A program made the translations under genes and the position numbers. DNA of 35,466 nucleotides from a virus: IMG/VR virus record IMGVR_UViG_3300042397_000461, positions 1 through 35,466 of that record. The stretch is one strand, 5' to 3'. A model generated the notes under the pieces. It was given only the letters and a program-made list of their open reading frames with translations. It was not told where the DNA came from and did not search any database. Below are positions 1 to 35,466 of this stretch, piece after piece. Position 1 is the first letter of the stretch; every line of letters begins with the position of its first letter.

Positions 1-681
1 ATTGCTAATTCACTTGATACCAAGATGAAAGCAGTATATCCATTTGTAGGTGGTACATCAAGTACACATAAATTTAACTTTATGAACTCGGCTGATACTG
101 ATGCAGCCTTTAGAATATTGTTTAACGGAACGGTAACACACACTGCAAATGGTGTTCAAGGTAATGGTACAAATGGATTCTTGGATACAAGATTAAATAC
201 ATCAACTAATTTAACAAAAACATCTGCACATCTTTCATTATATATTCGTAATAACCCAGCTGTTCCTGTAGGTAGATACGACATGGGTAATGCGTTAGAC
301 CTTGCAATGGGTTCAAACCCAACATATTTAATTGCAAGGTATAATACTGGCTCTGCTTTTTTTGGTTTAGCAGATTCATCATATGGAACAGGAGCAGCTT
401 CAACAAATTCAACAGGTTTTTGGAATGGAGCAACAAATGGAGGAACAACACAAGTTTTTTATAGAAATGGTACATCTTATGCAACAGGTACAGCAGGTGC
501 AGGTTCTTTTGCAAACAACAATTTATATATTGGTGCCGCTAATGGTGGTGGAACTGCTGTATTTTTTACTGATAGAGAATACGCATTTAGTTCAATAGGT
601 GATGGTTTAAGTGGCGCACAAGCATCCACATTCTATAATTTAGTTCAAGCATTACAAACCACGTTAGGTAGACAAGTATGA
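1..681 (+). CDS. Tail fibre / receptor-binding protein, C-terminal part (continues from 34107)
   Basis: This is the 3' part of a gene that begins at 34107 and crosses the circular junction. Base 1 is a codon start in the same frame (35340 equals 1), and the joined protein is 637 residues. The part here is the C-terminal domain, rich in Gly, Asn, Thr and Ser, with the segments KMKAVYPFVGG and THKFNFMN and the ending LVQALQTTLGRQV. I recognise this ending from tail proteins of Bacteroidota phages. The composition and alternating pattern suggest a concanavalin/LamG-like beta-sandwich that binds host glycans, but that is inference. An ATG at 25 is internal, not the true start. The stop at 679-681 overlaps the next gene by 4 bases. 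Confidence 0.8.
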   Translation: MANSLDTKMKAVYPFVGGTSSTHKFNFMNSADTDAAFRILFNGTVTHTANGVQGNGTNGFLDTRLNTSTNLTKTSAHLSLYIRNNPAVPVGRYDMGNALDLAMGSNPTYLIARYNTGSAFFGLADSSYGTGAASTNSTGFWNGATNGGTTQVFYRNGTSYATGTAGAGSFANNNLYIGAANGGGTAVFFTDREYAFSSIGDGLSGAQASTFYNLVQALQTTLGRQV

Positions 682-893
682 TAGGATATAAATTAACACA
701 CACACAGAGAGAAGAATTGGTAGGGCAACAGTTTGACCTGTATCAATTTTTTAACCCTGTTACAGATATTGAAGACGTGTACTTTATTTTTGAAGGTGAA
801 GTTGAAAACTGCGTAAACGAGGAGTTTATGTGGGTAAAAGACTTGCCAACAGCAGAGTATGTACCACCAACTTCTAATAACCCAATTGTTTAA
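678..893 (+). CDS. Small conserved-looking protein after the tail fibre, unknown
   Basis: The protein has 71 residues. Its ATG overlaps the tail-fibre stop codon (ATGA), the typical sign of translational coupling. It is acidic and aromatic (YQFFNPVTDIEDVYFIFEGEVENC), with no membrane segment or recognisable motif. Its place between fibre and holins suggests either a small fibre-associated or chaperone protein or a lysis accessory. I do not recognise a family. Confidence 0.65.
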   Translation: MIGYKLTHTQREELVGQQFDLYQFFNPVTDIEDVYFIFEGEVENCVNEEFMWVKDLPTAEYVPPTSNNPIV

Positions 894-915
894 TATTATA
901 AATTTTATGCCCTAA

Positions 916-1095
916 ATGAAATCATTAAATGACACAACAGCCGACACTTTAACGGCAATTAGTAGCGTGAGTGCATTGGCACACATGGCAACATCATTCC
1001 AACCACTTATTTCTGCATTAGCTGGTATAGTGGCAATCTTATCAGGTGCAGCTGCATTTTGGTATTATATTAAAAAAGGCAATGCGATTAAGTAA
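916..1095 (+). CDS. Small one-pass membrane protein, holin-like
   Basis: This 59-residue reading frame starts MKSLNDTTADTL and ends WYYIKKGNAIK. It has a soluble N-terminus of about 28 residues, then one hydrophobic segment (about 29-53, LISALAGIVAILSGAAAFWYY), then a short basic tail. That layout, directly upstream of a second small membrane protein and the endolysin, fits a holin or a pinholin/antiholin partner. It ends inside the next gene (14-base overlap), so the two are probably co-translated. Function is inferred from size, topology and context only. Confidence 0.6.
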   Translation: MKSLNDTTADTLTAISSVSALAHMATSFQPLISALAGIVAILSGAAAFWYYIKKGNAIK

Positions 1096-1273
1096 ACGAC
1101 ATAGAAATTTACTAAGCACTTTATTCGGTGCAATTGTGGCTATATCTACTGCATGGGTAGGAGTAGAATGGGATACATTTGCATTTGACTTTAAGCACAT
1201 AGCACCACTTGTATTAAGTGGACTTGTTGCATTGGGTGGGTATATGACAACTATTAATGTAAATGATAAGTAA
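1082..1273 (+). CDS. Two-pass small membrane protein, probable holin
   Basis: The protein has 63 residues starting MRLSKRHRNLLST. A longer in-frame start at 1046 would run through the previous gene and is less likely. The N-terminus is strongly basic (R2, K5, R6, R8). It is followed by a hydrophobic segment (about 12-26) and a second one (about 42-58, LVLSGLVALGGYM). Two membrane passes in about 60 residues next to an endolysin is the usual class II holin layout. Its stop overlaps the endolysin start by 11 bases. Confidence 0.65.
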   Translation: MRLSKRHRNLLSTLFGAIVAISTAWVGVEWDTFAFDFKHIAPLVLSGLVALGGYMTTINVNDK

Positions 1274-1679
1274 GCATATTACATTAAAAGAGGCAACACA
1301 AAGTGCAACGGCTACTCGGTTAAAGATTGACAATACACCGAGTGCTGAAGTATTAGCTAATATGAAGTTAGTTGCTGAAAAATGCTTTGAACCTTTACGT
1401 GAGTGGTATGGTAAGCCAATTACAATTAACTCGTTTTATCGTTCACCTGCTTTAAACAAGGCGGTTAAAGGGGCAAAGAATAGCGATCATGTAAAAGGTA
1501 TGGCTATTGATTTGGATGCAGGTAGTAACTCGGAAAACTTAAAGTTATTTAATTGGCTAAAGGATAATGTGGAGTTCAAACAATTAATTCATGAATACGG
1601 AGATAAGAGCGGACCGGCATGGGTGCATATAAGCTATGACTCAAAAGATTTAAGAACCCAAATACTTTTCATCAAATGA
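1263..1679 (+). CDS. M15-family peptidase, endolysin (D-Ala-D-Ala-type)
   Basis: The protein has 138 residues, the normal size of phage Peptidase_M15 endolysins, which cleave peptide cross-links of peptidoglycan. The zinc-site pattern is visible: S74-D-H76 followed by D83 (SDHVKGMAIDL), then E111 and W120-V-H122. H76, D83 and H122 are the expected zinc ligands. A conserved SFYRSPALN segment lies at 57-65. No signal peptide is evident, so export through the upstream holin candidates is expected. It overlaps its neighbours on both sides (11 and 4 bases), which places it in one lysis cassette. Confidence 0.88.
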   Translation: MISKHITLKEATQSATATRLKIDNTPSAEVLANMKLVAEKCFEPLREWYGKPITINSFYRSPALNKAVKGAKNSDHVKGMAIDLDAGSNSENLKLFNWLKDNVEFKQLIHEYGDKSGPAWVHISYDSKDLRTQILFIK

Positions 1680-2248
1680 ACAACAATACACTTTTAACAC
1701 TTTGCTTGGTTCTAATTACCATGCTATCAGTAAAACTACACTGCACAAATGAGCAGTTAAACAAAGAACTTGCAATAGTTAACGCATTGGAGAACGAGAA
1801 CGCAGAAATAGCAGCGGATAGAATGTTGGTGTTAGATAGTGTTGATGTGTTGAATGATAAACTAAAAGAAAGCGAAAAGGCAAAGGCTAAAGTTTTATTA
1901 GCATACAATAAAAAAAGTAGAATAACTAAAACTGAAAGCATAAAAAAGTTTGGTACTATAACAATAGTTGATGATGCACCATGTTTGGATAGTGTTGCAG
2001 TAGATAGTATTAATAAATTAGCTATTCATTATTCATATTGTGTAGAAGATAGCAAAACAAAGGACACGATTATAGCGCATTTAACGAACGCAAATCTAAA
2101 AGCCGACACTTTGTTGGCAAATAAAGATACAATCATTAAGGCGCAAACTAAAGTGGCAAAAAAAGCCAACAATTTAGTTAAGGTGTGGCAAGGTATAAGC
2201 TATGGGTTAGCTGCATTAACCCTGATAGTTTACATAACCGCAAAATAA
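1676..2248 (+). CDS. Membrane-anchored coiled-coil protein, spanin-like lysis accessory
   Basis: The protein has 190 residues. It has an N-terminal hydrophobic signal/anchor (about 5-19, LLTLCLVLITMLSV), a long charged helical region (about 24-165, rich in K, E, D and N) and a C-terminal hydrophobic segment (about 172-188, GISYGLAALTLIVYI). It overlaps the endolysin by 4 bases. Two terminal membrane segments around a periplasmic helical region resemble a unimolecular spanin. The cysteine at residue 23 follows LKLH-type residues that do not make a good lipobox, so outer-membrane anchoring is unproven. I do not recognise the family by sequence. Confidence 0.6.
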   Translation: MNNNTLLTLCLVLITMLSVKLHCTNEQLNKELAIVNALENENAEIAADRMLVLDSVDVLNDKLKESEKAKAKVLLAYNKKSRITKTESIKKFGTITIVDDAPCLDSVAVDSINKLAIHYSYCVEDSKTKDTIIAHLTNANLKADTLLANKDTIIKAQTKVAKKANNLVKVWQGISYGLAALTLIVYITAK

Positions 2249-2261
2249 TTTTAAAAAAAAC

Positions 2262-2291
2262 TTGGATTAATCAAAATAAGGTTTATTTTTG
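2262..2291 (+). promoter_or_regulatory. Bacteroidota sigma-A-type promoter, early operon
   Basis: TTG at 2262-2264, 19 bases, then TATTTTTG at 2284-2291, which matches the Bacteroidota -7 consensus TAnnTTTG exactly. The predicted transcript start is near 2297, about 17 bases before the ATG at 2314. The following genes are tightly packed until the terminator at 4943. Confidence 0.7.
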
Positions 2292-2313
2292 CATTACACA
2301 ATTAATAAACATT

Positions 2314-2700
2314 ATGAGATTAACAGCACAATTACCTTATCAAGGTATTCAACTTGCAGCACCGTACTGCAAACGTTCATCAATGATTAAAGATGACAGA
2401 AAAAAAGCCGAAGTAATCAAAAGAGTAGTATGTTCTTACTTAGGATTACAGCAAAGTCTTATTGTTTCACGAGGTCGCAAAGGTCACATTGTAGAGGCAA
2501 GGCAAATGGCTATGTTTTTTATTCGTAAGTTCACAAGACTAAGCCTAAAGCAAACAGGTCTTGAGTTTGGTGGATTGGATCATTCAACTGTGATTCATGC
2601 AACTCACACGGTTAACAATACTTTGAGTTACGATAAACTTTACATCAGGAAGTTTAAGGATGTAGAGAATCAAATTAAACAAGAATTAATTTTAGCGTAA
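2314..2700 (+). CDS. Stand-alone DnaA domain IV (DNA-binding) protein
   Basis: The protein has 128 residues. I chose ATG 2314 because it lies just after the promoter; an in-frame ATG at 2185 is inside the previous gene. Residues about 56-105 match the C-terminal DNA-binding domain of DnaA: HIVEARQMAMFFIRKFT, then SLKQTG, then GGLDHSTVIHATHTV (86-100). There is no AAA+ ATPase domain, so it cannot be a full initiator. It may bind DnaA boxes, bring in or compete with host DnaA, or act as a regulator. The signature normally reads GGRDHSTV, and the arginine expected at residue 88 is leucine here. First gene of the recombination operon. Confidence 0.82.
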   Translation: MRLTAQLPYQGIQLAAPYCKRSSMIKDDRKKAEVIKRVVCSYLGLQQSLIVSRGRKGHIVEARQMAMFFIRKFTRLSLKQTGLEFGGLDHSTVIHATHTVNNTLSYDKLYIRKFKDVENQIKQELILA

Positions 2701-3035
2701 TGAAAGTGTATGTAGACCAAGCCTACTTCATGGATTATAGTAATTCAATTGAAGTAATCATGTGCGAATTAGGCACACAAAACAATACCAATGCAAATTG
2801 GAAAACAGCTATCATACAACTTGAGGACCTAAACCATTTTATCCGCACACGTTATCCGGATGAATTTGTAATTGATATGCCTACACACGAGGGTGAGCAT
2901 AAGCAGTTCGCAGTTAAATATGTACACAATACAATGGATAACTTGGAAAAATATTGTAAGGAATATATTGAAAGTAATAAAAAGTTTATATATTTGACCG
3001 CACCAAACCAAGATTCGAATTTAAATTTATTTTAA
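2700..3035 (+). CDS. Unknown early protein
   Basis: The protein has 111 residues. Its start overlaps the stop of the DnaA-like gene (TAATG), so it belongs to the same operon. It is soluble and mixed charge, with no recognisable motif (MKVYVDQAYFMDYSNSIEV at the N-terminus, hydrophilic C-terminus ending SNLNLF). Position in the recombination operon is the only functional hint. Confidence 0.7.
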   Translation: MKVYVDQAYFMDYSNSIEVIMCELGTQNNTNANWKTAIIQLEDLNHFIRTRYPDEFVIDMPTHEGEHKQFAVKYVHNTMDNLEKYCKEYIESNKKFIYLTAPNQDSNLNLF

Positions 3036-3057
3036 CACACCACTAAAACCAATAATT

Positions 3058-3483
3058 ATGACAACACTATTAGAAAGATTAAAATCTGAACACGCAGCTA
3101 CGTTGGCTGCCAACGAACAGACTTATCCTACATTATTCGCAAGTGTAGTTGATAGTTTATCTAAACACCAACACGTTATTGATTTGCCTTTGCTTGTGGC
3201 TATGAATTTGTTGCAGTTAACCAACCAGAATGATAAGACAAGTTATTTTTACCTAAATGTAGCTGAATGTTTTATTGGGTATGACGAAACTATTAACCTT
3301 GACTACTCAGGCATAAGCCATGTATATTGCGAAGACATTGACCACAGAGATGCGCCTGACTATTGCGATGCGTACATCTCAGAGGCTACATACTTTGGCA
3401 GACCTATGACTGAGTTAGAACTTGAACTGCTTAACGAACATAGCGACTTCGTTTACGATTCTGTAATAGAACAAATACACTAA
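3058..3483 (+). CDS. Unknown early protein, acidic
   Basis: The protein has 141 residues, preceded by an A-rich leader with no Shine-Dalgarno sequence. It is strongly acidic in its second half (ELELELLNEHSDFVYDS), with several Cys, His and Asp residues at about 105-120 (YCEDIDHRDAPDYCD) that could bind metal. That is only a composition-based remark. It lies directly upstream of the annealing protein gene. I recognise no family. Confidence 0.7.
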   Translation: MTTLLERLKSEHAATLAANEQTYPTLFASVVDSLSKHQHVIDLPLLVAMNLLQLTNQNDKTSYFYLNVAECFIGYDETINLDYSGISHVYCEDIDHRDAPDYCDAYISEATYFGRPMTELELELLNEHSDFVYDSVIEQIH

Positions 3484-3495
3484 TACCACATAATT

Positions 3496-4056
3496 ATGGA
3501 AAAATCACTAACCAAACTGCCTACACTGGCAGAACTCACGCAAGACTTGGAGTTAGCGTGGAAAAACGACCAATTAAATTTACTGCTTAATCAAGCACCA
3601 CCAGCGCAATGGGTGAAGACACATCCATTTATTAAAGGCTACAACTACTTGCCAATTGATAAGGTGGAGTTGTTACTCCGTAAGATATTTAAAGAGTACA
3701 AAATTGAGATTACAGGACAAGGTACCGCATTCAATGGTGTGTGGGTTACGGTTCGCGTACACTTTAAATCACCTACTAATGGTGAGTGGTTGTTTTATGA
3801 TGGTATCGGAGCAGCACAATTGCAAACTAAGCAAGGCGCAAGTCCGGCCGACTTAGCTAACATCAACAACGGTGCTTTGTCGATGGCGTTTCCAATAGCC
3901 AAGACCGTAGCTGTTAAGGACGCATCTGACCATTTTGGTGCATTGTTTGGGGCAAACTTAAACCGCAAGGATGTTGTAGAGTTTAAGCCTGATGCAAACA
4001 TTAACGAGCAGTTTACAAAGTCTAACGCTGAAAAAATGGGAGGTAAAAATGGCTAA
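3496..4056 (+). CDS. Rad52-like single-strand annealing protein
   Basis: The protein has 186 residues. The central pattern resembles Rad52-superfamily phage annealing proteins: KGYNYLPIDKVELLLRKIF near 48-66, VWVTVRVHFKS near 82-92, then KTVAVKDASDHFGALFGANL near 136-155, which recalls the Rad52 'A-x-DA-x-x-x-FG' helix. These proteins anneal complementary single strands during phage recombination. The next gene is a YqaJ-type exonuclease overlapping by 8 bases, the classic Red-like pair, and this context is the strongest support. The C-terminus is short and basic (KSNAEKMGGKNG). Confidence 0.72.
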   Translation: MEKSLTKLPTLAELTQDLELAWKNDQLNLLLNQAPPAQWVKTHPFIKGYNYLPIDKVELLLRKIFKEYKIEITGQGTAFNGVWVTVRVHFKSPTNGEWLFYDGIGAAQLQTKQGASPADLANINNGALSMAFPIAKTVAVKDASDHFGALFGANLNRKDVVEFKPDANINEQFTKSNAEKMGGKNG

Positions 4057-4723
4057 GTATAATGTATTTGAAACAAAAGAAGACTGGGCAAAGTTCCGCA
4101 GAGGTTTGTTTACCGCAAGCGAGGTACACAGGTTATTAGCTGAACCAAAGTTGAAAGCAGATAAAGAAGCAGGCAATCTAAGTGAAGGAGCAAAGACTTA
4201 TGTTCGTGAGCGAGTGGCTATCCTATTAGCACCTGAAGAACCACAGCATTATAATAGTAACATGGAACGAGGTAACGAAGCAGAACCACAAGCTGTATTA
4301 GCTTACGCTGAAAGCATAGGCATGTCGGTTAATGATGATGACTTTGTTTACACTTCGGTAGGTGGCTTTGTGTTTTTTACTGATGAAGACCACAACGCAG
4401 GAGGCACGCCTGATATTATAATCGGCAAATCAATTTGCGAAATCAAATGTCCTTTATCTAAAACGCACTTGGAATACTTAATGATGCGTGATGCTGAAGA
4501 ACTAAAGAAAGCAGTACCGCAATACTACTCCCAAATGCAAATGAATATGTGGTTATGTGGTGCAGACGATGGTGTGTTTATTTCATTTGATGATCGTTAC
4601 TACAACTCAGTTCACCATTTGCACTCAATCCACGTTCCAAGAGATGAGGAACACATCGAGTTAATAAAATCAAAGCTACTAAAGGCTAAAGAATACAAAG
4701 ACCAAATTTTAAAAACAATATGA
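4049..4723 (+). CDS. YqaJ / lambda-Exo family recombination exonuclease
   Basis: The protein has 224 residues from the ATG at 4049, which follows GGAGG closely; an in-frame upstream ATG at 3992 lies inside the previous gene. The PD-(D/E)XK nuclease core is visible: FTASE at 21-25, GNEAEP at 75-80, GGTPD with D122, and E131-I-K133 (SICEIKCP). Spacing matches the D-x8-E-x-K arrangement of lambda exonuclease. A QMNMWLCGADDG segment follows. It should degrade one strand of double-stranded ends to feed the annealing protein encoded just upstream. Confidence 0.86.
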   Translation: MAKYNVFETKEDWAKFRRGLFTASEVHRLLAEPKLKADKEAGNLSEGAKTYVRERVAILLAPEEPQHYNSNMERGNEAEPQAVLAYAESIGMSVNDDDFVYTSVGGFVFFTDEDHNAGGTPDIIIGKSICEIKCPLSKTHLEYLMMRDAEELKKAVPQYYSQMQMNMWLCGADDGVFISFDDRYYNSVHHLHSIHVPRDEEHIELIKSKLLKAKEYKDQILKTI

Positions 4724-4935
4724 TAGTAACAAGTATCTGTTTATCGGACATCCCGGAAGACAAAATCACAACCGCAGCCAATGGCAAGAAGTATGTTAAC
4801 GTAGTAGTTGACCAGCGAAGGGAAAAAGATCAGTACGACAACACGCATACGGTGTACATGAGCCAAAGTAAAGAAGACAGGCAAAATAAAGTACCAAAAA
4901 AGTATGTAGGCAACGGCAAAGAGTACACATTCTAA
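4720..4935 (+). CDS. Small protein of the recombination operon, possibly single-strand-DNA-binding
   Basis: The protein has 71 residues with a 4-base overlap with the exonuclease gene. The sequence (TSICLSDIPEDKI, then GKKYVNVVVDQRREKDQYDN, then QSKEDRQNKVPKKYVGNGKEYTF) resembles a short family found beside phage recombinases in Bacteroidota. The basic, beta-rich pattern would suit a small OB-fold protein, but this is a guess. It is the last gene before a terminator. Confidence 0.7.
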   Translation: MIVTSICLSDIPEDKITTAANGKKYVNVVVDQRREKDQYDNTHTVYMSQSKEDRQNKVPKKYVGNGKEYTF

Positions 4936-4942
4936 TTAAAAG

Positions 4943-4966
4943 AGCCTCCCAAGTGGAGGTTTTTTT
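4943..4966 (+). terminator. Intrinsic terminator of the recombination operon
   Basis: Stem CCTCC (4945-4949) with GGAGG (4955-4959), 5-base loop, followed by seven T (4960-4966). It lies 8 bases after the stop of the last operon gene. Confidence 0.8.
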
Positions 4967-5100
4967 ATGTTTGTTTTAAAAATATTCTGCTTGATTTACA
5001 GCACGTTACAAATTATTTTACATTTATTTTGATTAAGTATTGCATTTATCAAATATGGGGTTACCTTTGAATCACCAAAACGGATTAAAACACACACACT

Positions 5101-5307
5101 ATGACAGCACAAGATTTAAAAAAAGGTTCAATCGTAGAAATCAGATTAAACTTATCACCTGAGCAACTTGATGTACCAACACAAGTACAAGTTGATAGAT
5201 GTACTGAAAAGTATCTTTGGTTTAAACATAACCATTTGCAAAGAATCGGTAGAAATACATTTGACACTTACGTTAAACATTTTGGATACAAGATAATATC
5301 ACTATAA
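5101..5307 (+). CDS. Unknown small protein
   Basis: The protein has 68 residues: MTAQDLKKGSIVEIRLNL, then a Trp/His-containing middle (YLWFKHNHLQRIGRNTF). It begins after a terminator and an AT-rich gap (4967-5100) in which I see only near-misses to the promoter consensus. The beginning (KKGSIVEIRLN) resembles small beta-barrel domains. Function unknown. Confidence 0.65.
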   Translation: MTAQDLKKGSIVEIRLNLSPEQLDVPTQVQVDRCTEKYLWFKHNHLQRIGRNTFDTYVKHFGYKIISL

Positions 5308-5359
5308 AACAAAAGGGGAGCAGCATCCTACACTGCATTAAAACCAAACCAATAAAAAC

Positions 5360-5470
5360 ATGGCACACTTAATTTTTATTTTAGCATTTGCCGGATATGC
5401 GGTGCTAACATTACCTAAGGTAATCAAATCAACTAAATCAGATTTTAAACACTTTAAAAACCTAAACTAA
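5360..5470 (+). CDS. Small single-pass membrane protein (36 aa)
   Basis: This 36-residue frame (MAHLIFILAFAGYAVLTLPK, then a basic and polar tail ending KNLN) has a hydrophobic segment at 3-18 followed by positive charge. Its stop codon overlaps the next start (TAATG at 5468-5472), which supports translation. No family recognised. Confidence 0.55.
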   Translation: MAHLIFILAFAGYAVLTLPKVIKSTKSDFKHFKNLN

Positions 5471-5664
5471 TGGACAATCAAGACAACCAATTTACAGTAG
5501 CTTATCGCATTATTGAAATTTATGGTCAATTTACTACCAACCAAATCACTGAAACAGAAGCAGCAGATGCAATTGGATTTGAAATTGAGCGGTATGCTAA
5601 TCTTAAAGTTGAACAATTTAAAGCCAAACAACATGAAGTCGGAGATATTAATGACCAGGCGTAA
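5470..5664 (+). CDS. Unknown small protein
   Basis: The protein has 64 residues, its start overlapping the stop of the 36-residue gene. Acidic and helical-looking (QITETEAADAIGFEIERYANL). The ETEAADAIG segment could be part of a helix-turn-helix, but it is too short to call. Confidence 0.6.
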   Translation: MDNQDNQFTVAYRIIEIYGQFTTNQITETEAADAIGFEIERYANLKVEQFKAKQHEVGDINDQA

Positions 5665-5797
5665 CCGTGTATACAGGTTATTCATGCTAATGGTAAAGGA
5701 AGGCAACCACATGAAGGCAAGGCAGGCAGATTACTTGTTGAGAGTAATTGATAACAGGCTTGCAAGTTTACAAACAGGAAACTTATGGTACAACTAA
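5651..5797 (+). CDS. Unknown small basic protein
   Basis: The protein has 48 residues from ATG 5651 (MTRRNRVYRLFMLM). An alternative in-frame start at 5633 adds 6 residues. It is basic and overlaps both neighbours (14 bases upstream; its stop shares bases with the next ATG), consistent with a run of tightly coupled small early genes. No motif recognised. Confidence 0.5.
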   Translation: MTRRNRVYRLFMLMVKEGNHMKARQADYLLRVIDNRLASLQTGNLWYN

Positions 5798-5976
5798 TGA
5801 GCAAAAGAGGAGGCAAGCGAAAAGGTGCTGGAAGACCAAGCAAGGATAACGCACTAACTGAGGGGATAAACGTATCCGTAGACTTTAAGACAAAGCAATC
5901 ATACAAGCTACTACCACTTGAAGTTAAGAGGCAGATAGGGGATAGGTTAAGAAGTGTTTTGGGATTGTATGTATAA
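5797..5976 (+). CDS. Small basic AT-hook-like protein
   Basis: The protein has 59 residues from ATG 5797, which overlaps the preceding stop. The N-terminus (SKRGGKRKGAGRPSKD, 2-17) is a strongly basic G-R-P segment like an AT-hook or the lead-in of many phage DNA-binding proteins. The remainder (VDFKTKQSYKLLPLEVKRQIGDRLR) looks like the KLLPLEVKxxI motif of small ribbon-helix-helix-like regulators. Its stop codon (5974-5976) lies within the first attC-like site, exactly where cassette genes stop in the sites further on. Confidence 0.6.
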   Translation: MSKRGGKRKGAGRPSKDNALTEGINVSVDFKTKQSYKLLPLEVKRQIGDRLRSVLGLYV

Positions 5977-6101
5977 CGTTTTGCAGCTTGGCGAAGTGGC
6001 GGATATAGAAGTACTTACTTTCATTTTAGTACTAAACTTCATTTGAAAACCAAATGTTCAATTTAGCACTAAACCCGCCATTTTGCCAAACTGCTGTTAC
6101 C
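5972..6101 (+). repeat. attC-like site A (integron recombination site)
   Basis: Outer box TATAACG at 5972-5978 and GTTA at 6096-6099. Imperfect inverted arms at 5983-6002 (GCAG-C-TTGGC-G-AA-G-TGGCGG) and 6075-6094 (CCGCCA-T-TT-T-GCCAA-AC-TGC). The arms pair with single-base symmetric mismatches, leaving a 72-base variable loop. TAAC/GTTA outer boxes, interrupted inner arms and variable terminal loop are the layout of integron attC sites. The same design recurs at sites B, C and D. Confidence 0.72.
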
Positions 6102-6759
6102 TGCTGGCATTTGTTTTATTCATTGTATTTGTCGCAAAAAATAGTCCTAAAATTAGTCCAATTTGCAAAACAAAATTTATTATATAATTCCAATTCCAAC
6201 TGCCAAATAATTTGTCAGGTAAAAGTTTGTCAAATAGCCAATAGTTGAACCAAGAAGTAAAAAACATAACTAAAATAAAAATAATCATTGATGCAAGTAG
6301 TTTTAAAAAAGGCGTTTTCCTGTCAGTCAATAAAAGTACAGGAACGACAAATATTGTCACCAAAATATAAAGTCCTGAAGACGATAATAAAAACCAAATA
6401 TTATTTTTTATGATTTTAGTGTCAGCCTTTGTTGTGTTTTGGCTTTGTTTATTGTCAGTTGAAGCAATATTCTTTAAAAAAGATGATGAATAATCAATTA
6501 TATTTTTTCGGTCAAAAGTTTGATTTTGCAGTGTTACAAGTTTTGCTCTTGTATCAGTTGTCAAAGTTGTGTCTGCAAGTAGTTCTGTTATTGATTTTAG
6601 TTGTTCAAGTTGTCTTTGTTTATTGTAGTAGTAAGAAAACCCAATTAAATTGTCAACTATGAGCAAAGTGCAAATCGAAATAATAAATACAGTCGCTCTT
6701 GCAGAAAGTCGTTTTTCACTGTCGGTAATAAAGTTTAGTATGTTGTCAAAAAAACTCAT
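6097..6759 (-). CDS. Four-pass membrane protein on the minus strand (cassette 1)
   Basis: The protein has 220 residues and is the only minus-strand gene I support. Hydrophobic segments lie at about 22-43, 123-145, 152-176 and 188-207. A polar, helical region (about 46-115) sits between the first and second. The stop codon lies in the GTTA box of site A. The gene sits between attC-like sites A and B, so it is the cargo of one cassette (6097-6921) inserted with the gene reversed. No family recognised; a small-molecule, defence or stress role cannot be told apart from sequence. I see no clear promoter upstream of its start. Confidence 0.7.
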   Translation of the reverse strand: MSFFDNILNFITDSEKRLSARATVFIISICTLLIVDNLIGFSYYYNKQRQLEQLKSITELLADTTLTTDTRAKLVTLQNQTFDRKNIIDYSSSFLKNIASTDNKQSQNTTKADTKIIKNNIWFLLSSSGLYILVTIFVVPVLLLTDRKTPFLKLLASMIIFILVMFFTSWFNYWLFDKLLPDKLFGSWNWNYIINFVLQIGLILGLFFATNTMNKTNASR

Positions 6760-6798
6760 AGTGATTTGTGTCGTGGTGTCTGTCCTTATGCTTGCAGG

Positions 6799-6927
6799 TA
6801 ACGTGCCGCAGCTTGTTGTTAGTGCGGGATTAGGGAGTATAATTTATCAACTAAAATAAAATCACAATGAAAGCAGAAAATTTGAATGAACCGAAAAGCC
6901 CCGCATTGCAACAAGGTGCTGTTATGC
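6799..6927 (+). repeat. attC-like site B
   Basis: TAACG at 6799-6803; left arm 6808-6827 (GCA-G-CTTGTTG-TTAG-TGCGG); right arm 6901-6919 (CCGCA-TTG-CAACAAG-G-TGC); GTTATGC at 6921-6927. The loop is 73 bases. The arms pair CTTGTTG/CAACAAG and TGCGG/CCGCA, with the same GCA-G ... G-TGC-T-GTTA frame as sites C and D. The start codon of the following cassette gene is inside the GTTATGC box. Confidence 0.75.
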
Positions 6928-7121
6928 CTCTTTTTTCTGATATTGATTATAATGTTGGAGATTCTTTGGTAAGTAAGGAAAACCCGAATAAAGAAATTGG
7001 TATTTGTACTGGATTTAGGCATAATGATACTTGTGTTGAAATAAATGGAAAATGTTGGGGAGGTAGAAATTATTTTATGAAATCCGAATGGGTTGATTGT
7101 GTTGTGTTAAATGAGGCATAA
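6924..7121 (+). CDS. Unknown 65-aa cassette protein (cassette 2)
   Basis: The protein has 65 residues from ATG 6924, which lies within the GTTATGC box of site B. A longer in-frame start at 6867 would be translated through the inverted repeat and would belong to the neighbouring cassette, so I prefer 6924. The sequence (DYNVGDSLVSKENPNKEIG, then CTGFRHNDTCVEINGKCWGG) looks like a compact beta-barrel domain with three Cys. The stop TAA is inside the TAACG box of site C, so the gene fills the cassette (6922-7205) from box to box. Function unknown. Confidence 0.7.
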   Translation: MPLFSDIDYNVGDSLVSKENPNKEIGICTGFRHNDTCVEINGKCWGGRNYFMKSEWVDCVVLNEA

Positions 7122-7213
7122 CGTGTTGCAGCTAACAGAAGTGGCTGCTTTGAGAACTTCTGAATTAAAAACCAATGCTTGTGCAGCCATTTTTGTTAGG
7201 TGCTGTTATAAGC
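7116..7213 (+). repeat. attC-like site C
   Basis: GCATAACG at 7116-7123; left arm 7128-7148 (GCA-G-CTAACA-G-AA-G-TGGCTGC); right arm 7183-7203 (GCAGCCA-T-TT-T-TGTTAG-G-TGC); GTTATAAGC at 7205-7213. This is the clearest of the four: 19 of 21 arm positions are either paired or sit opposite a matching single-base mismatch. The loop is 34 bases. Confidence 0.8.
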
Positions 7214-7235
7214 TGATTTAAAAAACTTTTGAGCG

Positions 7236-7403
7236 ATGGAAATAAAATATGATACACCAATAGAAGTAAATGAAAAGCAATACAAAAAGTTGATGCACGA
7301 ATGTAGCGGAATAGTTGCAGGGCGTGAAGAAAACGGAAAGTATTACATAAAAGTATGGTTGATGAAATACGCTGATTATGTTAGGCGGGTGGCAGGTTTT
7401 TAA
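7236..7403 (+). CDS. Unknown 55-aa cassette protein (cassette 3)
   Basis: This 55-residue frame starts MEIKYDTPIEVNEKQYKKLM and ends YADYVRRVAGF. It sits 22 bases after the GTTA box of site C and ends 7 bases before site D, so it occupies cassette 3 (7206-7480) alone. Charged, with a GKYYIKVWLMKYADY segment of beta then helix character. No family recognised. The tight fit between two recombination sites is the main reason to believe it is a gene. Confidence 0.6.
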   Translation: MEIKYDTPIEVNEKQYKKLMHECSGIVAGREENGKYYIKVWLMKYADYVRRVAGF

Positions 7404-7410
7404 ATTTGCT

Positions 7411-7486
7411 TATAACGTTTTGCGGCTAATGGCTGGCCGCAATAGGCGTTTAGAAGTTAGCGGCTTGCCATTAGGTGCTGTTAGCT
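7411..7486 (+). repeat. attC-like site D
   Basis: TATAACG at 7411-7417; left arm 7421-7440 (TGCG-G-CTAATGGC-TG-GCCGC); right arm 7460-7478 (GCGGC-TT-GCCATTAG-G-TGC); GTTAGCT at 7480-7486. The stems CTAATGGC/GCCATTAG and GCCGC/GCGGC are perfect. This is the last site of the array; I find no further copy downstream. Confidence 0.78.
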
Positions 7487-7546
7487 GTGTGCGTAGGCTT
7501 GTGGGGAGCCAGTTTGTTTTTAATGTTTAATTTTTAGCGTAGGAAA

Positions 7547-8191
7547 ATGGAAAATAAAATAAAGATAGCGGAGTTTTTCGCAGGGAGTAGATCGATTGGT
7601 AACGTTGCCGAAAGTAAAGGAATGGAAGTTTTTAGCATAGACTGGCAACCATTTGATAAAATTAATTGGGTTGGTGATGTAGCAGAAATGAAAACGGAAG
7701 ATGTGCCGTTTATACCTGATGCTGTGTGGGGATCGCCTGACTGCACGACTTATACAATTGCAGCGATAAGTACACACCGAAATGGCACAGAACCTAAAAG
7801 CGACTATGCTAAAAAGTGCGATAGTGTGAACCAACATTTTTTAGCAATGATTGAAAAGTGGCTTTTGATAAACCCGAAAATGGTATTTTTTATCGAGAAC
7901 CCAAGAGGGATGTTGCGCAAAATGCCATTTATGCAAAAGTTTAAAAGACACACTATTTGGTATTGCCAATACGGTGACGATAGAGCTAAACCAACCGATG
8001 TGTGGACGAACTGCGAAACATGGCAACCAAGACCGATGTGCCATAACGGAAATAAAAACTGCCATCACCAACCAGCACCGAGAGGATCCAAAACGGGAAC
8101 GCAAGGAAGAAAAGGCGCATACGAAAGGAGTAAGATACCAACCGAACTATGTAATGAAATTTTAAGTGCGGTGGAAAAAATTAAACATTAA
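7547..8191 (+). CDS. Short C5-cytosine methyltransferase-like protein
   Basis: The protein has 214 residues. Motif I-like AEFFAGSRSIGNVAE near 8-22 (SAM binding), an acidic residue after beta-2 (SID at 30-32), motif IV-like GSPDCTTYT with C66 as candidate nucleophile, and motif VI-like IENPRG with E117 and N118. Most C5 enzymes read PCQ at motif IV; here it is PDC. The protein is much shorter than full enzymes and has no obvious target-recognition domain. It begins 60 bases after the last attC-like site, but no site follows it, so it is probably a phage gene. DNA methylation against restriction is the likely role, not proven. Confidence 0.65.
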   Translation: MENKIKIAEFFAGSRSIGNVAESKGMEVFSIDWQPFDKINWVGDVAEMKTEDVPFIPDAVWGSPDCTTYTIAAISTHRNGTEPKSDYAKKCDSVNQHFLAMIEKWLLINPKMVFFIENPRGMLRKMPFMQKFKRHTIWYCQYGDDRAKPTDVWTNCETWQPRPMCHNGNKNCHHQPAPRGSKTGTQGRKGAYERSKIPTELCNEILSAVEKIKH

Positions 8192-8242
8192 AAACAAATT
8201 ACCGCTAACTTACTTATTTGCGAAACAAATGTATAAAGTGCC

Positions 8243-8482
8243 ATGAAAATACAAGACTTAAAACTTGATACATTTATCATAGTGTATGCTGGAATTAAAC
8301 ATACAGACTTAGTGTTAAGTGATATTGGTATGATTAATTACAAGACAGGTAAAATTTACAAAAAACAACTTAATAGTGGGTGCTTAGGTTATTTTATTAA
8401 CCGAAAGTTTAGATCTGAAAGTAGATTGCAAAAATATCCGCTAACAAAAATTGTTTACATTAAACAAAAATTACCTTTTTAG
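8243..8482 (+). CDS. Unknown small basic protein
   Basis: The protein has 79 residues: MKIQDLKLDTFIIVYAGIKH, then a basic C-terminal half (NRKFRSESRLQKYPLTKIVYIKQK). The beginning resembles that of the 68-residue protein at 5101 in pattern (x-QDLK-x-x-x-x-I-x), a weak sign of relatedness. Alone between the methyltransferase-like gene and the small RNA. Function unknown. Confidence 0.6.
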   Translation: MKIQDLKLDTFIIVYAGIKHTDLVLSDIGMINYKTGKIYKKQLNSGCLGYFINRKFRSESRLQKYPLTKIVYIKQKLPF

Positions 8483-8514
8483 TTTGTAATTTTAGTTCCT
8501 TAGTATTATTATTG
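8483..8514 (+). promoter_or_regulatory. Bacteroidota-type promoter for a small RNA
   Basis: TTTG at 8483-8486, 20 bases, TATTATTG at 8507-8514 (one mismatch to TAnnTTTG). The predicted start near 8520 falls 3 bases before the first arm of the structured element and immediately after the preceding stop codon region. Confidence 0.55.
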
Positions 8515-8519
8515 CATTG

Positions 8520-8615
8520 ATAATTGTATTGTTGAAGTAAGGAGCAGCGATACAATATTTAAAAGTTAAACACTTTTAAGCCCCGTGCAACTCCTTACTT
8601 GCTTGGGGTTTTTTT
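8520..8615 (+). ncRNA. Compact structured RNA with competing stems and terminator
   Basis: A gene-free stretch packed with complementary segments. D: 8523-8529 with 8550-8556 (7 bp). A: AAGTAAGGAG 8535-8544 with CTCCTTACTT 8591-8600 (10 bp). C: TTAAAAGT 8559-8566 with ACTTTTAA 8572-8579 (8 bp). B: AAGCCCC 8578-8584 with GGGGTTT 8605-8611 (7 bp, one G-U), followed by T to 8615. A crosses both D and B, so either the RNA forms pseudoknots or pairing A excludes the terminator stem B. It is either a roughly 95-nt small RNA or an attenuator leader for the operon at 8653. Not a class I recognise. Confidence 0.6.
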
Positions 8616-8652
8616 ATTTTACGCTTAATCAATGCGAAATTGATTATTAATT

Positions 8653-8868
8653 ATGGCATATGAATTAGTATTTCAGTCAACTGAAAGAAGTGAAATTGCA
8701 ACGAATTTAGTTGTAAGATGTAACAATTTTAATGAGGTTTACATAGAAATTGCAGACCCAACATCACAACATCAATTTAATTTTCAATCTATTTGTTTAG
8801 AAAAAGAATCTGCTATTAAATTAGCAAAGGAACTTAGAAAGCAAATTTCATTTTTGGAGGACTTGTAA
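8653..8868 (+). CDS. Unknown small protein, first of the replication operon
   Basis: The protein has 71 residues. The N-terminal half is beta-like (AYELVFQSTERSEIATNLVVR) and the C-terminal half helical (ESAIKLAKELRKQISFLEDL). Its stop overlaps the start of the next gene (TAATG). It follows the structured RNA at 8520-8615 by 38 bases. No family recognised. Confidence 0.65.
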   Translation: MAYELVFQSTERSEIATNLVVRCNNFNEVYIEIADPTSQHQFNFQSICLEKESAIKLAKELRKQISFLEDL

Positions 8869-9512
8869 TGTCACGTAAAGCATTTAATTTTTATCGAAGC
8901 TACTTTGATGTTGCTTGCGAATTATCCGACAAGGATAGACTTGCGTTTTACGATGCAATAATAACATTACAATTTACTGCAAATTCCACACCATTAAAAG
9001 GTACTGCTAAGTTTGCGTTCTTATCTCAAAAACATAGTATTGATGCACAAATAAAAGGGTATTATGATAAGACAAAAGACCCTATGTTTGCCCCTTGCCA
9101 AGGGGGTATACAAGGGGGTTGGCAACAAGAGGAAGAGAAAGGACAAGTACAAGAACAAGAGGAAGTAAAAGAAGAATATAACAATTTAGGTTTATTAATA
9201 CCTAAATCTGAACTTGAGTTAACTTTTGAATCTTACTTAGAGATGCGAAGAAAGATAAAGAAACCTGCAACACCTCACGCAATAGATTTAATTAAAAAGA
9301 AATTGGTGCAGATGACACAGAATAACGAAAAGGATATGTGTGAATTGCTAAATCAATCAATTGTTAATAATTGGGTGGATATTTATCCATTAAAAAATAA
9401 CTTTGCAAAAAAAGACAGACCAACCATGCGAACAACCAACGAAGTATTTGACAACGTAATTGAACGCATAAGGAATGGAGAGGATACAACCGTTAAGATA
9501 ATTGGATTATGA
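8868..9512 (+). CDS. DUF6291-like replication-associated protein
   Basis: The protein has 214 residues. Residues about 5-70 (FNFYRSYFDVACELSDKDRLAFYDAI, then GTAKFAFLSQKHSIDAQIKGY) match the DUF6291-type domain common in Bacteroidota phages at the replication-initiator position. A Glu/Gln-rich linker (about 85-105) follows, then a helical C-terminal domain (about 115-165). Fused N- and C-terminal helical modules recall DnaD/replisome-organiser proteins, which is the likely role by position. Overlaps both neighbours. Confidence 0.65.
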   Translation: MSRKAFNFYRSYFDVACELSDKDRLAFYDAIITLQFTANSTPLKGTAKFAFLSQKHSIDAQIKGYYDKTKDPMFAPCQGGIQGGWQQEEEKGQVQEQEEVKEEYNNLGLLIPKSELELTFESYLEMRRKIKKPATPHAIDLIKKKLVQMTQNNEKDMCELLNQSIVNNWVDIYPLKNNFAKKDRPTMRTTNEVFDNVIERIRNGEDTTVKIIGL

Positions 9513-10255
9513 CAAACGAAATAATACTATCAACCAGCGTAAGCAAATTAAACAACGCGGAGTTAAGAATAAAGATAGCAGAGTTAATTAGATGGGCGCA
9601 TAATCGTATGGGTTCAAAAAAAGACCACGAATTTGAGGCGATGGTAATGTTTGATTCAAACGAGATATGCAGAGATTTGCAAACGATAACGGAGTTTAAA
9701 AACTTAAAGCTGCCTGAACTATCAAAAATATTTCAAAAAGGTTTGACAAATGGATATGGCGATTTCTTTGGTCTAAATTGTGTAACTTATGCCAAATGGA
9801 TAAGAGCGTATTTAAGCGAACAAAAAACATCAGGCGGAATGTTGGAGCATCAAGTTGTAAAAGCACGTTTAGCAGAGGCAAAAGAACCCACAGAAAGCGA
9901 AAGAAGAGAGTTAAGTGAGGCGAACTTGCAGAGAGTAATCGAAAAGTACAAGCGTACAGGCATAATAGATGACAACGGAAACCCGGCTTACTTGTATCTT
10001 TGGAACACAGGGCGAATAAGGTTTGACAATACAGAATGGGAGGCATTAATCGCTAAAGCTACTGAGTTAGAAACTAAAAAACTAATCAAGTTAAGGGAAA
10101 GAGCGAAGGATGAGGTAGACAAAGTGCGTGTTTTGGAATTAGATCGGGAATTAAACAACCTTAATCTAAACATAATTAAGACTATTGCGCGGAACTTGGC
10201 AGTAGAAAGTTGGGTTAAAAAAGAAATAAATTTGTTTTATCAAAAAAAGAATTAG
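9509..10255 (+). CDS. Unknown conserved-looking phage protein, possibly replication
   Basis: The protein has 248 residues with a 4-base overlap with the previous gene. The N-terminal half has an aromatic, structured section (FQKGLTNGYGDFFGLNCVTYAKWIRAYL, about 75-102, split here by its GYGDFF turn). A long charged helix with heptad-like spacing follows (about 175-225). This pair of genes is often found together in Bacteroidota phages, so a partner role in replication is plausible. No catalytic motif seen. Confidence 0.65.
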   Translation: MTNEIILSTSVSKLNNAELRIKIAELIRWAHNRMGSKKDHEFEAMVMFDSNEICRDLQTITEFKNLKLPELSKIFQKGLTNGYGDFFGLNCVTYAKWIRAYLSEQKTSGGMLEHQVVKARLAEAKEPTESERRELSEANLQRVIEKYKRTGIIDDNGNPAYLYLWNTGRIRFDNTEWEALIAKATELETKKLIKLRERAKDEVDKVRVLELDRELNNLNLNIIKTIARNLAVESWVKKEINLFYQKKN

Positions 10256-10260
10256 TTTTG
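10231..10260 (+). promoter_or_regulatory. Bacteroidota sigma-A-type promoter
   Basis: TTTG at 10231-10234, 18 bases, TAGTTTTG at 10253-10260 (exact TAnnTTTG). The next ATG starts at 10264, only 4 bases after the -7 element, so the transcript would start at or just beyond that ATG (a leaderless message, or a promoter serving genes further on). Confidence 0.65.
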
Positions 10261-10263
10261 TAA

Positions 10264-10575
10264 ATGGAAAAGATAAACGGAGCTGTTAAGTCAGTAGGGC
10301 GAGTAGGGTATACGCTAAAAGCAACAGGTTACGAAAGTATGTCAATGTATAATTACCACTTTGATTATTACTTTACACTACCAAGATACGCGATAACTTT
10401 AGAAGATAAAGCTAACCCACGCAACTATTGGATAACTGCTAAAAACGAACAGGATGTAATTAATAGTATTGAAAAATTAATCACCAAACATAAACTTAAA
10501 ATATATGAAACCAAAGTCACAAAAGGAAGCGTTAATGCTTCTGCTAAAAAAAGGAAAACCAGTAAATTGGGTTAA
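10264..10575 (+). CDS. Unknown protein, possibly leaderless mRNA
   Basis: The protein has 103 residues: MEKINGAVKSVGRVGYTLK, an aromatic middle (YNYHFDYYFTLPRYAITLED), a helical segment (EQDVINSIEKLITKHKLKIYE) and a basic tail ending KKRKTSKLG. The start codon sits right after a near-perfect promoter, leaving no room for a leader. The basic tail overlaps the next gene by 71 bases in another frame. No family recognised. Confidence 0.65.
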   Translation: MEKINGAVKSVGRVGYTLKATGYESMSMYNYHFDYYFTLPRYAITLEDKANPRNYWITAKNEQDVINSIEKLITKHKLKIYETKVTKGSVNASAKKRKTSKLG

Positions 10576-10750
10576 GGCATTTACCACAACAGGATGCAGT
10601 AAGCTATCAACACGAGTAGCCGAATTTATTAATCAAGGCTACAAAATTAAAAAAGAACGTGTTAACTTTACAACAAGATACAAGACTCACGGCACATACG
10701 TTGAGTATACTCTTGATATAAAGAACACGCCTAAGAAACTTTTAAAATAA
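10505..10750 (+). CDS. Helix-turn-helix DNA-binding protein
   Basis: The protein has 81 residues. Residues about 5-50 (SQKEALMLLLKKGKPVNWVKAF, then GCSKLSTRVAEFINQGYKI) match the small winged-helix/HTH_39-like domains found in many phages: a first helix, 'KG-x-PVNW-x-A', and a recognition helix 'LSTRVAEFIN'. A start at 10535 would cut the first helix, so I keep 10505 despite the 71-base overlap with the previous gene. Probably a regulator or nucleoid-type binder of the early region. Confidence 0.7.
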   Translation: MKPKSQKEALMLLLKKGKPVNWVKAFTTTGCSKLSTRVAEFINQGYKIKKERVNFTTRYKTHGTYVEYTLDIKNTPKKLLK

Positions 10751-10757
10751 AAAAAAA

Positions 10758-11006
10758 TAGTCAGCTAGTTTAATGATAAAACGGCAACCTAAAAAACTGC
10801 AACTTCATGGTAAGTACATGACCTGACTACTAAAAATCGTATAATGTGGTTATCGTAATCACAGCAGGTTAAGCGATGTCCTGCTGACAGCTTGGAAAGA
10901 CAAGCAAATAGTCAGGTGGTGTAAAAGTAACACGTGGGTGAAGGTGAGTAGCATATTATGTGAAGCCAAAATACCAAACAATAGGGGCAGTACCTGTCCT
11001 GACTAC
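10758..11006 (+). ncRNA. Structured RNA region with two tRNA-like elements
   Basis: A 353-base gap (10751-11103) holds no credible gene but much structure. Element 1, 10759-10829: acceptor AGTCAGC/CCTGACT (6 of 7 pairs), D-like stem GTTT/AAAC, anticodon-like GCA/TGC, T-like stem TCATG/CATGA around a 7-base loop GTAAGTA. Element 2, 10910-11005: acceptor AGTCAGG/CCTGACT (7 of 7), D-like stem GTGT/ACAC, T-like stem ATAGG/CCTGT around GGCAGTA, with a 47-base insert in place of the anticodon arm. Between them are hairpins 10846-10862, 10862-10886 and 10890-10905. Canonical TTC in the T loop and GG in the D loop are missing, so these are not ordinary tRNAs. Confidence 0.6.
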
Positions 11007-11103
11007 AAACAGAGCGGTTAGAAGGCTTTAACATTACATTCAAAATATAAATGGGTTTATAAGTTTGAATCAACTATCGGCTGGAGTTACGCTCGTTTTT
11101 AAA

Positions 11104-11622
11104 ATGAAAGAAATTAAAAGAAAATGTAAGTATTGTCTTGAAAAGTATACGCCTAAGTATAGTACAACGGAACCCTGTCCAAAGTATGAGTGCCGTTTAA
11201 AGCATTTAGAGGCTAACACAGCCAAGATAAACCGAGTAAACAAGGCAAAGGCAAGGGATGATATTAAAAGCTATGCTCAGCGTTTAGGAGAAGCAAAGAA
11301 AGTGTTTCAAAAGTGGATACGAATGAGGGATAAAGATAAGCCTTGCATAAGTTGTGGTAGCGTATCATCAACTGTATGGGATGGTGGACACTACAAGAAA
11401 GCAGAAATATATAGTGGTGTTATATTCCACGAAAACAACGTACATTTGCAGTGCGGAAAGTGCAACAGGTTCTTGGGAGGTAACGAATTAAACTACCGAG
11501 ATGGGTTGATAGCTAAGATTGGTGAACAAGCGGTTATTCAACTTGAGAAATTAGCTGATACTACACGCATGAAAAGATACACTAATGAGGAACTTGAACA
11601 AATTAAATTAAAATACAAATAA
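11104..11622 (+). CDS. ninG: NinG/Rap-family recombination nuclease
   Basis: The protein has 172 residues from ATG 11104; an in-frame TTG at 11065 adds 13 residues and is less likely. Two zinc sites: C8 and C11 with C25 and C30 at the N-terminus, then C81-x2-C84 with C117-x2-C120. A histidine-type core follows: GGHY with H96, then NNVH with H114. The layout (basic helix, RMRDKDKPCISCG, GGHY, NVHLQCGKCN, YRDGLIAKIGE) matches lambda NinG, which aids Red-type recombination by cutting branched DNA. This fits the annealing protein and exonuclease of the early operon. Confidence 0.9.
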   Translation: MKEIKRKCKYCLEKYTPKYSTTEPCPKYECRLKHLEANTAKINRVNKAKARDDIKSYAQRLGEAKKVFQKWIRMRDKDKPCISCGSVSSTVWDGGHYKKAEIYSGVIFHENNVHLQCGKCNRFLGGNELNYRDGLIAKIGEQAVIQLEKLADTTRMKRYTNEELEQIKLKYK

Positions 11623-11695
11623 ATTATACTAATTGGTATTATACTCTTAAGTAAAAGTGGCAAAATTTCCATTAACTCCTACGAGAAAATGTAAC

Positions 11696-11887
11696 ATGAA
11701 AAAAGATTATACAGTATATCACGCACTACGCACACCATCAATAAACATTGAATTGCGCAAGCACTTTGATGGGAAATATAGTGTGGTAGAAATAGATAAG
11801 ACAGGCAATGAAGTCCAGCACATACGAGATAGTTATGGTAAAGCAAATGCTAAGTACAACGTGGTTTTAGACACATTAAGGAAATGA
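11696..11887 (+). CDS. Unknown small protein
   Basis: The protein has 63 residues from ATG 11696; an in-frame GTG at 11657 would add 13 residues. It is basic and mixed (MKKDYTVYHALRTPSINIEL, then KHFDGKYSVVEIDKTGNEVQ), which reads like a small beta-sheet protein. Last gene before the late promoter at 11901. No family recognised. Confidence 0.55.
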   Translation: MKKDYTVYHALRTPSINIELRKHFDGKYSVVEIDKTGNEVQHIRDSYGKANAKYNVVLDTLRK

Positions 11888-11900
11888 GTTATAAACATTA

Positions 11901-11932
11901 TTTGGTAAATAAGATATACGATTATAGTTTTG
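11901..11932 (+). promoter_or_regulatory. Bacteroidota sigma-A-type promoter of the late region
   Basis: TTTG at 11901-11904, 20 bases, TAGTTTTG at 11925-11932 (exact TAnnTTTG, same -7 as the 10231 promoter). The predicted start is near 11939, leaving a leader of about 85 bases before ATG 12026. The genes after it are packed with short gaps or overlaps through the terminase. Confidence 0.75.
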
Positions 11933-11943
11933 TATTGTGTTTT

Positions 11944-11957
11944 AATTCAATTGAATT
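11944..11957. promoter_or_regulatory. Perfect 14-bp palindrome, possible operator
   Basis: AATTCAATTGAATT is a perfect palindrome at about +5 to +18 of the predicted transcript start of the late promoter, where a dimeric repressor would block transcription. Confidence 0.4.
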
Positions 11958-12025
11958 TTCCATATTAGTTTATTGGTTAGTGGTACAGAGGGGATGGCGT
12001 AATGTTATCCCTTTTGTTTTATAAC

Positions 12026-12487
12026 ATGAGAGATAAATTTATAACTCATATCACCCGAAATAAAGAATACCTTAACCTATGCAGGAAGGTATCGGGGGAG
12101 CATTATCAAGATTTATTCCAAGAGATAGCTATACTTTTACTGACAATTCCCGAAAATAAGTTACCACAGGAAAGCTATTTTAATTTTTGGTTTTATCGAG
12201 TGGCAACTAATCTTTGTTCAAAGCACGGAACATATGGTTATCAGTTTAGGTTTGACACTATATCGCTTGAGGATTTAAGCAAGGAAATAGTTGAGCAAAT
12301 CGAATACGTTGAGAGGGTAGATGAGTATATACCAGCAGAAGATTTGCTGATGGATTTGCCTGAGTTTGAAAATAGAGTAATACTTTTATATAACGAGTTG
12401 GGAAATATGCGTAAGGTGCAACGCATGACAGGGATAAGTTACTCGGCACTAAGAATGGTTAAAGAAAAAATGAAAAACATACGATGA
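12026..12487 (+). CDS. Sigma-70-like (ECF-type) regulator
   Basis: The protein has 153 residues from ATG 12026; an in-frame ATG at 12002 adds 8 residues. Region 2-like sequence: YQDLFQEIAILLL near 28-40 and FNFWFYRVATNLCSKHG near 53-69, matching the 'DLxQE' and 'FxxWLxRIAxN' signatures of ECF sigma factors. C-terminal region-4-like HTH near 115-150 (NELGNMRKVQRMTGISYSALRM). First gene behind the late promoter. It could redirect host RNA polymerase to late phage genes. The linker and size are close to a minimal ECF sigma factor. Confidence 0.7.
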   Translation: MRDKFITHITRNKEYLNLCRKVSGEHYQDLFQEIAILLLTIPENKLPQESYFNFWFYRVATNLCSKHGTYGYQFRFDTISLEDLSKEIVEQIEYVERVDEYIPAEDLLMDLPEFENRVILLYNELGNMRKVQRMTGISYSALRMVKEKMKNIR

Positions 12488-13566
12488 AAGTTTTATTAGT
12501 TATTCCAAGTTCAAAAGATTTAAGCGAGGGAGCGTACTATTCGGGTATAGATTACCACAGAATGTATATCCCACACAAGGCATTGTATAGCCAATGGGAA
12601 GATATTGACTTTATAACCACTAATGATATTACTTCCGTTACGCAAGAAGTGCTAAACGAGATGTCAATTGTCGTAGTTAACCGTTCAATAAGTAAGTGTG
12701 GAACGCATTTGGAAAGTTTAGCCATGCTTGATAAATCAAACGCTAAACTAATAGTGGATATGGATGATGATTATGTGCTTCCGCACTGGCACATATACTA
12801 CGAAAGTTACAAGGCATCAAACCAAACGAAAGAAATAATCGAATCTATACGCAGAGCAGACCACGTTACCTGCACGCATTATCGTTTAGCTGAAGCAATA
12901 AAAGAAATAGCAGACAAACCGATAACAATTATACCTAACTGTATACTGCCAAGCGAAGAACAATTCGAAGTTACACCTGAGTTACTAACTGATAGGTTAA
13001 CATTCGGGTGGAGTGGCTCACTTACACACTTTGAGGATGTTCTTGAGATGTACGATAGCCTTGCACCAATGTTTAAAGACCCTGATTACGAGCATAAATT
13101 TAAAGTTTTGTATGGTGGTTTTGAAACTAAGGATCGGATTAGTCACGGAATTGCAGGAGTGTTGAGCGGAAAAGGCATAGCTACTACCGAGCAGTTTATA
13201 CACACGCCTCCTGTACCATCAAATAAATACGCTATGTACTATAACTTGATTAACGTATGCTTGATTCCGTTAAGACCTAATCGTTTTAATTCAAATAAAT
13301 CAAACTTAAAGATGTTGGAGAGTGGTTTTAAAAAAAGATGTGTAATAGTTAGCGAGGTTGACCCTTACATATCGGTCATAAACAAAACACCAAAGAATTG
13401 TTTAACAGTTAAAAATAGGCACGATTGGTTTAAGAACATGAGCAAGGTAATTAAGAATCCAAACATGAGGTTTGATTTAGCCGAGCAGTTATACGAGGAT
13501 GTTCAACCATATCACGCCAACGAAATAAGTAAAATTAGATACCAATTATACAAATCAATATGCTAA
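12484..13566 (+). CDS. GT-B glycosyltransferase (group 1-like)
   Basis: The protein has 360 residues. N-terminal Rossmann-like start MKVLLVIPSS, then VDMDDDYVLP near 95-104, and IIPNCILP near 154-161. C-terminal half: FGWSGSLTHFEDVLEMYDSL near 177-196 and the sugar-nucleotide region NSNKSNLKMLESGFKK near 263-278, typical of family-4 glycosyltransferases ('K-x-x-E' type). In a phage, likely targets are cell-surface glycans, virion proteins or modified DNA bases. Neighbour to a second glycosyltransferase-like gene at 14243. Confidence 0.75.
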   Translation: MKVLLVIPSSKDLSEGAYYSGIDYHRMYIPHKALYSQWEDIDFITTNDITSVTQEVLNEMSIVVVNRSISKCGTHLESLAMLDKSNAKLIVDMDDDYVLPHWHIYYESYKASNQTKEIIESIRRADHVTCTHYRLAEAIKEIADKPITIIPNCILPSEEQFEVTPELLTDRLTFGWSGSLTHFEDVLEMYDSLAPMFKDPDYEHKFKVLYGGFETKDRISHGIAGVLSGKGIATTEQFIHTPPVPSNKYAMYYNLINVCLIPLRPNRFNSNKSNLKMLESGFKKRCVIVSEVDPYISVINKTPKNCLTVKNRHDWFKNMSKVIKNPNMRFDLAEQLYEDVQPYHANEISKIRYQLYKSIC

Positions 13567-13784
13567 TAGAACTATCAATAGCCTGCATGGCTGTAATCCT
13601 TACATCGTTTATTAATATACCACATTGGTTAGATAGGAAACCATTTAACTGCGTGGTGTGTTTAGCATTTTGGTGTACATTTATTTACGAAATAAGCACC
13701 TTGCAACCATTGCACAGCGTATTGTTTTATCCATTCCTTACCGCGTATGGCGCGTATATGCTTAAAAAATTAATGCACATATGA
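13560..13784 (+). CDS. Small membrane protein with CxxC
   Basis: The protein has 74 residues and overlaps the glycosyltransferase gene by 7 bases. Hydrophobic segments lie at about 2-18, 31-46 and 52-68; the first is followed by WLDRKPFNCVVCLAFWC, a cysteine pair typical of a small membrane protein family seen in Bacteroidota phages. Unknown function, possibly tied to the glycosylation genes on both sides. Confidence 0.65.
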   Translation: MLIELSIACMAVILTSFINIPHWLDRKPFNCVVCLAFWCTFIYEISTLQPLHSVLFYPFLTAYGAYMLKKLMHI

Positions 13785-13981
13785 CACCAAAAGAAAAAGC
13801 AGAAGAGTTACATGTAGGATTTTGGAAGCTTACAAATGATTCAAGAATAGCCAAACAATGTGCATTAATAGTAGTTGATGAAATATTAATCGCCAATACA
13901 TTTAATAATGATAATATAGAAACGTATCTTATTAAATATAAATATTACCAAGAAGTAAGACAAGAAATTCAAAAGCTATGA
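13781..13981 (+). CDS. Unknown small protein
   Basis: The protein has 66 residues with 4-base overlaps on both sides. Helical pattern, with SRIAKQCALIVVDEILIAN near 22-40, a motif I have seen in small phage proteins of unknown role. Soluble, no catalytic residues evident. Confidence 0.65.
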   Translation: MTPKEKAEELHVGFWKLTNDSRIAKQCALIVVDEILIANTFNNDNIETYLIKYKYYQEVRQEIQKL

Positions 13982-14271
13982 GAACATTCTTAGAAATATA
14001 TAACGATGCTGTTGCTAATGGAATAGTAGATGTATTTGACAAAGCAAACACGCTAAAGGCTCAATATTTAATTATGGGGTGGGATACAAACTCAATCGAT
14101 TATGACTTTACCCATCAGCAAATTTTAGTTTTGTCAAGTCTGCAACATGAGATTACAGGTATAAGACCAGGCAGTTGTTCAGGATGTGTGCAAGATGTAA
14201 TTCGCAGAATGAACCAATGGCTGATAAAAAATAAACCACAAAATGAAACAAAACGTAAGCGTAAAGCATAG
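13978..14271 (+). CDS. Unknown protein with CSGC motif
   Basis: The protein has 97 residues. N-terminal helical region (FLEIYNDAVANGIVDVFDKA), then ITGIRPGSCSGCVQDVIRRM near 60-79 with a CxxC, and a very basic tail (KPQNETKRKRKA). The cysteine pair and basic tail suggest nucleic-acid or metal binding. It overlaps the next gene by 29 bases in another frame. Confidence 0.65.
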   Translation: MRTFLEIYNDAVANGIVDVFDKANTLKAQYLIMGWDTNSIDYDFTHQQILVLSSLQHEITGIRPGSCSGCVQDVIRRMNQWLIKNKPQNETKRKRKA

Positions 14272-15010
14272 CGGTCATATTGGGGATATACTCTTTTCAT
14301 TAAATATGGTCAAGAGTATAGCCGATAAACATGGTCCTGTTGATTTTTACATAGGGTTTGAAGTGCCTAACCAAACACCTAACCATCCAAGTGGTAAGTA
14401 CACCATGACTGATAAATCTTTTGCCTATATGTTGCCATTACTTGAGAGTTTACCGTTTATTGGCGAAGTATATAAACACAATGGGCAAGTAATAGATTAT
14501 GATTTAGATAAGTTTAGGTTGCAGGGTTTTAATTTGGCAAGTTCTGATTTAAGAAAGTGGTATCCTTATGTGTATCCTGACTTTGAGGTTAACATGAATG
14601 ATAAGTTGATTGAATCAAATAAGACTTACGATTACTTAAAGGAAGCAGTAGTGGTTAACCTAACTAAGCGATATAGAAATTCATCTGTTAATTATCGTTT
14701 ATTAGAAAAATTAAACAGACCGATATACTTTGTAGGACTTGATGAAGAACACGTTTTGTTTCAACTATACGAATTAGACCATAAGCGAATAGTAGTAAAG
14801 GACGCGTTACACATGAGTAACATACTAAATAGTTGTTACTTGTTTATTGGAAATCAAAGCAGTACATTTGCATTGGCAGAGCAGATGAAGATACGCAGAG
14901 CATTGGAGGTGCATAACGGATGCCCGAATGTAATTACAATAGGAGGCGAAACATTTGACTACATGACAACAGAAGGACTTGAACATTTAATTAATAAACA
15001 TGGCAGATAA
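14243..15010 (+). CDS. Glycosyltransferase family 9-like protein
   Basis: The protein has 255 residues. Residues 9-19 (HSGHIGDILFS) match the nucleotide/substrate loop of heptosyltransferase-type (GT9) enzymes, and FIGNQSSTFALAEQM near 195-209 matches their C-terminal sugar-nucleotide motif. The protein is shorter than bacterial enzymes (about 320-350). Phage homologues of this kind are common in Bacteroidota phages, next to another glycosyltransferase as here. The substrate is not predictable. Confidence 0.7.
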   Translation: MKQNVSVKHSGHIGDILFSLNMVKSIADKHGPVDFYIGFEVPNQTPNHPSGKYTMTDKSFAYMLPLLESLPFIGEVYKHNGQVIDYDLDKFRLQGFNLASSDLRKWYPYVYPDFEVNMNDKLIESNKTYDYLKEAVVVNLTKRYRNSSVNYRLLEKLNRPIYFVGLDEEHVLFQLYELDHKRIVVKDALHMSNILNSCYLFIGNQSSTFALAEQMKIRRALEVHNGCPNVITIGGETFDYMTTEGLEHLINKHGR

Positions 15011-15194
15011 ACCATTTAAAATTTCAATTACAGAGTGGGGTAAAACATACTGCACTCATGTAGACCATAGTGGACAATCAATTGGAGATATAGTTGAGAT
15101 GTTTACTAACTTATTAATAATGCAAGGCTATGGCAGAGAATTAATAATTGAAACATTGAAAGACCAAGTTGACATCTTAAAACAAAACACATGA
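15000..15194 (+). CDS. Unknown small protein
   Basis: The protein has 64 residues and overlaps the previous gene by 11 bases. Beta-hairpin start (FKISITEWGKTYCTHVDHSG) then a helix with many hydrophobics (SIGDIVEMFTNLLIMQGYG). No family recognised; translationally coupled to its neighbours. Confidence 0.6.
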   Translation: MADKPFKISITEWGKTYCTHVDHSGQSIGDIVEMFTNLLIMQGYGRELIIETLKDQVDILKQNT

Positions 15195-15430
15195 GCGAAG
15201 AAGATTTGTTTGATGAAGTTTACTTTGAAGAACCTACTACTCCAATGGAGGCTGTAAGTTTGGTAAACTTTGCACTAACTACTTTAGAGATGATAGACAT
15301 TGAAGACCAAAATTTAACAGTAAGTGGTAAAAGTGCAATAACAAAAATTAAAAATCAATCATTAAAACTACTATCATGGGCTGTACAAGATATGCACGAT
15401 AGTATATTTGAGGAGGAAGACAATGGGTAG
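15191..15430 (+). CDS. Unknown acidic small protein
   Basis: The protein has 79 residues and is strongly acidic at both ends (SEEDLFDEVYFEE, IFEEEDNG), with a helical middle. It overlaps the phosphoesterase gene by 8 bases and carries that gene's unusually strong AGGAGG ribosome-binding site (15411-15416) in its last codons. Confidence 0.6.
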   Translation: MSEEDLFDEVYFEEPTTPMEAVSLVNFALTTLEMIDIEDQNLTVSGKSAITKIKNQSLKLLSWAVQDMHDSIFEEEDNG

Positions 15431-16418
15431 ACCAGTTAAATCAAAAACAGAAGTAGCTAAGAGTTACATTCTGAAGAATCCAACATTAACACCAACAGCA
15501 TTAGCTAAGATGTTGTTTGCAGATTTTTCTTATGAGTTTACAAGTGTTGAAGATGCACGAACCATTGTTAGAAAACTAATGGGTAAAAAAGGGGATTATC
15601 ACAGAGAAAATTCTCATAAAGACTTTACTGCATTAATTCAAGAAATGCGAAAGGAATTGCCAAAAGGAGAAAGTGAAAAGACAGAACCTTACAGACTGCC
15701 TACATCATGCACACGCATACTTGTATTGTCGGATATACATTTACCTTACCAAGATGATAATGCTTTATTTGCTGCACTTCAATTTGGATTGGAAAAGGAT
15801 GTAAACTGCATTTATTTAAATGGTGACACAATGGATATGTACCAACTAAGTAGGCACGAAAAGAATCCTGCTAACAGATCGTTCAGCTACGAGTTAGATA
15901 TATGCAGAAGTTTCCTTAAAGGGATACGCAAGATGTTCCCAAATGCCCACATAGTTTACAAAATTGGAAACCATGATGAGCGTTACGAGAAGTTTATAAG
16001 GATGAATCCGCAAATAATGGCTATACAAGAGTTTGATTTAAGTAATTTACTTGGATTCCCTGAGTTAAGAATACAAGAAGTTAAATCAAAGCAATGGTCA
16101 TACGCTGGTAAAATGCCAATACTACACGGGCACGAACTACCTGCTAAGTCGGGAGGCGTTAACCCTGCAAGGATGGCACAACTTAAGCTTAATAAGCAAG
16201 TTATTATCGGACACTTCCACAGAGAAACAAAAAGCACAGGTAAACAATTTGATGATAAGCCTTATGCAGCATATTCAAGCGGTTGTTTATGCGACTTACA
16301 TCCTGCCTATATGCCTATTAATGATTGGAATCATGGATTTACTTACTTGGAAGTAGACCCAAAGAACGGCAACTACTATGTGCAACAAAAAACAATTGTT
16401 GATGGGAAGATATACTAA
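15423..16418 (+). CDS. Calcineurin-like metallophosphoesterase with N-terminal DNA-binding-like region
   Basis: The protein has 331 residues from ATG 15423, preceded by AGGAGG; an in-frame TTG at 15408 is less likely. The metal-binding blocks are all present: DIH at 104-106, NGD at 133-135, GNHD at 182-185, HGH at 235-237 and GHFH at 263-266. The N-terminal 60 residues (GRPVKSKTEVAKSYIL, then LTPTALAKMLF) look like an HTH with a GRP lead-in. Such phage phosphoesterases hydrolyse phosphodiesters of nucleic acids or nucleotides; the target is unknown. Confidence 0.85.
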   Translation: MGRPVKSKTEVAKSYILKNPTLTPTALAKMLFADFSYEFTSVEDARTIVRKLMGKKGDYHRENSHKDFTALIQEMRKELPKGESEKTEPYRLPTSCTRILVLSDIHLPYQDDNALFAALQFGLEKDVNCIYLNGDTMDMYQLSRHEKNPANRSFSYELDICRSFLKGIRKMFPNAHIVYKIGNHDERYEKFIRMNPQIMAIQEFDLSNLLGFPELRIQEVKSKQWSYAGKMPILHGHELPAKSGGVNPARMAQLKLNKQVIIGHFHRETKSTGKQFDDKPYAAYSSGCLCDLHPAYMPINDWNHGFTYLEVDPKNGNYYVQQKTIVDGKIY

Positions 16419-16723
16419 TGATACCAACCCGATTCAATATAATGTCACATGAAATAGAGGTAGTAATCGACAACGAATACTGCCACGCCAACCAATGTAT
16501 GGGAAGGTTCATCTATTATGACAATAAAATAATAATAGCAGATAAATATAAGACAGATAAGACATGGCGCAAGTATAAGGAGTCAATAATTGAACATACA
16601 TTTTACCACGAATTAACACATTGTATATTATATTATACAGGCAATAAGAAATTGTGGTTAAATGAACGGTTAGTTGACAGCATAGGCGGTATGTGGTTAC
16701 AATACGATAAGAGTAAGATATGA
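16418..16723 (+). CDS. Small zincin-type metalloprotease-like protein
   Basis: The protein has 101 residues. HELTH at 64-68 is a clear HExxH zinc motif on a predicted helix (IIEHTFYHELTHCILYY), with E83 (NERLVD) as a candidate third ligand. Its size suits the minimal phage proteins related to ImmA/SprT-like zincins. It shares one base with the previous stop and overlaps the methyltransferase gene by 4 bases. Whether it cleaves a virion or a host protein is unknown. Confidence 0.7.
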   Translation: MIPTRFNIMSHEIEVVIDNEYCHANQCMGRFIYYDNKIIIADKYKTDKTWRKYKESIIEHTFYHELTHCILYYTGNKKLWLNERLVDSIGGMWLQYDKSKI

Positions 16724-18216
16724 AAATAACAAAGGTAGCAATAAACGAAGTAAAGGTTAATCCAAACAATCCACGATTGATTAAGGATGACAAATTTAAA
16801 AAGTTAGTACAGTCGGTTAAAGATTTCCCTGAGATGCTTGATATACGACCAATAGTAGTAAATGCTGACATGGTGGTATTGGGTGGCAACATGAGGCTAA
16901 AAGCATGCAAGGAGGCAGGTTTAAAAGAAGTACCTATAATAATGGCAGATAAACTAACAGAAGACCAACAGCGTGAATTTTTAATAAAGGACAATGTAAG
17001 CGGTGGAGAATGGGATTGGGATATATTAGCAAATGAATGGGAGGTTGAGCAGTTAGAAGAATGGGGTTTGGATATACCAGTAAACTTTGAAGTTGAACTT
17101 GAGGCTGAGGAAGATGACTTTGCAGTTCCTGAGGGAGGAATTGAAACGGATATTGTGTTAGGTGATTTATTTGAGATAGGAGAACACAGATTGCTTTGTG
17201 GGGATAGTACGGATTCGGATTCAGTTGCTAAACTTATGAATGGAGAGAAAGCAGATATGGCACACAATGACCCTCCGTACGGAATGAAGAAAGAAAAAGA
17301 AGGAGTTTTAAATGACAACTTAAACTACTTGGATTTATTAGATTTTAACAAGGAGTGGATTCCTTTACAATTTTTACATTTAAAAGAAAACGGGAGTTGG
17401 TATTGCTGGGGAATAGATGAGCCTTTAATGGATATTTATTCTGAGATATTAAAACCATATATTTCAGAACAGAAGGCAACATTTAGAAATTTAATTACTT
17501 GGGATAAAGGAAACGGACAAGGGCAAAATTCAGAAAATACAAGAAGTTACGCAATAGCAGACGAAAAGTGCTTGTTTGTTATGTTAGGAGTTCAAGGTTT
17601 TAATAATAATCAAGATAATTACTTTGATAAATGGGAACCTATAAGAATTTATTTAGAACAAGAAATAAAAAAACTTAATGAATCAGATGGTAAAATTGCT
17701 GCTGCATTAGGTTATAAAGACGGAAGGACTGTAAACCATTGGTGGAGTAAATCACAATGGAGCTTTCCAACAAAAGAAAATTATGAAGCATTAAGAGAAT
17801 ATAGTAAAACAAAAGAATATGATGGATTCAAAAAAGAATATGATGAACTGAAAAAAGAATATGATGAACTGAAAAAAAAATATTATTCTACTCGTGCATA
17901 TTTTAACAATACACATGATAACTTTAATAATGTTTGGAAGTTTGATAGGCATGTAAGAAACGGAAGCGAAGGAGGACACGCAACACCTAAGCCAATTCCA
18001 CTATGCGAAAGAGCAATTAAATCAAGTTGCCCTGACAATGGTTTAGTATTAGATGTTTTTTTAGGTAGTGGTTCAACTATGGTAGCATCACATCAACTTA
18101 AACGCAAATGCTATGGAATGGAACTTGACCCTAAATACTGCCAAGTAATAATAGACAGAATGAAAAAGTTAGACCCAACATTAATAATTAAAAAGAATGG
18201 CATACAACAGAATTAA
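16720..18216 (+). CDS. ParB-like domain fused to beta-class DNA N-methyltransferase
   Basis: The protein has 498 residues. N-terminal ParB/sulfiredoxin-like domain (about 1-95) with VVLGGNMRLKACKEAG near 52-67. Methyltransferase domain: catalytic NDPPYG at 183-188, and SAM-binding LDVFLGSGSTMVA near 444-456. Motif IV before motif I is the beta-class order, so an N6-adenine or N4-cytosine enzyme. The region between holds the target-recognition part and three heptad units of the type EYDELKK, coded by 21-base tandem repeats (17815-17877). Probably protects phage DNA from restriction or marks it for packaging, as the terminase genes follow. Confidence 0.85.
   Translation: MKITKVAINEVKVNPNNPRLIKDDKFKKLVQSVKDFPEMLDIRPIVVNADMVVLGGNMRLKACKEAGLKEVPIIMADKLTEDQQREFLIKDNVSGGEWDWDILANEWEVEQLEEWGLDIPVNFEVELEAEEDDFAVPEGGIETDIVLGDLFEIGEHRLLCGDSTDSDSVAKLMNGEKADMAHNDPPYGMKKEKEGVLNDNLNYLDLLDFNKEWIPLQFLHLKENGSWYCWGIDEPLMDIYSEILKPYISEQKATFRNLITWDKGNGQGQNSENTRSYAIADEKCLFVMLGVQGFNNNQDNYFDKWEPIRIYLEQEIKKLNESDGKIAAALGYKDGRTVNHWWSKSQWSFPTKENYEALREYSKTKEYDGFKKEYDELKKEYDELKKKYYSTRAYFNNTHDNFNNVWKFDRHVRNGSEGGHATPKPIPLCERAIKSSCPDNGLVLDVFLGSGSTMVASHQLKRKCYGMELDPKYCQVIIDRMKKLDPTLIIKKNGIQQN
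17815..17877 (+). repeat. Three 21-bp tandem repeats in the methyltransferase gene
   Basis: Units at 17815-17835, 17836-17856 and 17857-17877; the last two are identical, the first differs at a few positions. Each codes for one EYD-x-x-KK heptad, so loss or gain of a unit keeps the frame. Confidence 0.8.
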
Positions 18217-18577
18217 AATATACGAACAAGCACTTGAGTTAATAGAGAAGAAGAAATTATTTTTTATTGAGGATGTGGTGACTTTATTGCCTTGTGATAA
18301 GACAACTTTTTATAGATTTTTTGAAGTCGAAAGCAACGAATACAACACTATAAAAGAGGCACTTGATAAAAACAAGATTGATATCAAGAACGGACTGCGT
18401 AACAAGTGGTACAACGGCAACAACCCTTTAACCCAAATGGCTTTATATAAACTGATTGGAACAGAGGAGGAATATCATCGTATTGCATCAACCAAGACTG
18501 AGAATAAAAACATCAACATTGAGAAACCAATTTTTAACGGATTGGACTTGAATGTCAAAAATGAGGAAGCCGAGTAA
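18197..18577 (+). CDS. Terminase small subunit-like protein
   Basis: The protein has 126 residues, its start inside the methyltransferase C-terminus (20-base overlap). HTH-like N-terminal part (VVTLLPCDKTTFYRFFEVES near 27-46) for recognising the packaging site, then a helical part with KNGLRNKWYNGNNPLTQMALYKLIGTEEE, a signature I associate with Bacteroidota-phage small terminases. It lies just upstream of the large subunit. Confidence 0.75.
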   Translation: MAYNRIKIYEQALELIEKKKLFFIEDVVTLLPCDKTTFYRFFEVESNEYNTIKEALDKNKIDIKNGLRNKWYNGNNPLTQMALYKLIGTEEEYHRIASTKTENKNINIEKPIFNGLDLNVKNEEAE

Positions 18578-18610
18578 AACCGCTTGTCTATACGGTGAGC
18601 AAAACGCATA

Positions 18611-19789
18611 ATGCTACAAAAAACAACTGCACAAGATAAGATTGGTGTACTCAGAAAACGAGTGCGAATAGTTAGGGGTGGGACATCGAGTTCAAAAACC
18701 TTTAGTATTATACCTATGCTTATCCATCATGCAGTAACGAACCCAAAACAGGAGATAAGTGTTGTTGCTGAAACGATACCACATTTAAGAAGGGGTGCAT
18801 TGCGTGACTTTTTAAAGATAATGGACATGATAGGGATGTATGATGACACTTGCTACAACAAGTCAACAATGACTTACAAGTTTAGCAATGGTTCATTTAT
18901 TGAGTTTTTTAGTGCGGATAACCCAGCAAAGTTAAGAGGAGCGAGGCGTGATGTGTTATTTATTAATGAGTGCAACAACGTAGAGTGGGAAAGCTATTAT
19001 CAGTTGGCTATTCGTACACGAAAGTTTATTTACTTGGATTATAATCCTGTGGCGGAGTTTTGGGTAGACACCGAACTAATGAAGGATAACGATGCTGAGA
19101 TGATAGTGCTAACCTATAAAGACAACGAGGCACTTGATGCAAGTATAATTAAGGAGATTGAAAAGGCAAGGGATAAAGCAGAAACATCAAGCTATTGGGC
19201 AAATTGGTGGAGAGTATATGGATTAGGTGAGATAGGTAACTTACAAGGAGTAGTGATTGACAACTGGCAACAATGCGAAACCATACCGATGGATGCAAAG
19301 TTAGTGGCTTACGGTACGGACTTTGGATTTACAAATGACCCTACCACGTTAATAGCTGTTTACAAACAAGAGGGCAAGCTATGGGTTGATGAGTTACTAT
19401 ACCGAACCAACATGACCAACAGCGAAATAGGCAACTTTTACAAAACTCAAAACATAGGCAGGGCAGAAATCATTTGCGATAGCGCAGAGCCAAAGTCAAT
19501 TGAGGAATTAAGAAGGCAGGGGTTTAATGTTCATCCTGCAATGAAAGGACCTGATAGTATTAAGATAGGTATTGACATATTAAAGCGTTACGAAATCATG
19601 GTAACTAAGCGTTCAACTAATTTAATCAAGGAGTTAAGGTCATACCTGTGGGAAACTGACCGAGATGGAAAGTTAACCGGCAAACCAATCGACCATAACA
19701 ACCACGCAATAGATGCACTCCGCTACATCGGATTAAACAAACTTAACAACCGACCTGCTGGCAAGTACGCCACCATCGGAATCAGTTAA
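18611..19789 (+). CDS. terL: Terminase large subunit (PBSX/Terminase_3 type)
   Basis: The protein has 392 residues. ATPase: Walker A RGGTSSSKT at 22-30, Walker B VLFINECN near 114-121. RNase-H-like nuclease: GTDFGFTNDPT near 234-244, DSAEPKS near 290-296, and HNNHAIDALRY near 362-372, giving the three acidic positions. It drives DNA into the prohead and cuts the concatemer. About 390-420 residues is the usual size for this family. A 33-base gap follows the small subunit. Confidence 0.93.
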   Translation: MLQKTTAQDKIGVLRKRVRIVRGGTSSSKTFSIIPMLIHHAVTNPKQEISVVAETIPHLRRGALRDFLKIMDMIGMYDDTCYNKSTMTYKFSNGSFIEFFSADNPAKLRGARRDVLFINECNNVEWESYYQLAIRTRKFIYLDYNPVAEFWVDTELMKDNDAEMIVLTYKDNEALDASIIKEIEKARDKAETSSYWANWWRVYGLGEIGNLQGVVIDNWQQCETIPMDAKLVAYGTDFGFTNDPTTLIAVYKQEGKLWVDELLYRTNMTNSEIGNFYKTQNIGRAEIICDSAEPKSIEELRRQGFNVHPAMKGPDSIKIGIDILKRYEIMVTKRSTNLIKELRSYLWETDRDGKLTGKPIDHNNHAIDALRYIGLNKLNNRPAGKYATIGIS

Positions 19790-19820
19790 GCATTATTCGG
19801 CTTATTGTATATTTATAGGT

Positions 19821-20417
19821 ATGATAAGCAAATATTCAGATTTAACGATTAAGCAGTTCCTAAACTGCAAACTAATATCGGAGATGCAAACAGACCCGAT
19901 TGATAGGAACGTGCGCTTACTTGCAGAGGTGAGCGGTAAGAGTGTTGATGAAATTGAAAGTCTACCATTAACCGAACTAAAAGCCAAACTAAAATACTTA
20001 GCAAACATAGAGGACTTGGGAGAAGTAGGCAAGGTGCGTATGAAGTTTAAAGTTAAAGGTAAGTCATTTAAGGTTATTTGGAAAACACAGGAACTTACAT
20101 CGGGGCAGTATATCGATGTATCGCACTTTACAAAAGAACCCGATAAGATTATTTACAACATCCACAACATCTTAGCTGCTATATCAGTACCTATGAAGTA
20201 CGGATTGATACAGCAAAAGTACGATGGCGCGAAACATAAAGACATAGCCGACCTACTTTATAATCACATGACAATTGCCCAAGCGTATCCAATCATGCTT
20301 TTTTTTTGCAAGTACTACGAGGAATTGGACAGCAATATCCTAACCTATTTAGTGGAGGAGGGGAAGAAGGCATTGAAGGAAGTGGAGGCACATTTTACAC
20401 CAAATACGGTTGGATAG
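19821..20417 (+). CDS. Tail assembly chaperone, upstream frame
   Basis: The protein has 198 residues. It lies between terminase and tail genes, with no membrane segment. Near the end, a run of nine T (20299-20307) is read as L-F-F-C in this frame, and a second reading frame (-1) continues to 20578. That is the layout of G/GT-type chaperones, in which a -1 slip yields a longer product that coats the tape measure protein before tail assembly. The tape measure gene lies about 4.5 kb downstream. The start is preceded by TATATTTA at 19808-19815. Confidence 0.65.
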   Translation: MISKYSDLTIKQFLNCKLISEMQTDPIDRNVRLLAEVSGKSVDEIESLPLTELKAKLKYLANIEDLGEVGKVRMKFKVKGKSFKVIWKTQELTSGQYIDVSHFTKEPDKIIYNIHNILAAISVPMKYGLIQQKYDGAKHKDIADLLYNHMTIAQAYPIMLFFCKYYEELDSNILTYLVEEGKKALKEVEAHFTPNTVG

Positions 20418-20578
20418 CTTTGATAAATACAATGGCAAATAATGACCGAAGTAAGTGGGATTACTTTTTTGAAATGAACATCATTGAGTTTCTTAACGCA
20501 GTTTGTTTTTCTAAGGATAAGGCAGAACACGAACAAAAAGAAATAGAAAGGATAAGGAAACAACATGGCTCGTTTTAG
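20306..20578 (+). CDS. Tail assembly chaperone, -1 frame extension (probable)
   Basis: The -1 frame is open from the T9 run through to 20578 and overlaps the upstream frame by 112 bases. A direct start would need TTG at 20306; a -1 slip on T TTT TTT explains it better. A separate translation from ATG 20431 (49 residues, MANNDRSKWDYFFEMNIIEF) is also possible. The C-terminal part (WDYFFEMNIIEFLNAVCFSKDKAEHEQKE, split at FLNAV) resembles the T part of chaperones. Confidence 0.55.
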   Translation: MQVLRGIGQQYPNLFSGGGEEGIEGSGGTFYTKYGWIALINTMANNDRSKWDYFFEMNIIEFLNAVCFSKDKAEHEQKEIERIRKQHGSF

Positions 20579-21146
20579 TGATGCAGCAAAAATAGCAACT
20601 CAGTTTGGTAGCAGTGATGATGCCGAGCAAGCGTTTGAGAATAGTGCAGAGGCGGTTGTGGTTAATTGGGTAAATCAAGGTGTAATTGAAATGCAGAAGA
20701 CTTTACAACGTAACTCAACAAGCAGGCGTAACAAGTTATCGCAGTCATTTGAGATAGTGCCACAAGTAAGTAATGATGGAGTTAACGTAAAAGTAACTAC
20801 TACTGAAAGCTATTATGACTTTGTGGATAAGGGTGTAAAGAAATCGCCTGTGTTATTTAAAGGCAAAAGTAATCCGACTGAAAACAAAGCACCACTTTCA
20901 CCTTACTCGTTTAAGAATGTTTACACTTCTAAAGCAATGGTAGATAGTTTTAAACAATGGGCAAGTTTTGCAGGGGCATCATCAAAGGATGCAAGAAGGA
21001 TTGCATACTTAACAAAGCGTGGAGGTATCAAACCAAAGAACTACATCCAAGCAGCAATCGGAGAAGTACGCGTAAAAGAATTATTACAAGCACTAACCCA
21101 AACATTGGGTAGGGTTATAATCGGTCAAGTTAAAAATATACAATAA
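20565..21146 (+). CDS. Tail completion / minor tail protein (HK97 gp10-like)
   Basis: The protein has 193 residues and overlaps the chaperone extension by 14 bases. The segment TESYYDFVDKGVKKSP near 80-95 is the 'YxxFVexG' signature of gp10-like proteins, which sit at the tail end or head-tail interface. The C-terminus contains KRGGIKPKNYIQAAIGEVRV, also typical. An alternative is a tail-sheath-associated or minor capsid protein. Confidence 0.65.
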   Translation: MARFSDAAKIATQFGSSDDAEQAFENSAEAVVVNWVNQGVIEMQKTLQRNSTSRRNKLSQSFEIVPQVSNDGVNVKVTTTESYYDFVDKGVKKSPVLFKGKSNPTENKAPLSPYSFKNVYTSKAMVDSFKQWASFAGASSKDARRIAYLTKRGGIKPKNYIQAAIGEVRVKELLQALTQTLGRVIIGQVKNIQ

Positions 21147-22705
21147 TGCCAATTACATTAGTAGAACAACCACAATCACATACACCTATCTATAATGATA
21201 TGGTAACAATAATGGGTAGCACAATAGTGAGTAACCCTAAATTTTTATTTTGTTTAGATGTTGAGATAATTATTGAACCAAGTACAACTCAATATTTAGG
21301 AAGGCTTAAAACACCAGCAACAGTTGATTTGAATACCTCATTTAGTCGAGGATATTTTAACATAAAAGAATTATTAAAGGCGAGTAACTTTTTTCAGACT
21401 AAACGAAATTATTTATTAGCAGATATTTCTCATTCAATAAGGTTAACACCCGGAGAAGAATACGCAGCAAGTGCAAGTGGTACTCCTGTATACTATCCAA
21501 GTTCATCAGTTATTAATTATGTAGGGTTTAATGGTGCGTTAAGATTAAACGAGTTTAGGCAATTCGTTCCAACCGACTTAATCAACACAGGAACAATAGC
21601 TGCATCAAGTGGGATAGGTCAGTATATTATGAGCAGTTATACTCAACCTAAAAATATTCTAAGGTCAACATTAAATGAATTGACATTCTTATGCAATGGC
21701 GGTACGAATACTCGTGCAATAGTTAGCTATTATAATGGTAACGCATTAATAAGTACTCAAACGGTAGCAGTAACAACGGCAAATAGAACGGATATAACAA
21801 TTAATGCAAGTTATAACGCATTAGCTGTGCCACCAACTACAAATAAAATAGGGGTAAGGTTAGAGCGAATAAGCAATGGTGAGTGGTTAAGTCCTCAATA
21901 TGAGTACAATTTAGTAGATGCGTGTAGCAAATACCCAACATTAAACGTATACTTTCAAAACAAATGGGGTGGATATGACTCGTTTATCTTCAATAAAAAG
22001 TCAACCAAGCGAGATAGCATCAACCGCAAGACCTATCAAAAGCAAGACAGGTATTTTAGTGGGTACAATTCGTATGACCCTGCAATAAGGACTTACGATT
22101 CAGAAATTAAAACACGCCACACGTTAAGTACCGATTGGGTAACTGAGGAAGAAATGACTTGGTTAAGTGAGTTAGTGGAATCAAACAACGTTCAGTTTAG
22201 TTATGACAGTGAGTTTGTGTTAGGGAGTAAGTCAAGTTTTAATTTAAGAATAGGCAAGTCTCAAAATAACGAATGGGAAATATTAAATACTACAACAGTA
22301 ACAGCAACTAAAAGCGGTGGAGTTTCATTATCAATGACATTAAATCCAAATGAATTAATTTATGGTGATGGTACAGAGTTGTTTGATGCGTATAATCCTG
22401 AAATTTCAGGAAGCAATTGGGCTACATATTTTGATATTGATGCAAGCGGAGTAGATGCTAATAACATATTATTAAAGTTCACCGCAAAAGAAAGAGGAAC
22501 ATCGTTTAATTTAACAGGTATAACTACTACTGGTCAAGCAAATGTAACTAACTATGTTAATGGTGTGAATGATGTAATTCCAAATACTATCCCAATACAA
22601 ATAGAAGACACATCGTTTGAGTTCAAGACACGAGATAACGACAAACTATTTCAGTTGACAATTAACGCAGTAGAAACATCAGTATATAACAGACAGAACT
22701 TATAA
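21146..22705 (+). CDS. Tail structural protein, possibly distal tail
   Basis: The protein has 519 residues and shares one base with its neighbours on both sides. Beta-rich, many Thr, Ser and Asn; DVEIIIEPSTTQYLGRLKTP near 35-54 and YSGYNSYDPAIRTYDSEIK-like segments in the middle. Position between tail completion and a large tail protein, before the tape measure gene. The family is common in Bacteroidota phages but not characterised. I cannot name its exact place in the tail. Confidence 0.65.
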   Translation: MPITLVEQPQSHTPIYNDMVTIMGSTIVSNPKFLFCLDVEIIIEPSTTQYLGRLKTPATVDLNTSFSRGYFNIKELLKASNFFQTKRNYLLADISHSIRLTPGEEYAASASGTPVYYPSSSVINYVGFNGALRLNEFRQFVPTDLINTGTIAASSGIGQYIMSSYTQPKNILRSTLNELTFLCNGGTNTRAIVSYYNGNALISTQTVAVTTANRTDITINASYNALAVPPTTNKIGVRLERISNGEWLSPQYEYNLVDACSKYPTLNVYFQNKWGGYDSFIFNKKSTKRDSINRKTYQKQDRYFSGYNSYDPAIRTYDSEIKTRHTLSTDWVTEEEMTWLSELVESNNVQFSYDSEFVLGSKSSFNLRIGKSQNNEWEILNTTTVTATKSGGVSLSMTLNPNELIYGDGTELFDAYNPEISGSNWATYFDIDASGVDANNILLKFTAKERGTSFNLTGITTTGQANVTNYVNGVNDVIPNTIPIQIEDTSFEFKTRDNDKLFQLTINAVETSVYNRQNL

Positions 22706-24864
22706 TGCAAACCACACTATACATAGGAGGGGTTAATGTTGACTTGTTTGAAGATGAGCCAATACTCGTTAACTATTCTTTGACTGATGTTAAAGAGCCT
22801 GCAAGCCGTAAGGTATCGCACACTAAAACAATCACGCTACCTAACACGGCAAACAATGCACAGATATTTAAACAGCTATTTGTCATCAATAAGGATAACT
22901 CAATAAGCGGTTATGACCCAAACATTCGCGTAGTTGCATTTGTAGAGAATGGAAGTGGCAATTGTATATCGGGTTACTTTCAGTTAACAGGAATAACCAA
23001 GACAGGATCCGATATAAAATATACCGGTGTGATTTATGCGGATGAGAAAAACTTGTTTGCTCAAATGGGCGATAGTTTTATTCAAGGAAACCCAAACCCT
23101 GCCAATGATGTTGACTTAGACATCGGAACAACTCCATTAACTTACCGACCTGCTGATTATCAAAAAGCGTTTGCAAATGGATTTGTGGCAAGTGGAAGTG
23201 CAGCCGAATTATTTACAATTGATACAGGTACTAATACAGCACAACCAACTACTCCATTTTACAACATACCATTCACTAACCTGCGTATGGCTATGAAGTT
23301 TAAGCATATTTGGGATAGGATATTTGCAAAGTACAACACCACATATTCGAGTACGTTTTTAAATACCACAAGGTTTAGAAGTATGGTGTACTTAGATACA
23401 CATAAGACCGCCAATTTAAGCACAGGACAGTTAAACAATATAGTTGCAGCGGTTAATAGAACAACCAATACAGCATATCAAAATACAGCAGGTATATTTG
23501 TAAAAGTTATTTTTAATAACGAAACACAAGATGTAGGTAATAGGTATAACACAAGTACAGGTGTATATACACCTAACTCAACACGTAACTTTACATTTTC
23601 AACTAACTTAAAAGTAAGGTCAAGAATAAGAGCAACAGCCACAAGTTCAGGCATGTTTTCAGTTCCTATTCCAATAGACATTAATGTAAGATTTAGAAAG
23701 AATTTTGTAGATATTCCTGGTTCAGCAGCAGTAAGACAAATAATATGGATACCAGCAGGTACTATTAATGTTGGGGAAACATTTGAGTATGATATGTCTG
23801 TTCCGTCTGCAATTTCTTTACCTTTTGAAAAAACTTGGGATGCGCAATCAGGTGATGTTATTGAAATAGTAATTACAAGTTCAACAGTTACACCTGAGTT
23901 AACAAGTGATGTAATGATTATGACAGATTCAACTGCATTATTTAGACCTGAAAAAAACCAACTTGCATTAAACGATACTTACAACAAGAATAGTTTACCT
24001 GCAAGCCAACATAAGCAAAAGGATTTTATAATCGATGTGCTAAGAATGTTTAACCTCTACTTACTTTGGGATGGTGTTAACTACATAATTGAGCCACGAG
24101 ATAACTTTTACACGTTAGGCACGCAGTTGGATTGGACTCAAAAGATAGACAGGTCGCAAGAAATAACAATCACGCCTGTTGGTCAATTGAATTGGAGGCA
24201 GATTCAATTCATGGCAAAGAAGGATGCGGACTATTATTCAGACCAATACGCCACAAACAATAAAGAGGTTTATGGTCAGCAGAATGTATTTAATCAAAAC
24301 CAATTTATAACCGAAACTAAAAAGGTTGAGTTAACATTTGCACCACCATTGTCGGTAAGTAAAGAGGCTAACTACCCAAAGTTACAACACATTTACAAAT
24401 TAAACAACGGAGTAGCTGAAGCTATTGATGGATTACCGCGTTACGGATATTGGGCAGGGTGGAAAGAGGAAGGCAATGTGTTTAGTCAAATAACAGGTGC
24501 AGGTGCTAATGTAGAATATAATGGTTATGCTTATGTTGGAGAGTTTGATGACCCGATTGCACCAACCTTTAGTGTGTTATTCGGACCACCAAGAGAAGTG
24601 TATTACAGAACATTCGGAACATTAGCGATAACTGATAACGATTTGTACTCCGCGTACTACCAAAACGAGTTGATGAACCAAGTAAGTGAAAATGCAAAGT
24701 TGATTACTTGCTATGTTTATTTGACACCACTTGAGATTAACAACTTAAAACTTTATGACTTGGTGGTAGTGGATGGAGTAAACTGCATCATATCTAAAAT
24801 AAGTGATTACAATACAACAACCATTCAGCCTACACAGGTTGAGTTAATTCAATTCATACAATAA
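22705..24864 (+). CDS. Tail/baseplate hub-like structural protein
   Basis: The protein has 719 residues. Start MQTTLYIGGVNVDLFEDEPI. The C-terminal part has NLYLLWDGVNYIIEPRDNFY and LDWTQKIDRSQEITITP, which reads like the beta-sandwich and hub portions of Bacteroidota-phage baseplate proteins. It is the largest tail protein apart from the joined fibre. It could carry host-contact or DNA-ejection functions. No enzyme motif seen. Confidence 0.65.
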   Translation: MQTTLYIGGVNVDLFEDEPILVNYSLTDVKEPASRKVSHTKTITLPNTANNAQIFKQLFVINKDNSISGYDPNIRVVAFVENGSGNCISGYFQLTGITKTGSDIKYTGVIYADEKNLFAQMGDSFIQGNPNPANDVDLDIGTTPLTYRPADYQKAFANGFVASGSAAELFTIDTGTNTAQPTTPFYNIPFTNLRMAMKFKHIWDRIFAKYNTTYSSTFLNTTRFRSMVYLDTHKTANLSTGQLNNIVAAVNRTTNTAYQNTAGIFVKVIFNNETQDVGNRYNTSTGVYTPNSTRNFTFSTNLKVRSRIRATATSSGMFSVPIPIDINVRFRKNFVDIPGSAAVRQIIWIPAGTINVGETFEYDMSVPSAISLPFEKTWDAQSGDVIEIVITSSTVTPELTSDVMIMTDSTALFRPEKNQLALNDTYNKNSLPASQHKQKDFIIDVLRMFNLYLLWDGVNYIIEPRDNFYTLGTQLDWTQKIDRSQEITITPVGQLNWRQIQFMAKKDADYYSDQYATNNKEVYGQQNVFNQNQFITETKKVELTFAPPLSVSKEANYPKLQHIYKLNNGVAEAIDGLPRYGYWAGWKEEGNVFSQITGAGANVEYNGYAYVGEFDDPIAPTFSVLFGPPREVYYRTFGTLAITDNDLYSAYYQNELMNQVSENAKLITCYVYLTPLEINNLKLYDLVVVDGVNCIISKISDYNTTTIQPTQVELIQFIQ

Positions 24865-26618
24865 TGACGGAAAAAATAGTATTTGAAACCGAAGTAAAAA
24901 CAGGCAATAGTGGTTCATCGGTTAAAGGATTAAAGACTGAGTTAAGAGAATTAACTAAGGCGTTAGGTACACTTGAACAAGGTAGTGATGCGTTTAACCA
25001 AGCAGCTAAAAGAGCAGGTCAATTAAAGGAACAGATACGTGGAATAAATGATGCAATAGATGATGCTGACCCTGAGAAGAAGTTTGGTCCATTTAGTAGA
25101 ACGGTACAAGGATTAGCAGGTGGATTTGCAGCAGCACAAGGTGCGATGGCTTTGTTTGGTAGTGAGAGCGAAGACTTAGAAAAGACACTTGTAAAAGTAC
25201 AAGGTGCAATGGCACTAAGTCAAGGTATCAATTCACTAATGGAGTTTAAAAATGATTTTAAAGACTTAGGCAAAATAGTGTCAGGTCAAGTTGTTAAGGC
25301 GTTTACTACTTTAAAAGGTGCATTAATCGCCACAGGTATAGGAGCGTTGGTTGTTACACTTGGTACATTAATAGTTAATTGGAAAGAATTTAGCAAAGCA
25401 ATTACAGATGCGTTTCCAGGTTTTAAAGTTGTAACAGACTTCTTTAGTAATATAAGGCAGATTGGTGTTGGTACATTAAAAGGTTTAGTTGAAGGATTTA
25501 AGGTTGTGGGTGATGTAGTTGCTAAACTATTTGAAGGAGATTTTTCAGGTGCAATTGATTCTGCAAAAGAGTTTGGCGAGAGAGTAGCAGTAGCATACAA
25601 TGAAGGTTATGCAGAGGAAGACAGAAAAATTAAAATAGAGAACGGATTAAAAGACCGAAAGTTTGCACTTGATTTAGAAGAAGCAAAAGGCAAAGATGTA
25701 AGAGCCAAGCGTTTACAATTGCTTAAAGATGAATTATCTATATTAGAAAAAGGCAGTGAGGAATACAATGCTAAACTAATAGAGATTGAAACACTACGAA
25801 CTGAAATAAGAAAAGATGCTGCTGAAAAAGAAAAAGAACGTTTAAAAAAAATAAAAGATGATGAGCAAAAGGCATTTGATGAAAGAATGGCAAGGCTCAA
25901 ACTTGAACTTGAAGCTAATAGCGCAGTAGCAAATTCTAAAGTAGAAAATGCACGTAGAGAATATAATAAAACAAAAGAATATTATGATAACAAAATAAAA
26001 CAACTTGAAGATTTAAGAACAAGAGCATTTGCTGAGCTAGCTGATGATAAAATATCATTTGATCAAAGAAGAAAAAACTTAGATGATTATTTAGAAGCAG
26101 GATTAATTTCACAAAAAGAATATTCTGATGCATCAGTAAAAATATCAGAAGAAGAAAAAAAGGCTAAGATAGATGGATTAAAGCAATTAGGTGCAGCAAT
26201 GGGTGGCTTTGCTGAATTAGCTGGTAGAGAAACAGCAGCAGGTAAAGCATTAGCAGTTGCTCAAGCTACAATAGATACTTATGTTTCAGCAGGTTCTGCA
26301 TACGCAGCAGCAGCAAAAATAGACCCAATTGTATTAGCCCCATTAGCAGCAGCAGGTGCAATAGCTGCAGGTTTGGCTCGTGTAAAAGCTATTGTGTCGG
26401 TTAAAGTACCGGGAGGAAATAACAGCGCACCACCAAGTTCAGCAGCAGCAGCAACAGGAACAGTACCACAATTCAACCCAGCAGTAGCACAACAAGTACA
26501 AGGAGGTGGAGATGTTCAATTAGGAATGAAACCGCAAAAGGTATATGTAGTAGAGAGCGACATACGAGGCACAATGAATAAGGTTGATGTAATAGAGGCT
26601 AACGCTACAATAGGATAA
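24864..26618 (+). CDS. Tail tape measure protein
   Basis: The protein has 584 residues. Helical throughout: N-terminal KTELRELTKALGTLEQGS near 25-42, a hydrophobic segment about 150-168 (ALIATGIGALVVTLGTLI), long coiled coil about 255-430 (many K, E, R), and an Ala-rich C-terminal membrane-like region about 455-510. These are the marks of tape measure proteins, which set tail length and help DNA entry. The short length would mean a short siphovirus tail. A terminator follows directly. Confidence 0.85.
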   Translation: MTEKIVFETEVKTGNSGSSVKGLKTELRELTKALGTLEQGSDAFNQAAKRAGQLKEQIRGINDAIDDADPEKKFGPFSRTVQGLAGGFAAAQGAMALFGSESEDLEKTLVKVQGAMALSQGINSLMEFKNDFKDLGKIVSGQVVKAFTTLKGALIATGIGALVVTLGTLIVNWKEFSKAITDAFPGFKVVTDFFSNIRQIGVGTLKGLVEGFKVVGDVVAKLFEGDFSGAIDSAKEFGERVAVAYNEGYAEEDRKIKIENGLKDRKFALDLEEAKGKDVRAKRLQLLKDELSILEKGSEEYNAKLIEIETLRTEIRKDAAEKEKERLKKIKDDEQKAFDERMARLKLELEANSAVANSKVENARREYNKTKEYYDNKIKQLEDLRTRAFAELADDKISFDQRRKNLDDYLEAGLISQKEYSDASVKISEEEKKAKIDGLKQLGAAMGGFAELAGRETAAGKALAVAQATIDTYVSAGSAYAAAAKIDPIVLAPLAAAGAIAAGLARVKAIVSVKVPGGNNSAPPSSAAAATGTVPQFNPAVAQQVQGGGDVQLGMKPQKVYVVESDIRGTMNKVDVIEANATIG

Positions 26619-26622
26619 AACA

Positions 26623-26654
26623 AAAAAGCCACACGATAGGAGTGCGGCTTTCTT
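26623..26654 (+). terminator. Intrinsic terminator after the tape measure gene
   Basis: AAAGCC (26625-26630) pairs with GGCTTT (26646-26651), one A-C mismatch, CAC/GTG continuing, then T-rich. Loop of 7 bases. It separates the tail block from the head block. Confidence 0.75.
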
Positions 26655-26772
26655 GTAAAGTTTAATAAAAGATGCAAATGGGAAAAGAACGATACCGCCT
26701 ATCAACTCGGCACAACAAAAGTAAACTCTTTTTTGATAAAAGCAAATTAAATTAAAAAATATATTTAAGAAT

Positions 26773-27402
26773 ATGGATAAGTTACCGATATACAGGTTTT
26801 ACGTTCCCGAAGATGATGAAGAAATAGGAGTTAGTGCGGTTGCATTAGTAGACTATCCTGCAATCGAAATGAATTGGCAAGCGTTTAACGATAACAGGTT
26901 GACATTTAAAGCCGATACCGAAAAGCGAATTATAAGCGGACCGCTAATGGTAGCCGATTTGCCGATTTATCGCAGAGATGAAACAGGCGAATACTACGGA
27001 GTGTTCACGGCTGAAGACATTTACAACATCGTTAAAAAGTTTTTCCGCAATAACAACACAGCACAGGTTAACATGATGCACGATAGTGAATTGATGGTTA
27101 AAGATGTGTACATGATTGAGAGTTTTATTATAGACAAGAAGCGTGGTGTGTATTCACCTGCTGGTTACAACTTAACAGAGGGCAGTTGGTTTGGTTCATT
27201 CAAAGTAGATAACGATGATGTGTGGGAGAACTACATTAAGAGCGGAGATTTTAAAGGGTTTAGTGTAGAAGGTTTATTCAAAACAATAAAGATGACCGAC
27301 AAACCGAAATCAGTAATTGATGAGATTATTGATGTAGTTAAAAACGTAGATGCAAGCAAAGTGGAGATGGCAAGAGAGATACTCAAAAAAGCAAATATTT
27401 AA
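26773..27402 (+). CDS. XkdF-like phage serine protease (prohead protease)
   Basis: The protein has 209 residues. IISGPLMVADLPIYRRDETG near 55-74, GEYYGVFTAEDIYNIVKKFF near 74-93, then VNMMHDSELMVKDVYMIESF near 98-118 follow the pattern of XkdF-like proteins, which process the capsid/scaffold of phages. The position before the scaffold-like and capsid genes agrees. The ATG is preceded by TATATTTA and 5 bases (26760-26767), as at several other starts. Confidence 0.75.
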   Translation: MDKLPIYRFYVPEDDEEIGVSAVALVDYPAIEMNWQAFNDNRLTFKADTEKRIISGPLMVADLPIYRRDETGEYYGVFTAEDIYNIVKKFFRNNNTAQVNMMHDSELMVKDVYMIESFIIDKKRGVYSPAGYNLTEGSWFGSFKVDNDDVWENYIKSGDFKGFSVEGLFKTIKMTDKPKSVIDEIIDVVKNVDASKVEMAREILKKANI

Positions 27403-27421
27403 ACAATTTATATTTTAAAAC

Positions 27422-28012
27422 ATGACAAAGTCAGAAGCGTTAAGCAAAATTAAAAACTTATTGTTCGGAGAGCAAAAGTTTGAGCAAGCCAAGTTAGAAG
27501 ATGGCACAATAGTAATGTGGGAAGGGGAACTTGCCACAGGTACTGCATTAATCGTAGTAGCAGAAGATGGTACACAAATACCTGCACCTGATGCTGAACA
27601 CAAATTAGACGATGGTTCTATTGTATCAACCGTTGGTGGATTAGTAGTAACCGTTACACCTGCTGAAGCAGAAGAAGAAAAAGAGATTGAAGTTGAAGAC
27701 AAGAAAGAGGAAATGGCAAGCGAACTTGAAATGTATGTTGAAAAACTTGCAGAAAAGTTAGCAGCATTAGAAGTTAAGATTGAGGAAATGGGTAAGAAAC
27801 CTGAAGCGATGAGTACAGAAGATGTGAACGCAAAGGTTGATGCTATCAATACCGAAATTGCATCTAAATTTAATGCAGTTATCGACTTAGTTTCTAAAAT
27901 TTCAAATGAACCAGCGGCATCACCTGTACAACCTGTAAAGTCAGGATTCAAAAAAGAAAGCAAAAACTCGATTGAAGATATAGCAAAAGCAATTCAAAAT
28001 TTAAATAAATAA
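27422..28012 (+). CDS. Scaffold-like protein
   Basis: The protein has 196 residues. The N-terminal part is beta-rich (LEDGTIVMWEGELATGTALIV), then a strongly acidic stretch (PAEAEEEKEIEVEDKKEEM near 81-99), a coiled coil (about 100-130), and a C-terminal segment rich in Lys. Located between protease and capsid genes, this is where scaffolds lie; the charged helical body fits. The N-terminal beta part might be a decoration-like fold. Starts after TATATTTT and 5 bases. Confidence 0.6.
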   Translation: MTKSEALSKIKNLLFGEQKFEQAKLEDGTIVMWEGELATGTALIVVAEDGTQIPAPDAEHKLDDGSIVSTVGGLVVTVTPAEAEEEKEIEVEDKKEEMASELEMYVEKLAEKLAALEVKIEEMGKKPEAMSTEDVNAKVDAINTEIASKFNAVIDLVSKISNEPAASPVQPVKSGFKKESKNSIEDIAKAIQNLNK

Positions 28013-28016
28013 AAAA

Positions 28017-28955
28017 ATGGCATTTAATGTAACAGGTCTAACAAATTGGACCAAAGCAAACGAAACAACATTAATCACAAAGTCTTTATTCAAAGCAAAG
28101 ACTGCGACTTTAATGACAAAATTAACAGGTGTTAAATCATCTATGCAAATCCCTACCTTAGCTAAGAACGTTGTGTTCCAAGCAGGTGGTACTTGTGGAT
28201 TCAACGCAAGTGGTGACACTTCAATCACAAGCAGAAACGTAACTATCGGTAAAATTTCTGTACAAGAAGAATGGTGTGTGAAAGATTTGGAAACTAAGTA
28301 CACTCAGTTATTATTAACTAACGGTTCTTACTACGAGTCTTTACCGGGTGGAATCGAAGCAGCTATTGTTGAGCAAACAACTGGTCAAATCGCTGAAAGC
28401 ATCGAAACTGCAATTTGGCAAGGTGACACTGCAAGTGTAAATGTTAACTTGAACAAATTTGATGGCTTACAAAAAATCATCGGAGCAGCAGCAGGTGTAG
28501 TAAATGCAAACGTATCAACTTACATCACTCCTGTAACTGCAATCACTTCAACTAACATCCTTTCAATAGTAGATGCAATTTACACTGCTATCCCTGTTGC
28601 TATCTTAGACAAAGAAGATTTGCATTTATTCATGGGTAACGATGTTTATCGTTTATACCAATTAGCATTGAAGAACGCAAACCTATTCCATTATGTAGGT
28701 AATAGCGATACTGATGTAGCTTTCACTCATCCAGGTACTATGTTGAAGATTATGCCTGTTAACGGCTTAAACGGTACAAGTGACCTATATGTATTGCGTA
28801 CTTCAAATATGTTCTTAGGTGTTGACTTAGAAGGTGATGAAGACAGATTCAAAATGTGGTATTCAGAAGACTTTGATGTTGTTCGTTTCCGCTCTGAGTT
28901 CAAGTACGGTGTACAGATAGCTTTACCAGCAGAGGTAGTAAGATTTACAGTTTAA
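28017..28955 (+). CDS. Major capsid protein
   Basis: The protein has 312 residues, starting MAFNVTGLTNWTKAN. HK97-type features by position and composition: N-terminal helical arm, IPTLAKNVVFQAG near 43-55, mixed beta in the middle (GDTASVNVNLNKFDGLQKI), a C-terminal part with DRFKMWYSEDFDVVRFRSEFKYGVQ near 282-306. It follows protease and scaffold-like genes and is followed by a strong hairpin. The family is common among Bacteroidota phages. No other gene here is a better capsid candidate. Confidence 0.8.
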   Translation: MAFNVTGLTNWTKANETTLITKSLFKAKTATLMTKLTGVKSSMQIPTLAKNVVFQAGGTCGFNASGDTSITSRNVTIGKISVQEEWCVKDLETKYTQLLLTNGSYYESLPGGIEAAIVEQTTGQIAESIETAIWQGDTASVNVNLNKFDGLQKIIGAAAGVVNANVSTYITPVTAITSTNILSIVDAIYTAIPVAILDKEDLHLFMGNDVYRLYQLALKNANLFHYVGNSDTDVAFTHPGTMLKIMPVNGLNGTSDLYVLRTSNMFLGVDLEGDEDRFKMWYSEDFDVVRFRSEFKYGVQIALPAEVVRFTV

Positions 28956-28962
28956 TAACAAT

Positions 28963-28984
28963 GGGGAGTATTAATTTACTCCCC
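28963..28984 (+). terminator. Strong hairpin after the capsid gene, partial terminator
   Basis: GGGGAGTA (28963-28970) with TACTCCCC (28977-28984), perfect 8 bp, 6-base loop, followed by TTTAATAATTT rather than a solid T run. Probably lets some transcription through. Confidence 0.6.
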
Positions 28985-29002
28985 TTTAATAATTTATAAA
29001 TT

Positions 29003-29515
29003 ATGCCATGTGCAATAACAAGTGGTTTTGCGTTAGATTGTAGAGATGTTGTTGGAGGTATAAAAAACCTTTACATCGCACCTTTATCAAGCGTAACAGC
29101 AGTATCACAAAACGCAAGCGGATATGTTACCGCTATAACAAAAACAGGTTTGTTTTACAAATATGAGTTATTGCCAAGAGGTGCAAACTCATTTACCGAA
29201 AACATACAAGCAGATCCTGCAACAGGTTCAGTAGCTTACGAGCCAACTATCGCTGCTGTGTTTTCTAAACTTAGCTATACAACCGCGCAAAAACTTGATT
29301 TAGTAATTAAGAACAGAATGGCTATTATAGTTGAGATGAAAGATGGCACGTTTTTCCTAACAGGCAAGGATGCAGGTATGGAAGTTAACGGAGGTACAGC
29401 AGCATCGGGTGCAGCAATGAATGAGTTTCAAGGTTACAGCCTTACATTTGGTGGAATGGAAAAAGCATTCAGCCCTGAAGTTAATCCATCAATCATAGCA
29501 GGATTACTAAGTTAA
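29003..29515 (+). CDS. Structural protein, possibly tail tube or decoration
   Basis: The protein has 170 residues. N-terminal PCAITSGFALDCRDVVGGI near 2-20, a Cys-containing motif common to a Bacteroidota-phage family; beta-rich with FFLTGKDAGMEVNGGTAASG near 117-136. In these phages a protein of this type is abundant in virions, perhaps the tail tube. Position directly after the capsid also allows a head decoration role. I rate both as open. Confidence 0.55.
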   Translation: MPCAITSGFALDCRDVVGGIKNLYIAPLSSVTAVSQNASGYVTAITKTGLFYKYELLPRGANSFTENIQADPATGSVAYEPTIAAVFSKLSYTTAQKLDLVIKNRMAIIVEMKDGTFFLTGKDAGMEVNGGTAASGAAMNEFQGYSLTFGGMEKAFSPEVNPSIIAGLLS

Positions 29516-29539
29516 GTTTACTTGTTTTTCATACAAATT

Positions 29540-29566
29540 AGCCTTGCATTTATGTGAGGCTTTTTT
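29540..29566 (+). terminator. Intrinsic terminator
   Basis: AGCCT (29540-29544) pairs with AGGCT (29557-29561), stem extended inward by wobble pairs, followed by T (29561-29566). Ends the capsid transcript. Confidence 0.75.
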
Positions 29567-29617
29567 GTTTTATGTCAATGTCATAACACTTTTTCGCAGA
29601 AAGTATATTTATGTGTA

Positions 29618-30100
29618 GTGATAAGGTTTGAAAAATATACAACAAACAAGGTAGTGGTAACATTAACGGAGAATAGCACAGCGACTAATCCGTTTTATCT
29701 GTTCCAATTTACCAACCAAACAAGCAACGTAGACTATTATTTTATAGCAACCGACCTATCTACCCACAAAGAAAGGTTTAATGAGTTTAGCGTAACCGAA
29801 AGGGACACACCGAACACTTTAGTAGGTCAAGTTGAGTTAGGGGATACAGGGTTTTACAACTATACTATTTATCAAACATCATTAAGTACACTTAGTGGTT
29901 TAACAAATGCAAGTCAAGCGGTTAATTCGATTGTTAAAGAAGTTGAGAAAGGCAAAGTTTGGGTAGTCCCAAGTGCTGATGCCAACTATATTTATAGCGG
30001 ACAAGATAGCACGGCAATAGTTTACAACCCTGATGACAATTTAATGACTGAGGATGGGTATTATTTATTACAAGAGAACGGTTTTTTAATAAACATATGA
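29618..30100 (+). CDS. Unknown structural protein
   Basis: The protein has 160 residues with a GTG start at 29618 (MIRFEKYTTNKVVVTL). Beta-rich; FNEFSVTERDTPNTLVGQVE near 50-69 and GDTGFYNYTIYQ near 72-83 resemble a small family found in Bacteroidota-phage structural modules. TATATTTA lies at 29604-29611, 6 bases before the start codon. It ends overlapping the next start. Confidence 0.6.
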   Translation: MIRFEKYTTNKVVVTLTENSTATNPFYLFQFTNQTSNVDYYFIATDLSTHKERFNEFSVTERDTPNTLVGQVELGDTGFYNYTIYQTSLSTLSGLTNASQAVNSIVKEVEKGKVWVVPSADANYIYSGQDSTAIVYNPDDNLMTEDGYYLLQENGFLINI

Positions 30101-30681
30101 GCAATAAAAAAATAAGTGAGTTAGAATTAGTAACGGCTAACGCAAGTGGTGACCAATTCCCATTGGTTCAGAATGGTGAAACAATGAAAACCACGTTAAG
30201 TAAAATAGCTACATACTTAGGTACTATATTTACAACAACTTCGGCAGTAGCTTCACAGATAGCAACAGCATTGACAGGATATGCAACACAAACTTATGCT
30301 GATAACGCATCAAATCAAGCAGTAGTAATTGCCAATGAATATACTGATGACCAAGTTGGAGGAAGACAAGTTGAATATAGGTTGACTTATACAGATACAG
30401 GAACTAATGTAGTAAGTATTAATGAGGAATCAGGGTTAGCAGTATTCACACAAATATTATCAAAGAAAACTAATGCTTATTACGAGGTTAACAATTCATT
30501 AGTAGCAGCAGGAGATAAAGTAGAGTGCCATTTATATTACACAGGTGCAGGTTTCCCAATTCTTATGCACTACAAAACTGAATTAGGTAAAATAAGATTT
30601 CACATTGGAAACCCAGCAGTAGATGGCGGAACAGGAGTTGATACAAATGCGAACTTAGAAATAACATTTAGACTTATATAA
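30097..30681 (+). CDS. Small virion protein with fibre-like N-terminus
   Basis: The protein has 194 residues. Start MSNKKISELELVTANASGDQ is the 'KISEL-x-x-A-x-x-x-x-GD-x-x-P-x-V' motif seen at the N-terminus of many phage tail/spike proteins. Helical coiled region (about 45-85), then a beta C-terminal domain (about 90-194, QVEYRLTYTDTGTN ...). Possibly a short spike or head fibre. Confidence 0.6.
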   Translation: MSNKKISELELVTANASGDQFPLVQNGETMKTTLSKIATYLGTIFTTTSAVASQIATALTGYATQTYADNASNQAVVIANEYTDDQVGGRQVEYRLTYTDTGTNVVSINEESGLAVFTQILSKKTNAYYEVNNSLVAAGDKVECHLYYTGAGFPILMHYKTELGKIRFHIGNPAVDGGTGVDTNANLEITFRLI

Positions 30682-32657
30682 TGAAGACACAAGTAATAAC
30701 ATTCTCAAATGATAAAGTGCCTGTGTTTACGGAGGTGCGAAATAAAGACTATATTAATTATGGTGAGGATAATAACTACCCAAACTTCTTAGTTACTTTA
30801 TTTAATCGTTCAGCAAAGCACAACGCAATCTTAACTGCAAAACAACTATACATTGCAGGTCAAGGTTTAGCTTTTAATGCAGAAGGTTTACCAACCGACA
30901 AAATAGTAAGCACACAAGCGTTTATTGATAATGCTAATCCTTACGAATCACTACACAGCGTAAGTAGTAAAATGGCATTGGACATTGAGTTGTTTGGTGG
31001 GTGCTATCTTCATATTATTAAGTCAAAAGACAAAAAAAGAATTGCAGAAGTTTACCACTTAGACTATTGTAACTTAAGAACAAACAAAGACAATAGTAAA
31101 ATATACTATTCTGAACATTGGTTAAACGATGATGGTTCAGATAACATGAGCATCAAGCCTGACCAAATCACCGAATACCCAGCATACGGAAGTAAAGAAT
31201 ACGAGAAAGGCAAAGAAGGTGTATTGTACTACAAGCAATACAGACCAAACATAGAAACCTACACACTACCTGAGTACATAGGTGCTGTTCCTGCGATTAT
31301 TACTGATGCGGAAATAGCCAACTATCATAGAGCCTCAATTCAAAACGGATTTATGGGCGGTACGATGGTTACGTTTATGAATGGTGTGCCAAGTGATGAG
31401 GAGATGTCGACCATTGAAAAGCAAATGAAAAAAAAGTTTACCGGGACAGACCGTGCAAACTCTTTAGTAATTGACTTTGTAGATGAACCTGCACGCGCAC
31501 CTCAAATTCAACAGTTAACAGGTAATGATTTTGACAAGCGTTACGATGCGTTAAACAAAACAATCCAAGAGGAGATTTTTGTTGGTCACAAAGTTACTTC
31601 GCCAATGTTATTTGGTGTAAGAACTGAAGGTCAATTAGGTGGGCGTAACGAAATGGCAACAGCATTTCAGTTATTCCAAAATACTTATATCACCCCTAAG
31701 CAAAACGCAATAGAGCAAATCTTAAACGAGTTAGTAGGGTTAAAAAATAAAGTTACATTTATCCCTATTGAGCCTGTAATGCCTGAGTTCAGCGAGCAAA
31801 CATTGGCAACTATCTTGACAAAGGATGAAATGCGTGAAATAATAGGTCGCAAACCACTTGACACTAACTCTAATGCTAATGAGGTTAACGATGCAATCAA
31901 TACTTTAAGTCCATTAGTGGCAAACAAAGTGCTTGAAAGTATGACACCAAATGAGATTAGAGCCTTAGTATCGTTACCTGCTAAAGAAGAAGGAACAGAA
32001 TTAGCACCTGAAGTTGCATCTGATACCACAACGTTTAGCAAGTTTGCAAAAGATGACCAAGAGTTAGCAGTGTTTATGGAATTTGGCGAGCCTGCTGAAA
32101 GCTACACAGAGGTAAAGAAAATTAAACAAGTGTTTAGCGTGGCTGACATGGACAACCAAAGCCAAATGTTTGCTTTAACCACAACCGAAAAAGGTATAAT
32201 CGACATTTTAAAGAATGATGATAAAGCCACAGCGGATGATATTGCTAAATTGTTAAAGGTAAAAGTAAAAGAAATTGAAGACATCATGGCTAACATGATG
32301 GACAAAGGTTATCTTGATGACAATTTAAAACTAACACCAAAGGGAGTTGAAACAAAAGTGCCTGACTTTAGCGAATTGTACGTTAAATACAAGTACGCAT
32401 TAAGATTCGACACGCAAGGACCTGCAATATTACCGAATGGCAGAACACGCCCATTTTGCGAGGGAATGATAAAAGCGGATAGATTGTACACTCGTGAAGA
32501 AATTAATAAAATAGGTGAAAGATTAGGGGCAATTTATGGCATACCTAACTACGATGCGTTCACTCGTAGAGGGGGATGGTATACAGAACCAGGTACTAAT
32601 ATTCATTCGCCATCATGCAGGCACATTTGGATCCAAACTTTAGTAAAGAAAAAATAA
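30681..32657 (+). CDS. Portal protein with C-terminal extension
   Basis: The protein has 658 residues, long for a portal. Portal signature near the N-terminus: DYINYGEDNNYPNFLVTLFN near 25-44, KHNAILTAKQLYIAGQGL near 50-67; then TGQ- and LGGRNEM-like helices (about 310-345). C-terminal extension: winged-helix-like TTEKGIIDILKNDDKATADD near 502-521, and a final domain with RPFCEGMIKADRLYTREEI near 592-610 and SCRHIW near 648-653. The extension is shared by Bacteroidota-phage portals. It may contact DNA or minor head proteins. Confidence 0.8.
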   Translation: MKTQVITFSNDKVPVFTEVRNKDYINYGEDNNYPNFLVTLFNRSAKHNAILTAKQLYIAGQGLAFNAEGLPTDKIVSTQAFIDNANPYESLHSVSSKMALDIELFGGCYLHIIKSKDKKRIAEVYHLDYCNLRTNKDNSKIYYSEHWLNDDGSDNMSIKPDQITEYPAYGSKEYEKGKEGVLYYKQYRPNIETYTLPEYIGAVPAIITDAEIANYHRASIQNGFMGGTMVTFMNGVPSDEEMSTIEKQMKKKFTGTDRANSLVIDFVDEPARAPQIQQLTGNDFDKRYDALNKTIQEEIFVGHKVTSPMLFGVRTEGQLGGRNEMATAFQLFQNTYITPKQNAIEQILNELVGLKNKVTFIPIEPVMPEFSEQTLATILTKDEMREIIGRKPLDTNSNANEVNDAINTLSPLVANKVLESMTPNEIRALVSLPAKEEGTELAPEVASDTTTFSKFAKDDQELAVFMEFGEPAESYTEVKKIKQVFSVADMDNQSQMFALTTTEKGIIDILKNDDKATADDIAKLLKVKVKEIEDIMANMMDKGYLDDNLKLTPKGVETKVPDFSELYVKYKYALRFDTQGPAILPNGRTRPFCEGMIKADRLYTREEINKIGERLGAIYGIPNYDAFTRRGGWYTEPGTNIHSPSCRHIWIQTLVKKK

Positions 32658-33259
32658 TGGCAAAGGTATATTTTTTAAGCGAGGCAACTTTAAAAGCCGA
32701 AAGCATTTTGCAGGACAATGTTGATATGAAAGTTATTGCACCGACCATTTGGGACGTGCAAAATTTTTATGTGTTACCGATATTGGGTACTACTTTATAC
32801 AACGATTTGATAAATAAAGTTAGGAACAACACCTTAATAGGTAACGATAAGAACTTAATGGATACTTACATCACTCCAACGATGGTGTGGTATTGTCGTG
32901 CAGAGTTGCCATTGGTAATGAACTATAAGTATTTTAATAAATCAGTAGGTGTTCAAAACGCAGACAACATGAATCCTGCATCACTTGAGGAAATTGGATT
33001 CTTGATGAACAACGCGAAAAACAAAGCGGAGTGGTATGCAGAGCGATTGACAAAATACTTAATGAGCAATCAGACATTATTCCCTAATTACCTAAATCAA
33101 ATCAATTCAAACATAGATACCATTTACGCTAAACGTACAAACTACACAAGCGGAATGGTGTTAGGTGGTAGCGGATGTTGCAAGGGTGATTATAACTTTA
33201 CCGGAATACGAAACGCACCGAGTGAATATAACCGAAACGAAGGTTGCAATAATTGTTAG
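32657..33259 (+). CDS. Head-tail connector-like protein (DUF6712-like)
   Basis: The protein has 200 residues from ATG 32657, overlapping the portal stop; an in-frame ATG at 32615 would lie inside the portal gene. Mostly helical, MVWYCRAELPLVMNYKYFN near 76-94, EIGFLMNNAKNKAEWYAERL near 112-131, Cys-rich end (GCC, EGCNNC). The helical bundle after the portal is typical of gp6-like connectors that dock on the portal ring. Confidence 0.68.
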   Translation: MAKVYFLSEATLKAESILQDNVDMKVIAPTIWDVQNFYVLPILGTTLYNDLINKVRNNTLIGNDKNLMDTYITPTMVWYCRAELPLVMNYKYFNKSVGVQNADNMNPASLEEIGFLMNNAKNKAEWYAERLTKYLMSNQTLFPNYLNQINSNIDTIYAKRTNYTSGMVLGGSGCCKGDYNFTGIRNAPSEYNRNEGCNNC

Positions 33260-33263
33260 TCTA

Positions 33264-33398
33264 ATGAATAACGGAGTAAGCAAGAAAAACTTAGAAAAGT
33301 TAAAGCAGTTTTTAACACAAAAACAAAATGAAGTACACAACACTAAATCAAATAATAAATCAACTCGAAGCAGTACAGCAAAGCCACGCACAGCTTAA
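33264..33398 (+). CDS. Small basic ORF (44 aa), uncertain
   Basis: A 44-residue frame (MNNGVSKKNLEKLKQFLTQK then a Ser/Thr/Lys-rich tail) fills the space after the connector but overlaps the next gene by 71 bases. It has a plausible start and helical first half, but might be spurious. Confidence 0.35.
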   Translation: MNNGVSKKNLEKLKQFLTQKQNEVHNTKSNNKSTRSSTAKPRTA

Positions 33399-33768
33399 TG
33401 GGTTTGGTTTTGGTGAGGTGTTTGAACTAAGCACACAGCAAGAAAACTATCCATTATTGTGGGCAAATGTTTTGACTTCTAATATTAGTGAGAAGACATT
33501 AACTCTAAACTTTGGGATAATGATTCTTGACATTGTTAGTGATGATTCAAGAAACGAGCGTGACACCATGAGTGATACATTAAGTATAAGCCAAGATGTT
33601 ATTGCAATGCTTGAGAATCCTACCAACGATGACAATTTTTTGATAGGTGATAGCGTAACATTAGAGCCATTGTTCGAGGCGTTTCCTGATAAAGTAAATG
33701 GTTGGTTAATGACACTTTCATTCGAGTTACCATTCGAGGCTAATAGATGTCAGGTTCCATTAAAGTAA
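33328..33768 (+). CDS. Neck / tail terminator-like protein
   Basis: The protein has 146 residues. MKYTTLNQIINQLEAVQQ at 1-18, then HAQLNGFGFGEVFELSTQ near 20-37, a pattern seen in Bacteroidota-phage neck proteins downstream of the connector. Mixed alpha-beta with FGIMILDIVSDDSRNERDTM in the middle. Position after portal and connector fits head completion or tail terminator. The exact role is not decided by sequence. Confidence 0.6.
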   Translation: MKYTTLNQIINQLEAVQQSHAQLNGFGFGEVFELSTQQENYPLLWANVLTSNISEKTLTLNFGIMILDIVSDDSRNERDTMSDTLSISQDVIAMLENPTNDDNFLIGDSVTLEPLFEAFPDKVNGWLMTLSFELPFEANRCQVPLK

Positions 33769-33801
33769 AAGCAAAAAAATAAAAAAATTATATTTAAAGA
33801 T

Positions 33802-34107
33802 ATGTCAACTACAACAGAATTATTATTAGGCGGATTACAAAAAGGTAAATTTACCGATTCATCAGCCCCTATAACAAATGCAAAATATCAATTTGTGTAC
33901 TTCCAAGAGGATAGTGTAGTAAGTGTGTTCACCGGTACTGATGATAGTAACCAAGTAACAGCATGGGGAATAAGCGGTAAGACTGTTAAGGCAGGCGTAA
34001 CATTGTTTGCACAAGGTGGTCAAGGTATAAAAGCCTTAACACTTGCAAGTGGTTCAGCGTTTGTTTTTGATGAAATTATACAACCAGCCACTATTAACGT
34101 AGGGTAA
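33802..34107 (+). CDS. Small virion protein
   Basis: The protein has 101 residues. Beta-rich with many Gly and Thr (TTELLLGGLQKGKFTDSS, then FVYFQEDSVVSVFTGTDD); a small compact fold. Preceded by TATATTTA and 5 bases (33789-33796). It directly precedes the tail fibre (1-base overlap), so could be a fibre adaptor or decoration. No family recognised with confidence. Confidence 0.6.
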   Translation: MSTTTELLLGGLQKGKFTDSSAPITNAKYQFVYFQEDSVVSVFTGTDDSNQVTAWGISGKTVKAGVTLFAQGGQGIKALTLASGSAFVFDEIIQPATINVG

Positions 34108-35466
34108 TGTACGGCTATAAATTAGGTTTAAAGAAAGTTGGGGAAAGTGTACCCGCTGCACCTGTAAACGTGGTGCAACCTTTACTAACAGGCAATGGTG
34201 CTGTTGGTACGGTTGTTACTTGTAGCAATGGTTCTTGGACAGGCTCACCATCACCTACCTTTAGTTTTAACTTTAGGGTTAATGGAATAAGCGTTCAGAA
34301 TGGTGCAAGTAATACATACGCGCCTTTAATTGGTGACGATACAAAAACTTTAACTTGTTTAGTTACTGCAACCAATACACAAGGTAGTGCAAGTGAAGGT
34401 GCGAGTAATTCACTTGTAGTTGGTACTATTCCAAATAATACGGTTGCTCCTGTAATTAGTGGTACTAATACTTTTGGTAGCACATTAACTACAACTGATG
34501 GCACATTTACAGGAACAGCACCTTTAACTTATACTTACCAATGGTTGCGTAATGGTTCACCAATATCAGGACAAACCGCATCAACTTATGTAATTGGTGC
34601 AAGTGATAGTTTAGCAAATATTACTTGTTCAGTTACGGCAACTAATTCTTATGGTTCTGACTCGGAAGTTTCAAACACTATTACGGTTGCAAACTTTGCA
34701 CCTGTAAACACGGTAGCACCAACAGTAAGTCCAAGTGGTACACAATCAACAGGTACTTTAATTACTTCTAATGTAGGAACGTGGGCAGGTGTTACTCCGA
34801 TAACTTACGAATATAAATGGACACGAAATGGAGTTGCAATAAGTGGGGCAACTGCATCTACTTATACAATACAGTCTGCCGATGACGGAACAACAATAAG
34901 AGTAGAAGTAAAAGGAACTAACGCTTATGGCGAAAGTTCATTTATAGTATCAAGCAATAGTGTAAGTGCGATTAATGCAGTAGCACCAAGTAATACCGTT
35001 GCACCGGTAATTAGTGGCACGGCAGTAGTTGGTCAAGTATTAACAAGTACAACAGGAACTTGGACAGGTACACCTACACCTACTTATAGCTACCAATGGA
35101 AGCGTGGTGCTACTAACATAGGTACAAACTCAAGTACATACACTTTAGTTCAGGCTGATGCAGGTAATACATCAAACATTACTTGCGTAGTTACAGCTAC
35201 AAATAGTGCAGGTTCAGCTAATGCAACAAGCAACACGATTGCACAAATATTAACTGTTCGTACAAGTGCATTCTTAACTGCAAGTGCAATTAGTGATGCA
35301 ACAATTAGAGGTGGTTTAAATACGTTTGATATTGGTTTGATTGCTAATTCACTTGATACCAAGATGAAAGCAGTATATCCATTTGTAGGTGGTACATCAA
35401 GTACACATAAATTTAACTTTATGAACTCGGCTGATACTGATGCAGCCTTTAGAATATTGTTTAACG
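34107..35466 (+). CDS. Tail fibre with four Ig-like repeats, N-terminal part (continues at 1)
   Basis: Open to the window end and continuing in frame at base 1; 637 residues after joining. Residues about 22-108, 109-198, 199-293 and 294-383 are four Ig-like repeats. The best conserved blocks are GTWTGTPTPTYSYQW, NGVAISGATASTYT and ITCSVTATNSYGS. Such repeats in phage fibres bind cell-surface carbohydrates and extend the fibre. Residues 384 on begin the lectin-like C-terminal domain (FLTASAISDATIRGGLNTFD). The start ATG 34107 shares one base with the preceding stop. Confidence 0.85.
   Translation, partial: MYGYKLGLKKVGESVPAAPVNVVQPLLTGNGAVGTVVTCSNGSWTGSPSPTFSFNFRVNGISVQNGASNTYAPLIGDDTKTLTCLVTATNTQGSASEGASNSLVVGTIPNNTVAPVISGTNTFGSTLTTTDGTFTGTAPLTYTYQWLRNGSPISGQTASTYVIGASDSLANITCSVTATNSYGSDSEVSNTITVANFAPVNTVAPTVSPSGTQSTGTLITSNVGTWAGVTPITYEYKWTRNGVAISGATASTYTIQSADDGTTIRVEVKGTNAYGESSFIVSSNSVSAINAVAPSNTVAPVISGTAVVGQVLTSTTGTWTGTPTPTYSYQWKRGATNIGTNSSTYTLVQADAGNTSNITCVVTATNSAGSANATSNTIAQILTVRTSAFLTASAISDATIRGGLNTFDIGLIANSLDTKMKAVYPFVGGTSSTHKFNFMNSADTDAAFRILFN
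35340..35466 (+). repeat. 127-bp terminal redundancy (copy of 1-127)
   Basis: Exactly identical to 1-127 and in the same frame of the tail-fibre gene. The length equals a common largest k-mer of short-read assemblers, so this marks a circular or circularly permuted genome of 35,339 bp rather than a biological repeat. Confidence 0.9.

Follow-up and report, generated by a model that had tools for sequence, protein, structure and literature searches.

How can a phage genome carry a row of integron-like repeats and genes while encoding no integrase? The window, meaning the whole 35,466-nucleotide stretch analysed, is the 35.5-kb virus record IMGVR_UViG_3300042397_000461 of IMG/VR. It is a phage genome, as shown by its identical ends of 127 nt and its Terminase_3-type terminase large subunit, which among isolates comes closest to Flavobacterium phages (52% identity). 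The region from a small phage gene (5785-5976) to position 8245 holds four imperfect inverted repeats and four segments that bear genes. A sequence-only reading had interpreted these repeats as attC sites with three gene cassettes fitting between them, in a phage linked to Bacteroidota and lacking an integrase. The phage nature and the link to Bacteroidota both held, as did the missing integrase: a search of the whole 35-kb record for tyrosine recombinases (Pfam PF00589) gave no match.

The four repeats are genuine attC sites of the integron type. We trained a covariance model, R2, on 34 sites of other loci, none from the window; it was built from long sites because the length bound of the first model, R1, had cut long-loop sites short. 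R2 recovered all four repeats (E 5e-26 to 5e-10) where the earlier reading had placed them, with model boundaries at 5970-6103, 6795-6928, 7115-7212 and 7409-7487 (S0 to S3). A sequence detector, which misses variants, found 249 sites at a score of ≥14 in the fetched loci against 3 in the same loci reversed; within the window it reported exactly S0-S3 and nothing else. Across 37 aligned sites, the stem showed 177 double-change cells compared with 62 in shuffles, and a covariation score of 0.52 compared with 0.13. In this attC family, compensatory change keeps the stem, and sequence and loop are variable. A scan of the window repeats against Rfam gave no family match.

The segments between the sites also bear the mark of cassettes. 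Because an integron circle is joined at the R box, between G and TT, an integrated cassette begins with nucleotides complementary to the ones that precede its own attC. Complementary ends were found in the window at inverted-repeat positions 6096/6801, 6921/7121 and 7205/7415, extending over 9-10 nt in cassettes C1-C3 and matching at 8/9 in C4. Among 68 neighbouring pairs of cassette ends in the family, matches by position were.93,.78,.68,.71,.81,.68 and.46, against.82,.45,.28,.26,.50,.40 and.29 when partners were shuffled; the variable positions 2 to 7 thus matched in 46-81% compared with 26-50%. We read the complementary start and end of each cassette as the trace of integrated circles, the recombination itself being inferred. 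Terminators or REP-like repeats were ruled out as an explanation, since the R-box nucleotides pair across the cassette and not only within the hairpin.

Integrase-linked arrays set the forward sense of these sites as TAACAGC...GCAAAACG/TTA, and the array is therefore read on the minus strand, opposite to the orientation assumed in the sequence-only reading. In this direction it opens with an attI-like site (8206-8245, minus strand), CATTTGTTTCGCAAATAAGTAAG/TTAGCGG (also given as CGCAAATAAGTAAG/TTAGCGG), with an inferred cut between 8209 and 8208. Cassette C4 follows (7482-8208, minus), starting with GTTAGCGGT and ending with the complementary GTTAGCTGT with one mismatch; its boundary rests partly on comparison with sibling phages. 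C4 carries a DNA methyltransferase gene (7547-8191, plus; phrog_757 DNA methyltransferase, E=1.3e-27) that is antisense to its own phage-type attC, S3 (7409-7487, minus; R2 54 bits, E=4.6e-10), for which all eight of the eight nearest sites are viral. C3 (7206-7415, minus; complementary ends GTTATAAGC/GCTTATAAC) holds an open frame antisense to its attC (7236-7403, plus) for a 55-aa protein of unknown function, for which family searches gave no useful match. Its phage-type site S2 (7115-7212, minus; R2 69.5 bits, E=1.1e-13) is nearest to viral sites, with up to 91% identity. The gene of C2 (cassette 6922-7121, minus; complementary ends GTTATGCCTC/GAGGCATAAC) encodes 84 aa (6867-7121, plus) and has its start codon within its own phage-type attC, S1 (6795-6928, minus; R2 74.5 bits, E=7.2e-15; nearest sites viral), with the leader MKAENLNEPKSPALQQGAVM and a possible alternative start at 6924. 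C1 (6097-6801, minus; complementary ends GTTACCTGC/GCAGGTAAC) encodes a probable membrane protein of 220 aa (6097-6759, minus), sense to its attC and with its stop codon in the R'' box; the protein gave weak MFS/TauE matches below the cut-off. Its site S0 (5970-6103, minus; R2 122 bits, E=5e-26) is host-type, the eight nearest of eight sites being chromosomal (90-93%). Beyond it, the left junction GGGATTGTATGTAT (5961-5974) precedes AACG, and the stop codon of the flanking phage gene (5785-5976, plus) lies in the R' box of S0. A second phage methyltransferase gene, with a ParB-like N-terminal domain and N6/N4 DNA methylase domains, lies outside the array at 16720-18216.

The window thus holds an attI-like landing site, assigned as such by sequence only, plus four cassettes and four attC sites. 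The description of a CALIN is met on both counts, with four attC within 1.5 kb and no integron integrase in the 35-kb record. As for an integron platform, an attI site is present on sequence grounds and an integrase gene beside it is not. The count of three cassettes held only in part, as the methyltransferase cassette is a fourth, and the description as attC sites alone needs correcting, as an attI-like site follows that cassette.

The attI-like site was picked before any scoring, as it delimits C4 and is common to the sibling phage L302. With a column profile from 21 chromosomal attI-type sequences, it ranked 1 among the 1697 GTT of the window. L302 has the same 50 nt (98%) at the end of its array, and another sibling, L312, has an analogous site. 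Both siblings share the left junction GTATGTATAACGTTTTGC with the window (identical in L312, one base different in L302) but have other attC arms and genes, whereas three further siblings (L300, L304 and L305) lack the junction and the entire module. Homologues of the flanking gene occur both with and without an array. Many other viral arrays open at similar non-attC sequences, such as TTTTAGCGAG before GTTAGCGGT in L042 and L065. The sequence-only reading had offered two ways to be refuted, namely no support from covariance models or bacterial integrons, and repeats and genes fixed in related phages. Neither was met: the family model matches, the same sites occur in bacterial integrons, and cassette content varies at the locus. 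That reading is supported overall, with orientation, cassette number and attI corrected.

The cassettes of this family fall into two classes. Of 74 chromosomal cassettes, 72 had their longest ORF in the sense direction relative to attC, whereas 62 of 66 viral cassettes had it antisense (p 3e-32, a value that treats cassettes as independent, which they are not). The viral contigs were selected by motif, so frequencies describe that set only. An artefact of the search pattern was dismissed by two controls: viral contigs with the genome search pattern still gave 21 antisense against 1 sense, and integrase- or model-anchored chromosomal loci gave 11 sense against 0 antisense. In long viral sites, an in-frame ATG within the attC opened a frame of ≥20 codons past the R'' box in 38/42, encoding leaders such as MKLENENLNEPQKPQLNIGAV; the leader of C2 belongs to this conserved class. 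Phage 6H, an isolated Flavobacterium phage, has perfect cassette ends and a GenBank CDS beginning inside its own attC. In the window, C2, C3 and C4 are phage-type by orientation, with sites S1-S3 nearest to viral sites. C1 with S0 is read as a host cassette, on sequence alone, given the 90 to 93% similarity of S0 to chromosomal sites and the sense orientation of the C1 gene. The searches used brought up no relative of C1 in IMG/VR or in 375 Bacteroidota genomes, a negative result of little weight.

Where, then, does this family reside in bacteria? An exact pattern scan of one genome per species across 84,980 species returned 93 stretches, nearly all in Bacteroidota. R2 detected 1 to 81 sites in each attC-bearing genome (Flavobacteriales and other orders), and family sites were found by model in 73 of the 196 Flavobacteriales sampled. 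In more than a dozen genomes the arrays adjoin an IntI-like gene in a constant layout. A conserved sequence 3' of the integrase stop codon, approximately CATATA(A/T)A(C/T)AA/GTT, constitutes the attI; the first cassette begins at its GTT and is complementary to the first attC (L282, L283, L284 and L286). A first impression of the layout, which put the integrase at the wrong end of the array, was dropped, as the attI and the first-cassette complementarity showed the attC to be oriented opposite to the sequence-only reading. Among 194 Flavobacteriales, 45 had both enzyme (profile E<=1e-80) and attC, 26 attC only, 7 enzyme only and 116 neither (odds ratio 29), without correction for phylogeny.

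The enzyme is unusual. Against the integron integrase model TIGR02249 it scored 197 and 219 bits in two pieces, not reaching the cut-off of 265, and against the XerA/integron model NF040815 it scored 194 to 211 bits (cut-off 220). The catalytic residues are kept (the R, H-LRH and Y columns are invariant in alignment A3), and most of these proteins end in an SPLD-type motif, SP(L/F)D. The KDR-LRHS interval, which holds the IntI patch, spans 68-69 residues compared with 109-111 in IntI1, IntI2 and the IntI of Shewanella and Vibrio. In a phylogenetic tree, patch-bearing IntI formed one supported group, and the Bacteroidota enzymes lay outside it together with two viral relatives; the XerCD outgroup sits on a long branch, and support for the fork joining the Bacteroidota enzymes is weak. 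By context, we infer that the Bacteroidota enzyme acts as an integron integrase; judged by the patch, it falls outside classical IntI. Some Flavobacterium IntI-like proteins (L290, L291, L296 and L297) reach 575-602 aa and have a long additional region at the N terminus, of unknown role. In L295, L298 and L292, the stretch between the intI stop codon and attI contains an inverted repeat that differs from strain to strain, with arms about 10-20 nt long; this repeat is possibly part of attI or a terminator.

From these observations we propose that the window carries an integrase-less integron whose cassettes are exchanged site-specifically, with an enzyme supplied in trans, most likely by the host. 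We consider this model likely, while the reaction and the enzyme are inferred. The sites, cassette ends, attI-like site, sibling variation and host integrons are shown by sequence; the reaction, including a folded bottom strand, was not seen. In the model, the attI-like site followed on the minus strand by four circularisable cassettes with attC would form the phage integron, and cassettes would be gained, lost or swapped by site-specific recombination at G/TT, between two attC or between attI and attC. The enzyme would most likely be the patch-less IntI-like recombinase of a Bacteroidota host, possibly a relative from a co-infecting phage. The phage-type genes run opposite to attC and so in the direction in which the phage itself is transcribed, and they may be expressed from phage promoters. 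C1 with S0 would be a chromosomal-type cassette captured from a bacterial integron. As to a putative benefit, a methyltransferase would suit protection from host restriction.

Several points weigh against the model. Recombination was not observed, the host of the phage is unknown, and presence of the enzyme in that host is not established. The enzyme has no patch, a part that classical IntI are held to need for handling attC. Moreover, C4 has imperfect ends, C1 has no relative in the Bacteroidota genomes searched, and the association of enzyme and attC is uncorrected for phylogeny. A bolder reading is that Bacteroidota and their phages share one patch-less-integrase system, in which phages keep their own attI and a reversed cassette class, often with the start codon in the site, and draw on integrases of hosts or co-infecting phages for gene exchange among themselves and with bacterial arrays; on balance we lean slightly towards it.

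The main alternative source of the enzyme for the window is a co-infecting phage, and it remains possible that the enzyme in trans is the short IntI-like form (about 265-285 aa) of some viral contigs. In its favour, L426 carries an IntI-like gene, an attI-like TTTACATATAATA/GTT about 65 nt before the start of this gene and five sites with reversed genes, and the phage-type reversed cassette would be a natural substrate for a short viral enzyme. On the other hand, the enzyme profile matched in only 9 of the 76 viral records tested. Most of the nine carry a shorter form, and their phage nature rests on IMG/VR because none gave a terminase match. Among 27 terminase-bearing viral records, 21 had two or more sites and none had an IntI-like enzyme. 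The host-type nature of S0 and C1 also implies that host arrays were reached. A host enzyme in trans is therefore favoured, though unproven, given terminase-bearing records without the enzyme and carriers without terminase. As a separate observation, L426 (3951-8360) has the divergent layout of classical integrons, with IntI-like gene, attI-like site and five attC, and L426, L427, L402 and L425 (a 310-kb contig) are viral contigs with a short IntI-like enzyme near reversed cassettes.

Other explanations dispense with a present-day site-specific recombinase. Cassettes might be moved by phage homologous recombination (RecE/YqaJ-type exonuclease) on conserved attC arms: a YqaJ exonuclease gene lies at 3992-4723, 1.3 kb from the array, arms such as TAACGTTTTGCAGCT are common to several sites and could provide short homology, and phage mosaicism is common. 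We find this unlikely: the 8-10 nt at which the start and end of a cassette are complementary vary by cassette, a pattern that exchanges within the arms do not produce. The array also includes a host-type cassette together with its attC, and the sites retain a compensated hairpin, both of which speak against this explanation. Still less probable is a relic, a block captured once from an integron and now inactive, with hairpins serving only as terminators. The absence of an integrase from the record and the mismatch in the C4 ends would fit, but two close siblings have different cassettes at the same junction and three others have none, host- and phage-type cassettes are mixed, and 21/27 terminase-bearing viral records have two or more sites. 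An assembly chimera of phage and host integron could be suspected, as the record is metagenomic and one cassette is host-type. It is all but excluded: independent sibling contigs share the junctions, 3/4 cassettes belong to the phage type, and an array of this kind occurs in an isolated phage.

CALINs in phages have been reported before, including one in Polaribacter phage P12002L with methyltransferase cassettes, and IntI1 recombined some of the phage CALIN sites, among them a P12002L attC (Qi et al. 2023, PMC9892861). The window array resembles those phage CALINs in having attC cassettes without an integrase and DNA methyltransferase cassettes, one case being a Bacteroidota phage. Those cases were found with general attC models; with R1, two P12002L sites near its methyltransferases scored weakly (E 0.01 and 0.04). 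The sections of that paper bearing on the question report no attI-like site in P12002L, no reversed class with the start in attC and no Bacteroidota integrase. Like sedentary chromosomal integrons, the Bacteroidota system has an integrase gene, attI, tandem attC cassettes, complementary R boxes and a G/TT crossover point; it differs in its enzyme, which has an N-terminal extension and no IntI patch, and in its own attC family (GCAAAACG/TTA on the R' side), and the window array differs in lacking an integrase. Integrons of Treponema (PMC3607928) belong to another phylum, and Treponema integrases are of the classical IntI family.

Integrons are regarded as rare in Bacteroidota. IntegronFinder 2.0 (PMC9024848) reports only In0 elements and the Salinibacter integron for Bacteroidetes. 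Integron integrase genes in the phylum are common ground, whereas that survey has one complete integron for Bacteroidetes proper and we find up to 81 model matches per genome. In the integron-like subgroup of tyrosine recombinases of Smyshlyaev 2021 (PMC8138268), patch-less members are not tied to attC arrays in the passages bearing on it, and Bacteroidota are absent from the taxon-specific attC models of PMC8352920. The open-access literature searched, without subscription papers or preprints, gave no account of this attC family, the patch-less enzyme, a phage attI or reversed phage cassettes. We therefore consider the Bacteroidota system, the phage attI and the reversed phage-type cassettes to be new, with recombination inferred and not shown. 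The patch domain is thought necessary for recognising folded attC, and a patch-less integrase beside attC arrays makes it testable how attC is recombined without it. The phage side supplies a specific path along which phages and bacteria can swap cassettes, as well as a cassette layout tailored to phages. Bacteria and their phages thus appear to trade ready-made genes via one recombination system, as inferred from sequence alone.

The same attC family flanks the tetracycline-inactivation gene tet(X), so this system may supply mobile resistance genes. On Riemerella anatipestifer pRA0511 (L398, NC_019261, 3000-4335), tet(X2) forms a complete cassette of this family, with start GTTATGTGCC and end GGCACATAAC complementary at 10/10 and its own attC at 4201-4335 (R2 87.7 bits, E=7e-19). 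A Chryseobacterium plasmid (L370, NZ_CP041688, 8001-16701) carries a complete integron, with an IntI-like gene, attI near 9145 and attC at 10401, 11117, 13505 and 16572. On the Acinetobacter plasmids L368 (NZ_CP094542, 4974-7000) and L369 (NZ_CP044520), tet(X3)/tet(X5) is preceded, at a distance of 190 bp, by a truncated gene for the Bacteroidota IntI-like enzyme, and tet(X3) is followed by one half of an attC of the Bacteroidota family (local score 64 versus a shuffled maximum of 35).
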